64,000 nucleotides of DNA from Aureimonas phyllosphaerae (GTDB taxonomy: Bacteria > Pseudomonadota > Alphaproteobacteria > Rhizobiales > Rhizobiaceae): positions 62,001 through 126,000 of the forward strand of contig NZ_FOOA01000002.1 of assembly GCF_900113065.1 (NCBI RefSeq). The letters are read 5' to 3'. Position 1 is the stretch's first letter. Every line of letters starts with the position of its first letter. The translations under genes were made by a program, and so were the position numbers. Positions 1-64,000 of the stretch are shown piece by piece. The notes beneath the pieces are model-generated. The model was not told the DNA's origin, made no database searches, and saw only the letters and a list, made by a program, of their open reading frames with translations.

Positions 1-228
1 GGCATCGTCGCGCCCGTGCAACCGGATGAGGCCGACGGCCAGAAGCGCCGCTGTACCAATGCAGAGAAGCGCGACGCCCCAGCCGACGGGACCGGTTCCG
101 ACCGACGGTTCGAGCGCGAAGCCGCCGAGGGCGGCATGACCGTTCAGATGTAGAATTTCGTTGGCGCCGGTGACGGCGAGAAAGCCGGCCCAGGTGGAAA
201 GAGCGAAGGTCGTGGGTATGCGCTTCAC
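1..228 (-). CDS. Hypothetical membrane protein, 5' part only
   Basis: The first 76 codons of a gene that runs off the left edge of the window. The start is GTG at 228, with a GGAGGG ribosome site at 238-243. The visible protein has one hydrophobic stretch at about residues 6-18 and a clear membrane segment at about residues 51-68 (GWGVALLCIGTAALLAVG), followed by an arginine-rich turn. I recognise no family. A perfect CtrA-type box lies 20 bp upstream of the start codon, so this gene is a candidate for cell-cycle control. Function unknown. Confidence 0.6.
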   Translation of the reverse strand, partial: MKRIPTTFALSTWAGFLAVTGANEILHLNGHAALGGFALEPSVGTGPVGWGVALLCIGTAALLAVGLIRLHGRDDA

Positions 229-247
229 GGGCCAGCCCTCCGAAGAG

Positions 248-263
248 TTAACGAAAACTTAAC
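248..263. promoter_or_regulatory. Perfect CtrA-type binding box
   Basis: The sequence TTAACGAAAACTTAAC matches the CtrA full-site consensus TTAA-N7-TTAA exactly. It lies in the divergent region between the leftward membrane protein gene (start 228) and pyrB (start 388). It is 20 bp from the former and about 125 bp from the latter, so the leftward gene is the more likely target. CtrA is the cell-cycle master regulator of alphaproteobacteria; binding here is inferred from the motif only. Confidence 0.55.
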
Positions 264-347
264 GCCAACATCCGCGCTTCGCTCCCACCCCGCAACGCGA
301 ACTCTTCGGCATGGTTAATTGCGGAGGCGCATCGGCGGACGGCGCGC

Positions 348-376
348 TTGTGGCCCCTCCCCGTTTCTCCTATAGG
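348..376 (+). promoter_or_regulatory. Possible sigma-70 promoter of pyrB
   Basis: TTGTGG at 348-353 and TATAGG at 371-376 are separated by 17 bp. If used, transcription would start only a few bases before the pyrB ATG at 388, giving a nearly leaderless mRNA. That would fit the lack of a strong ribosome site there. The match is partial and not tested. Confidence 0.3.
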
Positions 377-387
377 CGGTGCTCGCC

Positions 388-1341
388 ATGACAGCGCTGA
401 CACCCCCCTCCGCCGCTCCCCGACGCCATCTCCTCGGCATCGCGGGCCTGTCGCTTCCCGACATCCACATGCTGATGGACCTCGCCGAGCGCGAGATCGC
501 GGTCAGCCTCGGGCGCGACAAGAAGAAGGCTGCGCTGAAGGGCCGAACGCAGATCAACCTCTTCTTCGAGGCTTCGACCCGAACGCAGGCGTCCTTCGAA
601 CTTGCTGGCAAGCGCCTGGGCGCCGACGTTATGAACATGTCGGTCGCCAATTCGTCGGTGAAGAAGGGCGAGACCCTGATCGACACGGCGATGACGCTGA
701 ACGCCATGCGCCCCGACATCCTCGTCGTGCGTCATCATGCTGCGGGCGCGGTCGCCCTTCTGTCGCAGAAGGTCGGCTGCTCGGTCGTGAACGCGGGCGA
801 CGGCGCGCACGAGCATCCGACACAGGCGCTCCTCGACGCCCTGACGATCCGCCGCCGCAAAGGCCGCGTCGCGCGCCTGTCGGTCGCGATCTGCGGCGAT
901 GTGCTCCACAGCCGCGTCGCCCGCTCCAACATCCTCCTCCTCAACGCGCTCGGCGCCGACGTGCGCGTCGTCGGTCCCTCGACCTTGCTGCCCAATGGCA
1001 TCGAGCAGATGGGCGTCCGCGTCTTCCACGACATGGACCGAGGGCTCGAGGACGCTGACGTCGTGATGATGCTGCGCCTCCAGCGTGAGCGGATGGAAGG
1101 TTCCTTCGTGCCCTCGGTGCGCGAGTATTTTCGCCTCTTCGGCCTCGACGGGCAGCGCCTGTCGCGGGCCAAGCCGGATGCCCTCGTCATGCATCCCGGC
1201 CCGATGAACCGCGGCGTCGAGATCGCCTCGGAAGTCGCGGACGGCCCCCAGAGCGTCATCGAAGAGCAGGTCGAGATGGGCGTCGCCGTCCGCATGGCGG
1301 TGATGGAATGGATGATGGGCAACGAGGAGACCGCATCGTGA
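388..1341 (+). CDS. pyrB: Aspartate carbamoyltransferase catalytic subunit
   Basis: PyrB (317 aa) condenses carbamoyl phosphate and L-aspartate into carbamoyl-aspartate, the committed step of pyrimidine synthesis. The carbamoyl-phosphate loop [13 protein letters not shown] is at about residues 54-66. [12 protein letters not shown] at about residues 146-157 and the C-terminal [11 protein letters not shown] are also typical. I take ATG 388 as the start; an in-frame GTG at 379 is possible but adds only three residues. The stop overlaps the GTG of the next gene by 4 bp (GTGA), so the two are translationally coupled. No regulatory pyrI is nearby, which suits a class in which PyrB assembles with a dihydroorotase-like partner. 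Confidence 0.95.
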
Positions 1342-2657
1342 CCGGCCTCGACAGCGCCCGCCCCCTCATCGTTCGCAACGCCCGCATCCTCGACCCGTCG
1401 CAGGGGTTGGACGAACGCGGAGACCTTCTCGTCGAAAACGGTGTGATCTCCGCCGTCGGCGCCGCCTCGGCCAACGAGAACGCGCCCGACGACGCCGAGG
1501 TGATCGACGCGTCCGGCCTTCTCCTGATCCCCGGCCTCGTCGACATCCGCGTCCACATGGGCGAACCCGGCAGCGAGCATCGCGAGACGATCCGCTCGGT
1601 GAGCCGCGCGGCCGCGGCGGGCGGCGTGACCTCGATCGTCACCATGCCCGACACCGATCCGGTGATCGACGACGTCGCGTTGGTTCAGTTCGTGATGCGA
1701 ACGGCGCGCGAGACGGCCTCGGTCAACGTCTTCCCGGCCGCAGCCCTCACCAAGGGGCTGAAGGGCAAGGAGATGACCGAGATCGGGCTTCTCGCTCAGG
1801 CCGGCGTCCGGGCCTTCACCGACGGGCGACGGACGCTGCGCGACAGCGGCCTCATCCGACGCATCATGACCTACATGCGCGATTTCGATGCCCTGTTCGC
1901 GCATGACACGCAGGACGCCGATCTCGTCGGGTCCGGCGTGATGAACGAGGGACTGCTCGCCTCGTGGCTGGGCCTGCCCGGCATTCCGAGGGAGGCCGAG
2001 CTCATCCCGCTGGAGCGCGACCTGCGTCTCGCGGCGTTGACGGGCGTTCGCTACCATGCGGCGCAGATCTCGACCGAATTGTCCGCCGAGGCGATGCGCG
2101 CTGCCAAGCGTCGCGGCGTCGATGCTACCGCTGGCGTGTCGGTCAACCACCTGTCGCTCAACGAGAACGACATCGGCGAGTACCGAACCTTTTTCCGGCT
2201 TTCGCCGCCGCTCCGCCACGAGGACGATCGTCAGGCGATGATCGACGCGCTCGCCGACGGCACGATCGACGTGATCTGCTCCGCGCACGATCCGCAGGAT
2301 GCCGACGGCAAGCGACGTCCTTTCGCCGAGGCCGAAGCCGGTGCGATCGGTCTCGAAACCTTGCTGCCGGCCTCGCTGCGCCTCCATCACTCAGGCCGGG
2401 TGGACCTCGCCCGTATCGTGGAAGCACTGACCGTGGCGCCGGCCCGGCTCCTCAAGATCGACCGCGGCACGCTGCAACCCGGGCGCCCGGCGGACTTCGC
2501 GCTGGTCGACCTCGACGGCCCTTACGTCTTCGACAAGAGCCGCATCCGCTCGCGATCCAAGAACACCGCCTTCGAGAACGCGCGGTTCCAGGGCGAGGTC
2601 GTGAAGACCTTCGTCGCCGGGCGCGAAGTCTTCTCCATCCAGAATCAGGGACACTGA
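1338..2657 (+). CDS. pyrC: Dihydroorotase-like protein, probably catalytically inactive PyrC paralogue
   Basis: A 439-residue amidohydrolase-fold protein encoded directly after pyrB. The GTG start at 1338 overlaps the pyrB stop and follows GAGGAG. Family landmarks are present but altered. The metal motif normally reading DxHxH is [10 protein letters not shown], with Arg for the first His. The segment normally reading HxxHVST is YHAAQIST, with Gln for the metal-ligand His. The segment normally reading TDHAPH is SAHDPQ, without the catalytic Asp. These losses match the non-catalytic dihydroorotase-like partners known to stabilise aspartate carbamoyltransferase. A catalytic dihydroorotase would then have to be encoded elsewhere. 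Databases usually label such genes pyrC; the family is certain, activity is doubtful. Confidence 0.85.
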
Positions 2658-2661
2658 GCCG

Positions 2662-3270
2662 ATGAACCTGGCCGTGGGCGTTGACCCGACGATCCTCGTG
2701 GCCGCCCTCGTCGTCGGCTATCTCTTCGGCACCATCGCGTTCGGGCTGATCCTGACGAAGCTGTTCGGACTCGGCGACCTTCGGTCGATCGGCTCCGGCA
2801 ACATCGGCGCGACCAACGTCCTGCGGACCGGCAACAAGAAGGTCGCGGCGCTGACGCTTCTCGGCGACCTTCTCAAGGCGACCGTGCCGGTTCTGATCTT
2901 CTGGCGCTGGGGTGCGCCGGCGGCTGCGTTCGCGGGCTTCGGCGCCTTCATCGGGCACCTCTTCCCTGTCTGGCTCGGCTTTCGCGGTGGCAAAGGGGTC
3001 GCGACATATATCGGCGTGCTCCTCGGCTTCGCGCCGATCGGGGTTCTGGTGTTCGCCGCGGTCTGGCTCGGGGCCGCGAAGATCTGGAAGTTCTCGTCAC
3101 TGGCGGCGCTCCTCGCCACGCTGGTCGTGCCGGTCGTCTACCTCACCCTCGGCAACACGATGGCCGCCGGCCTCACGGCCATTCTGACGGTCCTCGTCTA
3201 CATCAAGCACGCGTCCAACATTCGCCGGCTCCTGGCCGGCACGGAAAGCAAGATCGGGTCCAAGGGGTGA
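2662..3270 (+). CDS. plsY: Glycerol-3-phosphate acyltransferase PlsY
   Basis: PlsY (202 aa) is the inner-membrane enzyme that transfers the acyl group of acyl-phosphate to glycerol-3-phosphate, starting phospholipid synthesis. Conserved motif 1, with [13 protein letters not shown] at about residues 45-57, and the loop FRGGKGVAT at about residues 108-116 are visible, with five hydrophobic segments between and around them. The start ATG is 4 bp after the pyrC-like stop. The end overlaps the dprA GTG by 4 bp, so it is part of the same transcript. Length and order of motifs are normal for the family. Confidence 0.95.
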
Positions 3271-4400
3271 CGTCGTCGCCGGCGGCCGCTTCGCCGCTCC
3301 TGCTTGACGCCGAGCGCCTTGCGGCGCTGCGGCTGATCCGCAGCGAGAACGTCGGTCCCGTTACCTACACGAAGCTGGTCGCCCGGTTCGGAACACCTTC
3401 CGCCGCGCTGGCCGAGCTGCCCGACCTCGCCGCGCGGGGCGGCGCCCGGCGACAGGTCGCAATCGCTCCCCTCGCCTCGGTCGAGACGGAACTCGCCGCA
3501 GCGCAGCGCATGGGCGCCCGCTTCGTAATCCGGGGAGAAGCCGACTATCCCGCCATGCTCCTGCGCACCGATGCCGCGCCGCCGGTTCTGGCCGTGATGG
3601 GCGAGACCGCGCAGTTCGAGCGGCCGGCGGTCGCCATCGTCGGCGCCCGCTCGGCGACGGCCGCGGGCGGCAAACTCGCTCGGCTCTTCGCGGACGGTCT
3701 CGGTCGCGAGGGCTATTGCGTGGTGTCAGGTCTTGCCCGCGGCATCGACACGGCGGCGCACGAGGCGAGCCTCGGCACCGGCACGATCGGGGTCTTCGCC
3801 GGCGGTCTCGACCGCCCGTATCCGCCCGAGAATCGACCGCTCATGCGCCGCATCGCCGACGGCGGCGGTTGCCTCGTCACGGAGATGCCTTTCGGCTGGG
3901 AGCCGCGCGCCGTCGACTTTCCTCGTCGCAACCGGGTGGTCGTGGCCCTGTCGCTCGGCGTCCTCGTTGTCGAGGCCGCGATGCGCTCGGGAACGCTGAT
4001 CAGCGCCCGGCTCGCCGGCGAGCTCGGCCGCCTCCTGTTCGCTGTGCCGGGCTCGCCGCTGGATGCGAAATCGGCGGGCTGCAACGCGCTGATCAAGGAC
4101 GGCGCGATGCTGGTGACGGAGCCGGCCGACATTCTCGACGCGCTCGCGCCGCTCGATGGTCGCTCCAACGCGCGTCCTGGCATGTTTGCCGAGCCTCCGC
4201 CGTCCGATCCGTTCGAGGAGCCGGGCGACGACGAACGATCGCGTCTCGTGCGCGCGCTCAGCACGACGCCCGTCTCGCTGGACGATCTCATCGTACATGC
4301 CGAGGTCGATTGGAGCGCGGCGCAGGTCGTGCTCCTCGAATTGGATCTCGCCGGGCGGCTCGAACGCCACAGTGGCGGACGCCTCAGTCTCCTGCCCTGA
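3267..4400 (+). CDS. dprA: DNA-processing protein DprA (Smf)
   Basis: DprA (377 aa) loads RecA on incoming single-stranded DNA during transformation. The start is GTG 3267, overlapping plsY by 4 bp. An N-terminal SAM-like region precedes the Rossmann-fold core at about residues 75-285, with [43 protein letters not shown] and [10 protein letters not shown], all typical of the family. The C-terminal 60 residues form a winged-helix DprA domain (about 320-377). No other competence genes are in the window, so its role here may be DNA uptake or general recombination. Confidence 0.93.
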
Positions 4401-4524
4401 CCCGCGAGGGGTTCGGGGACCAGGGCGGGGTTGACCCACGCGTCCGGCCTGTCCATGTGAGCGAAGCTTGAAGTTTTCGGCGGTCCCCGTTCGCGCCCGC
4501 CCCGTTCCCCAGGACCGTCCGCTC

Positions 4525-7242
4525 ATGGAAGTCGTTATCGTCGAGTCGCCGGCCAAAGCGAAGACGATCAACAAATACCTCGGCAGCAACTACAAGGTGC
4601 TCGCCTCTTTCGGCCATGTGCGCGACCTGCCGCCCAAGGACGGTTCCGTGCGTCCGGACGACGACTTCGCCATGGACTGGGAGGTCGACAAGCCCTCGCA
4701 GAAGCGTCTGACCGAGATCGCGCAGGCCGTAAAAGGGGCCGATGGGCTGATCCTCGCGACCGACCCGGATCGCGAAGGCGAGGCCATTTCCTGGCACGTG
4801 CTGGAGGTTCTTCAGCAGAAGAAGGTCATCAAGGACAAGCCGGTCAGCCGCGTCGTCTTCAACGCCATCACCAAGAAGGCGGTGCTGGACGCAATGGCGA
4901 ACCCGCGCGAGATCGACGTGCCGCTGGTGGACGCCTATCTCGCCCGCCGCGCCCTCGACTATCTCGTCGGCTTCACGCTCTCCCCCGTCCTCTGGCGCAA
5001 GCTGCCGGGCGCGCGCTCGGCGGGCCGGGTCCAGTCGGTCGCGCTGCGCCTCGTTTGCGACCGGGAAGCGGAGATCGAGCGCTTCAAGACCGACGAGTAC
5101 TGGCAGATCGCGGCGCGTCTCTCGACGCCGCGGGGCGAGGATTTCGTCGCGCGGCTCACCGCATTCGACGGCGAGAAGCTGCAGCGCCTGTCGATCGGCA
5201 ACGAGGCGCGGGCCTTCGAGATTCGCGACATGCTGAACGGAGCGTCGTTCAAGGCCGTCTCGGTCGAGGCCAAGCCCACCCGTCGCAACCCCTCTCCGCC
5301 GTTCACGACGTCGAGCCTCCAGCAGGCGGCGTCCGCAAAGCTCGGTTTCGGTGCGTCGCGCACGATGCAGATCGCCCAGCGTCTCTACGAGGGCATGGAC
5401 ATCGGGGGCGAGACGGTCGGTCTCATCACCTACATGCGAACCGACGGCGTCCAGATGGCGCCCGAAGCGATCGACGATGCGCGCAGTGCGATCGGCAAGA
5501 CCTTCGGCGGCCGCTACGTTCCGGAGAAGCCGCGCCTCTATTCGACCAAGGCGAAGAACGCGCAGGAAGCCCACGAGGCCATTCGCCCGACGAGTTTCGA
5601 TCGCCATCCGAAGGACATGGAGAAGTTCCTCGACCGCGATCAGGCGCGTCTCTACGACCTGATCTGGAAGCGGGCGATCGCCAGCCAGATGGCGTCGGCC
5701 GAAATCGAGCGGACCACCGCCGAGATCGAGGCGACGGGTGCGGGGCGCAGGGCGATGCTGCGCGCGACCGGCTCGGTGATCCGTTTCGACGGCTTCATCG
5801 GGGCCTATCAGGACCACCGCGACGACTCCAAGGCGCCGACCGAGACGCCCGAAGAGGAGGACGAGAGCGCGCGCCTGCCCGAGATCGCGGCGAACGACAC
5901 GTTGAAGCGCCTGTCGGTCGACCCGACGCAGCATTTCACCGAGCCTCCGCCGCGCTACTCCGAAGCCTCGCTCATCAAGCGGATGGAAGAGCTCGGCATC
6001 GGTCGCCCGTCGACCTATGCCGCGACGCTTCAGACGCTGCAGGACCGCGAGTACATCGTCCAGGACAAGCGCAAGCTGTTCCCCGACTCGAAGGGCCGGT
6101 TGGTGACGGCCTTCCTGCACAACTTCTTCGAGCGCTACGTCGAGTACGACTTCACGGCCGATCTCGAGGGCAAGCTCGACGGCATTTCGGCGGGCGAACT
6201 CTCGTGGAAGGACGTCCTGCGCGACTTCTGGCGTGACTTCTCGGCGCAGGTCGACGGCACGAAGGAGCTGCGCGTCACCGATGTCCTGGACGCGCTGAAC
6301 GAAGAACTGGCGCCGCTCGTCTTCCCGGACAAGGGCGACGGCACGGACCCTCGCGCCTGCCCGCGCTGCGGCGAAGGCCGGCTCAGCCTGAAGCTCGGCA
6401 AGTTCGGGGCTTTCGTCGGCTGCTCGAACTATCCCGAATGCGGCTTCACGCGTCAGCTCGGCTCCAACCTTCAGGCCGAGGGCGTCGAAGGTGACGGCGG
6501 GCTCAACGAGCCGAAGAACCTGGGAAGCGACCCGGAGACCGGCGAGCCGGTCACCCTCCGCTCGGGCCGCTTCGGACCGTATGTCCAGCGTGGCGACGGC
6601 AAGGAGGCCAAGCGTTCGTCCCTGCCCAAGGGCTGGCAGGTCGCGGACATCGACTTCGAGAAGGCGCTTCAGTTGCTGTCGCTTCCGCGCGAGGTGGGTC
6701 TGCACCCGGAAACCGGCAAGCCGATCCTGGCCGGTCTCGGGCGATACGGACCGTTCCTCCAGCATGACGGTGCCTATGCCAACCTCGAATCGATCGAGGA
6801 CGTCCTCACCGTCGGGTTGAACCGCGCGGTGACGGTGATCGCCGAGAAAAAGGAGCGCGGGCCGCGCGGGCGGTCGACGCCGGCAGCGCTCGCGACGCTC
6901 GGCGAGCATCCGACGATCGGCGGGCCGATCACCGTGCGCGAGGGGCGCTTCGGTCCCTACGTGAACGCCGGCAAGGTCAATGCCACGCTGCCGCGCGGCA
7001 AGGACCCCGCGAGCGTGACGCTGGAGGAGGCGATCCAGATCCTGAACGAGCGCGCCGAGAAGACCGGCACCAAGGTCAAGAAGGCACCCGCCAAGAAGGC
7101 GACGAAAGCCGCCAAGCCGGACGGCGAGGACGGTGCGAAGAAGCCCGCCGCGCGCCGAACGGCGGCGGCCAAGACCGGCGAGGCGAAGAAGCCCGCCGCA
7201 GCGAAAAAGCCGGCCGCCAAGGCCAAGGCGAAGGCGGACTGA
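4525..7242 (+). CDS. topA: DNA topoisomerase I
   Basis: TopA (905 aa) relaxes negative supercoils by transient single-strand cleavage. The Toprim domain starts at once with VVIVESPAKAKTINKYLG and continues to the acidic DPDREGEAISW motif. The catalytic tyrosine is Tyr303 in LITYMRTDG. One tetracysteine zinc ribbon, CPRC...CSNYPEC, lies at about residues 612-638, followed by several topoisomerase C-terminal repeats (RFGPYV motifs). The last ~60 residues are a Lys/Ala/Pro-rich tail typical of alphaproteobacterial TopA and likely bind DNA. I chose ATG 4525 because the family begins exactly there; an upstream in-frame TTG at 4468 has no good ribosome site. It lies 124 bp after dprA. Confidence 0.95.
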   Translation: MEVVIVESPAKAKTINKYLGSNYKVLASFGHVRDLPPKDGSVRPDDDFAMDWEVDKPSQKRLTEIAQAVKGADGLILATDPDREGEAISWHVLEVLQQKKVIKDKPVSRVVFNAITKKAVLDAMANPREIDVPLVDAYLARRALDYLVGFTLSPVLWRKLPGARSAGRVQSVALRLVCDREAEIERFKTDEYWQIAARLSTPRGEDFVARLTAFDGEKLQRLSIGNEARAFEIRDMLNGASFKAVSVEAKPTRRNPSPPFTTSSLQQAASAKLGFGASRTMQIAQRLYEGMDIGGETVGLITYMRTDGVQMAPEAIDDARSAIGKTFGGRYVPEKPRLYSTKAKNAQEAHEAIRPTSFDRHPKDMEKFLDRDQARLYDLIWKRAIASQMASAEIERTTAEIEATGAGRRAMLRATGSVIRFDGFIGAYQDHRDDSKAPTETPEEEDESARLPEIAANDTLKRLSVDPTQHFTEPPPRYSEASLIKRMEELGIGRPSTYAATLQTLQDREYIVQDKRKLFPDSKGRLVTAFLHNFFERYVEYDFTADLEGKLDGISAGELSWKDVLRDFWRDFSAQVDGTKELRVTDVLDALNEELAPLVFPDKGDGTDPRACPRCGEGRLSLKLGKFGAFVGCSNYPECGFTRQLGSNLQAEGVEGDGGLNEPKNLGSDPETGEPVTLRSGRFGPYVQRGDGKEAKRSSLPKGWQVADIDFEKALQLLSLPREVGLHPETGKPILAGLGRYGPFLQHDGAYANLESIEDVLTVGLNRAVTVIAEKKERGPRGRSTPAALATLGEHPTIGGPITVREGRFGPYVNAGKVNATLPRGKDPASVTLEEAIQILNERAEKTGTKVKKAPAKKATKAAKPDGEDGAKKPAARRTAAAKTGEAKKPAAAKKPAAKAKAKAD

Positions 7243-7247
7243 ACGAG

Positions 7248-9521
7248 ATGGCAAAGCGAGCGAAGCCCCATGGAGAAACGCGCTCGCTGAGCCGAGAGGC
7301 GGTCCTCCGCTTCCTCGCGGAAAACCCGGGTCGCGCCACCAAGCGCGATCTGGCCAATGCGTTCGGGGTCAAGGGAGACGACCGTTACGTCCTGAAGGAC
7401 ATCCTCGCAGACCTTCAGTCGGAGGGACTGCTGGAGGGCGGGCGCAAGAGCTACCGTCGTCCGGGCGAGTTGCCGACGGTCGGGGTCCTGGAGATCCGCA
7501 GCCGAGATGCGGACGGCGGCCTCCTCGGCGACCCCATAGGCTGGGACGAGGACGAGCGCGGCCCCCGTCCCCGCTTTGCGCTGCGTGGGGAGTCGTCCGG
7601 TCCGGCCGTCGGCATCGGCGACCGGGTGCTGGCCGAACTTACCTACGAGGGCGACGCGGGACCGAGCGCCAAGGTCATCCGCAAGCTTGAGCGCCGCACC
7701 GCTCGCGCCATCGGCGTCTTCCGGAAGACGCCGGGCGGCGGAGGCCGGGTCGAGCCGGTCGAGCGCCGGCAGCTGGAATACATGATTCCGCCGGGCGCGA
7801 CCCGCGATGCCGAGGACGGCGATCTCGTCGAGGTGGAACCGGCCGAGCACCAGCGTCGCGGACTGCCGACAGGCTCGATTGCCGACGTGATCGGATCGAT
7901 GGCGACGGAGCGCGCGATCTCGACGATCGCGCTGCACGCCCATTCCATTCCGCACGTCTTTCCGCAGGCCGTCATGGCGGAGGCCGAGCGCGCAGGACCA
8001 GCCACGATAGAAGACCGCGAGGACTGGCGCGATCTCCCCCTTGTGACCATCGACCCGCGCGATGCGAAGGACCACGACGACGCCGTGCACGCGAGGTCCG
8101 ACGAGGATCCTGCCAATCCGGGGGGACATGTCGTCACTGTCGCGATTGCGGATGTCTCCTGGTACGTGCGGCCCGGCACCAAGCTCGACGCCGAGGCGCG
8201 GTTACGCGGCAATTCGGTCTACTTCCCCGACCGGGTCGTCCCGATGCTGCCGGAGCGCATTTCCAACGATCTGTGCTCGCTGCGCGAGGGCGTCGACCGC
8301 CCTGCGCTCGCCGTGCGGATGGTGTTCGATGCGCAGGGACAGAAGCGTTCACACACGTTCTTCCGTATCATGATGCGCTCGCACGCAAAGCTCGCTTACG
8401 AAGAGGCGCAGGCGGCGATCGATGGGCGCGACAACGGGGTAGCGGCCGAGATTCTCGAGAATGTCCTCCGCCCGCTATGGGCCGCTTACCGGGCATTGGT
8501 GAGTGCGCGCAGCGACCGCCAGCCGCTCGACCTCGATCTTCCCGAGCGCAAGATCCTGCTCAACGGTGAGGGCAAAGTCGATCGCGTCGTGGTGCCCGAC
8601 CGGCTCGATGCGCATCGCCTCATCGAGGAGATGATGATCCAAGCCAACGTCGCCGCGGCCGAAACGCTCGAGCGGCACAAGCAGGCGCTGATCTATCGTG
8701 CCCACGACGCGCCTTCGCTCGCCAAGATGGAGTCCTTGCGCGATTTCCTGCGCACGCTGGATCTGCCGCTTGCCAAGAGCGGCAACCTTCGGCCGGCGCA
8801 TTTCAACGGGATCCTCAAGGCCGTGCGCGGCACTGAGCACGAGAGCCTCGTCAACGAGGTTGTCCTTCGTTCGCAAAGCCAGGCGAACTACTCGCCCGAG
8901 AATATCGGCCATTTCGGCCTCAACCTCATGCGCTATGCGCACTTCACGTCGCCGATCCGCCGATACGCCGATCTCGTCGTCCATCGCGCGCTGGTGAAGG
9001 CTTTGGGGCTGGGTGCGGGCGGTATCACGCAGGTGGAAGAGGCCGAGCTCGAAGAGACCGCCGAGGAGATCAGCCAGGCGGAGCGCCGGGCCATGGCGGC
9101 CGAGCGCGACACGGTCGACCGGCTCATCGCCCAGCATCTTGCCGGGCGTCTCGGCGAGGAGTTCGAGGGCCGCATCACCGGTGTCACGCGCGCCGGCCTC
9201 TTCGTGCAATTGCCGAGCTATGGCGCCGACGGGTTCGTGCCCATCTCGACGCTCGGACGCGACTACTTCCACTATGACGAGGCCGCTCACACGCTGGTGG
9301 GCGAGCGGACGCGGCTTGGCTACAGGCTAGGCGATACGGTCGAGGTGAAGCTCGTCGAGGCCGCGCCGCTGTCGGGTGCGATGCGCTTCGAGATGCTGAC
9401 CGAAGCCCGCGAACTGCCGGGCACGACCGCCTCGTTCCACAAGGCGCGCCCCCGGGCTCGCAGGCCGGATCGTCCGTTCCGGGTCAAGAACGTCGCTGGC
9501 AAGGTGAGAGGGAAACGATGA
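7248..9521 (+). CDS. rnr: Ribonuclease R
   Basis: RNase R (757 aa) is a processive 3'-5' exoribonuclease able to degrade structured RNA. Order of parts: an N-terminal winged helix (about 15-70), cold-shock-type domains, the RNB catalytic domain starting at VTIDPRDAKDHDDAVHA (about 266-282, metal-binding aspartates), and an S1 RNA-binding domain near the C-terminus (about 635-720). The tail is Arg/Lys-rich. It starts 5 bp after topA and overlaps the next gene by ATGA, so it belongs to the same transcription unit. Confidence 0.95.
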   Translation: MAKRAKPHGETRSLSREAVLRFLAENPGRATKRDLANAFGVKGDDRYVLKDILADLQSEGLLEGGRKSYRRPGELPTVGVLEIRSRDADGGLLGDPIGWDEDERGPRPRFALRGESSGPAVGIGDRVLAELTYEGDAGPSAKVIRKLERRTARAIGVFRKTPGGGGRVEPVERRQLEYMIPPGATRDAEDGDLVEVEPAEHQRRGLPTGSIADVIGSMATERAISTIALHAHSIPHVFPQAVMAEAERAGPATIEDREDWRDLPLVTIDPRDAKDHDDAVHARSDEDPANPGGHVVTVAIADVSWYVRPGTKLDAEARLRGNSVYFPDRVVPMLPERISNDLCSLREGVDRPALAVRMVFDAQGQKRSHTFFRIMMRSHAKLAYEEAQAAIDGRDNGVAAEILENVLRPLWAAYRALVSARSDRQPLDLDLPERKILLNGEGKVDRVVVPDRLDAHRLIEEMMIQANVAAAETLERHKQALIYRAHDAPSLAKMESLRDFLRTLDLPLAKSGNLRPAHFNGILKAVRGTEHESLVNEVVLRSQSQANYSPENIGHFGLNLMRYAHFTSPIRRYADLVVHRALVKALGLGAGGITQVEEAELEETAEEISQAERRAMAAERDTVDRLIAQHLAGRLGEEFEGRITGVTRAGLFVQLPSYGADGFVPISTLGRDYFHYDEAAHTLVGERTRLGYRLGDTVEVKLVEAAPLSGAMRFEMLTEARELPGTTASFHKARPRARRPDRPFRVKNVAGKVRGKR

Positions 9522-9928
9522 GCGCATCCGGTGATCCCGTCGAGCTTGAGCCCCGCGGTATTCTCCTTTCGATGGCGCGCGGGTTTCGCATGCGCTGCCC
9601 GCACTGCGGCAAGGGCAAGCTCTTCCGCGGGTTCCTGAAGAGCGTCGATCGCTGCGACCGGTGCGGCGAGGAATATTCGCATCACCGCGCAGACGATCTC
9701 CCCCCGTATCTGACCGTCTTCATCGTCGGTCACATCGTCGTCGCCCTCTTCATGGGGGCGGAGACCTGGGCAGATCTGTCGCTCGCCGCCCATTTGGCCA
9801 TCTGGATCCCCGTGACGCTCGTTCTGTCGCTAGTCCTGCTGCAGCCGTTGAAGGGCGCGACCATCGGGTTGCAATGGGCGATCCGCATGCACGGGTTCGG
9901 CGGCGCTCCAGCCGAAGCCGACCATTGA
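9518..9928 (+). CDS. DUF983 membrane protein
   Basis: A 136-residue member of the DUF983 family, widespread in alphaproteobacteria with unknown function. It opens with two zinc-knuckle-like pairs (CPHCGKG at about residues 28-34 and CDRCGEE at about 47-53). Two membrane segments follow, at about residues 66-84 and 91-111. The ATG overlaps the rnr stop and its own stop overlaps the TTG of the Nudix gene. It may be a membrane protein with a small metal site; nothing more specific can be read. Confidence 0.88.
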   Translation: MSASGDPVELEPRGILLSMARGFRMRCPHCGKGKLFRGFLKSVDRCDRCGEEYSHHRADDLPPYLTVFIVGHIVVALFMGAETWADLSLAAHLAIWIPVTLVLSLVLLQPLKGATIGLQWAIRMHGFGGAPAEADH

Positions 9929-10623
9929 GCGACCCTGCGAGGCGGGTTCGGCCGAAGGACGCGGCCTCGCTTCTCGTCTACGATAGCGTAAAGGGCGAAA
10001 TCCGCTTCCTGATGGGGGTCCGGGCGGCCAGTCATCTCTTCATGCCGGGCCATCTCGTGTTCCCCGGTGGCCGACTGGAAGCGTCTGACATGGCTCTGGC
10101 GCGGCATCTTGCGGTCGACGCGGCTGTCGCCACCCGATTGATGGCTGGAAGCCCGAAACCGCGCATAACATGTCACGCCGCGGCCCTCGCGCTCGCCGCG
10201 ATCCGCGAGACGCAGGAGGAGACCGGCCTTCTCGTTGCAGAGTTGGGCCGGCCCCTCGCCATGCCGGCCGGCTGGGAGCCCTTCGCGGCGGCCGGTGCCG
10301 TTCCGACGCCTCGCGCCCTGATGCCGCTGGCGCGGGCGATTACGCCGCCCGGCCTTCCTCGTCGGTTCGACGCGCGCTTCTTCCTCGTGTCAGCGGACCG
10401 TCTCCTCGACCGACGATTACCTGCCCGGCCACCCACCGACGAATTCGACACCGTCATATGGGTGGGACCGGAACAGCTTAAGAACTTCCGCGTCGCCGAG
10501 ATAACGGCACGGGTTCTGGACGCCGCCTTTCGGCGGCTCGAAGCTGGCACGCAGGACGATCCATGGGCTCCGATCCCCTTCTTCCGGCGGCGTCGGGGCG
10601 AGCACACCGTCGAGTACCTATGA
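9925..10623 (+). CDS. Nudix hydrolase with an interrupted Nudix box
   Basis: A 232-residue protein. The start is TTG 9925, overlapping the DUF983 stop by 4 bp (TTGA); this is the only start that fits between the genes. The Nudix signature is split. PGGRLEASD at about residues 47-55 is followed by a ~30-residue insert and then AAIRETQEETGL at about 90-101, which carries the catalytic REXXEE. This arrangement resembles the NUDT19/CoA-pyrophosphatase-like group rather than MutT. The substrate cannot be read from sequence. The stop overlaps the next ATG by 4 bp. Confidence 0.85.
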   Translation: MSDPARRVRPKDAASLLVYDSVKGEIRFLMGVRAASHLFMPGHLVFPGGRLEASDMALARHLAVDAAVATRLMAGSPKPRITCHAAALALAAIRETQEETGLLVAELGRPLAMPAGWEPFAAAGAVPTPRALMPLARAITPPGLPRRFDARFFLVSADRLLDRRLPARPPTDEFDTVIWVGPEQLKNFRVAEITARVLDAAFRRLEAGTQDDPWAPIPFFRRRRGEHTVEYL

Positions 10624-11807
10624 CCGCAGGCGCACAGGTGTCCGACAGTCCTGCCCCGACGAGCGATCGCGTCGCCTGGTCGGGCGTGGTTGCGGCGATC
10701 GCCTCGATTGGCGCTGTCGGCCTCGCGCTCGGGCTCGGGCTCCCGCTTCTCAGCGTCGTCCTCGAAGCCCGCGGCATCTCCTCCACCCTGATCGGCCTGA
10801 ACACCGCGGTCGCCGGTCTCGCCTCGCTTCTGGCGGCTCCCGCCTCACCCTACCTCACCGCTTGGTTCGGCATCCGCGGCACGCTGTTCCTCGCCATCGC
10901 GGCGGCGGCGATGTCGGCGATCGGCTTCTATGTCTTCGAGCCGTTCTGGACATGGTTTCCGCTGCGTCTCGTCTTCCATTTCGCGGTCACCGTCATGTTC
11001 ATCCTGTCCGAGTTCTGGATTAGCGCCGTTTCGCCGCCATCGCGCCGCGGATTGATTCTCGGCATCTACGCGACCGTACTCGCGCTCGGCTTCGCACTCG
11101 GGCCCTTCGTCTTCTCGCTCGTCGGCAGCCAGGGCTTTCTGCCCTTCGGGATCGGTGCGGCGATGATCCTCTCGGCTGCCGTCCCGCTTCTCTTCGCTTC
11201 GCGCAGCACACCCGTCCTGGACGAGTCGCCGACGGCGCCGTTCCATCGCTATCTCTGGGCCGTGCCGAGTGCCACCTGTGCCGTGTTCGTCTTCGGCGCG
11301 GTCGAGTCGGGCGGGCTTGCCCTGTTTCCGCTCTACGGGCTGTCGATCGGGTTCAGCGAAGGCGGTGCCGCGCGGCTGCTGTCCGCGATCGGCCTCGGCA
11401 GCGTCGCTCTGCAGATTCCGCTCGGACTTCTCAGCGATCGGGTCAGGGATCGTAGGCATCTCCTTCTTGCGTTCGCCGCCATCGGCCTCACAGGCTCACT
11501 GATCATGCCTCTGCTTCATGCGAACTGGGTGCTCCTGGCGATCGTCCTTTTCCTGTGGGGCGGTGTGGTCGCCGGTCTCTACACCGTCGGTCTCGCGCAT
11601 CTCGGGTCGCGTCTCGCCGGTGCCGATCTTGCGGCCGCCAACGCGGCCTTCATCTTCTGCTATTCGCTCGGCATGCTCGTCGGTCCCCAGACGCTTGGGA
11701 CTTCGATGGATCTGTTCGGTCCGAGCGGCTTTGCCTATGCCCTCGCCGTCTTCTTCGCGGCTTATATCCTGGCGATCGGGGTCCGGACGCTGCGGCGTCC
11801 CTCTTGA
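10620..11807 (+). CDS. Major facilitator superfamily transporter (YcaD-like)
   Basis: A 395-residue inner-membrane transporter with 12 predicted membrane segments. Charged loops such as PSRRG occur between TM4 and TM5 and SDRVRDRRH between TM8 and TM9. The overall look is of the YcaD-like MFS group, whose substrates are unknown. ATG 10620 overlaps the Nudix stop and is favoured over an ATG 57 bp upstream, which lies inside the Nudix frame. It is the last gene of the long rightward run before rpmG. Confidence 0.88.
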   Translation: MTAGAQVSDSPAPTSDRVAWSGVVAAIASIGAVGLALGLGLPLLSVVLEARGISSTLIGLNTAVAGLASLLAAPASPYLTAWFGIRGTLFLAIAAAAMSAIGFYVFEPFWTWFPLRLVFHFAVTVMFILSEFWISAVSPPSRRGLILGIYATVLALGFALGPFVFSLVGSQGFLPFGIGAAMILSAAVPLLFASRSTPVLDESPTAPFHRYLWAVPSATCAVFVFGAVESGGLALFPLYGLSIGFSEGGAARLLSAIGLGSVALQIPLGLLSDRVRDRRHLLLAFAAIGLTGSLIMPLLHANWVLLAIVLFLWGGVVAGLYTVGLAHLGSRLAGADLAAANAAFIFCYSLGMLVGPQTLGTSMDLFGPSGFAYALAVFFAAYILAIGVRTLRRPS

Positions 11808-11831
11808 CTTGAGCGCCGCCATGCGTAGTGT
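11804..11831 (+). promoter_or_regulatory. Possible promoter of rpmG
   Basis: TTGACT at 11804-11809 and TAGTGT at 11826-11831 are 16 bp apart, overlapping the end of the MFS gene. Use of this promoter would give rpmG a 5' leader of about 160 nt. The -35 is good and the -10 is weak. Confidence 0.35.
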
Positions 11832-11999
11832 CCGCCGCGATAGTCGAGGCGGCTCGTTCGCCCCGTCGAGCATCGAGCCCGAAGCCCGGTCCGGTACTCG
11901 AATCTTCTCGAACCCTGTCCTGCATGCCTCTTGCGACGCTCACCCGTCGCATCGCTCGGCGCAGGAAACCACAATTGATAGACGGACGGACCGAAGACC

Positions 12000-12167
12000 A
12001 TGGCCAAGGCAACCACCATCAAGATCAAGCTGCTGAGCACGGCGGACACCGGCTTCTTCTACGTGACCAAGAAGAACAGCCGTACGATGACCGACAAGCT
12101 CACCAAGACGAAGTACGATCCGGTCGTGCGCAAGCACGTCGAGTTCCGCGAGACGAAGATCAAGTAA
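12000..12167 (+). CDS. rpmG: 50S ribosomal protein L33
   Basis: A 55-residue basic ribosomal protein of the large subunit. The ATG at 12000 opens [14 protein letters not shown], and the protein ends in FRETKIK, as L33 does. It is the cysteine-free (zinc-independent) form: no CxxC pairs are present. It is followed 30 bp later by a strong intrinsic terminator, so it is the end of its transcript. The gene is too short to appear among longer open frames but is unambiguous. Confidence 0.95.
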
Positions 12168-12196
12168 GCCGCTTCCGGCCGAACGACGATCTGCAG

Positions 12197-12220
12197 CGCC
12201 GCCCTTCGGGGCGGCGTTTT
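12197..12220 (+). terminator. Rho-independent terminator after rpmG
   Basis: A perfect 8-bp GC stem (CGCCGCCC / GGGCGGCG) closed by a TTCG tetraloop and followed by TTTT, 30 bp after the rpmG stop. Confidence 0.9.
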
Positions 12221-12557
12221 GCGTTTACGGCATGCGTGACGCAGCAACGTACGAAGGATCGGTTGTCGGATAGACAGGAAAGTGGCCGGCCGGCAATCCG
12301 ATCACGGTACGAGGAAACCGCTTGAGACCAGATGCCGGCCGACCGCCCCACGGGACCCAGGAGATGCGGCGGACCTGAGCATTCCATGGGGAAACTCGAA
12401 GGGAGCGGCTTGCCTGCGCCCTTTTTCCCACGCTCCGAGAGTTGCCGAGAATCGCCCGAGAATCAATCCGGTGGACTGATCCCGTCCACGAAGATTTCAC
12501 GAATGGTTAACCTTGCGGCGGTCGAGCGCGACTTGATGGACCGTCACCCACGGTGAC
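12221..12557. other. Non-coding gap between rpmG terminator and divK 3' end
   Basis: These 337 bp lie between two convergent genes and hold no credible reading frame. Near the divK end are two short inverted repeats, GTGGAC-N7-GTCCAC and GTCACC-CAC-GGTGAC. The latter lies directly after the divK stop on the minus strand and could be a weak terminator stem, but no T-run follows. In related rhizobia pleD commonly sits next to divK at this locus; it is absent here. Confidence 0.5.
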
Positions 12558-12929
12558 TCACGCGTCGCCGAGGAACGACTTGATCGTCTCGATGAACTTG
12601 GTGACCGCGATCGGCTTCGAGATATAGGCCTCGCATCCGCCCTGACGGATCCGCTCCTCGTCGCCCTTCATCGCAAAGGCCGTCACCGCGATGACGGGAA
12701 TGCGCTTGAGATCCGGATCGGCCTTCAGCAGCTTCGTCACCTCCAGCCCGGAGATTTCCGGCAGCTGGATATCCATGAGAATCAGGTCCGGCTGGCTCTC
12801 GCGCGCGAGATCCATCGCCGTCAGGCCGCTGCGCGTCTGAACGGTGCGGTAGCCATGGGCCTCGATGAGGTCGCGGAAGAGCTTCATATTGAGCTCGTTG
12901 TCCTCGACGATCATGACGGTCTTGGTCAT
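12558..12929 (-). CDS. divK: Single-domain response regulator DivK
   Basis: A 123-residue stand-alone receiver domain. Phosphorylated DivK switches the DivJ/PleC/DivL-CckA pathway that controls CtrA. The phospho-acceptor is Asp53 in LILMDIQLP, with acidic residues Glu9-Asp10 (VEDN) and the conserved T (AVTAFAM) and K (ISKPIAV) in place. The start at 12929 is preceded by an AAGG ribosome site; an upstream extension to 13010 is open but unlike the family. Transcription would come from the divergent region shared with the DUF3572 gene. Confidence 0.93.
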
Positions 12930-13069
12930 TGACGCAACCTTCGTGGCGGAATCGGGCAGCATCCGTTTCCTGTGTCGGTTCGCGAAAGTACCCGCAATTT
13001 GATTTAACAAAGGTAGATATGCACTCGCCGATCGTGCGAGGCATCATCGTGGTTAAGAAAGGCTGAGAC

Positions 13070-13357
13070 ATGCAACGCGCAAGCGAAGATGATGCGTCGA
13101 CATTGGCGATCGAGGCCTTGTCCTTCGTCGCATCCGATACAGTCCTCTTCAATCGCTTCCTGCGGCTGACGGGACTGGAACTCGAGAACCTGCGCGAGGC
13201 TGCCACCGAGCCCACGTTCCTGGCGGGCGTCCTTGACTTCGTCATTGCGGACGAGGCGACGCTGAACGACTTCGCCGCCCACGCCGGCATACGTCCGCAG
13301 GACGTAGCGGCCGCCCGGCGCTCGCTCGGAGACACCTACGCCGAGTCCTTTTCGTGA
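13070..13357 (+). CDS. DUF3572 protein
   Basis: A 95-residue, largely helical, acidic cytoplasmic protein matching the DUF3572 family, which in alphaproteobacteria is typically found beside divK. It has no membrane segment and no recognised active site. ATG 13070 follows AAGAAAGG. The stop overlaps the GTG of the next gene by 4 bp, so the two are made together. Function unknown. Confidence 0.85.
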   Translation: MQRASEDDASTLAIEALSFVASDTVLFNRFLRLTGLELENLREAATEPTFLAGVLDFVIADEATLNDFAAHAGIRPQDVAAARRSLGDTYAESFS

Positions 13358-14013
13358 CGGTGACGCATGCGACGCGGGGCCCGCAGATCGCCGAATTGTC
13401 GAAGCGACACGAAGCCCTCTTCGTTCTCGACATCGACGAAGTGGTGCTGCATTTCATAGCGCCGTTCTGCGAACTCTTGGCAGAGTACAGCGCCAAACTT
13501 CACTTCGACAGTTTCAAGCTGACTGGCAACGTTCGTTCGATCTCGACAGGCGCCGCCCTCACCGGCCACGAACTCGACGGTGTGACGGAGCGGCTTTATG
13601 TCGAGCAGGGCGAGCGTCAGAAACCCGTCGAGGGCGTCGCGGCGGCGCTTTCACGTTTGTCCGCCGTGGCCGACATCGTGTTCCTCACGGCCATGACCCC
13701 GACCTTCTACGATCAGCGCCGCGATCTCCTCGATGCAGCTGGCCTTCACTGGCCGATGATCGCGACCGAACGTTCCAAGGGCGGCGTTGTGGCCGAACTC
13801 AAGCAGCGCTGGCGCGGGCCGGTCGCATTCGTCGACGACCTGCCACCCAATCTCGAGGGGGTGCGGCGGAGCGCGCCAGACGTCCACCTCGTTCACCTGA
13901 TGGCGAACCCGGACTTCCGGCCCCACCTTCCCGCGATGCCGACCGGTACGGTCCGCGTCGGGAACTGGGTCGAGGCGGAAGCCGCACTCCAGCAGATCGC
14001 GACAGGGGCCTGA
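13354..14013 (+). CDS. HAD-like hydrolase, function unknown
   Basis: A 219-residue protein starting with GTG 13354 inside the DUF3572 stop. Haloacid-dehalogenase landmarks can be seen: motif I LFVLDIDEVVL at about residues 21-31, motif II VFLTAM at about 108-113, and motif IV VAFVDDLPPN at about 151-160. The second aspartate of motif I is in the usual place (DxD), so phosphatase chemistry is plausible. No substrate can be suggested. It ends 8 bp before the convergent dnaE 3' end. Confidence 0.75.
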   Translation: MTVTHATRGPQIAELSKRHEALFVLDIDEVVLHFIAPFCELLAEYSAKLHFDSFKLTGNVRSISTGAALTGHELDGVTERLYVEQGERQKPVEGVAAALSRLSAVADIVFLTAMTPTFYDQRRDLLDAAGLHWPMIATERSKGGVVAELKQRWRGPVAFVDDLPPNLEGVRRSAPDVHLVHLMANPDFRPHLPAMPTGTVRVGNWVEAEAALQQIATGA

Positions 14014-14021
14014 GCCTCCGA

Positions 14022-17000
14022 TCAGACGAGTTCGACGTCGACGACACCCGGTGCCGCCTTGATCGCACTGGCGATCTGCGGCGAGACGCGAAAGCGACCC
14101 GGCAGGTCGATCTCGACCTCGCGCTCGCCGTCGTTGCGCAGGAGGATCAGCGAGACTTCGCTGTCGCCTCCCGGCCGAAGCTGACTGCGCACCGACTGCA
14201 ACGGCTTGGCGTCCCGCAGGAAGACGCGCAGTGCCTTCTGCATCTTCTCCGCCTCGCCTTCCAGCGACTGAACCCCGGAGGCCCGAAGCGAAATTCCTTC
14301 TGGTCGATCTTCGGCCGACACAGTGACGATCACCGACGCGCCCGGCTCCAGCATGTCGCGGAAGTTGATCAGCGTCTCGGTGAACAGGACGACCTCGTAC
14401 TGGCCTGAAGCATCGGAGAGCTGGACGATGCCGATCTTGCCGCCCGACTTCGTCTTGCGCTCCTGACGCGAGGTGACGGTTCCAGCGAGGCGTCCGGCCG
14501 TCTGGCCACGCCGCACCCCCGCGACGACCTCGGCATAGGACTGGACCTTCAGGCGCTTGAGGGCAGCCTTGTACTCGTCCAGCGGATGCGCCGACAGATA
14601 GAAGCCGATCGCCTGGAATTCCTTCAGCAGTCGCTCGGCACTGGTCCAGCCCTGCACGTCTGTGAGGCGCAGCGGTTCCGGTCCGGCATTGGCACCGCCG
14701 AACATGTCGTGCTGGCCCGACGTGCGTCCCGACTGGGCCATGGCCGCATAGCCTGCCAGACGGTCGAGGTTGCCGCACAGCTTCGCCCGATCATGACCGA
14801 AGCAGTCGAGCGCGCCGGCGCAGATCAGGTGTTCCAGCGTGCGCTTGTTGACGATCTTCGGATCGATCCGGGCGCAGAAGTCTTCGAGGCTCTCGAACCG
14901 GCCGCCCTCCTGCCGCCGCTCGACGATGTGCTCGACCGCCTGCTCGCCGACGCCCTTGATCGCCGCCAGCGCGTAGATGATCTTGCCGTCCTCCACCTCG
15001 AACGGCTTGAACGAGGTCTGGACGGATGGCGGTACGACCTCGATGCCGAGCCGCTTGGCATCGAGGCGGAAATCGTTGAGCTTGTCGGTGTTGCCCATAT
15101 CCAGCGTCATCGACCCGGCGAGGAACTCGACCGGATGATTCGCCTTGAGATAGGCCGTCTGGTAGGAAACCAGCGCGTAGGCTGCTGCGTGGCTCTTGTT
15201 GAAGCCATAGTCCGCAAACTTGGCCAGGAGGTCGAAGATCGTGTTCGCCTGCGCCTTCTTGATGCCGCCCTTCTCGCAGCCTTCCACGAAGCGAACGCGC
15301 TGGACGTCCATCTCGGCGCGAATCTTCTTGCCCATGGCGCGGCGCAGGAGGTCGGCTTCGCCGAGCGTGTAGCCCGAGAGGACCTGGGCGATCTGCATCA
15401 CCTGTTCCTGGTAGACGATCACCCCTTGGGTCTCGCGCAGGATGGGCTCGATCATCTCATGGATGATCTCGACCTCTTCCTCGCCGTGCTTGCGCGCGTT
15501 GTAGACCGGAATGTTCTCCATCGGCCCCGGACGGTACAGCGCGACGAGGGCGATGATGTCCTCGAAGCAGTCCGGTCGCATGCCGATCAGCGCCTTGCGC
15601 ATGCCGATCGATTCCACCTGGAACACGCCCACGGTCTCGCCGCGCGTCAGGAGCTGGTAGGTCGGCGCGTCGTCGAGCGGCAGGGCGCCGAGGTCGATCT
15701 GAACCCCGCGGCGGGCGATCAGATCTACGGCGGTCTTGAGGGTCGTCAGTGTCTTTAAGCCGAGGAAGTCGAATTTCACGAGGCCGGCTTGCTCGACCCA
15801 CTTCATGTTGAACTGGGTGACGGGCATGTCCGATCGGGGATCGCGATACATCGGCACGAGCTTCGACAACGGCCGATCACCGATCACGATGCCGGCCGCG
15901 TGGGTCGAGGCGTGACGATAGAGCCCCTCCAGCTTCAACGAGATCGTCAGCAGGCGGTCGACGACCTCTTCCGCCTTGCGCGCCTCCTGAAGCCGCGGTT
16001 CGTCCTCCAGCGCCTGCGCCAGCGTCACCGGGTTGGCCGGGTTCTGCGGGACGAGCTTGCAGAGCTTGTCGACGTGGCCGTAGCTCATCTCGAGCACGCG
16101 GCCGACATCGCGCAGCACGGCGCGGGCCTGCATCGAACCGAACGTGATGATCTGAGCGACCTGCTGGCGGCCGTACTTTTCCTGGACGTAACGGATCACC
16201 TCTTCGCGCCGGTCCTGGCAGAAGTCGATGTCGAAGTCAGGCATCGACACGCGGTCGGGGTTCAGGAAGCGCTCGAACAGGAGCGCGAAGCGCAGAGGGT
16301 CGAGATCGGTGATCGTCAGCGAATAGGCGACCAGCGAGCCGGCGCCGGAGCCGCGGCCCGGGCCGACGGGAATGCCATTGGCCTTCGCCCACTTGATGAA
16401 GTCCGACACGATCAGGAAGTAGCCCGGGAACTTCATCCGCTCGATGACGGACAGTTCGAACTCGAGCCGCTCGCGGTAAATTTCGACGGTCTGTCCCGGA
16501 GCCGGCCCGTGAAAGGCAAGCCGCGCTTCCAGACCGGCCTCTGCCTGCCGGCGCAACTCGGCGGCCTCCGCCCGTTCCGCCTCCGCAGCGTCGGCATCCG
16601 CACCGGCAAAGCGCGGCAGGATCGGCTTGCGCGTGCGCACGCGATAGGAGCAACGGCGCGCGATCTCGATCGTGTTTTCCAAAGCCTCCGGCAGATCGGC
16701 GAAGAGCTCCGCCATCTTGTCCTGGCTTTTCAAACAGTGATCGTTCGTCAGCCGACGACGGTCCTCGTGGCTGACGAGCCTGTTCGACGCCACCGCGATC
16801 AGCGCATCGTGGGCGTCGAAGTCCTCGTCGCAGAAGAAGAACGGCTCGTTGGTGGCCACCAGTGGCAGGCCGAAGTCATAGGCGAGAGCCACCGTCTCCG
16901 GTTCGGTCCGCCGCTCGCGCCCACCGTGGCGCTGAAGCTCGACATAGAGCCGGTCGCCGTAGAGGGCAGCAAGCCTCTCCAGACGGGCGCGTGCCAGACC

Positions 17001-17621
17001 ACCCTGCCCGGCCGCGATCGCCGTGCCGATCGGTCCCAGCGGACCGCCGGTGAGGACGATCAGCCCCTCTGTGCGACCTTCCAGCCAAGCGACCGGGACG
17101 TGCGGTCGAACGTTACCGTCGTGCGCGAGGTAGGACAGGGAAACGATCTCGACAAGATTCTCGTAACCCTGCTCGGTCGCGGCGATGAAGGCGACCGGGG
17201 CCGCAGGACCGAAGCCGGAGCGGTCACGCGGATTGATCTCGGCGTCACCAAAATCGACCTCGAGCTGGCAACCGATGATCGGCTGCACGCCGGACTTCGC
17301 CGCCTTCTCCGAAAACTCGAGCGCCCCGAAGAGGTTGTTGGTGTCGGCAATGCCGATCGCCGGCGCGCCATCACCCTTGGCGAACTTGACGATCTGGTCG
17401 ATCCGCAGCGCGCCTTCCAGAAGGGAGAACGCGCTGTGCACCCGCAGATGAATGAAGCGTGGCGGCGCAATCGGCTCGACAGGGTCGGACACGGCGATCT
17501 CCTCGATCGTCGGCGCGTCGTCATCGAATGACTCGCCGACCGGCCGCAGATAACCGAGATCGTCGTAGAACGACTCAGGGCCGCTTGCGGCGTCAGAAGC
17601 TTCCTCAGTGTTCCAATCCAT
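14022..17621 (-). CDS. dnaE: DNA polymerase III alpha subunit
   Basis: DnaE (up to 1199 aa) is the replicative polymerase. The PHP domain starts at FIHLRVHSAFSLLEGAL (about residues 56-72). The polymerase core has VGPGRGSGAGSLVAY and the catalytic PDFDIDFCQDRR (about residues 467-478). A helix-hairpin-helix segment and an OB-fold (about 1010-1080) follow. The start is uncertain. ATG 17621 lacks a ribosome site but the intervening codons look coding. GTG 17492 is preceded by GAGGAG at good spacing and would give a protein beginning close to where rhizobial DnaE does (1156 aa). I give the longer frame. A small ORF under LexA-type boxes lies 109 bp upstream on the same strand. Confidence 0.93.
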   Translation of the reverse strand: MDWNTEEASDAASGPESFYDDLGYLRPVGESFDDDAPTIEEIAVSDPVEPIAPPRFIHLRVHSAFSLLEGALRIDQIVKFAKGDGAPAIGIADTNNLFGALEFSEKAAKSGVQPIIGCQLEVDFGDAEINPRDRSGFGPAAPVAFIAATEQGYENLVEIVSLSYLAHDGNVRPHVPVAWLEGRTEGLIVLTGGPLGPIGTAIAAGQGGLARARLERLAALYGDRLYVELQRHGGRERRTEPETVALAYDFGLPLVATNEPFFFCDEDFDAHDALIAVASNRLVSHEDRRRLTNDHCLKSQDKMAELFADLPEALENTIEIARRCSYRVRTRKPILPRFAGADADAAEAERAEAAELRRQAEAGLEARLAFHGPAPGQTVEIYRERLEFELSVIERMKFPGYFLIVSDFIKWAKANGIPVGPGRGSGAGSLVAYSLTITDLDPLRFALLFERFLNPDRVSMPDFDIDFCQDRREEVIRYVQEKYGRQQVAQIITFGSMQARAVLRDVGRVLEMSYGHVDKLCKLVPQNPANPVTLAQALEDEPRLQEARKAEEVVDRLLTISLKLEGLYRHASTHAAGIVIGDRPLSKLVPMYRDPRSDMPVTQFNMKWVEQAGLVKFDFLGLKTLTTLKTAVDLIARRGVQIDLGALPLDDAPTYQLLTRGETVGVFQVESIGMRKALIGMRPDCFEDIIALVALYRPGPMENIPVYNARKHGEEEVEIIHEMIEPILRETQGVIVYQEQVMQIAQVLSGYTLGEADLLRRAMGKKIRAEMDVQRVRFVEGCEKGGIKKAQANTIFDLLAKFADYGFNKSHAAAYALVSYQTAYLKANHPVEFLAGSMTLDMGNTDKLNDFRLDAKRLGIEVVPPSVQTSFKPFEVEDGKIIYALAAIKGVGEQAVEHIVERRQEGGRFESLEDFCARIDPKIVNKRTLEHLICAGALDCFGHDRAKLCGNLDRLAGYAAMAQSGRTSGQHDMFGGANAGPEPLRLTDVQGWTSAERLLKEFQAIGFYLSAHPLDEYKAALKRLKVQSYAEVVAGVRRGQTAGRLAGTVTSRQERKTKSGGKIGIVQLSDASGQYEVVLFTETLINFRDMLEPGASVIVTVSAEDRPEGISLRASGVQSLEGEAEKMQKALRVFLRDAKPLQSVRSQLRPGGDSEVSLILLRNDGEREVEIDLPGRFRVSPQIASAIKAAPGVVDVELV

Positions 17622-17730
17622 GGGGCAGAGTCCAGCCTGCTATTTCAGGATGCGCCCGCCCCCGAGAGCCCATCCCCAGATAAGATGCAGCTGCCGCGAC
17701 CGCCAGCAGTCGGCGCGGCTTCGGTGTTCG

Positions 17731-17814
17731 TCAGAGGATATGGACGATGAGAGCGAAGCTCGCAAAGAAGAGGCAGAGAGCGGTCAGCGAAGCGAGTTCC
17801 TTCAGGATCAGCAT
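17731..17814 (-). CDS. 27-residue single-span membrane protein, candidate SOS-controlled peptide
   Basis: ATG at 17814 is preceded by AAAGGGG with a 6-nt spacer, followed by 27 sense codons and TGA. The peptide begins MLILKELASL and is then almost wholly hydrophobic to its C-terminus (about residues 7-27 form one membrane helix; the only late polar residue is a His near the end). Two GTTC-N7-GTTC boxes lie immediately upstream, the nearer one overlapping the ribosome site. Size, topology and LexA-type control recall the SOS-induced division inhibitor SidA of Caulobacter (29 aa), but I claim no sequence homology. It lies upstream of and co-directional with dnaE. Coding status is inferred from the ribosome site, the frame and the control region. 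Confidence 0.6.
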   Translation of the reverse strand: MLILKELASLTALCLFFASFALIVHIL

Positions 17815-17817
17815 GTC

Positions 17818-17851
17818 GTTCCCCTTTCGTTCCTATGTTCCTTTTTTGTTC
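17818..17851. promoter_or_regulatory. Two tandem LexA-type SOS boxes
   Basis: Box 1 (17818-17832) is GTTC-CCCTTTC-GTTC. Box 2 (17837-17851) is GTTC-CTTTTTT-GTTC. On the minus strand both read GAAC-N7-GAAC, the LexA operator described for rhizobia and other alphaproteobacteria. Their centres are 19 bp apart. They lie 4-37 bp upstream of the 27-codon ORF, box 1 covering its ribosome site. No convincing -35/-10 pair could be fixed; TTGATC at 17866-17871 (minus strand) is one possible -35. Confidence 0.7.
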
Positions 17852-18333
17852 CATCTTTGGGTGAAGATCAAGAGGCCGCAACGCGGATAGTGAATCAATC
17901 CTTGATTCGGTCGTGCTACTGCCATTTCGAGAGGGTTGCTGGGAACTCGGACAGCGATCGGGCAGGTCGTCCGCCACGCCGGTAGACAGGCGATGAGTTG
18001 GGAAACGAAAATGCTCCCTCGGGGACAGCCATCACCCGGTCAACGGTCGTCCCAGGCCAAACGAACAGAGCAATGCGTCCGCGGCGCTCGAGTCGCGGCG
18101 GGAAAGCCGGTTCTATCGATGGGCGAGAACGACGCTGAAGCGTCGCGCTTTGACCTCGTCACTCAACGATGAGCACACGGACATTCGGAGACCGGCAGAG
18201 CCATAGAGACCTTCTCGCGTCCCGAGGTATTGACGGATAGGTCTTCCGGTAACCGTGCGCGTCCCCATGGGTTCGCGGTCGCCCACTGGCCGCTTCGAAC
18301 CATCCAGCCCGGACGAGCTAACCAGATCGCTGC
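17852..18333. other. Non-coding gap between small ORF control region and lolD
   Basis: About 480 bp downstream of lolD and upstream of the small ORF. It contains the palindrome at 17892-17908 and a short hairpin GACGC-TGAA-GCGTC near 18129. An open frame at 17936-18172 (+) has no ribosome site or family resemblance and is not called. I see no clear terminator for lolD. Confidence 0.5.
17892..17908. repeat. Perfect inverted repeat, possible operator
   Basis: GAATCAA-TCC-TTGATTC is a 7-bp perfect inverted repeat with a 3-bp centre, about 78 bp upstream of the small ORF start. AT-rich and symmetric, it looks like a dimeric repressor site rather than a terminator, since no T-run follows on either strand. 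No regulator can be assigned. Confidence 0.4.
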
Positions 18334-19022
<689 letters not shown>

Positions 19023-19026
<4 letters not shown>

Positions 19027-20339
19027 TCGTAGCGCAGGGCCTCGACGGGATCGAGTTTCGATGCCTGCCAGGACGGGAAGATCGTCGCGAGGAAGGACAG
19101 TCCGATGGCCATGGCGACCACCGTGACGACCTCGCTCACGTCGATCTCGGCCGGCAGGCGGGACAGAAAATAGAACTCCGGATTGAACAACGTGGTGCCG
19201 GAGACCCAGGAGAAGAACTGCCGGAGGTTCTCGATGTTCAGGCAGAACAGCGTCCCGAGGACAAAGCCCGCGAGCGTACCGGCGACGCCAATCGACGCGC
19301 CGGTAATCAGGAAGACGCGCATGATTGAGCCGCGCGTCGCGCCCATGGTCCGCATGATGGCAATGTCGCGGCCCTTGTCCTTCACGAGCATGAAGAGACC
19401 GGAGATGATGTTCAGAGCGGCGACCAGAACGATCAGCGTCAGGATGATGAACATGACGTTCCGCTCGACCTCGAGCGCCGAGAAGAAGCTCTCATTCATG
19501 CGCTGCCATGTCACGGTGTAGTTCGGACGCTCCGCAGCCTGTTCGATCGGCCCCTGCCGGGACACGACCTGATCCGGATCGTTCAGGAAGATCTCGATCG
19601 ACTGCGCCTTGTCCTCGGAATTGAAGAAAAGCTGGGCCTCGCTCAGCGGCATGTAGATGTAGGACGCGTCGTACTCCGACAGGCCGATCTCGAAGACCGC
19701 GACCACCGGATAGGCCTTCACGCGCGGCGTGACGCCGAGCGGCGTGACGTCTCCCTCCGGCGAGACCAACGTGATCGAATCTCCGAGTCCAAGGCCGAGG
19801 GACTGGGCCAGTCGCGAGCCGATCGCCACGCCTTGGCTGGTGTCGAAGTGGTCGATTGAGCCCAGCTGGATATTGCCGGCGACGGGTGTCAGCTTCTGGA
19901 GGTCGGCGCCACGGACGCCCTTTACGAGCGCGCCCGTCGACGCCGTGCCGGAGCCCGAGCCCGTTGCGAGGACCTGCCCCTGGACGAGCGGCATCGTGTA
20001 GGCGACGCCGGGCACCGCAGATATGCGTTTGGCGACTTCGTCGAAATCCGTCAACGGACTATCGATCGGCTGCATGATGACGTGGCCGTTGACGCCGAGG
20101 ATGCGCGTGAGCAGTTCGCCTCGGAAGCCGTTCATCACCGACATGACGATGATGAGCGCCGCAACGCCCAGCATGATGCCGATGAAGGAGAAGCCGGCGA
20201 TCACCGACACACCCGCATCGCGGCGGCGCGAGCGCAGATAGCGCCCGGCGATCATCCACTCAAAACGGGAGAAAGGGCGGGTCTTGCCGGCCGCCTGCCC
20301 GCCGTGGACGGCGTCTTCCAGGGTCTCGGCCGACGTCAC
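19023..20339 (-). CDS. lolC: Lipoprotein-releasing system permease LolC/LolE
   Basis: A 438-residue inner-membrane permease of the LolC/E family; alphaproteobacteria normally have a single such subunit. The first membrane helix lies around residues 43-63 ([20 protein letters not shown]). A large periplasmic domain follows, then three C-terminal helices, and the protein ends in the FtsX-type motif [17 protein letters not shown]. The GTG start at 20339 overlaps the proS stop by 4 bp (GTGA); upstream codons in the same frame belong to proS. Confidence 0.92.
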
Positions 20340-21658
20340 GCGGACAGACGCGCCAAGATGTCGCCGACCGGTAGCGTCTCCCGCTCGCCGCTCGCACGAT
20401 GCTTGATCTCGACCTCGCCTGCCTTCGCCCCGCGCGGACCGACGATCACCTGCACGGGCAGGCCGATCAGATCCATCGTCGCGAACTTCGCTCCGGCGCG
20501 CGTGTCCTCGTCGTCGTAGAGGACGTCGTGCCCGGCCGCCTGAAGTTCGGCGTAAAGACGGTCGCCGACCGCGTCGCAGTCGGCGTCGCCCGGCTTCATG
20601 TTGACGAGGCCGACGTCGAACGGCGCAACGCCCTTCGGCCAGATGATGCCGTTCTCGTCGTGGCTCGCCTCGATGATCGCCGCGATCAGGCGGCTTGGAC
20701 CGATACCGTAGGAACCCATCTGCACGGGTACTTCCTTGCCGTCCGGACCCGTGACGGTAGCGCCCATCGGCTCGGAATACTTGGTGCCGAAATGGAAGAT
20801 GTGTCCGACCTCGATGCCGCGCGCGGCGAGGCGATCGCCCTCGGCGACGGCGTTCCACGCGCTCTCATCGTGCATCTCCTCGGTCGCGGCATAGGGCATC
20901 GTCCAGGTCTGGACGATCGAAGCCAGCGACGCCGCATCGTTGAAGTCGATCCCCTCGCCCGGCACCGCCATGTCGAGGTAGTCCCGATGACAGAACACCT
21001 CGCTCTCGCCGGTCGACGCGAGAATGATGAACTCGTGGGAGAGTTCGCCGCCGATCGGGCCCGTGTCGGCACGCATCGGGATCGCCTTCAGGCCCATGCG
21101 CGCGAAGGTGCGAAGATAGGCCACGAACATGCGGTCGTAGGCGGTCTTGGACGACTCGTAGTCGATGTCGAAGGAATAGGCGTCCTTCATCAGGAACTCT
21201 CTGGAGCGCATCACGCCGAAGCGCGGGCGCACCTCGTCGCGGAACTTCCACTGGATGTGGTAGAGGTTCAGCGGCAGGTCCTTGTAGGAGCGCACGTAGG
21301 ACCGGAAGATATCGGTGACCATCTCCTCGTTGGTCGGGCCAAACAGGAGGTCGCGCTCGTGCCGGTCCTGGATGCGCAGCATCTCCTTGCCGTAGTCGTC
21401 GTAACGTCCGCTCTCTCGCCAGAGGTCGGCCGACTGGATGGTCGGCATCAGAAGCTCGATCGCACCCGAGCGGTCCTGCTCCTCGCGGATGATCTTCGTC
21501 ACCTTGTCGAGCACCCGCTTGCCGAGCGGCAGGAACGAGTAGAGCCCCGCTGCCTGCTGGCGGATCATGCCCGCTCGCAGCATCAGCCGGTGCGACACGA
21601 TCTCGGCTTCCTTCGGGGTTTCCTTCAGGATCGGCAGGAAGTAGCGGGACAGGCGCAT
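20336..21658 (-). CDS. proS: Prolyl-tRNA synthetase, short type
   Basis: ProS (440 aa) charges tRNA-Pro. Class II motifs are visible: motif 1 region in [26 protein letters not shown], motif 2 [18 protein letters not shown] (about residues 138-155), and motif 3 [16 protein letters not shown] (about 317-332). The anticodon-binding domain ends the protein. The ~180-residue editing insertion of the E. coli enzyme is absent, as usual in alphaproteobacteria, so mischarged Ala-tRNA-Pro must be cleared in trans. It heads the proS-lolC-lolD unit. Confidence 0.95.
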
Positions 21659-22011
21659 GGAAACTCGTGCGGTTCGCGTTCGGACTTACGACGTGTCGTC
21701 AGCAAGCTCTTAACCACTCGCCGAAAGCTTGGGAAGCGAGGCGCGGAACTGGCAAGCCGCAGCGCAGGATTGATGCAAGGTCGGCGCAGATAGGAATTTG
21801 CCGAAAACGCAGGCAGCGTGACGAAAAACTGTCACAAAAGTCGGAATTTGAGTCGACAAGGCTCGGGATTCGTCGATAGATACGCACCGTCAAGAGGAAC
21901 GCCCCGACGGGCGCAGATCGCTTGGTTCAGTCATGGGAGGACGTGGTTTCCGGCGCGCGAGAAGCGCCGCCCCGGTCTCGACACCGGAGCGGAACCCGGA
22001 CCAGGCACCTT
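21659..22011. other. Upstream region of proS
   Basis: This ~350-bp stretch contains no credible gene. It should hold the proS promoter, but I cannot fix -35/-10 boxes. An inverted repeat GTGAC-N8-GTCAC lies at 21818-21835. Its spacing does not match CRP or FNR sites. Confidence 0.4.
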
Positions 22012-22043
22012 AAAATGCGAAGCGAAAGCTTCGCATTTTTTTT
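22012..22043 (-). terminator. Rho-independent terminator (bidirectional) after DUF1467 gene
   Basis: A 12-bp perfect stem AAAATGCGAAGC / GCTTCGCATTTT with a four-base loop (GAAA on the plus strand), flanked by T-runs on both strands. It lies 15 bp beyond the stop of the DUF1467 gene and so ends the long leftward transcript that begins at nuoA, or its last segment. Confidence 0.85.
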
Positions 22044-22057
22044 GGGCGCCGTTCGGC

Positions 22058-22324
22058 TCAGGTTCCTGGGACGATGTGCGGGAACGATCCTGGTCCGATG
22101 CCCAAAACTTCCGTCACGAGATAGAACAGCGCGAACACCGCAGTCGCTAGCAGAGTATTGTGGAATGCGACCCGCGCCACGCTGAACCGCGCGGGGGCGC
22201 TGTGCGTGGTGCCGAGCACCACTTCGCCTTCGTCCGCCTGCGAGCGCATGCGGATCGGAAGGACGATGAAAAGCACGGTCCACCAGATCACGAAGTAGAT
22301 GGCGACCGAGGTCAGGATCCCCAT
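22058..22324 (-). CDS. DUF1467 membrane protein
   Basis: An 88-residue protein with two membrane helices (about residues 4-24 and 55-75) joined by a loop containing the family hallmark LPIRMRSQADEGEVV. DUF1467 proteins are found next to proS and rnj in many Hyphomicrobiales; their function is unknown. A strong terminator follows directly. Confidence 0.88.
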   Translation of the reverse strand: MGILTSVAIYFVIWWTVLFIVLPIRMRSQADEGEVVLGTTHSAPARFSVARVAFHNTLLATAVFALFYLVTEVLGIGPGSFPHIVPGT

Positions 22325-22418
22325 GATGCTTCTCCAGGCTCTGTCAGGCCGTCCGAAGGTCCGGGCGCCTTCCCGGACCTCACCTTACGCAGGGATGCGG
22401 CGTGAGCGAGGCGCGACG

Positions 22419-24113
22419 TCAGCCGCGGGTCACGAAAACCGTCACCGCCGGCTTCTTGCCCCAAACATCGTAGGCCTCGCCGCGCACGGCGCGGCGAACC
22501 GCCTCGCGCACGAGTTCGAGATCCTTGCGACGCCCGCGTGGAATGCTCTCGACGGCACCGGCGGCAACTTCCATCAGGACGTCGACGAACTCTTCGCCTT
22601 CCTCGTCCTTCTCCGGCAAGCCCATCGCGACGACTTCGGGGTCGATGTCGAGTTCAAGCTTCTCGTCGAGCTCGACCAGCACCGAGACGTGTCCCGCAAA
22701 CGAGAGGCGCCGGCGCTCGCCGATGCCCATCTGCTCCGCGGTCCCCACGAGGTGACCGTCCTTGTAGATGCGTCCGAACGGCACCTCGTCGATCACGGTC
22801 GCCGCACCTGGCGCCAACCGGAGGAGCTTGCCGTTGCGGATCGTCACGACTTCCGGCACGCCGAGTTCGCGTGCGAGGCCCGCATGGGCCATCAGGTGCG
22901 CGGCCTCGCCATGCGCCGGCACGGCGATCTTCGGGCGAACCCATTCGTACATCTGACGAAGCTCGCTGCGACGCGGATGGCCGGAGACGTGCACGAGCTG
23001 GTCGTGATCCTCGATCACCTTCACGCCGCGCTCGATGAGCGCGTTCTTGATGTCGAGGATGGCCTTCTCGTTGCCCGGAATGGAGCGCGAGGAGAAGATC
23101 ACCGTATCGCCCTTCGACAGCGCCACGGTCGGGTGCTCGTCGCGCGCCAGCTTGGCGAGTGCGGCGCGCGGCTCACCCTGGCTTCCCGTGAGGACGATCA
23201 CGGCCTTGTCGCTCGGGAGGTAGCCGAAATCCTGCTCGCTCACGAACGGCGCAATGCCTTCGAGGTAGCCGAGTTCTTCCGCCACATCGGCGACGCGCTT
23301 CATCGAGCGCCCCAGCAGAAGAACCTGCCGGTCGGCCTCGGCCGCCGCCTTCGCGATCGAACGCACACGGCCGACATTCGACGAGAAGGTCGTGATCGCC
23401 ACGCGACCCTTCGCCTCGCGGATGATCTGCGACAGCGACTGCGTCACATCCTGCTCGCTGGGCGAAACACCCTCGCGCATCGCATTGGTCGAATCGCAGA
23501 CGAGCGCGAGCACGCCCTCGTCGCCGATCTGGCGAAGGCGCGTCTCATCGGTCGGGTCACCGAGGGCCGGCGTCGCGTCAATCTTCCAGTCGCCGGTATG
23601 AAGAACCGTGCCGGCGGGTGTCCGGATCGCGAGCGCCACCGGCTCCGGGATCGAATGCGTCACGTTGATGGCCTCGATCGAGAACGGCCCGATATCGAAA
23701 CGGTCCCCAGCCCGGAAGATCTCGAGCGGCACCTTGGGCGCGCCGGGCTCGCCTTCCCGCTTTGCCTGAAGCAGAGCCGCAGTGAAGGGAGTCGCGTAGA
23801 CCGGGGCCTTCAGCCGGGGCCAAAGGGTAAGCACGGCACCGTAGTGATCTTCGTGAGCGTGGGTGATGATGATCGCCTTCAGGCGATCCAGCCGTGCCTC
23901 GATGAAGGACAGGTCCGGCATTACGAGGTCGATTCCGGGGAACTCAGGCCCGGCAAACGAGACGCCGCAGTCGATCGCGATCCATTCGCGCTGGCCGGGA
24001 GGGCCGTAGCCGTAGAGGCCGAAGTTCATTCCAATTTCGCCGATGCCGCCGAGCGGCACGAAAACCAGTTCGTTCAATGTCGTCATTCTTTCGTTCTTGG
24101 CATGCCTCAGCAT
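22419..24113 (-). CDS. rnj: Ribonuclease J
   Basis: RNase J (564 aa from ATG 24113) is a metallo-beta-lactamase/beta-CASP nuclease with 5'-3' exo- and endonuclease activity in RNA turnover. The zinc motif THAHEDHYG is at about residues 79-87. Further ligands lie around HTGDWKID and in VSGHPRRSEL, and PAHGEAAH follows in the beta-CASP/MBL return. I give ATG 24113, which has GGAAAGG upstream; ATG 24086 (MTTLNELVF) is an alternative closer to family starts. It lies 62 bp after birA on the same strand. Confidence 0.94.
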   Translation of the reverse strand: MLRHAKNERMTTLNELVFVPLGGIGEIGMNFGLYGYGPPGQREWIAIDCGVSFAGPEFPGIDLVMPDLSFIEARLDRLKAIIITHAHEDHYGAVLTLWPRLKAPVYATPFTAALLQAKREGEPGAPKVPLEIFRAGDRFDIGPFSIEAINVTHSIPEPVALAIRTPAGTVLHTGDWKIDATPALGDPTDETRLRQIGDEGVLALVCDSTNAMREGVSPSEQDVTQSLSQIIREAKGRVAITTFSSNVGRVRSIAKAAAEADRQVLLLGRSMKRVADVAEELGYLEGIAPFVSEQDFGYLPSDKAVIVLTGSQGEPRAALAKLARDEHPTVALSKGDTVIFSSRSIPGNEKAILDIKNALIERGVKVIEDHDQLVHVSGHPRRSELRQMYEWVRPKIAVPAHGEAAHLMAHAGLARELGVPEVVTIRNGKLLRLAPGAATVIDEVPFGRIYKDGHLVGTAEQMGIGERRRLSFAGHVSVLVELDEKLELDIDPEVVAMGLPEKDEEGEEFVDVLMEVAAGAVESIPRGRRKDLELVREAVRRAVRGEAYDVWGKKPAVTVFVTRG

Positions 24114-24175
24114 GCAGCCTTTCCGTCATTCATCAGCCGGGGGTCGCCCGGAATCGGTTTTGGCGTGAGCTGTGC

Positions 24176-24946
24176 TCAAACGCCTGCGGTCTGGCGGAGG
24201 AAGAAGAGATCCCCCGCCGAAAAGTGTCGGCGCTCGCCGTTCGGCAGTCCGAGAACGAGGCGGCCGCCCTCGTCAAGATCCACGAAAATGCCTTCCACCG
24301 ACGATCCATCGGGAAGGTTGACACGGCACATCTCGCCGCGGCCCACCGAGTGACGGAGCCACTGCGCCCTCACCTCGTGAAACTGGCGACCCGCGTCCCA
24401 AAATTCCAGTGCCGCCTCGACGCCTGCGGCGACATGCTCGAAAACCGTCGGCAGATCGCCTCGATATCCGGCGTCTCGGAGACTGGTCACGGAATAGGGC
24501 GTATCGCCTGCCCCCGTCGCAACGTTGACGCCGCAACCAATGGCGACCGCTCGACGCTCACCGGTGCTGCGCTCGCTCTCCAGTAGAATACCGACCGCCT
24601 TCGCGCCGCTGAGCAGGATGTCGTTTGGCCATTTGATGCCCACCAGCGCGGGATCGATCCCAGGGAGCCGAGCCAGACCGTTGCGGACGCCTAGGGCCAC
24701 CACCAGCGGAAGATCGATGACATGCTGGTCGCTCGACGGATCGACGATCAGGAGCGTGGCGAACAGATTGCCGCGCTCGGAGAGCCAGGACCGTCCGCGA
24801 CGTCCACGACCTGCCGACTGGCGGGCCGCCGTGATCCAGAGAGGACCGGGATCGCCTGCTCGAGCGGCCTCGAGCGCGACGGCGTTGGTCGAGCCGACTT
24901 CGTCGAGCGCGAGATGACGCCGCGTGCGATGAGGTCGGCCGGCCAT
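24176..24946 (-). CDS. birA: Biotin--[acetyl-CoA-carboxylase] ligase
   Basis: A 256-residue biotin protein ligase that biotinylates the carboxylase carrier protein. The adenylate loop is GRGRRGRSW (about residues 46-54) and the biotin-binding segment is KWPNDILL (about 104-111). There is no N-terminal helix-turn-helix, so unlike E. coli BirA this enzyme cannot act as the bio repressor. It starts 7 bp after nuoN and is likely the tail of the nuo transcript, the usual rhizobial order. Confidence 0.93.
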   Translation of the reverse strand: MAGRPHRTRRHLALDEVGSTNAVALEAARAGDPGPLWITAARQSAGRGRRGRSWLSERGNLFATLLIVDPSSDQHVIDLPLVVALGVRNGLARLPGIDPALVGIKWPNDILLSGAKAVGILLESERSTGERRAVAIGCGVNVATGAGDTPYSVTSLRDAGYRGDLPTVFEHVAAGVEAALEFWDAGRQFHEVRAQWLRHSVGRGEMCRVNLPDGSSVEGIFVDLDEGGRLVLGLPNGERRHFSAGDLFFLRQTAGV

Positions 24947-24953
24947 TCGCCCG

Positions 24954-26399
24954 TCAGAAGAAGGTATGGGCCGCTGCCGCGGCGGCCGCGAACAGCGGAC
25001 CCGCGAGAACGATGTAGGCGGGGAAGATGAAGATCGTTGCGGCGCCCGCCACGAGCTTCAGCTCCATGCTCATCGGCTCGAAACCGGCGAGCGGCTCGTC
25101 GAACCACATCACCTTCACTATCCGCAGATAGTAGAACAGGCCGATCGTCGATGCGATCACGCCGATCACCGCCAGCGGCACAAGCCCCGCGCCGACCGCG
25201 GCGATGAAGACGTAGTACTTGCCCCAGAAGCCGAGCAGCGGAGGCAGGCCTGCCAGCGACAGCATCAGCACCGTCATTGCCAGCGCCATCATCGGGTTCG
25301 TGCGCGACAGGCCGGCGAGCTCGTAGACATCCTCCACCATGCCGTCGCGGCGACGCATCGCGAGAATCAGGGCGAAGGTTCCGAGCGTCATGGTGACGTA
25401 GGTCGCCATGTAGATCAGGACGCCCTGGACGCCAGCCTCGGTGCCGGCCGCAAGACCGACAAGCACGTAGCCCATGTGGCCGATCGACGAGTAGGCCATC
25501 AGGCGCTTGATGTTGCGCTGACCGATCGCGGCGAAGGAGCCAAACAGCATCGACGCGATCGACAGGAACACGACGACCTGCTGCCAGTCCGGCGTCATCG
25601 GTCCGAAGCTCTGGACCGTGAATCGGGTGAGAAGCGCTACCGCCGCAACCTTCGGCGCACCAGCCAGCAGCGCCGTCACCGGCGTCGGCGCGCCCTCGTA
25701 AACGTCGGGCGTCCACATGTGGAACGGCACGGCCGAAATCTTGAAGGCAAGGCCAGCCAGCACGAAGACGAGACCGACGATCAGGCCGAGCGATCGGGCG
25801 CCGTCCTGCGCGACGGCCTCGGCGATCGCACGGAACTCGATTTGGCCCGTGAAGCCGTAGACGAGCGACGCGCCGTAGAGGAGCATGCCCGACGAGAGCG
25901 CGCCAAGGACGAAGTATTTCAGGCCCGCCTCGGTCGACTTGACGTGGTCGCGGTGGATCGCGGCGATCACGTAGATCGCGAGCGACTGGAGCTCGAGACC
26001 CATGTAAAGCGCGATCAGGTCGCCTGCGGAGACCATGACCAGCATGCCCGTCGTGCAGAGCACGATGAGAACCGGAAGCTCGAAATTGGCGAAGCGCTCG
26101 CGCTCCGCGTAGCCGGTCGACATCAGCACCGCAGCCGCCGCACCGATCAGCACCAGCGCCTTCATGAAGCGAGCGAACGGGTCGAGGATGATCGAACCGC
26201 CGAACGCTAGGCCGGTTGGCGTGGCGAACAGCAGCCAAACCAGTGCGAAGAGCAACGTTCCAACCGTCAGTGACGTCACCAGCCTGGCGCTCTTCTCGCC
26301 GAGGAACGTCCCGACCATCAACAGGCCCATCGCACCGACGCTGAGGATCAGCTCGGGGCCGACGATGGGGAGGCTTTGCGCCACGAATTGCGAAAACAT
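24954..26399 (-). CDS. nuoN: NADH-quinone oxidoreductase subunit N
   Basis: NuoN (481 aa) is one of three antiporter-like membrane subunits of complex I. Fourteen hydrophobic segments can be traced. The conserved Lys-bearing helix ([20 protein letters not shown], about residues 219-238) and [17 protein letters not shown] are present. The start ATG 26399 opens [17 protein letters not shown]; the frame is open further upstream only as an accident inside nuoM. Confidence 0.96.
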
Positions 26400-26419
26400 C
26401 GGTTCGCCCTGCCCGTTCT

Positions 26420-27931
26420 TTAGTTCTGGATCGAGGCGACGCTGGACGCGGCCTCGATAGCGGCCGTGTAGCTCGACAGGAGCTGATCTACGGATGCCGT
26501 CGTCACGTTGAAGACCGGCATCGGATAGACGCCGAAGAAGACCGTCAGCACAGCTAGCGGATAGAGCAGCGCCTTCTCGCGTGGCGTCAGGTCGAGGATC
26601 GACTTGAGGTTGTCCTTGTCGAGCGCCCCGAGAATGACGCGGCGGAAGAGCCAAAGCGCATAGGCCGCCGACAGGATGACGCCCGTCGCCGCGAAGATCG
26701 CGACCCAAGAGTTCACGCGGAACACGCCCATCAGCGTCATGAACTCGCCGACGAAGCCCGACGTGCCCGGCAGGCCGACATTGCCCATCGTGAAAAGAAG
26801 CATCATGGCGGCGTAGGCCGGCATGCGGTTCACGAGACCGCCATAAGCAGCGATATCGCGGGTGTGCATGCGGTCGTAGACGACGCCGACACACAGGAAC
26901 AGCGCACCCGAGATCAGCCCGTGGCTGAGCATCTGGAAGATCGCGCCCTGAACGCCCTGCTCATTGGCCGCGAAAATGCCCATGGTGACGAAGCCCATGT
27001 GCGCGACGGACGAGTAGGCGATCAGCTTCTTGATGTCCTCCTGCATCAGCGCAACCAGCGAGGTGTAGATGATGGCGACGACGGACAGCACGAAGACGAA
27101 CGGGGCGAAGTCGGCCGACGCCAGCGGGAACATCGGAAGCGAGAAGCGCAGGAAGCCGTAGCCGCCAAGCTTCAGAAGGATGCCTGCGAGGATCACGGAG
27201 CCGGCCGTCGGTGCCTCGACGTGCGCGTCGGGTAGCCAGGTGTGGACCGGCCACATCGGCATCTTTACCGCGAACGAGGCGAAGAAGGCGATCCAGAGCC
27301 ACGTCTGCATCGACGCCGGGAACTGGTAGGCGAGGAGCTCCGGAATCGAGGTCGTGCCGGCGGTCCAGTACATCGCCATGATCGCGACGAGCATGAGGAC
27401 CGAACCGAGGAACGTGTAGAGGAAGAACTTGTAGGACGCGTAGACGCGCCGCTTACCGCCCCAGACGCCGATGATCAGGAACATCGGGATGAGGGAGCCC
27501 TCGAAGAAGAGGTAGAACAGCACGATATCGAGCGCGCAAAAGACGCCGACGACCAGCGTCTCGAGTACGAGAAACGCGATCATGTACTCCTTCACCCGAA
27601 CCGTGATCGCGTCACGGCTGGCAAGGATGCAGATCGGCATCAGGAAGGTCGTCAGGATGACGAACAGCATGGAGATGCCGTCGACGCCCATCCGGTAGGC
27701 GATGCCCCCGGTCAGCCACTCAGCTTCCTCGACGAACTGGAAACCGGCGACGGACTTGTCGAAGCCGATCCAGATGAACAGCGAAAGCAGGAAAGTGAAG
27801 ACCGAGACGAGCAGCGCGACATTGCGGATGTTGCGGCGCGCCAGCTCGGAGTCGTCCCGCGTGAACAGGATGATCAGCACGCCGACCAGCGGCGCGAAGG
27901 TGATGGTCGATAGGATCGGCCAGCCGGACAT
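26420..27931 (-). CDS. nuoM: NADH-quinone oxidoreductase subunit M
   Basis: NuoM (503 aa) is an antiporter-like proton channel subunit of complex [22 protein letters not shown] carries the conserved lysine, followed by [16 protein letters not shown]; about 14 membrane helices are seen. Its ATG shares one base with the nuoL stop (TGATG), so translation is coupled. Confidence 0.97.
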
Positions 27932-29910
27932 CAGCGCATTCCCCCGAACATCATGAAGGTGACGAGCGCCGCGACGCCGATCAGCATGACGAAGGCATAG
28001 TGGTAGAGATAGCCGGTCTGCAGGCGGACGACCCAGCCGGTCACGTCGAGAGCGCGGGCCGAGATGCCGTCCGGGCCGAGGCGATCGATGACTGCGACGT
28101 CACCCTTCTTCCACAGGAAGCGGCCGAGCCACTTGGCCGAGCGTACGAACAGGACGTCGTAGAGTTCGTCGAAGTACCACTTGTTGAGGAGGAATTTGTA
28201 GAGGCTGGGGTTGCGCGCCGCCACCTGCGCGGGGCGCTGCGGCTGCCGGATGTAGAAGATGTAGGCGACCACGAAGCCAAGAACCATCGCGATGGTTGGC
28301 GACCAGACGACCAGCGCCGGGACCTCGTGGGCCTCGTGCAGGATGTGGTTCTCCGGGCCCGCGAAAAGCGCCGTATGCCAGAAGGTCTCGTAGCTGCCGC
28401 CCAGGAAGAACGGGTAGAAGACGATACCGGCGAGCAGCGCTCCGGCCGACAGGATGAACAACGGCGTCGTCATCACAAGCGGCGACTCGTGCACATGGTG
28501 CATGACCTCGTGGCTCGCGCGAGGCTTCCCGTGGAAGGTCAGGAAGACGAGGCGCCAGGAATAGAAGCTCGTGAGCGCCGCCGCGATGACCGTCATCATG
28601 TAGCCGTACATGGCGAAGGCGTTTTCGCCCGCGAACGCGCTCTCGATGATCGCGTCCTTTGAATAGTAGCCGGCGGTGAACGGGAAGCCGGTCAGCGCCA
28701 GCGTGCCGATCATCATCGTCCAGTAGGTGATCGGGATGTGCTTCCGCAGGCCGCCCATGTGACGCATGTCCTGCTCGCCGTCGACCGCATGGATCACCGA
28801 GCCGGCGCCGAGGAACAGGAGCGCCTTGAAGAAGGCGTGGGTGAACAGGTGGAAGATCGCGGCCCCGTAGGCTCCGACGCCGAGGGCGACGAACATGTAG
28901 CCGAGCTGGGAACAGGTCGAATAGGCGATCACGCGCTTGATGTCGTTCTGCACGAGGCCGATCGTGGCCGCGAAGAACGCCGTTGTCGCGCCGATGAACG
29001 TGACGAAGGTCAGCGCGGAGTGGCTGAGTTCGAATACCGGGGACAGCCGGGCGAGCATGAAGACGCCGGCGGTGACCATCGTCGCCGCGTGGATCAGCGC
29101 CGACACCGGGGTCGGGCCTTCCATCGCGTCCGGCAGCCAGGTGTGCAGGCCGATCTGCGCGGATTTGCCCATCGCGCCCATGAAGAGCAGGAGGCAGATG
29201 GCGGTCATCGCGCCGGCGGCGGGCAGCGAGTAACCGGCAAAGTTCAGGATCGGAGCGGCAGCGTTGGCGGCCGCCCCCCCGCCTTCGGGATAGATCGTCC
29301 CGACCATCTGGCCGGCGCCGGCGAAGATCGTGTCGAGGTTGGCGGATCCGAACACCATGAACAGGCCGAAGATACCGAGGAGAAAGCCGAAGTCGCCGAC
29401 GCGGTTGACGACGAAGGCCTTCATCGCCGCGGCGTTGGCCGAGGGCTTCTGATACCAGAAGCCGATCAGAAGATAGGACGCGAGGCCGACGCCTTCCCAG
29501 CCGAAGAACATCTGAACGAGGTTGTCGGCGGTCACCAGCGTGAGCATCGCGAAGGTGAAGAGCGACAGGTAGGCGAAGAAGCGCGGGCGCGAGTCGTCGT
29601 GGTGCATGTACCCGATCGAGTACACATGCACGAGCGCCGACACCGTGTTGACGACGACCAGCATGACAAGCGTCAGGCGGTCGATCCGCAGCTGCCAGGA
29701 GATATCGAGCGTGCCGGCCTTCATCCACTGAAGGACCTGCACGTGCTGCGTCTCGCCGCCGAACGACAGGAAGCCGATCCAGGACAGGAGCGCCGCCGCG
29801 ATCAGGAGACCGCTCGTGACGTATTCCGAGGCCTTGGCGCCGATGCGGTTGCCAAACAGGCCGGCGACGATGAAGCCGACGAGCGGCAGAAGGACGATCA
29901 GGGTATACAT
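27931..29910 (-). CDS. nuoL: NADH-quinone oxidoreductase subunit L
   Basis: NuoL (659 aa) is the distal antiporter-like subunit of complex [22 protein letters not shown] (about residues 229-249) and [18 protein letters not shown] mark the discontinuous helices. The C-terminal part carries the lateral amphipathic helix and last transmembrane anchor found only in NuoL. It begins 10 bp after nuoK. Confidence 0.97.
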
Positions 29911-29920
29911 CGCCGCGCGC

Positions 29921-30229
29921 TCAGCCCTTCATCGTGTTGACGTCATCGACGGCGATCGAGCCGCGATTTCGGAAGAAGACGACCAGGATCGCCAGGCCGA
30001 TCGCCGCTTCCGCCGCGGCGACCGTGAGGATGAACAGGGCGAAGACCTGTCCGGCCAGATCGTTCAGGAAGGCGGAGAACGCCACGAGGTTGAGATTGAC
30101 CGACAGGAGGATCAACTCGACCGACATGAGGATCGTGATGATGTTCTTGCGGTTCATGAAGATGCCGAAGACCCCCGTAACGAAGAGGATCGCGGCGACC
30201 GTGAGGTAGTGTCCGAGGCCGACAGCCAT
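29921..30229 (-). CDS. nuoK: NADH-quinone oxidoreductase subunit K
   Basis: NuoK (102 aa, the standard length) has three membrane helices with the two conserved intramembrane glutamates, in [12 protein letters not shown] and [11 protein letters not shown] start at ATG 30229 (MAVGLGHYL); the frame remains open 39 bp upstream but this is not family sequence. Confidence 0.96.
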
Positions 30230-30251
30230 GGTTCGTGTATCCCTATCTGCC

Positions 30252-30869
30252 TCAGATGCCCTTGCCACTCTCGACCTTGCGGATCTCGATGGCGGTGGCC
30301 GGGTTGCGGGCGACCTGAACGGGGATCGACTGGCGCTTGAGGCCCGGCTTGTGGCGCAGCGTCAGCACGATGGCGCCGATCATCGCGACGAACAGCACGA
30401 GGCCGGCCATCTGAAAGAAGAAGACGTAGCGCGTGTAGAGAACGTGCCCGAGCGCCTGGATGTTGGAGAGCTGCTCCAGCGGCGGGGTCGGCATCACCGT
30501 CTGCGCGCTGAGCTGCGGGGAATAGTAGCTGCCGGTGACCGCGATTATCAGCTGCGCGAGAAGAACCAGACCGATCACGGCGCCGATCGGGGCATACTGA
30601 AGGGCGCCCTGCTTGATGCGACCGAAATCCAGATCCAGCATCATAACGACGAAGAGGAACAGGATCGCCACCGCACCGACATAGACCACGATCAGGATCA
30701 GTGCGAGGAACTCCGCCCCGGTCAGCAAAAACAGGCCCGCGGACGCCACGAATGTCAGGATCAGGAAGAGGACCGAGTGGACGGGGTTCCGGGAGAGGAC
30801 CACCATCATCGCCGAGCCGACGGAGACGATGGCGAAGACGTAGAAGAAGAAGGCTTGCAGCCCCAACAT
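30252..30869 (-). CDS. nuoJ: NADH-quinone oxidoreductase subunit J
   Basis: NuoJ (205 aa) has five membrane helices. The conserved third helix around [19 protein letters not shown] (about residues 61-79) contains the pi-bulge region important for coupling. The soluble C-terminal tail (about 160-205) is variable in the family. It lies 114 bp after nuoI. Confidence 0.95.
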
Positions 30870-30983
30870 GTCGGGCTCCCCCTGAAATCACGGTAGCATC
30901 AAAGGGCGGACGAACGATGACCTCGTTCGCCGCCGGCAGATTCGGTTCGGAGCGTGGCGCGACAGGGCGCCACGGGGTGCGGA

Positions 30984-31475
30984 TTAGCGGTACGGAGCGT
31001 CGAGCGCAATGTTGCGAGCGATTTCACGCTCCCAACGGTCGCCGTTCGCCAGCAGCTTTTCCTTGTCGTAGTACAGTTCTTCACGCGTCTCGGTGGAGAA
31101 CTCGAAGTTCGGCCCCTCGACGATCGCATCGACCGGGCAGGCTTCCTGGCAGAAGCCGCAGTAGATGCACTTCACCATGTCGATATCGTAGCGCACCGTG
31201 CGGCGCGTTCCGTCGTTGCGCCGCGGCCCGGCTTCGATCGTGATGGCCTGCGCAGGACAGATCGCCTCGCAGAGCTTGCATGCGATGCAGCGCTCTTCGC
31301 CGTTGGGGTAGCGGCGAAGCGCATGCTCCCCCCGAAAGCGCGGGCTCACCGGTCCCTTCTCGAACGGGTAGTTCACGGTCGCCTTGGGGGCAAAAAAGTA
31401 CCGCATCGACAAGCGGAACGCCTTTAGGAACTCGACCAGGAACAGGGATTTGACGGACTGGGCCAGGGCACTCAT
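30984..31475 (-). CDS. nuoI: NADH-quinone oxidoreductase subunit I
   Basis: NuoI (163 aa) carries clusters N6a and N6b. Two ferredoxin motifs are seen: [14 protein letters not shown] (about residues 63-76) and [14 protein letters not shown] (about 102-115). An N-terminal amphipathic helix precedes them. All eight cluster cysteines are intact. Confidence 0.97.
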
Positions 31476-31545
31476 CGAACGATCCGATCTCCGGTAAAGG
31501 AGGCTTCGGGCGGCACGATCACCGCCCTCGTTGTGTCTTTATGGC

Positions 31546-32634
31546 TTACCAGGACAGGGCCGCCGCCTGGCGAGCAGCGTCCGCGCTCTGACCGTCGCCC
31601 CAGCCGGTCAGCTGAAGCACCAGGGCGACCAGCACGACCATCGCCAGCGACAGCGGAAGGAACACCTTCCAGCCGAGGCGCATGAGCTGGTCGTAACGGT
31701 AGCGCGGCACGAAGGCCTTCACCATCGCGAACATGAAGAAGCAAAGCGCTACTTTCGCAAGGAACCAGATGACGCCGGGAACCCAGGTGAACGGTGCGAA
31801 GCCGAACGGCGGAAGCCAGCCGCCCAGAAACAGGATGGTCATCAGCGAGCACATCAGGGTGATGGCTGCATACTCGCCGAGCATGAACATCATGTACGGC
31901 GTCGAGCCGTACTCGACCATGAAGCCCGCGACGAGTTCGGACTCCGCTTCCGGCAGATCGAACGGCGGCCGGTTCGTCTCGGCGAGTGCCGAAATGAAGA
32001 AGATGACGAACATCGGGAAGAGCGACAGCCAGTGCCAGTCGAGAAAGCTGGCCGGCAGGCCGACCATCGTGCCGACACCGGTGTTCTGCGAAAGAACGAT
32101 CTGGGTCAGGTTCAGCGAGCCGGCACACAAAAGGACGGTGACAATCACGAAGCCGATCGAGACCTCGTAGGACACCATCTGGGCCGCTGAGCGAAGTGCG
32201 CCAAGGAAGGCGTATTTCGAGTTCGACGCCCAGCCGCCCATGATGACGCCGTAAACCTCGAGCGACGAGATTGCGAAGATGTAGAGGATGCCGATGTTGA
32301 TGTCGGCGATCACCCAGCCGTCGGAGACGGGCACAACCGCAAAGGTCGCCAGGGCCAGCGTCACCGCGACCAGCGGCGCGAGGAGGAAGACGACCTTGTC
32401 GGACGAGGCCGGAATGACCGGCTCCTTCAGAACGAACTTCAGAAGGTCGGCGAAGGACTGAAAGAGGCCGAAGGGGCCGACGACGTTGGGGCCGCGACGC
32501 ATCTGCACGGCTGCCCAGATCTTGCGATCGGCCAGAAGGATGTAGGCGATCAGGACCAGCAGGACCACCAGGAAGAGAAGGCTCTGACCGATAATGACGA
32601 GGGCTGGCCAGATATAGGCGGAGAACAGCTCCAT
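31546..32634 (-). CDS. nuoH: NADH-quinone oxidoreductase subunit H
   Basis: NuoH (362 aa) forms the quinone chamber and links the peripheral arm to the membrane arm. The loop [18 protein letters not shown] (about residues 42-59) and [20 protein letters not shown] (about 217-236) are the quinone-site signatures. Eight to nine membrane helices are visible. Confidence 0.97.
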
Positions 32635-32649
32635 GGGTTCGTACCGTCC

Positions 32650-34725
32650 TTACTCGGCCGCTTCGAGATGCTCGGCATGCGCGAGGCGCGAGCACTCCGC
32701 CATGACCTTCGAGGCCCGGGCGATGGGATTGGTCAGATAGAAGTCGCTGATGCCGGACTTGAACCCCGCCCCCGACGGTGTGCCCGCACGGTCGGCAAGA
32801 TGCGTGATCGCGTTGGGATCGGCAGCCTGCAACTCGGAACCGACGAAGATCGGATGAGCGCCCGCAAGGTCGCGGCGCAGCGCACCGAGTGAGTCGAATG
32901 GCAGGGCCTTGCCCAGCACGGCGGACAGGGCGCGGAAGATCGCCCACTCCTCGCGCGCGTCACCTGGCGGGAAGCCGGCGCGCGAGCCCGTCTGCACCCG
33001 GCCTTCGGTGTTGACCCAAGTCCCGGACTTTTCCGTGTAGGCCGCACCCGGCAGAATGACATCGGCGCGATGCGCACCCTTGTCGCCGTGCGTTCCCACG
33101 TAGACGACGAAGGCGCTGGGCCCGATGTCGATCTCGTCGGCTCCGAGATTGAAGAGGACGTCGACGCCGTCCGATACCATCTCGGCCACCGCCTTGCCGC
33201 CCTCGCCCGGCACGAAGCCGATATCGAGGCCGCCGACCCGGCTTGCCGCCGTGTGGAGGACGTTGAAGCCGTTCCACTCGTCGGACACCGCGCCGATCTC
33301 ACGCGCAAGCGCTGCGATGCTGGCAAGAACGTCGGCGCCGTTCTCGCCGCTGATCGCGCCCTGCCCCACGATGATCATCGGGCGGGCCGCATTCTTAAGG
33401 GCGTCGAAGAACTCGCCGTTCGCGGTCTCGATGTCGGACAGCGTCTGCGGTCCCGCACCGAGGTAGGTGACGGCATAGCGCAGGTCCGACTTCTCGCCGA
33501 TGAAACCGACCGGGAAGTCGCCGCGGCGCCAGCGCTTGCGGATGCGCGCGTTCAGCACCGGCGCTTCGAAGCGCGGATTGGAGCCGATGATCAGCAGCGC
33601 GTCGGCCTGCTCGATGCCGGTGATCGTCGTGTTGAAGACGTACGAGGCGCGTCCGTCGGTCGGGTCGAGCTTTGCCCCGTCCTGACGGCAGTCGATGTTG
33701 GCGGATCCGAGCTGACCCATCAGGCGCTTCAGCGCCCACATGTCCTCAACGGCCGAGAGATCGCCTGCGATCGCGCCGATCCGGTCGGACGAGACACCAG
33801 ACACCTTCAGTCGAATGGCCTCGAAGGCTTCGGGCCAGGAAACCGGCTGGAGACGACCGTCGCGGCGAACATACGGGCGGTCCAGGCGCTGGGTGCGCAG
33901 GCCGTCCCAGACGAAGCGGGTCTTGTCGGAGATCCACTCTTCGTTGACGAGGTCGTTGATGCGCGGAAGGATGCGCATCACTTCGCGGCCGCGCGTGTCG
34001 ACACGGATCGCCGAACCGACCGCGTCCATCACGTCGACCGACTCCGTCTTGGTCAGTTCCCACGGACGGGCCTGGAACGCATAGGGACGCGAGGTCAAAG
34101 CGCCGACCGGGCACAGGTCGATCACGTTGCCCTGAAGCTCGGAGGTCATCGCCTGCTCGAGATAGGTCGTGATCTCGGCGTCCTCGCCGCGACCGACGAG
34201 CCCGAGCTCGGAGATGCCCGCCACCTCGGTCGTGAAGCGAACGCACCGCGTGCAGTGAATGCACCGCGTCATGATCGTCTTCACAAGGGGGCCGATGTAT
34301 TTGTCCTCGACCGCGCGCTTGTTCTCCTGATAGCGCGACGAGTCGACGCCGAAGGCCATCGCCTGGTCCTGAAGATCGCACTCGCCGCCCTGATCGCAGA
34401 TCGGGCAATCCAGCGGGTGGTTGATCAGGAGGAATTCCATGACGCCCTCGCGGGCCTTCTTCACCATCGGCGTGTTGGTGAAGATTTCCGGCGCTTCGCC
34501 GTTCGGGCCCGGACGGAGGTCGCGCACGCCCATGGCGCACGATGCGGCTGGCTTCGGCGGGCCACCCTTCACCTCGATGAGGCACATGCGGCAGTTACCG
34601 GCGACCGACAGGCGCTCATGGAAGCAGAAGCGCGGAATCTCGGCACCCGCCTCCTCCGCCGCCTGCAGCAGCGTGTAGTGGTCGGGAACCTCGATCTCGT
34701 TTCCGTCGACTTTGATCTTTGCCAT
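32650..34725 (-). CDS. nuoG: NADH-quinone oxidoreductase subunit G
   Basis: NuoG (691 aa) is the large iron-sulfur subunit. An N-terminal [2Fe-2S] domain ([21 protein letters not shown], about residues 32-52) is followed by the His-Cys3 cluster region ([18 protein letters not shown]), a [4Fe-4S] motif [10 protein letters not shown], and a degenerate molybdopterin-oxidoreductase fold to the end. The 189-bp gap to nuoF is longer than elsewhere in the operon and shows no gene. Confidence 0.97.
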
Positions 34726-34914
34726 TTTCAGACCCGATCGAACTTGGCTTTCAAAGTGCGACGGCCGCCGAACGCGTGGCGACCATTGTCACTGGCCAGA
34801 TATCCATTACCACGGCGGACCGTCCGGCCGGCTTCCAATCGGAAGCTATCCAGTCGTCCGCCACCTTGCCGGCCGAACTCCGATCCAGACCGGAGCTGAC
34901 CGACCACCAAGACC

Positions 34915-36222
34915 CTATTCCGCCGCTTGCAGGATCGGCTTGCGACCCATATCGGCATTGCGCGAGAACTCGTCGATGCGACGCTCGATCTCCGGACGGA
35001 AGTGGCGAACCAGACCCTGGATCGGCCATGCGGCGGCGTCGCCGAGCGCGCAGATCGTGTGGCCTTCGACCTGCTTCGTCACGTCGAGAAGCATGTCGAT
35101 CTCGCGCTTCTGCGCGTTGCCGACCACCATGCGTTCCATGACGCGCCACATCCAGCCCGTGCCTTCGCGGCAAGGCGTGCACTGACCGCAGCTCTCGTGC
35201 TTGTAGAAGTATGCAAGGCGAGCGATCGCCCGGACGATGTCGGTCGACTTGTCCATGACGATCACGGCGGCTGTGCCGAACGAGGACTTCACCTCGCGCA
35301 TGCCGTCGAAGTCCATCGGCGCGTCGAGGATCTGCTCACCCGGCACTAGCGGGCAGGACGAGCCGCCCGGAATGACGGCCAGGAGATTTTCGTAGCCGCC
35401 GCGCACGCCGCCGCAGTGACGGTCGATGAGCTCCCGGAACGGAATGCCCATCGATTCTTCGACCGTACACGGCCGGTTCACGTGGCCCGAGATCGAGAAA
35501 AGCTTCGTGCCCGTGTTGTTCGGACGGCCGATGCCGGCGAACCAGCCACCGCCGCGGCGCAGGATGGTCGGCGCGACGGCGATCGACTCGACGTTGTTCA
35601 CCGTCGTCGGGCAACCGTAGAGGCCCATGTTCGCCGGGAACGGCGGCTTCAGGCGCGGCTGGCCCTTCTTGCCTTCGAGGCTTTCGAGCAGCGCGGTCTC
35701 TTCACCGCAGATGTATGCGCCGGCGCCGTGATGGACGAAGATATCCATGTCCCAGCCGCACTCGTTGTCGCGTCCGAGTAGCCCCGCCTCGTAGCATTCG
35801 TCGATGGCGAGCTGCAGCGCTTCCCGCTCGCGGACGTATTCGCCGCGGACGTAGATGTAAGCCGTGTGCGCGCCCATCGCGAAACCGGCGATCACGCAGC
35901 CTTCGACCAGCGTGAACGGGTCGTTGCGCATGATCTCCCGGTCCTTGCAGGTCCCGGGCTCGGACTCGTCGGCGTTCACCACGAGGTAATGCGGCCGCTC
36001 GCCGACTTCCTTCGGCATGAACGACCACTTGAGACCCGTCGGAAAGCCGGCCCCGCCGCGACCGCGCAGGCCCGACGCTTTCATTTCGTTGATGATCCAG
36101 TCGCGACCCTTGCCGATGATGTCGGCCGTACCATCGAAATGGCCGCGCTTCATCGCGCCCTTCAGGCTTTTGTCCCGAAGGCCGTAGATGTTGGTAAAGA
36201 TCCGGTCCTTGTCCTGAAGCAT
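34915..36222 (-). CDS. nuoF: NADH-quinone oxidoreductase subunit F
   Basis: NuoF (435 aa) binds NADH and FMN. The Gly-rich NADH/FMN loop [13 protein letters not shown] (about residues 51-63), the FMN segment [17 protein letters not shown] (about 171-187), and the N3 cluster motif [14 protein letters not shown] (about 350-363) are all present. The start is 14 bp after the nuoE stop. Confidence 0.97.
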
Positions 36223-36236
36223 GTTCCGATCTCCGC

Positions 36237-37427
36237 CTATTCCGAGGCCTTCGGCTTCGTGCCGCGACGACCCTTGGCCGGTTCGCCCTTGCCGACGTCC
36301 GGACCAGGAAGAACGTCATCCGTGTCGGTGCGCTTGCCTTCGAGCGTGCCGGTCGCGGTATGGTCCTTGCCCGACAGATCTTCCTTGCCGGTTGCGGCAG
36401 AGCCCCGATCGCTATCGTCGACGAACTTTTCTTCCAGAACGACGGCGCTCTGAGCGCTGACGCCCTTTGTCGTAAGCGGCCCATCCGTGCGGGCCTCGCC
36501 CGACATGGTTTCGGCCTTCTTCTGCTCTGCAGCAGCATTGGTCTGCTCGGCGCCGGTCGGCCCCTGCTGCGTGCCGCCTGTCCGTCCGGACGTGGCGGAA
36601 TGGTTCGTCAGGTCAACGCTGGTCGCTTCCTCGGCCGCCGGATGTGTCTTGGCGACCCCGTCCGGACCCTTGATGGTGGGATCCGTTTCCGGTGCGTGCG
36701 TATCAACACGACCGGCCTGCGAGGGTGCCGAGCCGGCTCCGCCATCGCTCGGCGCGGACGTGCCGCCGGTCCGCGGCGCCGTGCGGGCCTCGTCGGTGCC
36801 ACCGTCGTCGTCGTCATTGAAGGTGTTCAGAGTCGTCAGGCCGCCAACCGGGACCGAGAGATGTCGGTCAATCTGAGGGCCTTTCTTGATCGCAGCGCCC
36901 TCGCCGCGGTCGAACGCGTCGATGATCTCCGCCAGCCGATCGGCCGTCAGGTCCTCATAGGTGTCCTTGAACACCATCACCATCGGGGCGTTCACGCAGG
37001 CACCGAGGCACTCGACCTCTTCCCACGACAGAGTGCCGCTCTCGTTCAGGTGAAACGGCTGCGGATGGATCTTCTCACGGCAGACGCGCTTCAGATCGTC
37101 CGACCCTCGCAGCATGCACGGCGTCGTCCCGCACACCTGGATGTGGGCGCGCGTGCCGACAGGGGCGAGCTGGAACTGCGTGTAGAAGGTCGCGACCTCG
37201 AGCACGCGGATCATCGGCATGCGAAGTCGCTGCGCGACGTGCTCGATGGCGGCTTTCGTCACCCAGCCGTCCTGCTCCTGTGCACGCATCAGGAGCGGGA
37301 TGACGGCAGACTGCTGACGGCCTTCGGGATATTTGCGGATCGTCGCCTCGGCCCATTCGGCGTTCTGCGCCGAAAAGGCAAAACATTGAGGCTGAACGGC
37401 ATCTTCCGCAAGACGTCTGACGGACAT
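36237..37427 (-). CDS. nuoE: NADH-quinone oxidoreductase subunit E with long C-terminal tail
   Basis: NuoE (396 aa) carries cluster N1a. The thioredoxin-like core covers about residues 1-200, with cluster cysteines Cys99, Cys104 (CGTTPC) and Cys140, Cys144 (CLGAC). The remaining ~190 residues are low-complexity, rich in Gly, Thr, Ala, Ser, Asp, Lys and Glu, and predicted disordered. E. coli NuoE has 166 residues; C-terminal extensions occur in rhizobial NuoE, but this one doubles the protein. No frameshift is evident and the codons look coding to the stop, so the tail seems real. Confidence 0.94.
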
Positions 37428-37593
37428 CGGACCTCGACTTCAGAACGGTTCCAACACACCCGTGTTGCGGCGCGTTCTAACACATTAAGCATGAAAGACC
37501 AGCGCCCGAACCCGTGCCGGACGCCGTGTCGTATCGATTTTCGATCGCCCACCAGCGAGGCGATCGGGACAATTCCAGCTGGTCGTTACCGGT

Positions 37594-38784
37594 CTAGCGG
37601 TCGACCTCGCCGAACACGATGTCGCACGATCCGAGAATCGCGGAGACGTCGGCCAGCATGTGATTGCGGCACAAGAAATCCATGGCCTGCAGATGGGCGA
37701 AGCCAGGCGCGCGGATCTTGCAGCGGTACGGCTTGTTGGTCCCGTCCGCCACCAGGTAGACCCCGAACTCGCCCTTCGGCGCTTCGACGGCCGCGTAGAC
37801 CTCGCCCTCGGGCACATGGAAGCCTTCGGTGTAGAGCTTGAAGTGGTGAATCAGCGCTTCCATCGAGCGGCGCATCTCGCCGCGCTTGGGCGGCACGACC
37901 TTGCCCTCGGTCGAGGCGAAGGGGCCGGCCCGGTCGCCGCCGGCGAGACGCTCAACGCACTGCTTCATGATCGCGACCGACTGACGCATCTCCTCCATGC
38001 GGATGAGGTAGCGATCGTAGCAGTCGCCGTTCTTGCCGATCGGAATGTCGAAATCCATCTGGTCGTAGCACTCGTAAGGCTGCGACTTGCGCAAGTCCCA
38101 CGCGGCGCCCGAACCACGGACCATGACGCCCGAGAAGCCCCAAGCCCAGGCATCCTCCAGGCTGACGACGCCGATATCGACGTTGCGCTGCTTGAAGATT
38201 CGGTTCTCGGTCAGGAGTTCGTCAATGTCGGCAAGGCGTGGCAGGAACTCGTCGCACCAGATGCCGATATCGTCGACGAGCTGCGGCGCCAGATCCTGGT
38301 GTACGCCGCCGGGCCTGAAGTACGCGGCGTGGAGGCGAGCGCCGGACGCGCGCTCGTAGAAGACCATCAGCTTCTCGCGTTCCTCGAAGCCCCAGAGCGG
38401 CGGGGTCAGCGCGCCGACGTCCATGGCCTGGGTCGTCACGTTGAGAAGGTGCGAGAGAATGCGCCCGATCTCGCAATAGAGAACGCGGATCAACTGACCC
38501 TTGATCGGGACCTCGACCCCGGCAAGACGCTCGACCGCAAGGCAGAAGGCATGCTCCTGATTCATCGGCGCGACGTAGTCGAGCCGGTCGAAGTAGGGCA
38601 TCGCCTGAAGGTAGGTCTTCTGCTCGATCAGCTTCTCAGTGCCGCGATGCAGCAGGCCGATATGGGGATCGACGCGCTCGACGTTCTCACCGTCGAGCTC
38701 GAGCACGAGGCGGAGCACGCCGTGCGCCGCCGGATGCTGGGGGCCGAAATTGATGTTGAAGTTCCGGACGTCGATCTCGGCCAC
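37594..38784 (-). CDS. nuoD: NADH-quinone oxidoreductase subunit D
   Basis: NuoD (396 aa) is the 49-kDa subunit lining the quinone site. The N-terminal [17 protein letters not shown] includes the conserved quinone-binding His loop, and [12 protein letters not shown] and [16 protein letters not shown] are typical. The C-terminus ends in the conserved [11 protein letters not shown] 166-bp gap separates it from nuoE. Confidence 0.97.
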
Positions 38785-38961
38785 GGTCAGGCACCCTGCT
38801 CGTTTGCGAACTGCGCGACGGTCTGCGCGCCCGCGATCCTACGGGCTTCGTTCGCGAAGGAATATTGCGACGACTTGTCGTCGACGGACCTGGGACTGCT
38901 GATCGACGGACCTCGGCAACCGAGGCCGCCGGACGGCAAAGCGCCCTCGCCCGTCATCCTC

Positions 38962-39555
38962 TCAGTTCGCCTTCGCCTTCTCGTCGCCGGGCAGCACGTA
39001 ATCCGTGCCCTCCCACGGCGACAGGAAGTCGAACTGCCGGAACTCCTGGCGCAGCTCCACCGGCTCGTAGACGACCTGCTTCAGCTGCTCGTCGTAGTGC
39101 ACCTCGACGAACCCGGTCAGCGGGAAGTCCTTCCGCAGCGGATGCCCCTCGAACCCGTAGTCTGTCAGGATGCGGCGAAGATCCGGATGCCCGGTGAACA
39201 GGATGCCGTAGAGGTCATAGGCTTCGCGCTCGAACCAGTCGGCACCGGGAAATACGCTGGTGATCGAGGGAACTGGATCGTCCTCACCGGTCAGCACCTT
39301 CACGCGGATGCGCTGGTTGAGGTGCGGCGAAAGGAGATGGATCACCACCTCGAACCGATCGACGCGCGCCGGGTAGTCCACGCCGCACAGATCGACGAAG
39401 GACTTGAACTGGCACTGCGGATCGTCGCGCAAATGCGTGACGACCTCGACGAGGTGCTCCGGAGCGACCGTCAACGTCAGTTCATCCAGTCGGAAGTCCG
39501 ACGCGACAAGCTTCTCGCCGAACAGCGGGACCAGATATTCCGAAAGCTCGTTCAT
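38962..39555 (-). CDS. nuoC: NADH-quinone oxidoreductase subunit C
   Basis: NuoC (197 aa) is the 30-kDa subunit of the Q-module. The signature [20 protein letters not shown] (about residues 117-136) followed by [17 protein letters not shown] is present. I start at ATG 39555 with GAGGG upstream; the frame extends to 39657 only inside nuoB. A 177-bp gap precedes nuoD. Confidence 0.96.
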
Positions 39556-39562
39556 GCGTCCC

Positions 39563-40120
39563 TCAACGCTCGATCGTTCCGAGACGACGGATCTTCTTCT
39601 GCAGAAGAAGGACGCCGTAGAGAAGCGCCTCGGCCGTCGGCGGGCAGCCCGGCACATAGATGTCGACCGGCACTACGCGATCGCAGCCGCGCACCACCGA
39701 ATAGGAATAGTGGTAGTAGCCGCCACCGTTAGCGCAGGACCCCATCGAGATCACGTAACGCGGCTCCGGCATCTGGTCGTAGACCTTGCGGAGCGCCGGT
39801 GCCATCTTGTTGGTGAGGGTGCCGGCGACGATCATCACGTCGGACTGGCGAGGTGACGCACGCGGGGCGAAGCCGAAGCGCTCGCCGTCGTAACGCGGCA
39901 TCGACATCTGCATCATCTCGACCGCGCAGCATGCGAGGCCGAACGTCATCCACATGAGCGAGCCCGTGCGCGCCCACTGGATGAGATCCTCGGTCGAGGT
40001 GACGATGAAGCCCTTATCGGCCAGTTCGTTGTTGACCTCGGTGACGAACGGATCGGCCGCAGGAGGTACCTGCAGGTCGGACCGCGCGGCAAACGGGGCG
40101 GTACCGGGGTTCAATCCCAT
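39563..40120 (-). CDS. nuoB: NADH-quinone oxidoreductase subunit B
   Basis: NuoB (185 aa) holds cluster N2 next to the quinone. The tandem cysteines in [11 protein letters not shown], plus MGSCANGGG and VPGCPPT, supply the ligands. ATG 40120 lies inside the nuoA end (10-bp overlap). The segment before [15 protein letters not shown] is a variable N-terminal tail. Confidence 0.96.
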
Positions 40121-40476
40121 TCGAGGGCACCTTTCTTCCATTCATAGACAAACCCGACGGTTAGAACGCCGAGGAAGACCATCATCGACCAGAAGCCCGC
40201 CCACCCGAGATCGCCGAAGGAGGCAGCCCAGGGGAACAGGAATGCGACTTCGAGATCGAAGATGATGAAAAGGATCGACACCAGATAGAATCGGACGTCG
40301 AACTTCATGCGCGAATCGTCGAAGGCGTCGAAGCCGCACTCGTAAGCCGACAGCTTCTCGTCGTCCGGCGCCTTGAAGGCGAGCAGAAACGGTGACACGA
40401 GAAGCGCGATACCGATCAGGAGCGCGACGCCGACGAAGATGACGATCGGTAGGTAGGATCCAAGAAGCTCGTTCAC
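40111..40476 (-). CDS. nuoA: NADH-quinone oxidoreductase subunit A
   Basis: NuoA (121 aa) has three membrane helices and the conserved loop [22 protein letters not shown] split across residues ~47-68. The start is GTG 40476 with GAGGA upstream; the open frame beyond it is not family sequence. It is the first gene of the nuo operon. A weak promoter candidate (TTGCGT-16-CTAATC, minus strand, 40625-40652) lies about 150 bp upstream. Confidence 0.95.
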
Positions 40477-40773
40477 AAGCGGGTCTTCCTCTGAGCCGGG
40501 TGCGCCAAGTCCGCACACCGGCCGCGGCAGTGCGGCTTTGAAAACCTGACGGGGACATGAGCGATCGGAGGACGTATTCAATGCGTCCAACGGCCACGGC
40601 TCACGCCCTTCGCATTGCGGCGAGGATTAGACCCTTCCTAATGTGGACGCAAGCAGCATCCCCGCCCATTGGGCGTGCTTGAAGCAATCTTCGCAGACAG
40701 GCAAACGAAGCCGGAACAGCGCAGCAGCGTGGGCTGAAGACGAGTTCGATCATAGAACATATAGGAAGAGAGA

Positions 40774-40850
40774 TGGCGCGAGTGACGGGGCTCGAACCCG
40801 CGACCTCCGGCGTGACAGGCCGGCACTCTAACCGACTGAGCTACACCCGC
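40774..40850 (-). tRNA. tRNA-Asp (GTC), copy 2
   Basis: A 77-nt cloverleaf with acceptor stem GCGGGTG/CACTCGC, anticodon loop CTGTCAC (anticodon GTC), T-loop TTCGAGC and an encoded CCA end at 40774-40776. It differs from the upstream copy at a single D-loop base (AGTCGGTTA here). Confidence 0.96.
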
Positions 40851-40898
40851 GCATGTCGTTGCCTCTAGTCAGAGGCAACGTAAAAAGTCGAAATACAA

Positions 40899-40975
40899 TG
40901 GCGCGAGTGACGGGGCTCGAACCCGCGACCTCCGGCGTGACAGGCCGGCACTCTAACCAACTGAGCTACACCCGC
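40899..40975 (-). tRNA. tRNA-Asp (GTC), copy 1
   Basis: A 77-nt cloverleaf with anticodon GTC and encoded CCA, identical to the second copy except for one D-loop base (AGTTGGTTA). The two genes are 48 bp apart and most likely on one transcript from the promoter at 41021-41049. Confidence 0.96.
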
Positions 40976-41020
40976 GCATCGTATTGTGTCGCTGGCGTGT
41001 CCGTCAGCGGCATGAGCGGT

Positions 41021-41049
41021 CGTTTACGGGCTCCCCTTCCGTCTGTCAA
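41021..41049 (-). promoter_or_regulatory. Promoter of the tandem tRNA-Asp genes
   Basis: On the minus strand TTGACA (41044-41049) and TAAACG (41021-41026) are separated by 17 bp, with the -10 about 46 bp upstream of the first tRNA. The -35 is a consensus match. Confidence 0.55.
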
Positions 41050-41214
41050 CGCGCTTTCGCACGTGATTTGAAAACCCATTCCGATCAGTGCGTTCGAAGC
41101 GCCTGTGCTGAAGAATCGGCTCGGAGGATGCGCGCTCGAGGGCCCGGACTTCCGGGGCGTGCCCGCGAATCTCGTCACTCAGTGCTATCAGCGGGGAGGC
41201 GTGCCCGTGGCCTC

Positions 41215-41243
41215 TTGACCGATGGTCGGCCAAACGCGTAATC
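41215..41243 (+). promoter_or_regulatory. Promoter of tRNA-Val
   Basis: TTGACC (41215-41220), a 17-bp spacer and GTAATC (41238-41243) end 12 bp before the tRNA, the usual distance for a stable-RNA promoter. Confidence 0.5.
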
Positions 41244-41255
41244 GGTGGCCCCGGA

Positions 41256-41331
41256 GGGCGATTAGCTCAGTTGGTAGAGCGCCTCGCTTACACCGAGGAT
41301 GTCGGCAGTTCGAGCCTGTCATCGCCCACCA
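41256..41331 (+). tRNA. tRNA-Val (TAC)
   Basis: A 76-nt cloverleaf with acceptor stem GGGCGAT/ATCGCCC, anticodon loop CTTACAC (anticodon TAC), T-loop TTCGAGC and an encoded CCA end at 41329-41331. Confidence 0.96.
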
Positions 41332-41839
41332 AGGACTGCACCCAGCGCCACGTGGGGGTTGCACCTTCCGGCCGCTCCAGTCCCTATTCTGATCAAACTA
41401 GGCTTCCGTCCCTGTTCACCGACGTTGCGCCGGCCGTGAAGGTCAAGGACGATCGGCTGCTTGTGAATCGAGATCGAGGGATCGAGAAGATTCCGCAGTG
41501 GGAATTTCGGTGGTGGTTCGAAGGTTGCGGGTCGACCGTAGAAAGATCGACCGATCGAAAGCCTGAAGGATCGCCCGTCAGCCATGATTTGCGGCCGTCC
41601 TTCGGCAGCCGAAGACCCTTCCGATCCGGACCCAGTCTGCATTGTCCGTTATTAAGGTGTAAGTCCGTCCGGAGCGATCCGTCACGGAAACATTCGGACG
41701 ATGCGGCGCATCACACAGCGAAACCAACCGACGAGCGGCTGTTCGTGGGTCGTCAAAGGAATTCGACGGACCAAGAAAGCATCCGCTCGCGGTTGCTTTT
41801 GGCCATCAAGCCAACTCGGAAAAGCAAGATGCCGTCCGG
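41332..41839. other. Non-coding region after tRNA-Val
   Basis: About 500 bp without a credible gene. The open frame running through it on the plus strand begins inside the tRNA and has no family resemblance. No repeat of the tRNA 3' end is seen, so there is no sign of an integrated element. I see no clear terminator. Confidence 0.5.
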
Positions 41840-42433
41840 TCAGCCCCGGCCCCTGATCATCCAGGCGGCGGGTCGCGCGACGGCTTGCTCGAATAGCCTC
41901 TCCCCGGCTGAGGTGAGATTTCTGCCGAGCCGCCGGTCGATCAGGATGGCGAGGCATGCCGCTCCGGCCGCAATCACCATCGCACCGAACATGTCCAGCG
42001 GAAAATGGATGCCGAGATAGACGTGGGACCAAGCCACGATCAGCCCCGCGCAGCCGATGCAGAGCGCATGGCACCAGTGCCGCAGGGCTAACATCACCGC
42101 GGCATATGTGAACATGGCGAGCCCATGATTGCTGGGGAAGGAAGGGCTGCCGCGGTGTTCGATGAGTTGGTTGCCGAGAGGGATGAGGAAGGGGCGCTGC
42201 GTCGGAACGATCATCCCGATCGCGAAGCTGGCAAGGGCAGCAAGGAGAAGAGCGATAGCGAGGATCGCCTGCCGGCGGACGTCGTGCGTCCCCGTGATCC
42301 AAAGAAGCGCGAGGTGGCAGGGAATGACCAACACGACGTAACGGGCGGCGAACTAGGCGAACCAGGCCGTTGCGCCCCATGTGGGCGATCCGGCGTTAAT
42401 GGCGGAAAAAAGGGTCTGATCGAGCGCGTTCAT
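41840..42433 (-). pseudogene. PAP2/BcrC-like undecaprenyl-diphosphatase gene with in-frame TAG
   Basis: The natural start is ATG 42433 (MNALDQTLFSAINAG), with GGAGG upstream. Codon 27, at 42353-42355, is TAG. The same frame then continues without further stops for 171 codons, through a PAP2 phosphatase: QRPFLIPLG, SFPSNHG (PSGH-type motif) and SHVYLGIHFPLDMFG (SRX5HX3D-type motif). The family recycles undecaprenyl pyrophosphate for cell-wall synthesis. The intact protein would be about 197 aa with five to six membrane helices. The stop replaces a residue between the first helix and the core; a single change (for example from TGG or CAG) would explain it. No good restart site follows. It may be a recent pseudogene or a sequencing error. 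Confidence 0.75.
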
Positions 42434-42497
42434 CGGTGAACGTCCTCCGTGTCGGCTGGGTCTGTCGAAGTGTCGGGAGGGTAGATGAAAATCCGGC

Positions 42498-43078
42498 CTA
42501 GACGCCGAGACGAACGAAAGCGAAGCCACCGAGGAGGGCGACGATTTCCGCCTTGAAGATGATACCCAGTCGCCTCTCGATGAAAGCTCGAACGGATGGT
42601 CCGAAGCGATAGAGCAAGCCGGCCACTGCATAGAAGCGGATGCCACTCGCCACGATGCTCGACGAGACGAACACCGCGGGATCGAGCCCGGTCGCGCCGC
42701 TCGCGATCGCGACCATCATGAGAGGAAACGGAGTGAGGCCCGCTATGAGGACGATCCAGGCACCCCATTCGTTGTAGGTCATGGCGAACTCGGCGAAGCG
42801 GTCACCATAACCGTAGATCGCAAGAAGCGGCTTGGCGACCTCGTCGAACAGGAGCGCCCCGATGAGGTAGCCAAGGATCGCGTCGAGAACCGACATCGTG
42901 GTGCAGATGAAGGCGAGCCGCCAAGCTCGGCGACGCTCGGCGACGATCATGGGAAATAAGAGCGCATCCGCGGAACGGGAAAGAATGAGCTTTCCGCAAA
43001 AGAAACTAGGCTGAGGGCGTATGTGGCTCGCGGCTTGGCGGACAGACGCAAGGTCGAGTCATAGAGGATTCGGAGCAT
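42498..43078 (-). pseudogene. YqaA-like (SNARE-associated/VTT family) membrane protein gene with frameshift
   Basis: The gene begins at ATG 43078 (MLRILYDSTLRLSAK), with AAGGGGG upstream. It reads FAESSFFPVP and then leaves the family frame near 42968-42975, stopping at 42947. One missing base restores ADALLFPMIVAERRR and the rest of the protein, open in the -1 frame down to 42498. Together they give about 193 residues, the normal length of YqaA-type DedA-family proteins with ESSFFPVP as their hallmark. The two pieces overlap as ATGA at 42947-42950, so separate translation of the C-terminal piece from ATG 42950 is conceivable. The next gene downstream is also broken. Confidence 0.75.
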
Positions 43079-43610
43079 CGGGCCCCCTTCTGAAATTTCT
43101 CAGTCTGCCTTATCACGAGAACCGCACAAGGTGACCCGACGCCTGCGATTTCGACCATGGTTTGCAACCAGGCACCGAACTTGCAGTTTCTTGACCATCT
43201 TCCTCTTGCCCCCCCTGCCCCTGCAGCCCCATACCCCGTCCGGGTGCGCGTCCGTACCGGAGGCGCAGGTGTACTCACGTTGGTCGGGCCGCCAGCGATG
43301 AGAACCTGTGGACGCCCATGAGTGAACGCTTCTTCGCTGCCATCCCACCCTTCCTCGCGTGGACCAGTGCCGCTCGCCGCGTCGTATCGGTGGCAGCGCG
43401 TGGAGGGCCAAATGGGCGACGGCGCACAGCGCGTGGCGTGGTCCGAAATGTCCAAGGCATCGAGCTGCCCTCCCGAATGACCGGTATGACGGCGGGAGGC
43501 GGCAGGACGGCGGGATTCAAACGCCGATCCGCTGCGAGGGCGCGCCGACCGCATTTCACCTCTGCAGACGGGGCGGCGCTCCGGTTCGCCGGAATCGAGG
43601 TCGATACCGC
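43079..43610. other. Upstream region of the mrp operon
   Basis: About 530 bp between the divergent YqaA-like gene and mrpA. It includes a pyrimidine-rich run of C and T near 43198-43236. An open frame at 43318-43620 is Arg-rich, has no ribosome site and overlaps mrpA, so I do not call it. The mrp promoter should be here but I cannot fix it. Confidence 0.4.
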
Positions 43611-45926
43611 ATGCCGCTGATCGCCTGCATCGCCGTCGCCATCGCTTCCGCCTTGGTCGCGCGGGTCACGGCCCCGCATCTGCGCCATCCCGGATGGGCC
43701 CTGGCGACTGTTCCCGCCGCCCTGTTCTGCGTCTTTCTCGGATTGGGATTGAGGCTCGAAGGCGAGGCGTTCCTCACCGAGCGCGTCGAGTGGGTGCCGG
43801 CGCTTGGCGTCGCGCTGGGTTTCCGGCTCGACGGCTTCTCGCTCCTGTTCTGCCTGCTGATCACCGGCATCGGCGCACTGGTGACGATCTATGCCGGCGC
43901 CTATTTCGCCGATAAGCCACGGGACAAGGGGGCGCGCTTCCTGGCGCTGATTCTTCTGTTCATGGCGGCGATGCTGGGCACGGTCCTGTCGGACAATCTC
44001 ATCGGCCTCTATGTCTTCTGGGAGCTGACGAGCCTCGTCTCGTTCCTGCTCATCGGCTTCGATTCCCATCAGTCCGCCGCTCGGAAGGCGGCGCTGCAGT
44101 CGCTGATCGTGACAGCCGGCGGTGGCCTCTGCCTGTTCGGCGCGATCCTCCTGATCGGTTCCGCGCTCGGCACCTTCAGCCTGTCCGAGGTCGTCGCCCG
44201 GGGTGACGAACTGACGGCCTCGCCGCTCGCGCCCGCGATCCTCGTGCTCCTGTGCCTCGGCACGTTCACCAAGTCCGCGCAGGTCCCCTTCCACTTCTGG
44301 CTGCCCAATGCGATGCAGGCCCCGACGCCCGCCTCGGCCTATCTCCATTCGGCGACCATGGTGAAGCTCGGCGTCTATCTCCTCGCCCGCTTCGATCAGG
44401 CCTTCGCCGGCATGCCCGCCTTCGGCATGACCCTCGTCGTCTTCGGCACGGCGACGCTTCTCGTCGGCGGACTGCGGGCGATGATGCAGTCGGGCTTCAA
44501 GGGCGTCCTCGCGCAGTCCACCGTCGGGTCGCTGGGGCTTCTGGTCCTTCTGATCGGTCTTGGCGGCGAGACGGCGGCCGTGGCGACGGTCGGCTTCATC
44601 CTGGCGCACGCGCTTTATAAGGCCGCCCTGTTCTTCTGCGCCGGCAACGTGATCCATGCCACGGGCCGGACGCAGATCACGCAGATGGCCGGACTGGGGC
44701 GCAAGCTGCCAATGACGGCTCTCGCCGCCGCGGCCGCTGCCCTCTCCATGGCCGGCCTGCCGCCGATGGTCGGCTTCATCGCCAAGGAACTGGTCTTCGA
44801 GGCGCAACTGGCCGATGCCGCCGGCACGCTTGCCCTCGCCTTGGCCGTCGTCGGCAACGCGGCCTTCGTCATGGTCGCTCTCCTGTCGGCCATCGATCCG
44901 TTCTGGAAGCGGCGCGGGGTCCCGAGCGAGGTGCACCACGCCGACACGCCGGGGCTCGTGGTCGGGCCGCTCGTTCTCTCGGCGCTCGGCCTTCTGTTCG
45001 GCCTCGCGCCCGGTCTCGTGGCAAATTCGCTTGTCGTCCCGGCCGCGAGCGCTTTGGCCGGCCGACCGATCGAGGCGTCCTTCTCTCTCTGGCACGGCTT
45101 CACGCCGATGCTGGCGCTCAGCGCCGCCGTGGTCGCGCTTGGTGCCGTCCTCTACGCCCTCTGGCCCCGCGTCCACTGGCGCCTCGGCGAATGGCCACCG
45201 CTCGTCGCGCTGCTCGGAGACCGCGGCTACTACAGCGTCTTCAACGGCATCCTCAATCTCGCCGAGCGGTCCACGCGCATCCTGCAGAACGGCGACCAGC
45301 GTGCCTACACGGCGACGGTCGTTGCGGCGACGCTGACGATCCTAACGCTGGGGCTCGTCTTCGACACTCCGGGCCTTGCCGTCGACATCGACCTCTCGGA
45401 CCTGCGGATCGCGCCCGTCGCCGTGCTCGCCTTCATGATGATCGGGGCCGTGGCCGCCACGCGAACCCGCTCGCTTCTCACAGCCCTGGTCAGCGTCGGC
45501 ATCGTCGGCTTCGGCTCCGCGCTCGTGTTCCTGCTCAACGGCGCGCCCGATCTCGCGCTCACGCAGTTCTCGGTCGAGGTTCTCGTGGTGGTGATCCTGA
45601 CCGCCCTTCTCCTGCGCATTCCGCTGCGGCCGGCCTCGACGCGGACGACGGCGGAGCGCCGCTTGGACCTGGCATTGGCGGGAGGCTTCGGCATCGTCGT
45701 CTTCGTCGCCCTCATCGCGATGACGGCCGTGCCGTTCGACCCTCGCCTGTCGGCCTTCTTTGCTGCAGCGAGTTACCCGGAGGCCTGGGGCCGCAACGTC
45801 GTGAACGTCATCCTCGTGGACTTCCGCGCGATCGACACACTCGGCGAGATTGCTGTGGTTTGCTTTGCCGCCCTCGGCGCTTGGGGCCTACTGCGCCGCA
45901 CCGGAAAGACTGGAGGCGCCCGATGA
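43611..45926 (+). CDS. mrpA: Na+/H+ antiporter subunit MrpA
   Basis: MrpA (771 aa) is the large NuoL-like subunit of the multi-subunit Mrp cation/proton antiporter. The antiporter domain has TKSAQVPFHFWLPNAMQAPTP (about residues 219-239) with the conserved lysine and LAQSTVGSLGLLVLLIG. The C-terminal MrpA-specific part (about 600-771) includes NGAPDLALTQFSVEVL and NVILVDFRAIDTLGEIAVV, found in subunit A. I start at ATG 43611 (MPLIACIAV); the open frame upstream is Arg-rich and not family-like. The stop overlaps mrpB by ATGA. Confidence 0.94.
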   Translation: MPLIACIAVAIASALVARVTAPHLRHPGWALATVPAALFCVFLGLGLRLEGEAFLTERVEWVPALGVALGFRLDGFSLLFCLLITGIGALVTIYAGAYFADKPRDKGARFLALILLFMAAMLGTVLSDNLIGLYVFWELTSLVSFLLIGFDSHQSAARKAALQSLIVTAGGGLCLFGAILLIGSALGTFSLSEVVARGDELTASPLAPAILVLLCLGTFTKSAQVPFHFWLPNAMQAPTPASAYLHSATMVKLGVYLLARFDQAFAGMPAFGMTLVVFGTATLLVGGLRAMMQSGFKGVLAQSTVGSLGLLVLLIGLGGETAAVATVGFILAHALYKAALFFCAGNVIHATGRTQITQMAGLGRKLPMTALAAAAAALSMAGLPPMVGFIAKELVFEAQLADAAGTLALALAVVGNAAFVMVALLSAIDPFWKRRGVPSEVHHADTPGLVVGPLVLSALGLLFGLAPGLVANSLVVPAASALAGRPIEASFSLWHGFTPMLALSAAVVALGAVLYALWPRVHWRLGEWPPLVALLGDRGYYSVFNGILNLAERSTRILQNGDQRAYTATVVAATLTILTLGLVFDTPGLAVDIDLSDLRIAPVAVLAFMMIGAVAATRTRSLLTALVSVGIVGFGSALVFLLNGAPDLALTQFSVEVLVVVILTALLLRIPLRPASTRTTAERRLDLALAGGFGIVVFVALIAMTAVPFDPRLSAFFAAASYPEAWGRNVVNVILVDFRAIDTLGEIAVVCFAALGAWGLLRRTGKTGGAR

Positions 45927-46333
45927 ACTCCCTCGTCCTCTCCGCCTTCGCGCGGATCTTCTTCTGGCTGATGATCGCTGTGTCGCTCTACATCCTCTAT
46001 CGCGGCCACAACGAGCCGGGCGGCGGGTTCGTCGGCGGGCTGATCGGTGCGTCCGGCTTCGCCATCCTGGTGCTCGCCGAAGGCGTCGAGGCGGCGCGTG
46101 CCGCGCTGCGCATCCATCCGGTCGCCGCCATGGGAGCCGGGCTCGTCCTTGCGCTCCTGTCCGGTCTGCCGGGCCTCCTTCTGGAGGGGGCGTTCCTCAC
46201 GCACTGGTGGCTGCATATCGGCAGCTTCCATACCGGGACGGCCCTCCTGTTCGATATCGGGGTCTATCTCGTGGTCGTGGGCGGCATCCTTGCCCTCGTG
46301 CTCCGCTTCTACGAGGAGGATGCCCATTCATGA
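45923..46333 (+). CDS. mrpB: Na+/H+ antiporter subunit MrpB
   Basis: MrpB (136 aa) has four membrane helices. The signature GHNEPGGGFVGGLIGASGF lies at about residues 28-46, followed by FLTHWWLHIGSFHTGTALLFDIGVYLVVVG split over residues ~87-120. It is separate from mrpA rather than fused as in rhizobial PhaAB proteins. ATGA overlaps join it to both neighbours. Confidence 0.94.
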   Translation: MNSLVLSAFARIFFWLMIAVSLYILYRGHNEPGGGFVGGLIGASGFAILVLAEGVEAARAALRIHPVAAMGAGLVLALLSGLPGLLLEGAFLTHWWLHIGSFHTGTALLFDIGVYLVVVGGILALVLRFYEEDAHS

Positions 46334-46713
46334 GCCTTGTCTATGCCCTTGCGATCGCGGTCATCTCGGCCTGCGGCGTCTATCTCATGCTGTCGCGCCA
46401 TGCCGTGCGCATCCTCTTCGGCGTGGCTGTCCTGTCGGCCGCCGTCAACCTTGTGATCCTCTACGCCGGACGGATCGTGTCGACCGTGCCGCCGGTCATT
46501 CCCGGCGGCGAGACGGCGCTGGCGGTCGAGGCCGCCAACCCGCTGCCGCAGGCGCTGATCCTTACGGCGATCGTCATCGGCTTCGCCCTGGTCGCCTTCG
46601 TCGCCGCTCTCGCCCTCCGACTGCATCGCTCCACCGGAACGCTCGACAACCGCGCCCTCGACGACGCCGAGCGCCTCGGAAGCCCCTTCGTTCCGACGGA
46701 GGATCGGCCATGA
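46330..46713 (+). CDS. mrpC: Na+/H+ antiporter subunit MrpC
   Basis: MrpC (127 aa) is NuoK-like with three helices. NLVILYAGR and PLPQALILTAIVIGFALVAF (about residues 72-91) are typical of the subunit. It overlaps mrpB and mrpD by ATGA. Confidence 0.94.
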   Translation: MSLVYALAIAVISACGVYLMLSRHAVRILFGVAVLSAAVNLVILYAGRIVSTVPPVIPGGETALAVEAANPLPQALILTAIVIGFALVAFVAALALRLHRSTGTLDNRALDDAERLGSPFVPTEDRP

Positions 46714-48236
46714 TCGGCGTGCTCGCGAGCAACGCCGTTCTCTGGCCCGTCGCCGTGCCGCTGGCGACGGCCGCCGTGTGCGCTGCGCTTTGGGGGCGGA
46801 TCGAGGCGCAGCGCGTCGTCTCCTGGATCGGCACGATCCTCCTCTTCGCGGTCTCGCTCGCGCTTCTGTCGCGCACCGTCATGGACGGCATCCAGGCCAT
46901 CCAGTTCGGCAACTGGGCAGCGCCCTTCGGCGTCACGTTCGCGGCAGATCGACTGGGCGCGGCGATGGCCGCGATCACCGGCCTCATGGCGCTCGCCACC
47001 ATGATCTTCGGGCTCGCCGACATCCGGCGGCGCGAGGAAGAGGCGGGCTTCCACGTCCTCTTCCACGGCATGCTGGCCGGGGTGAACGGCGCCTTCCTGA
47101 CGGGCGACATCTTCAATCTCTACGTCTGGTTCGAGATCATGCTCATCACCGCGATGGGCCTTCTCTCCATCCGCCGCACGCGGGCGCAACTCGACGGCAC
47201 GCTGAAATACGCCGTTCTCAACCTCTTCTCGACGCTGCTCTTCCTCCTGGCGGTCGCGCTCCTCTACGGGGCCGCTGGTACGCTCAATATGGCCGATCTC
47301 GGCCGCGTCCTGCCAACGCTGCCGCCTTCCGCGACGCTCACCGTCTCGGCGCTCCTGTTCCTGGCGGGGTTCGGCATCAAGGCGGGCTACTTCCCGCTGT
47401 TCTTCTGGTTGCCGGCCTCCTACCACACGGCCTCGATCACGATCGCGGCGATCTTCGCCGGCCTTCTCACCAAGGTCGGCGTCTACGCCTGCTATCGCGT
47501 CTTCACGCTGATCTTCGCGGTCGATGGCTCGGGCCTGCGGGACATTCTCGCGGTCATGGCGGCCGGCACGATGCTGTTCGGCGTCTTCGGTGCGGCCGTG
47601 CAGTGGGATGTCCGGCGCATCCTGTCGTTCCACATCGTCAGCCAGATCGGCTACATGCTGCTCGGCCTGGCGCTCGCTACGCCCGCCGGGCTCGCGGGCG
47701 GCGTCTTCTACATCGTCCACCACATCGTGGTGAAGGCGAACCTCTTCCTGATCGCGGGCGCGATCCACCGCGCGTCCGGCACCTTCGACCTTCGGCGCTC
47801 CGGCGGGCTCCTGAAGCGCTCGCCGCTGCTTGCCATGCTCTTTCTCGTTCCCGCCCTGTCGCTCGGCGGCATCCCGCCACTGTCGGGCTTCTGGGCGAAG
47901 TTCATGGTGATCGACGCGGCGGTGAAGGACCAGGCCTGGTGGCTGGTCGGCGTCTCGCTCTTCGTCGGCATCCTGACCCTCTACTCGATGACGAAGATCT
48001 GGATGGAAGCCTTCTGGAAGAGCCCCGTCCTACCCCGCGAGGCGGCACGGCCAGTTCCGCGTCCGATGCTGGTTGCAATCGCTCTCCTGTCCGCCGTCAC
48101 GGTCGTGATCGGTCTCGTGGCCCAGCCCTTTGTCCTCTATGTCAACGAGGCGGCAGCCGGGCTTGCCGACCCCGCCGGCTACATCGACGCCGTGCTCGGG
48201 CCGGGCATGGCGGCGCGCCCGGGAGCGACCCCATGA
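46710..48236 (+). CDS. mrpD: Na+/H+ antiporter subunit MrpD
   Basis: MrpD (508 aa) is the second antiporter-like subunit, homologous to NuoM/N. GDIFNLYVWFEIMLITAMGL bears the conserved Glu, and GIKAGYFPLFFWLPASYHTA the conserved Lys, and SFHIVSQIGYMLLGLAL follows. About 14 helices are visible. Joined to mrpC and mrpE by ATGA overlaps. Confidence 0.95.
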   Translation: MIGVLASNAVLWPVAVPLATAAVCAALWGRIEAQRVVSWIGTILLFAVSLALLSRTVMDGIQAIQFGNWAAPFGVTFAADRLGAAMAAITGLMALATMIFGLADIRRREEEAGFHVLFHGMLAGVNGAFLTGDIFNLYVWFEIMLITAMGLLSIRRTRAQLDGTLKYAVLNLFSTLLFLLAVALLYGAAGTLNMADLGRVLPTLPPSATLTVSALLFLAGFGIKAGYFPLFFWLPASYHTASITIAAIFAGLLTKVGVYACYRVFTLIFAVDGSGLRDILAVMAAGTMLFGVFGAAVQWDVRRILSFHIVSQIGYMLLGLALATPAGLAGGVFYIVHHIVVKANLFLIAGAIHRASGTFDLRRSGGLLKRSPLLAMLFLVPALSLGGIPPLSGFWAKFMVIDAAVKDQAWWLVGVSLFVGILTLYSMTKIWMEAFWKSPVLPREAARPVPRPMLVAIALLSAVTVVIGLVAQPFVLYVNEAAAGLADPAGYIDAVLGPGMAARPGATP

Positions 48237-48574
48237 GATCATCGCTCGTCACCCGCGCCTGGGATTGTGTGGTCCTAGCAGCCGTCTTCCAACGAGAGCT
48301 TCTCAAATCGTCGGTCGCGGTGGCCCAGGCAGCCTTCGCCCGCGAGCCACGCACGGCCTCGGCCATCATCGCCATGCCGATCCGCCTTCGCACCGAATTC
48401 GGCATCGCGGTGCTCGCCAACATGGTCACGCTGACGCCCGGCACCTGCTCGCTGCACATCAGCGACGACCGGCGCACCCTGTTCATTCACAGCCTCGATG
48501 CCGACGATCCGGAGGCGATCGTCGCCGACATCCGCTCGACGTTCGAGGACCGCATCCGGAGGATCGAGGGATGA
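48233..48574 (+). CDS. mrpE: Na+/H+ antiporter subunit MrpE, short form
   Basis: A 113-residue MrpE. The family core is clear: FQRELLKSSVAVAQAAF, MPIRLRTEFGIAVLANMVTLTPGTCSL (shortened) and HSLDADDPEAIVADIR. Usual MrpE proteins have about 160 residues with two N-terminal membrane helices. Here the first ~45 residues are missing and only a weak hydrophobic stretch remains before the core. The ATG at 48233 overlaps the mrpD stop, so no room is left for a longer reading frame without entering mrpD; the gene is short rather than mis-started. Confidence 0.88.
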   Translation: MRSSLVTRAWDCVVLAAVFQRELLKSSVAVAQAAFAREPRTASAIIAMPIRLRTEFGIAVLANMVTLTPGTCSLHISDDRRTLFIHSLDADDPEAIVADIRSTFEDRIRRIEG

Positions 48575-48861
48575 TCGAAACCCTCTCGAACGCCCTCGAC
48601 TGGCTGAGCGCATCCTTGGTCGTCGTCCTGATGGTGCCGCTGGCGCTGACCTTCTGGCGCATGGTGCGCGGGCCCGGCTATGCCGACCGCTTCATCGCGA
48701 TCGACATGCTGACGGGCATCGCGGTCGCGATCGCCGCCTTGACGGCGGGCACGACGGGGCGGCGGGAGTTCCTCGACGTCGCCTTCGGGATCGCGCTGAT
48801 CTCCTTCGTCGCGACCTGCGCCCTTGCCGCTTTTCTCGAGCGCAAGGGAAGCCGCCGATGA
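48571..48861 (+). CDS. mrpF: Na+/H+ antiporter subunit MrpF
   Basis: MrpF (96 aa) has three membrane helices with the conserved RMVRGPGYADRFIAIDML (about residues 24-41). It overlaps mrpE and mrpG by ATGA. Confidence 0.93.
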   Translation: MIETLSNALDWLSASLVVVLMVPLALTFWRMVRGPGYADRFIAIDMLTGIAVAIAALTAGTTGRREFLDVAFGIALISFVATCALAAFLERKGSRR

Positions 48862-49250
48862 TCGTCCTGTCGCTCGCCTCCTTCATGTCGAAGCTCGTCG
48901 GCGTCGTCTTCCTGTTCGCCGCCGCCGTCGGGCTGATCCGTTTCTCCGATCCGCTGCAACGGATGCACGCGGCCACGAAAGCGGGAACGCTGGGCGCGGG
49001 ATTCATCGTCCTCGGCGTCGTTCTCCAGCTCCAACGGTTGGACGTAACGCTGACGGGGCTCGCGGTCGTCCTGTTCCTGCTCCTGACCATCCCGGTTGCC
49101 GGCCACCTCCTCGGTCGGGCCGCCTATGTCTCGGGCGCCGACATCGGCGGGCTGAGAGGCGGCGATGCGCTGGAGGGCGTGCTCGATCGTCATCCGGGGG
49201 CGCTCGAAGCCCGCATCGGAGAGACGGCAGCACAGGTCGAGGCGCAATAG
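48858..49250 (+). CDS. mrpG: Na+/H+ antiporter subunit MrpG
   Basis: MrpG (130 aa) has three helices and the family segment GLIRFSDPLQRMHAATKAGTLG (split at about residues 25-46). Its C-terminal ~35 residues are soluble. It is the last gene of the operon; no clear terminator is seen in the 194 bp before the convergent flavoprotein gene. Confidence 0.93.
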   Translation: MIVLSLASFMSKLVGVVFLFAAAVGLIRFSDPLQRMHAATKAGTLGAGFIVLGVVLQLQRLDVTLTGLAVVLFLLLTIPVAGHLLGRAAYVSGADIGGLRGGDALEGVLDRHPGALEARIGETAAQVEAQ

Positions 49251-49444
49251 ACGACGCAGCGTTGATGGACTCACGCGGCTGGCAGAAAGCCATTCAGCTT
49301 GTTCGTCTGCCGCAGATCTCTGGGAGGTAGCGACGAAGTTCAGCTTTCAGCGAACCGGTGTCGGATCACGGACGAAGGTTCGCCGCAGAGCCGGTTGGGC
49401 TCCGCGGCGACAGACGGTTACGTGAACCAGAGGCGGAAGACGCG

Positions 49445-52006
49445 TCAGCTGCGCGGCTTGACGTTCTCCGGATCGTACAGGGGCTTGTAACCGACCGCAG
49501 CGACCTCGACCGGGAACGTGTCGCCGAAGTACTCGACGTCGAGCTTGCGTCCGATCTCGCAATGGCTCCACGGCAGGTAGGCGAGTGCAATGTTCTTTCC
49601 GATCGTCGGTCCGTACGCGACCGACGTCGTGAAGGAGCGGCGACCGAGTTCGTCGACCAGCGTCTCGCCCGTCTTCGGATCGAGAACCGGCATGGTACCG
49701 ACGGGGTAACGCGCGATGCCCTTCGAGTCGTTGTTGTCGGTCATCACCAGCGTGCAGAGCATCGCCGGCTGGTTGGCGCGGGCCCGATACTCGATGTGCT
49801 TGGCCTTGCCGCGGAAGTCGGCTTCCTTGACCTTCGGGCGGGCAAGGTCGGCTTCGAGAAGATTGTACTCGGTGAGGAGGTCCGCGTTCTGCAGGCGCAG
49901 GCTCTTCTCCATGCGACGCGTGTTCGCATAGGTCTCGACCCCGACCGCGATCGCGCCGGTGGACCGAAGAGCGTCCCAGACGGCCAGCCCGTCCTCGTAA
50001 GCCATGTGCAGTTCCCAGCCCTGTTCGCCAACATACGAGATGCGGAACGCCGTGACGGACTTGCCGGCGATGGTGATCGGCTTGATCGCGGCGAACGGGA
50101 AGTTCTCGGGCGACAGGACGGACGGGTCCTCCAGCAGCTTGCCGAGGTTCTCGCGGGCGTTCGGACCCCAGATGCCGATCGTGATGTACTTTTCGGAGAC
50201 GTCCGTGATCGTCACGTCGAGGCCGCGGTCGGCGGCGGTGCGCCGCATGTACTGGAAGTCGCGCGGCCCAGCGTCGGCGCCGTTGATCATGCGGATGCGG
50301 TCAGCCATGCGGATGACCGTGAAGTCGGCCCGTACCATGCCCTCGTCGTCGAGGAAGTGGGTGTAGATGCCCTTCCCGATATTGGCGTCGCCCCCGATCT
50401 TGGCGGCGCACAGCCACTCCATCAGCTCGACGTGGTCCAGACCCTCGATGTCCGTGATCGAGAAGTGCGACAGGTTGATGATGCCGCAGCTCTCGCTCAT
50501 CTCGAGATGCTCGGCGTTCGAGACGCGCCAGAAATGGCGGTTGTCCCACTCGTTCTCGCGAACCGGAATGCGGTTGCCGTGCTTCTCCAGAAGGTGCTCG
50601 TTCGCGGCGTAGCCATGGGCACGCTCCCAGCCGCCGAGCTCCATGAAGTAGCCGCCTAGTTCCTTCTCGCGCTCGTGGAAGGGTGAGCGTCGAATGCCGC
50701 GGCCGCCCGCGAAGGGCTCGCGCGGATGCACGGGCGGATTGTAGATCTTGCGCGCCGTCTCGGTGCAGCGCTCCTCGATGAACTTCTCGTCGAGCTGGAA
50801 GCTGGCGAAGCGTGCGAAGTCGATCCGGTTGTGATCGATTGCGGTGCGCCCGTCCGTCATCCAGTCGGCGATGAGCTTGCCCATGCCCGGGCCGTCCTTG
50901 ACCCAGATGCCGACGCAGTACCAGAGGCCCCGCACCTTCTGGCTCTCGCCCATGGACGGGCCGCCGTCGGTGGTCGTCTGGAGAAGGCCGTTGAAGGAGT
51001 GGCCTTCATTATAGCCGAGCTCGCCGAGGATCGGCGTCAGTTCCATCGCGCGCTCGAGTGGCTCGATGACCTGCTCCATGTCGAGGTCACGCTGCGAGGG
51101 CGAAAGCCGGGCCTGATGCTTTTCGAGGAGCTCGCGCGGGTGCACAAGACGAACGTCGTTCTCCTCGTAGTAACCCCATTCGATCTGGCCGCCCTCGGCG
51201 GTCTTCGGATCGCCGGTGTCGCGCAGGTAGGCCGAGTTGCCCTGATCGCGGAGCAGCGGATAGCCGATCTCCTTGCCGCTGCCCGCGAACTCCTCGTAGG
51301 GACCGAAGAACGTCAGAGGGTGGTCGACCGGCATCACCGGCAGGTCCTCGCCCGCCATCTCGGCGATCAGGCGGCCCCACAGGCCCGCGCAGACGACGAC
51401 GCGGTCGGCCATGATCGTGCCGCGGCTGGTGACGACGCCCTTGATGCGACCGTCCTCGATCACGAGGGACTGGGCCGACGTATTGGCGAAGGCCTGCAGC
51501 TTGCCCGCGTCGACCGCTTGGTCGACGAGCTTGCCGGCGACCGTCTGCGAGCGCGGAATTACGAGGCCGGCGTCGGGGTCCCAGAGCCCACCCTGCACGA
51601 CGCTTTCCTCGATCAGCGGCATCTTCGCCTTGATCTCGGCCGGCTCGATGAGGCGCGCACGCGTGCCGAAGGCCTTGGCCGAGGCGACCTTTCGCCGGAT
51701 CTCGTCCATGCGCTCGTCGTCGCCGACGCGCGCGACCTCGAGACCGCCGACACGAGCGTAATGCCCCATCTTCTCGAAGAAATCGATCGAGTAGAGCGTC
51801 GTCCAGCAGCTCAGGAAGTCATGGCTGGTCGTGTAGCAGAAGTCGGACGCGTGGGCGGTTGAGCCGATGTCGGTCGGGATGCCCGACTTGTCGATGCCGA
51901 CGATATCGTCCCAGCCGCGCTCGACGAGGTGATGCGCAATCGAGGCGCCGACGATCCCGCCCAGTCCGATGATGACGACCCGCGCCTTTTCGGGGAAAGC
52001 AGCCAT
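49445..52006 (-). CDS. FAD-dependent dimethylglycine/sarcosine dehydrogenase-like protein with GcvT domain
   Basis: An 853-residue flavoprotein. An N-terminal DAO-type FAD fold (VVIIGLGGIVGASIAHHLVE, about residues 10-29) has a His shortly after in GSTAHASDF, where this family can attach FAD covalently. A linker domain (about 375-430) and a C-terminal GcvT/aminomethyltransferase domain (about 430-850) that binds tetrahydrofolate follow. Such enzymes oxidatively demethylate dimethylglycine or sarcosine and pass the C1 unit to tetrahydrofolate. Which methylamine is used cannot be read. It lies 63 bp after purU on the same strand, probably one operon. Confidence 0.85.
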   Translation of the reverse strand: MAAFPEKARVVIIGLGGIVGASIAHHLVERGWDDIVGIDKSGIPTDIGSTAHASDFCYTTSHDFLSCWTTLYSIDFFEKMGHYARVGGLEVARVGDDERMDEIRRKVASAKAFGTRARLIEPAEIKAKMPLIEESVVQGGLWDPDAGLVIPRSQTVAGKLVDQAVDAGKLQAFANTSAQSLVIEDGRIKGVVTSRGTIMADRVVVCAGLWGRLIAEMAGEDLPVMPVDHPLTFFGPYEEFAGSGKEIGYPLLRDQGNSAYLRDTGDPKTAEGGQIEWGYYEENDVRLVHPRELLEKHQARLSPSQRDLDMEQVIEPLERAMELTPILGELGYNEGHSFNGLLQTTTDGGPSMGESQKVRGLWYCVGIWVKDGPGMGKLIADWMTDGRTAIDHNRIDFARFASFQLDEKFIEERCTETARKIYNPPVHPREPFAGGRGIRRSPFHEREKELGGYFMELGGWERAHGYAANEHLLEKHGNRIPVRENEWDNRHFWRVSNAEHLEMSESCGIINLSHFSITDIEGLDHVELMEWLCAAKIGGDANIGKGIYTHFLDDEGMVRADFTVIRMADRIRMINGADAGPRDFQYMRRTAADRGLDVTITDVSEKYITIGIWGPNARENLGKLLEDPSVLSPENFPFAAIKPITIAGKSVTAFRISYVGEQGWELHMAYEDGLAVWDALRSTGAIAVGVETYANTRRMEKSLRLQNADLLTEYNLLEADLARPKVKEADFRGKAKHIEYRARANQPAMLCTLVMTDNNDSKGIARYPVGTMPVLDPKTGETLVDELGRRSFTTSVAYGPTIGKNIALAYLPWSHCEIGRKLDVEYFGDTFPVEVAAVGYKPLYDPENVKPRS

Positions 52007-52069
52007 GTCCTTCTGTCCTTCAGTTCGCTGAGCGGAGGCGCGGCGCGCCGATGGCGTTCTGCGAGAGAT

Positions 52070-52927
52070 TCACGGCGTGAAAACGACCGTGCGATGATGA
52101 TTGAGCATGACGCGGCCTTCGAGGTGATACTTCACGCCCCGCGCGAGTACGCGAGACTCGATGTCGCGTCCGGCGGCTACGAAGTCGTCGCCCGTCATCG
52201 CATGCGTGACGCGCTCGGTTTCCTGCTCGATGATCGGCCCCTCGTCGAGATCGGCCGTCACGTAGTGCGCCGTCGCACCGATCAGCTTTACCCCGCGCTC
52301 ATGCGCCTGATGATAGGGTTTGGCGCCCTTGAAGCTCGGCAGGAAGGAATGGTGGATGTTGATCACCATGCCGAACAGCCGGTTCGACAGATCGTTGGAG
52401 AGCACCTGCATGTAGCGGGCGAGAACGACGAGTTCGGCGCCGGTCGTCTGAACGAGCTCGATCAGCTGCACCTCCCGTTCGGCCTTGTTCTCCTTGTTGA
52501 CCGGCCAATAGTGGAAGGGAATGCCCTCCTGCTCGGCGGTGCGGCGTGAGTCCTCGTGGTTGGACACGATCGCCGCCACCTCGGCGTTCAGCCAGCCGAC
52601 CTTGATCTGGTAGAGGAGGTGCAGGAGCGCGTGGTCGAACTTCGAGACCATGATGATGATCTTCGGCCGCCGCGACAGGTCCTCGACCTTGATGCGCATG
52701 TCGAAGCGGTCGACCGACGGCTTCAGCGCCAGATCGAGCACCGACTGCGTGGTGGCTTCGGGCGCCGCCACCGCGATGCGCACGAACAGCTGGTTCGTCT
52801 GGCGATCACAGAACTGGTTGGCTTCGACGATGTTCGCGCCGCGCGAGGCGAGCGCGGTGGCCAGCGCCGCCGTGATCCCCGGCTGGTCGAGACAGCTGAG
52901 CTTGAGGATGAACTTGTTCTCGGCCAT
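52070..52927 (-). CDS. purU: Formyltetrahydrofolate deformylase
   Basis: PurU (285 aa) hydrolyses 10-formyl-tetrahydrofolate to formate and tetrahydrofolate. An N-terminal ACT domain (about residues 1-80, LSCLDQPGITAALA) precedes the formyltransferase-like catalytic domain with NIHHSFLPSFKGAKPYHQA and HYVTADLDEGPIIEQ, containing the catalytic His and Asp. ATG 52927 is used; a GTG just before it is possible. Here it would regenerate free tetrahydrofolate for methyl-oxidising enzymes of the region. Its promoter region shares a bipartite element with soxB. Confidence 0.94.
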   Translation of the reverse strand: MAENKFILKLSCLDQPGITAALATALASRGANIVEANQFCDRQTNQLFVRIAVAAPEATTQSVLDLALKPSVDRFDMRIKVEDLSRRPKIIIMVSKFDHALLHLLYQIKVGWLNAEVAAIVSNHEDSRRTAEQEGIPFHYWPVNKENKAEREVQLIELVQTTGAELVVLARYMQVLSNDLSNRLFGMVINIHHSFLPSFKGAKPYHQAHERGVKLIGATAHYVTADLDEGPIIEQETERVTHAMTGDDFVAAGRDIESRVLARGVKYHLEGRVMLNHHRTVVFTP

Positions 52928-53015
52928 CACGGACTACTCGACTGGAGGGGAACAAATGCCTCGAGCGCTGTCCCGGCGGCATGCCTGAAGGGCGGGTCCG
53001 GCTCGTGAGGGGTAG

Positions 53016-53058
53016 CATTGCGACAGCAGATGCGGCCCGGACAGGATGTTTGCGTCAA
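53016..53058 (-). promoter_or_regulatory. Bipartite operator-like element upstream of purU
   Basis: On the minus strand, TTGACGCAAACATCCTGTC begins at 53058 and TGTCGCAATGCTACCCC begins at 53025. Both contain the half-site TGWCGCAA, 32 bp apart (about three helical turns). The same two blocks occur ahead of soxB. The site lies between purU and the divergent AraC-type regulator, about 80 bp from the purU start, and could serve both. Confidence 0.65.
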
Positions 53059-53112
53059 AGCCGGATTAGCAGTACGACAGCCGGGGCGAGAGCGCGCGGC
53101 GAGGTAGAGCTG

Positions 53113-54174
53113 ATGGACGCTAAGGTGGGCGAAATCCGCACAAGTTCGCCGGCTTCTGCGGTCTACAAGCCGCGAAAGTCGACGGCGCGCCTGTCCGTCG
53201 GTTTCATCCTCGCCAAACGCTTCACGCTCTGCGCCTTCGCCAACTTCGTCGACGTCCTCCGCCTTGCGGCGGACGAGGGCGACCGCAGTCGCCCCATCAT
53301 GTGCAACTGGAACGTCCTGTCGGACACGATGAGCGCGATTCCGTCGAGCAGCGGCGTGTCGGTGCAGCCGAACGAGCGCCTCGGGGATCCGACGAAATTC
53401 GACTATCTGGTGGTCGTCGGCGGCGTCATGGACGACCTGACGGGGCTGGGGTCCGCCTACGTCTCCTATCTCACGCAGGCCGCCGCCGCGGGCGTTCCCT
53501 TGATCGGGTTGTGCACCGGCGGCTTCCTCCTGCACAAGGCGGGGCTGATGAAAGGCTACCGCTGCTGCGTCAGCTGGTTCCATCACGCCGACTTCCTCGA
53601 ACAGTTCGACGGGCTGGATCCCGTCTCCGACCAGATCTTTATCGACGACGGCGAGCGCCTGACCTGCTCGGGCGGTGCCAGTTCGGCGCATCTGGCGGCC
53701 TATCTCGTGGAACGCCACGTCGGCCGGGCGCAGGCGAGCAAGAGCCTCCACATCATGATCATCGATGATGCCCTGCGGCCGGAGAAACCCCAGCCCGGCG
53801 TGTCGATGGATATCTCGACGCGCGATCCAATGGTGATGCGTGCGCTGCTCCTGATGCAGCAGAACATCGACACGCCTCTGTCGGTCGCCGAACTCGCCAA
53901 GCGGATGGGGCACAGCAAGCGCCAGCTGGAGCGGCACTTCCGCTCGGCGCTCGGGGCCTCCCCGCAGGCGGCCTTCCTGCAGATCCGGCTGACCTTTGCG
54001 CGCCATCTTATCGAGACGACCGACAAGCTCGTGGCTTCGATCGCGGTCGAATGCGGCTTCTGCGATTCCTCGCATCTCAGCCGCATGTTCCGCCAGCGCT
54101 TCGACATGACGCCGCAGGAGGTCCGTCGTCACGCGCAGCAGTCCGCTTCGATCGGTGAAGCGCAGGCCGCCTGA
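53113..54174 (+). CDS. GATase1/AraC-type transcription regulator (GbdR-like)
   Basis: A 353-residue regulator with an N-terminal DJ-1/PfpI-like domain (about residues 25-215, including VVVGGVMDDL and GLCTGGFLL, with Cys in the nucleophile-elbow position) and a C-terminal AraC helix-turn-helix pair (about 240-345, SVAELAKRMGHSKRQLERHF and VECGFCDSSHLSRMF). Regulators of this architecture control glycine betaine, carnitine and sarcosine catabolism in pseudomonads (GbdR, CdhR, SouR). ATG 53113 follows GAGG. It sits between purU and the sox operon, both of which bear the same upstream element, so it is the likely activator; the ligand is inferred, not shown. Confidence 0.88.
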   Translation: MDAKVGEIRTSSPASAVYKPRKSTARLSVGFILAKRFTLCAFANFVDVLRLAADEGDRSRPIMCNWNVLSDTMSAIPSSSGVSVQPNERLGDPTKFDYLVVVGGVMDDLTGLGSAYVSYLTQAAAAGVPLIGLCTGGFLLHKAGLMKGYRCCVSWFHHADFLEQFDGLDPVSDQIFIDDGERLTCSGGASSAHLAAYLVERHVGRAQASKSLHIMIIDDALRPEKPQPGVSMDISTRDPMVMRALLLMQQNIDTPLSVAELAKRMGHSKRQLERHFRSALGASPQAAFLQIRLTFARHLIETTDKLVASIAVECGFCDSSHLSRMFRQRFDMTPQEVRRHAQQSASIGEAQAA

Positions 54175-54266
54175 TTCCGTCGATCGACAGCGCCGTCGCG
54201 TTCCCCGCCTTCCGTTCCCGGCCGCCTCGACTGGGGCGCATTGCTGGTTCTTAAAGTGCGACCCGA

Positions 54267-54315
54267 TTGACGCAAATGTCCTGTCTCCGGCAGGGCATTG
54301 TCGCAATGATACCCC
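54267..54315 (+). promoter_or_regulatory. Bipartite operator-like element upstream of soxB
   Basis: TTGACGCAAATGTCCTGTC (54267-54285) and TGTCGCAATGATACCCC (54299-54315) match the two blocks upstream of purU in 17 of 19 and 16 of 17 positions, with 13 bp between them here and 14 bp there. The second block includes the palindrome CATTG-TCG-CAATG. It ends 24 bp before the soxB ATG. Confidence 0.65.
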
Positions 54316-54339
54316 GGCAATGGTCGTTTGAGGTTCGCG

Positions 54340-55593
54340 ATGACCCGCTTCTCCTTCCCTTCGCTCGTGGCGAATGCGCTGTCCGGCCACAAGAACTGGA
54401 AGCCGCAATGGCCTGATGCCGAGCCGAAGGCCGAGTACGACGCCATCATCGTCGGTGCCGGCGGCCACGGGCTCGGCGCGGCTTACTACCTCGCCAAGGA
54501 GCACGGCATCACCAATGTCGCGGTGATCGAGAAGGGCTGGCTCGGCGGCGGCAACACCGGCCGCAACACGACCATCATCCGCTCGAACTATCTCTATGAC
54601 GAGAGCGCGATGCTCTATGAGCATTCGATGAAGCTCTGGGAAAACCTCACCCAGGAGCTGAACTACAACGTCATGTTCTCGCAGCGGGGCGTGATGATGC
54701 TCGCGCACAACGTGCACGACGTTCAGAGCTTCAAGCGGCACGTCCATTCGAACCGCCTGAACGGCATCGACAACGAATGGCTGACGGCGGAAGAAGCCAA
54801 AGAATTCTGCCCGCCGCTCGATATCTCACCGAACGCGCGCTACCCCGTGATGGGCGCGGCGCTTCAGCGTCGCGGCGGTGTGGCGCGGCACGACGCGGTC
54901 GCCTGGGGCTACGCGCGCGGCGCGGCGGCGATGGGCGTCGACATCATCCAGAACTGCCCGGTGACGGCGATCCGCCGCGATGCCGCCGGTCACGTGTCCG
55001 GCGTCGAGACCGCGCGGGGCTTCATCAAGGCGAAGCGGGTGGGCGTCTCCGCCGCCGGCAACACGTCGGTCGTCATGGAGTCGGCTGGCGTCCGACTCCC
55101 GCTCGAGAGCTATCCGCTCCAGGCGCTGGTGTCGGAGCCGGTTAAGCCGATCTTCCCCTGCGTCGTCATGTCTAACACGGTGCACGCCTACATCTCGCAG
55201 TCCGACAAGGGCGAACTCGTCATCGGCTCAGGCACCGATCAGTACGTCTCCTACAGCCAGCGCGGCGGCCTGCCGCTGATCGAGCACACGGTCGCCGCGA
55301 TCTGCGAGATCTTCCCGATCTTCACGCGCATGCGGATGCTGCGCAAATGGGGCGGCATCGTCGACGTCACGCCGGATCGCTCGCCGATCATCGGCAAGAC
55401 TCCGGTTCCGGGCCTCTTCGTGAACTGCGGCTGGGGCACCGGCGGCTTCAAGGCGACGCCGGGTTCGGCCAACGTCTTCGCCCACACGATCGCGCGCGGC
55501 GAACCGCATCGGATCAACGCGCCATTCACGCTGGAGCGCTTCGGCACGGGCCGGCTGATCGACGAGGCGGCCGCGGCCGCGGTCGCGCACTAA
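54340..55593 (+). CDS. soxB: Sarcosine oxidase subunit beta
   Basis: SoxB (417 aa) binds FAD and oxidises sarcosine to glycine in the heterotetrameric enzyme. The FAD fold is at about residues 35-65 ([18 protein letters not shown]). The conserved segment [13 protein letters not shown] holds His184, in the region where family members attach FMN covalently. The C-terminal FAD signature is [19 protein letters not shown] 54340 follows GAGGT; a TTG 12 bp earlier is in frame but weaker. It opens the soxBDAG operon. Confidence 0.94.
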
Positions 55594-55608
55594 GAGGGGG
55601 TCCGGACC

Positions 55609-55911
55609 ATGCTTCTCATCCGTTGCCCCTACTGCCGCTGCGAGCGGCCCGAGGTCGAGTTCGCCTATGGCGGCCAGGCGCATATCGCGCGCCCCGAGAA
55701 CCCGTCCGTCCTCTCCGACGACGAATGGCGCGACTTTCTTTACATCCGCGACAACCCGCGCGGTAAGCACCACGAGCGCTGGCGCCACATCCATGGCTGC
55801 GGACGCTTCTTCAACGCCATCCGCGACACCGTCACCGACAAGTTCCTGACGACCTACGAGGCCGGCAAGCCGCGTCCCGAAGACGCCGAAGCCGAGGAGA
55901 TCCGGGCATGA
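55609..55911 (+). CDS. soxD: Sarcosine oxidase subunit delta
   Basis: SoxD (100 aa) is the small zinc-binding subunit. Cys6, Cys9 (CPYC), His60 or His62 and Cys64 (HIHGCGRF) form the expected zinc site. It starts 15 bp after soxB with AGAGGGGG upstream and overlaps soxA by ATGA. Confidence 0.94.
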   Translation: MLLIRCPYCRCERPEVEFAYGGQAHIARPENPSVLSDDEWRDFLYIRDNPRGKHHERWRHIHGCGRFFNAIRDTVTDKFLTTYEAGKPRPEDAEAEEIRA

Positions 55912-58901
55912 GCGATTTCCGCGTTGCCAATCGCGGCCGGGTGAACCGCAACCGGCGCGTCAGCTTCTCCTTCAACGGGCAGACGTTCAACGGATTCGAG
56001 GGCGATACGGTCGCCTCGGCCCTGCTCGCCAACGGCGTCCACCTCGTCGGCCGCTCGTTCAAGTACCATCGCCCGCGCGGCATCCTCTCGGCCGGCTCGG
56101 AAGAGCCGAACGCGCTGCTCGGCGTCGCCCGCGGGCCGGGCCGCTTCGAGCCGAACACGCGCGCGACCGTGCTCGAAATTTCGAACGGGCTGAAGACGTC
56201 GAGCCAGAACCACTGGCCGTCGCTGAAGCGCGACGTCGGAGCGGTGAACGACGCCCTGTACATGCTGTTCTCGGCGGGCTTCTACTACAAGACCTTCATG
56301 TGGCCGAAGTCCTTCTGGAACAAGGTCTACGAACCGGTGATCCGCGGCGCCGCAGGCCTCGGCAAGTCTCCGACCGAGCCCGATCCCGACCGCTACTCCA
56401 GCCGCTTCGTGCATTGCGACGTGCTGGTTGTCGGCTCCGGTCCGGCGGGTCTCGCGGCCGCGCTCGAAGCCGGGCGCTCGGGTGCGAAGGTGATGCTGGT
56501 CGACGAGCAGGCCGAGTTCGGCGGGTCTCTCCTGTCCGAAACCGACGCGTCGATCGATGGCGGGACGGGCTGGACCTTCCTCGAGAAGGCGGTCGGCGAG
56601 CTTTCGGCGATGCCGAACGTCACGCTCCTGCCGCGGACCACGGCCTTCGGCTACTACCACCAGAACTTCGTCGGCCTTTGCCAACGTTTGACCGACCACC
56701 TTCCGTCCGCTCCCGACGGCGCCCCGCGCGAGCGCATGTGGAAGGTGCGCGCCAAGCAGGTCGTCCTCGCTCAGGGGTCGATCGAGCGCCCGCTCGTCTT
56801 CCACGGCAACGACAGGCCCGGCGTCATGCTCGCGGGCTCCGCGCGCAGCTACCTCAACCGCTACGGCGTGAAGGTCGGCAACGAGGTCGTCGTCGTCACC
56901 AGCCACGACAGCGCATGGCTTGCCGCGCTCGACCTCGCAAGGGCCGGCGTGAAGGTGTCGGCGATCGTTGACATCCGGTCCATCGTCGACGCCGAACTGA
57001 AGGCGGAAGCGGAAGCGGCCGGAATCGAAGTCCTGCAGGGCTGGACCGTGACCGGAACCAAGGGACGCCTGCGCGTCGAGTCGGTCCGCGTCACGCCGGT
57101 CAACGGCGGCGCGGCCCAGGCCCGCACCCTGTCCTGCGACGCGCTGCTGATGAGCGGCGGCTGGACGCCGAGCCTTCACCTCTTCTCCCACACGCAGGGC
57201 AAACTGGAATGGCGCGAGGACGGTCAGACCTTCCTTCCCGCCACCCAGAAGGAAGAGTGCCGCTGCGTCGGTGCCGGAAACGGCGATTTCGGCCTGGCCA
57301 ACGCTCTGGCGGGCGGCGCCAATGCCGGTGCGGCGGCGGCCTTCGACGCAGGGTTCCCCACCCGCTCGAGCACCTACGAGGTCGGAGGCGAGCGCCGCCT
57401 GACGGGCGTCACCAGCCGTGAACTGCCGACCGACCTCAACCCTTCGAAGGCGAAGGCCTTCGTCGACTTCCAGAACGACGTGACCGCCAAGGACATCCGC
57501 CTGGCCGTGCGCGAGGGCTTCCGCTCCATCGAGCACATCAAGCGCTACACCACCAACGGCATGGCGACCGACCAGGGCAAGACGTCCAACATCAACGGTC
57601 TCGCCATCGCGTCCGACGCCGTGCAGCGCCCTGCCCCGGCCGTCGGTCTCACGACCTTCCGGCCTCCCTACACGCCGACGACCTTCGGCGCTTTCTGCGG
57701 CTACAACCGTGGCCGCCTGTTCGACGTGACGCGCAAGACCGCGATCGACGCCTGGGCGGAGGAGCACGGCGCGGTGTTCGAGCCGGTATCGCTGTGGCGG
57801 CGCGCCTGGTACTTCCCGAAGACCGGCGAGGACATGCACACCGCTGTCGCCCGCGAATGCAAGGCGACGCGCGAGTCCGTAGGTATCTTCGACGCTTCGA
57901 CGCTCGGCAAGATCGAGATCGTGGGTCCCGACGCGGCCGAATTCCTGAACCGGATGTACACCAACCCCTGGACGAAGCTCGAGCCCGGCCGCACGCGCTA
58001 TGGCGTGCTGCTCGGCGAGGACGGCTTCATCCGCGACGACGGCGTGATCGGTCCCCTGTCAAAGGACCGCTTCCACGTGACGACGACGACGGGCGGTGCC
58101 GCTCGCGTGCTCAACATGATGGAGGACTATCTCCAGACGGAGTTCCCCGAGCTCCGGGTCTGGCTGACCTCCACCACCGAGCAGTGGTCGGTGATCGCGC
58201 TGAACGGCCCGAACGCCCGCAAGCTCCTGGAACCGTTGATCGAGGGCATCGACCTGTCGGATGACGCCTTCCCGCACATGTCGATCGCCGAAGGCAAGAT
58301 CGCCGGGGTACCGACGCGCCTCTTCCGCATGAGCTTCACCGGAGAGCGCGGCTACGAGGTCAACGTGCCCGCACGCTTCGGCCGCGCGATCTGGGAAAAG
58401 CTGATCGAGGCCGGCAAGCCCTATGGCATCACACCCTATGGCACCGAGGCGATGCACGTGCTGCGCGCCGAGAAGGGCTACATCATCGTCGGGCAGGACA
58501 CGGACGGCACGTTGACGCCGGACGACGCGGGCCTCGGCTGGGCCATCGGGAAGGCAAAACCCGACTTCGTCGGCAAACGCTCGCTGAGCCGGCCCGACAT
58601 GCTGAAGGCCGATCGCAAGCAACTCGTCGGCCTCCTGACCGAGGACCCGAAGACGGTCCTCGAGGAAGGGGCGCAGATCGTCCTCGACCCGAACCAGCCT
58701 GTGCCGATGAAGATGGTCGGACACGTGACGTCCTCCTACTGGAGCGTCGCGCTCGGCCGGTCCATCGCACTCGCGGTGGTCGAAGGCGGCCAGGGACGCA
58801 TGGGTGAGACCGTCCACATCCCGATGCCGAACGAGACGCTTCGTGCGACGGTGACCGGCACGGTCTTCTTCGATCCCGACAACTCGCGCCTGAGCGCCTG
58901 A
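55908..58901 (+). CDS. soxA: Sarcosine oxidase subunit alpha
   Basis: SoxA (997 aa) binds NAD and tetrahydrofolate. An N-terminal ferredoxin-like domain without cluster cysteines (about residues 15-100) precedes a dinucleotide-binding fold with VLVVGSGPAGLAAALEAG (about 171-188). A C-terminal GcvT-type folate domain (about 615-990) follows, where the methyl-derived C1 unit becomes 5,10-methylene-tetrahydrofolate. Length is normal for the family. Confidence 0.95.
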   Translation: MSDFRVANRGRVNRNRRVSFSFNGQTFNGFEGDTVASALLANGVHLVGRSFKYHRPRGILSAGSEEPNALLGVARGPGRFEPNTRATVLEISNGLKTSSQNHWPSLKRDVGAVNDALYMLFSAGFYYKTFMWPKSFWNKVYEPVIRGAAGLGKSPTEPDPDRYSSRFVHCDVLVVGSGPAGLAAALEAGRSGAKVMLVDEQAEFGGSLLSETDASIDGGTGWTFLEKAVGELSAMPNVTLLPRTTAFGYYHQNFVGLCQRLTDHLPSAPDGAPRERMWKVRAKQVVLAQGSIERPLVFHGNDRPGVMLAGSARSYLNRYGVKVGNEVVVVTSHDSAWLAALDLARAGVKVSAIVDIRSIVDAELKAEAEAAGIEVLQGWTVTGTKGRLRVESVRVTPVNGGAAQARTLSCDALLMSGGWTPSLHLFSHTQGKLEWREDGQTFLPATQKEECRCVGAGNGDFGLANALAGGANAGAAAAFDAGFPTRSSTYEVGGERRLTGVTSRELPTDLNPSKAKAFVDFQNDVTAKDIRLAVREGFRSIEHIKRYTTNGMATDQGKTSNINGLAIASDAVQRPAPAVGLTTFRPPYTPTTFGAFCGYNRGRLFDVTRKTAIDAWAEEHGAVFEPVSLWRRAWYFPKTGEDMHTAVARECKATRESVGIFDASTLGKIEIVGPDAAEFLNRMYTNPWTKLEPGRTRYGVLLGEDGFIRDDGVIGPLSKDRFHVTTTTGGAARVLNMMEDYLQTEFPELRVWLTSTTEQWSVIALNGPNARKLLEPLIEGIDLSDDAFPHMSIAEGKIAGVPTRLFRMSFTGERGYEVNVPARFGRAIWEKLIEAGKPYGITPYGTEAMHVLRAEKGYIIVGQDTDGTLTPDDAGLGWAIGKAKPDFVGKRSLSRPDMLKADRKQLVGLLTEDPKTVLEEGAQIVLDPNQPVPMKMVGHVTSSYWSVALGRSIALAVVEGGQGRMGETVHIPMPNETLRATVTGTVFFDPDNSRLSA

Positions 58902-58914
58902 GTAGGACGCCACG

Positions 58915-59478
58915 ATGTTTCAGGAACGTCACCCTCTTGTCGGCCGCGAACTCTCCGTCGCCCGTCGCACCTCCGTCGCGATCCGCGCACTCGACAATTG
59001 CTCACGTTTCAACCTGCGGATCGCACCGTCCGATCTCGCTGCGGCCGCTGCGGCCTGGGGCTCCGACCTTCCCGCGGCCATCGGTGAGGCCACAGCCACG
59101 TCGTCGGGCCGTCTGGCCGCCTGCATCGGTCCGGACGAATGGTTCCTGATCGCGCCGCTCGCGGACCAAGACGCGATCGAAACGGCGTTTGCCGATCTCT
59201 ACGCGACGACGATCCACAGCCTCGTCGATGTCGGTCATCGCGAGGTCGGGATCGCCATCGAGGGACCGGAGGCCGCCGCGGCTCTTCAGTCGTGTATCGC
59301 GGCCGAGGTCGCCCTGATGCCCGTCGGCAGCGCGCGCCGGACGATCATCGACCGCGTGCAGATCATCCTCTTTCGCGAGGCCGAGGACCGCTTCCGGATC
59401 GAGGTCTGGCACTCATTCGCCGATCACGTCTGGCATCTTCTCGCCGGCATCTGCCGCGAGTTCGAACTCGGGCTCTGA
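58915..59478 (+). CDS. soxG: Sarcosine oxidase subunit gamma
   Basis: SoxG (187 aa) is the fourth subunit, a degenerate GcvT-like fold. CIGPDEWFLIAP (about residues 75-86) and the C-terminal VWHSFADHVWHLLAGICREFE are recognisable. It starts 13 bp after soxA. Confidence 0.92.
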   Translation: MFQERHPLVGRELSVARRTSVAIRALDNCSRFNLRIAPSDLAAAAAAWGSDLPAAIGEATATSSGRLAACIGPDEWFLIAPLADQDAIETAFADLYATTIHSLVDVGHREVGIAIEGPEAAAALQSCIAAEVALMPVGSARRTIIDRVQIILFREAEDRFRIEVWHSFADHVWHLLAGICREFELGL

Positions 59479-59536
59479 CACCGCCGGAGGCCGGTGCGCG
59501 GCAGCGCTCCGACCGGTTGCCGACACCGACGACGGC

Positions 59537-59559
59537 CGGCGCGCCGGGAGGGCGCGCCG
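59537..59559 (+). other. Strong hairpin between soxG and sdaA
   Basis: A perfect 9-bp GC-only stem CGGCGCGCC / GGCGCGCCG with loop GGGAG, 33 bp before the sdaA start. Only three Ts follow at a distance, so it is a poor terminator. It may pause transcription, protect the soxBDAG message or reduce sdaA expression. Confidence 0.5.
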
Positions 59560-59591
59560 ATCGGCTTTCCTCCGAAGCGTGAGCGGCCTTC

Positions 59592-60977
<1,386 letters not shown>

Positions 60978-61013
60978 ACGCTCTGGGCAGGTGAACTCTG
61001 GGAGGAGACGAAC

Positions 61014-62198
61014 ATGAGTAGCAATCGAGGCGTGGTTTATCTGGAGCCTGGCAAGGTCGAGGTCCGCAACATCGACGACGCCAAGCTCGCGGCGCCCGAC
61101 GGCCGCCGCATCGAGCACGGTGTCATCCTGAAGGTCGTCTCGACCAACATCTGCGGGTCCGACCAGCACATGGTTCGCGGGCGCACGACCGCCGAGCCGG
61201 GGCTGGTGCTCGGTCACGAGATCACCGGCCAGGTCATCGAGAAGGGCATCGACGTCGAGATGCTGGAGATTGGCGACATCGTCTCCGTGCCGTTCAACGT
61301 CGCGTGCGGACGGTGCCGCTGCTGCAAGTCGCAGGACACGGGCGTCTGCCTGACGGTCAATCCCTCGCGGGCCGGCGGCGCCTACGGCTATGTCGATATG
61401 GGTGGCTGGATCGGCGGCCAGGCGCGCTACGTCACGGTCCCCTATGCCGACTTCAACCTCCTGAAGTTCCCGGACCGCGACCGGGCGATGTCGAAGATCC
61501 GCGACCTCACGATGCTGTCCGACATCCTGCCGACGGGCTTTCACGGCGCGGTCAAGGCAGGCGTCGGCGTCGGATCGACGGTTTACGTCGCCGGTGCCGG
61601 GCCCGTCGGTCTCGCAGCCGCGGCTTCGGCCCGGATTCTCGGCGCGGCCGTCGTGATGATCGGCGACTTCAACAAGGATCGGCTCGCTCATGCCGCCAGG
61701 ATGGGCTTCGAGCCGATCGATCTCTCGAAGCACGACAAGCTCGGCGAGATGGTCGCGGAGGTCGTGGGCACCAACGAGGTCGACAGCGCGATCGACGCGG
61801 TCGGCTTTGAGGCACGCGGGCACTCTGGCGGCGAGCAGCCGGCGATCGTTCTCAACCAGATGATGGAGATCACCCGCGCCGCCGGCTCGATCGGCATCCC
61901 GGGTCTCTACGTCACCGAAGATCCGGGCGCCGTCGACAGCGCGGCCAAGCAAGGCAGCCTGTCGCTTCGCTTCGGTCTCGGCTGGGCGAAGGCGCAGTCG
62001 TTCCACACCGGCCAGACCCCGGTGCTGAAGTACAATCGCCAGCTGATGCAAGCGATCCTCCACGATCGCCTGCCGATTGCCGACATCGTCAACGCCAAGA
62101 TCATTCCGCTCCACCAAGCCGCTGAAGGCTACGAGACGTTCGATCAGGGCGCGGCCGTGAAATTCGTCCTTGATCCGCACGGTGAACTGGCCGCCTGA
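61014..62198 (+). CDS. fdhA: Formaldehyde dehydrogenase, glutathione-independent
   Basis: A 394-residue zinc-dependent medium-chain dehydrogenase that oxidises formaldehyde to formate with NAD and no thiol cofactor. The catalytic-zinc motif CGSDQHMVRGR (about residues 47-57), GHEITG, the structural-zinc loop CGRCRCCKSQDTGVC (about 97-111) and the NAD fold VYVAGAGPVGLAAAASA (about 189-205) are present. The long insert and overall sequence fit FdhA of Pseudomonas type. ATG 61014 follows GGGAGGAG and lies 36 bp after sdaA, so both are probably cotranscribed. It detoxifies formaldehyde from demethylation. Confidence 0.94.
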   Translation: MSSNRGVVYLEPGKVEVRNIDDAKLAAPDGRRIEHGVILKVVSTNICGSDQHMVRGRTTAEPGLVLGHEITGQVIEKGIDVEMLEIGDIVSVPFNVACGRCRCCKSQDTGVCLTVNPSRAGGAYGYVDMGGWIGGQARYVTVPYADFNLLKFPDRDRAMSKIRDLTMLSDILPTGFHGAVKAGVGVGSTVYVAGAGPVGLAAAASARILGAAVVMIGDFNKDRLAHAARMGFEPIDLSKHDKLGEMVAEVVGTNEVDSAIDAVGFEARGHSGGEQPAIVLNQMMEITRAAGSIGIPGLYVTEDPGAVDSAAKQGSLSLRFGLGWAKAQSFHTGQTPVLKYNRQLMQAILHDRLPIADIVNAKIIPLHQAAEGYETFDQGAAVKFVLDPHGELAA

Positions 62199-62414
62199 GC
62201 GGGTCTCGGCGGGGCGGACGGCTCGACGCCGCTTCGTCTCGCCTTGTTCCTTCGGGCCACTTGCGTCACGCTGCCGCAGACGGAATGATCCGTTCGATCG
62301 AAACTGGTCCGGGCCGCCGGGGCCCAACTCCTTCTCCTCCACGGGGATCGAGGAAAGTCGCTTGCCTGATTACAAAATAGCCAGCGTCGATTGATGCGGT
62401 GCTGGTGCTCAGTT
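62199..62414. other. Non-coding part of the fdhA to transporter gap
   Basis: The gap between fdhA and the binding-protein gene is 459 bp. This first part shows only weak inverted repeats and no gene; the operator-like repeats follow at 62415-62455, and the last ~200 bp form a probable leader of the transporter mRNA without a credible reading frame. Confidence 0.4.
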
Positions 62415-62455
62415 CGTCGCAATAAATCTATTCAAGCGTCGCAATAGTCCTATTG
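62415..62455 (+). promoter_or_regulatory. Tandem operator-like repeats upstream of the betaine transporter
   Basis: CGTCGCAATA occurs at 62415-62424 and again at 62437-62446, exactly 22 bp apart, each followed four bases later by TATT. The second copy is part of the perfect palindrome CAATAG-TC-CTATTG (62442-62455). The core GTCGCAAT is the half-site also found upstream of soxB and purU. Direct repeats about two turns apart are typical of AraC-family sites. Confidence 0.55.
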
Positions 62456-62657
62456 GTTGCCCCGTGCGCCGATAGTCTCATGGTCGAAGCGGCCGAAGTC
62501 GCACCGAGCATCGAGGTGGATTCAGGTCTCCCGCCCTCATCCGTCTCCTTCGTTCGCGGGATCGAGCCCGAGCCGCGATCGGATCAGGACCCCAGCATAT
62601 CCCGGCACATGGCGCCGCCGGGTAGGCCCCGTTCTCGCGCCGCAGGAGTATCGACTG

Positions 62658-63665
62658 ATGAAGCATCTCTTGGCATCGACCGTTCTTGCGCTGGCGTTCA
62701 GTTCGGTGGGCACCCTCGCCGCTCACGCCGCGGGTGACTGCAGCGAGGTCACCGTGGCTGCGATGAACTGGCAGAGCGCCGAAGTGCTCGCCAGCCTCGA
62801 CAAAATCATCCTGGAAAATGGCTACGGCTGCGAAGTCTCGATCATTTCGGGGGATACCGTGCCGACCCTGACGTCGATGGCCGAGCGAGGTCAGCCGGAT
62901 ATCGCCCCGGAAGGCTGGGTCGATCTTGTGCCCGAGGTCATCAACCGCGGTCTGGCCGAGAAGAAGCTCGTCGCCACCGGTCACGCCCTGTCCGACGGCG
63001 CGCAGCAAGGGTGGTTCATCCCGAAATACGTCGCGGACGCCCATCCCGACATCAAGACCATCGGCGATGCGCTGAAGCACCCGGAACTCTTCCCGAACCC
63101 GGAGGACTCCAGCAAGGGTGCCGTCTTCAACGGACCGCAGGGATGGGGCGGCACGGTCGTCACCGCGCAGTTCTTCAAGGCTTACGATGCCGCCAACAAG
63201 GGCTTCACGCTGGTCGACACCGGCTCGTCCGCCGGTCTCGACGGATCGATCGCCCGCGCCAACGAGAACAAGCAGGGCTGGCTCGGCTATTACTGGGCCC
63301 CGACTGCGATCCTGGGACGCTATCCGATGGTTCGCCTCGGCTTCGATGCCCCGCACGATGCCGCGGAATGGAAGCGCTGCAACTCCAACGCCGACTGCCC
63401 CGATCCGAAGCTCAATGAATGGGTGGCCGACAACGTCGATACGGTAGTGACCGCCAAGTTTGCCGAGCGCGCGGGCGAGCCGGTGATGACGTATCTCGGC
63501 AAGCGGTCGTGGTCGAACGCGACGGTCAACGAGCTGCTGGCATGGATGACGGACAACCAGGCCAACGGCGACGATGGCGCGAAGCACTTCCTCGAGACCA
63601 AGAAGGACGTCTGGACGAAGTGGGTCACGCCGGAAGCGGCTTCCAAGATCGAGGCGGCTCTCTGA
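62658..63665 (+). CDS. Glycine betaine/choline-type ABC transporter substrate-binding protein
   Basis: A 335-residue periplasmic OpuAC/ProX-family protein. A signal peptide ends near AHAAGDCSE (cleavage about residue 25). Several tryptophans placed as in betaine-binding aromatic cages are seen: AAMNWQSAE, APEGWVDL, NGPQGWGGT and GYYWAPTAIL. ATG 62658 follows AGGAG. The long upstream leader carries operator-like repeats. Substrate may be glycine betaine, choline or a relative; sequence alone does not decide. Confidence 0.9.
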   Translation: MKHLLASTVLALAFSSVGTLAAHAAGDCSEVTVAAMNWQSAEVLASLDKIILENGYGCEVSIISGDTVPTLTSMAERGQPDIAPEGWVDLVPEVINRGLAEKKLVATGHALSDGAQQGWFIPKYVADAHPDIKTIGDALKHPELFPNPEDSSKGAVFNGPQGWGGTVVTAQFFKAYDAANKGFTLVDTGSSAGLDGSIARANENKQGWLGYYWAPTAILGRYPMVRLGFDAPHDAAEWKRCNSNADCPDPKLNEWVADNVDTVVTAKFAERAGEPVMTYLGKRSWSNATVNELLAWMTDNQANGDDGAKHFLETKKDVWTKWVTPEAASKIEAAL

Positions 63666-63688
63666 CGCTTGATCCAGACCTCCGGTTG

Positions 63689-63713
63689 GCACCCGCGCGA
63701 ATGGCGCGGGTGC
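63689..63713 (+). other. Intercistronic hairpin after the binding-protein gene
   Basis: A perfect 10-bp stem GCACCCGCGC / GCGCGGGTGC with loop GAATG, 24 bp after the stop and 38 bp before the permease. No T-run follows. Such stems commonly stabilise the upstream message so that binding protein outnumbers permease. Confidence 0.6.
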
Positions 63714-63751
63714 TCGGCCGATGATGAGACGAACAGACGACGGGGGACGCG

Positions 63752-64000
63752 ATGGACTGGTTGTGGACCTTTCCGCACATGGACGACAACCATCTGCGAA
63801 TGCTTCGCTCGACCATCGACGATAGCTTTCGCACGTTCACCCGGGCCTGGGGCGATCCCATCCAGGCGCTGTTCGAGCCGCTCCGGATCCTCCTGGTCTG
63901 GATGGAATGGATCATGCTGAACACGCCCTGGCCGGTGATCATCCTGGCCGTCGCCGCCCTCGCCTGGGCGGCAAGCCGCCGTTGGCCCATCGTGATCGGC
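63752..64000 (+). CDS. ABC transporter permease, betaine type (5' part)
   Basis: The first 83 codons of a gene that runs off the right edge. ATG 63752 follows GGGGGA. The N-terminus MDWLWTFPHMDDNHLRMLR, an amphipathic stretch and a first membrane helix (about residues 60-75, PWPVIILAVAALAWAA) match ProW/ChoW-type permeases, which have an N-terminal extension before the transport domain. It is the partner of the preceding binding protein. Confidence 0.8.
   Translation, partial: MDWLWTFPHMDDNHLRMLRSTIDDSFRTFTRAWGDPIQALFEPLRILLVWMEWIMLNTPWPVIILAVAALAWAASRRWPIVIG

Follow-up and report, generated by a model that had tools for sequence, protein, structure and literature searches.

A short membrane-peptide gene and its operator before dnaE

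The window analysed here (the whole stretch of 64,000 nucleotides from Aureimonas phyllosphaerae) carries a short open reading frame (ORF) between a lolD-like gene and dnaE. The features of the locus are as follows.

14022-17621, minus strand: dnaE, replicative DNA polymerase III alpha subunit (NCBIfam NF004226, 1490.3 bits against a cut-off of 1002; also Pfam)
17622-17730, minus strand: gap of 109 bp from the peptide stop to the dnaE start, with a terminator-like site at chance level only
17731-17814 including the stop codon, minus strand: ORF of a probable SidA-type membrane peptide (from the ORF, its relatives, codon comparison and the SidA profile)
17818-17832, minus strand: LexA-type box 2, GAACGAAAGGGGAAC, over the ribosome site; retained by the nearest relatives and missing in others that retain box 1
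17837-17851, minus strand: LexA-type box 1, GAACAAAAAAGGAAC, which probably overlaps the core promoter; a perfect box is present in most of the family loci examined
17866-17871, minus strand: probable -35 element TTGATC, read from the sequence
18334-19026, minus strand: lolD-like ABC ATPase gene, the upstream neighbour (best NCBIfam match TIGR02211 LolD, 255 bits, below the cut-off of 307.75)

The ORF starts with ATG, encodes the 27-residue peptide MLILKELASLTALCLFFASFALIVHIL and ends with TGA; its ribosome site is AAAGGGGA, and about 520 bp separate it from the lolD-like gene. With a 17-residue Kyte-Doolittle maximum of 2.35, the peptide falls within the form of SidA, a short single hydrophobic helix of about 26 to 35 residues. 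It gave no match in Pfam, NCBIfam or PHROGs, and the one Pfam match obtained (E value of 0.25, below the cut-off) was to a relative. The starts of the two boxes are 19 bp apart, and the nearer box starts 18 nt 5' of the ATG. The sequence-only reading had described a one-helix ORF with a ribosome site behind two perfect GAAC-N7-GAAC boxes, the nearer over the ribosome site, with dnaE in the same direction 109 bp further on; this layout was confirmed by the ORF coordinates, the box scan and the dnaE start at 17621. The terminator-like site in the gap (17703-17687) was the only one in 901 bp scanned, against a mean of 0.7 in shuffles, and read-through from the peptide gene into dnaE is possible.

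The box pattern was seen five times in the window against 1.95 expected (sd 1.42), and 4 of 100 shuffles also reached five, so that one box alone means little. The three further perfect boxes in the window, at 10471-10485, 22051-22065 and 63084-63098, may be due to chance. In the whole genome the pattern occurred at 156 places, compared with 49 for the reversed pattern. The genome has one LexA (PF01726, contig C26), and a box, GAACACAAACAGAAC, starts 54 nt 5' of the lexA start codon; uvrA is preceded by the box GAACAAAATGGGAAC, and a parE-like gene lies at GAACACTTGCAGAAC. These three were the clear SOS-type genes among 14 box stretches picked from the first 100 of the 156 places, several of the other boxes lying inside open frames. 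The earlier proposal that the boxes before the peptide form a LexA-type operator is thus supported at the sequence level by the same box at the genome's own lexA and uvrA. Elsewhere in the genome, on a 32-kb contig (L361, G000:C24:5200-7400), two overlapping boxes with one half-site in common precede by about 97 nt an ORF whose sequence, by reading, resembles conjugative relaxases (TrwC/MobF kind), and transfer there may perhaps be SOS controlled. The plasmid relatives nearest to the error-prone polymerase of the window genome, among the 25 best of 2028 records, came from Ancylobacter, Chelativorans, Nitratireductor, Sinorhizobium, Rhizobium and kin, which agrees with a placement in Hyphomicrobiales.

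TTGATC starts 20 nt before box 1, and box 1 would therefore cover the -10 region. Among the 84 family loci (83 distinct) that have a box with at most one mismatch, 67 carry TTGA[CT] in the 30 nt preceding the box, compared with 62 of 1680 random stretches taken from these loci, and its offsets relative to the box cluster near -9 and -20. At the peptide locus itself, no minus-strand promoter was called by a generic sigma-70 scan. Tandem operators in which three GAAC half-sites at 11-bp steps make up two overlapping boxes with a common middle half-site were observed at L026, L028-L030, L374, L384, L392, L400, L402 and similar loci of the family.

Conservation in the genus, the family and beyond

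The boxes and the ORF stand above chance because they are conserved across near relatives. Among six of these (window included), the box stretch had 35 identical positions out of 40 and the coding sequence 59 out of 81. Identity was lower in the flanks, with 2 of 26 positions immediately behind the stop and, farther out on the 5' side, 4 of 50 and 12 of 50. pN/pS was 0.00 to 0.54 in 14 chosen pairs and 0.07 to 0.37 between the window species and six others; values of 0.35 (L003/L004), 0.42 (L010/L011) and 0.54 (L005/L006) are based on 4 to 10 differences. The peptide ORF is a real conserved gene whose amino acids are under purifying selection, the codon changes being mostly synonymous.

A search of the 101 genomes nearest the window (itself included) matched the peptide in 23 at an E value of ≤1, among them 20 of the 21 of the genus. 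The last genus genome (G007) was found by profile, and its locus, L373, has both a box and dnaE, bringing the genus to 21 of 21. The nearest-genome search yielded 24 loci, among which 22 have a perfect box, one (L018) has a box with a mismatch and one (L024) has none. L024, a second match in its genome (G018, E value of 0.64) with neither box nor dnaE, was rejected.

The search was extended with profile A1, built from 18 peptides (15 from the window's genus and 3 from other genera), which matched 315 of 394 family genomes at an E value of ≤1, chance matches included; the first 100 rows, one genome each, all had E values of ≤2.5e-6. The regions around the matches of the nearest-genome search and of A1 gave 48 first loci (44 distinct places), 47 of which have a box with at most one mismatch and, as identified by tblastn, dnaE downstream on the same strand; the box is perfect in 42. 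In 40 further loci from lower A1 rows, dnaE was downstream in every case, the box was perfect in 37, and all 40 have a box with at most one mismatch. Conservation in related genomes, on which the sequence-only reading had made its proposal depend, was therefore borne out across the genus and, with box and dnaE together, in 83 of 84 distinct peptide-centred loci of the family. Its description of an unannotated membrane protein likewise agrees with the conserved frame, the mostly synonymous changes and the lack of a Pfam, NCBIfam or PHROGs match. In three genomes of one genus of the family (g114; loci L051, L058 and L059), neither a perfect box nor a candidate peptide was seen in the 700 to 800 nt before dnaE, and the peptide gene may possibly have been lost or have moved there.

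For a test independent of the peptide sequence, dnaE was located and the 600 nt before it were examined in each locus for a box 10 to 110 nt before the start of an ORF of 22 to 50 residues with a hydrophobic stretch. The numbers of loci with this arrangement and a perfect box were 47 of 90 (order), 15 of 89 (class), 21 of 23 (the family labelled f85) and 9 of 22 (Caulobacteraceae); in dinucleotide shuffles it was found in 0 of 900, 0 of 890 (0 of 1790 for order and class together), 0 of 230 and 0 of 220, respectively. With one mismatch allowed, the counts were 51 of 90, 15 of 89, 21 of 23 and 20 of 22, against 5 of 900, 3 of 890, 1 of 230 and 0 of 220 in shuffles. The perfect-box rule did not find the arrangement before dnaE in 43 of 90 order loci and 74 of 89 class loci. 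The order sample comprised 90 of the 147 order genomes in which dnaE was located, chosen mainly among the top DnaE matches, and the class sample 89 of 138 class genomes, larger genomes first, so that these fractions describe the samples and should not be extended to the groups at large. The class set includes two f85 genomes, and the order set a few genomes of the window's family. The 15 positive class loci are spread over 11 family labels outside the window's order. The linkage of the peptide to dnaE is thus conserved far beyond the window genome.

The f85 group (two of its loci being too short) had been considered as possible Caulobacteraceae, but with 25 genomes in two genera this assignment was dropped. 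Its loci (L231-L255) hold a distinct branch of peptides, mostly of 35 residues, with a K-x-x-F-E...F-W core.

Relationship to Caulobacter SidA

In Caulobacter crescentus, sidA is CCNA_02004 (PMC10769358) and encodes 29 residues (PMC4211646), dnaE is CC1926 (PMC1839093), and CCNA_02005 is a nucleoside hydrolase (PMC3667746). In Caulobacter vibrioides DSM 9893, we found a 29-residue ORF directly before dnaE, preceded by GAACATCTTGTGAAC and GAACAAAACCGGAAT, and further up a divergent gene which, read on the reverse strand, starts like a nucleoside hydrolase. The ORF matched NCBIfam NF033228 ('cell division inhibitor SidA') with 72.4 bits against a cut-off of 35, and the locus before dnaE is therefore the sidA locus. 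dnaE was recovered in all 22 Caulobacteraceae genomes.

The window peptide resembles SidA in length, in its one hydrophobic helix with a basic-acidic N-terminal turn, in having putative LexA-type boxes just 5' of the gene and in its position directly before dnaE. The boxes differ in detail: those in front of the window peptide are both perfect, and one of them covers the ribosome site, but in C. vibrioides DSM 9893 a single perfect box is accompanied by two ending in GAAT and GAAA. The peptide also differs from SidA in lacking the WMMC stretch of the C-terminal half and in falling below the curated NF033228 cut-off of 35 bits, with no match at E values up to 10. At an E value of ≤10, this model matched 13 of 14 Caulobacteraceae peptides (A2), 0 of 18 of A1 and, with an E value of 0.067, 1 of 25 in set A3, which combines 21 peptides of other families in the order with 4 of the window's family; none of 199 genomes of the window's family exceeded the cut-off of the model. 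The only sub-threshold match in the family (G054, L411) was discarded because it lacked both a nearby box and a DnaE match.

Profile-profile alignment (hhalign) of the SidA set with the window set gave a probability of 89 and a score of 24.7 over 17 columns, and none of 217 column-permuted controls scored as high (best 14.6). The SidA set aligned with the order set (without the window's family) over 21 columns with a score of 21.7, reached by 1 of 281 controls, and the window set with the order set with a score of 28.8, reached by 0 of 300. A SidA HMM built from Caulobacteraceae was also run on 18,148 ORFs, taken from the entire window and from the other loci; this database was enriched in family loci, and its 17,940 unlabelled ORFs served as controls. 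Rank 1 went to an ORF in L204 that closely resembles SidA (54 bits) and has boxes upstream, ranks 2 to 32 were all dnaE-linked box ORFs, and the first unrelated ORF was at rank 33. The best of ranks 2 to 32 were L019 and L020, from the window's own genus (E value of 5.1e-4), while most of the top E values are weak singly (0.01 to 1). The window's own peptide came at rank 687 (0.5 bits, E value of 490), and its link to the SidA HMM passes through the same-genus orthologues. The core common to SidA and the window-type peptides, R/K-D/E-x-x-A/S-L/F-x-x-V/I/L-x-x-F, lies in the N-terminal half.

Since position, operator and, for its group, sequence profile agree, the window peptide is most likely a divergent SidA homologue at the same locus before dnaE; because it falls below the NF033228 equivalog cut-off, it is classed as a homologue and not as a member of the equivalog. 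The sequence-only reading had pointed to SidA, and in this it was upheld. Its suggestion of a merely analogous, undescribed peptide was not, as the kind is known (SidA), although the window's branch is unannotated.

A candidate SOS division brake and its alternatives

SidA is SOS induced, interacts with FtsW and has been proposed to keep FtsW/FtsI/FtsN inactive (PMC4211646); a 2026 paper predicts, without high confidence, that it lies on TM7 of FtsW (PMC13396833). The window genome has FtsW (G000:C43:405854-406885), the sole SEDS protein found at an E value of ≤0.001; the same search found no separate RodA. We propose, with a probability of about 0.75, that the window gene encodes a LexA-repressed, damage-induced division brake of the SidA type, which would work like SidA in holding FtsW/FtsI/FtsN inactive. 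The proposal builds on the gene, its operator sequences, its conservation, the synteny with SidA, the profile similarity and the presence of FtsW; repression, induction, membrane insertion, target binding and the division block are drawn by analogy from SidA and established SOS biology. Translation of the ORF and a co-induction of dnaE, which the sequence-only reading had suggested might come from the same promoter, are likewise predictions.

In undamaged cells, LexA would sit on one or two of the GAAC-N7-GAAC operators over the promoter and the ribosome site and keep the gene off. DNA damage would activate RecA and lead to LexA cleavage, upon which the 27-residue peptide would be made in a burst. 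The peptide would enter the inner membrane as one helix, its N-terminal end including Lys5-Glu6 probably facing the cell interior, as the positive-inside rule predicts, and would keep the septal wall synthase FtsW, with FtsI/FtsN, inactive. Septation would thereby be blocked, and the cells would elongate undivided until repair is complete.

The linkage to dnaE allows a wider and considerably more tentative idea, to which we would give only a minor chance. SidA might be an ancestral alphaproteobacterial SOS division checkpoint and no speciality of Caulobacter, fixed before dnaE as one unit, such that a LexA-controlled transcript would stop septation and top up DnaE, holding division exactly during replication restart. 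The main text of a Caulobacter SOS paper does not mention dnaE (PMC12700426).

Among the alternatives to the SidA-type brake, we consider it unlikely that the peptide is an SOS-induced membrane toxin of the TisB kind, which would cause dormancy after damage through pores or loss of the proton gradient, with no specific division block. Such a toxin would share with the window peptide its small size, its hydrophobicity and its place behind a LexA-type operator. TisB of Escherichia coli, likewise a short SOS-induced membrane peptide, has about 29 residues. It is induced upon LexA degradation and depolarises the membrane (PMC8145889). The window peptide, however, has homology and a common locus with SidA and, having only K5, E6 and H25 as charged or ionisable residues, appears by reading to present no marked polar helix face. 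TisB differs further in its control by an antisense RNA, in the toxin-antitoxin pair tisB/istR-1.

It seems to us quite improbable that the ORF serves to control dnaE through its translation or its promoter, as a leader peptide or an upstream ORF would, and that its product has no function in itself. The chance-level terminator-like site in the gap and the presence of same-strand dnaE downstream of nearly every family locus (47 of the 48 first loci and all 40 further ones) would fit such a role. Against it stand the purifying selection on the amino acids, the trans-acting inhibition by the Caulobacter peptide (PMC4211646) and a variable spacing, with 84 to 903 nt between the stop and the last in-frame start that precedes the DnaE match. 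Least probable of all is a SidA-descended SOS peptide with a shifted target, for example a different component of the division or elongation machinery; the C-terminal half unlike SidA and the single SEDS protein of the genome might speak for it, and the core common with SidA in the N-terminal half speaks against it.

The SidA-type brake can also be compared, by description, with other small membrane proteins made after damage. YneA of Bacillus, SosA of Staphylococcus and ChiZ of Mycobacterium are larger than the window peptide. They resemble it in being damage-induced small membrane proteins, which act late in division, but YneA and ChiZ carry a LysM domain (PMC13396833), whereas the 27 residues of the window peptide have no Pfam match. 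DidA of Caulobacter is also a small membrane division inhibitor made after damage but has 71 residues, is independent of SOS and is induced by DriD (PMC4211646). The accessible literature that was searched, with most subscription papers outside it, contained no description of SidA outside Caulobacter and named no SOS division inhibitor for alphaproteobacteria outside Caulobacter and its kin.

These data raise the question of why the peptide gene stays beside dnaE. They also place SidA, an apparent 29-residue orphan, in an old and fast-changing family which annotation has missed, and, for much of the window's family, they provide a concrete, testable candidate for a DNA-damage division brake.
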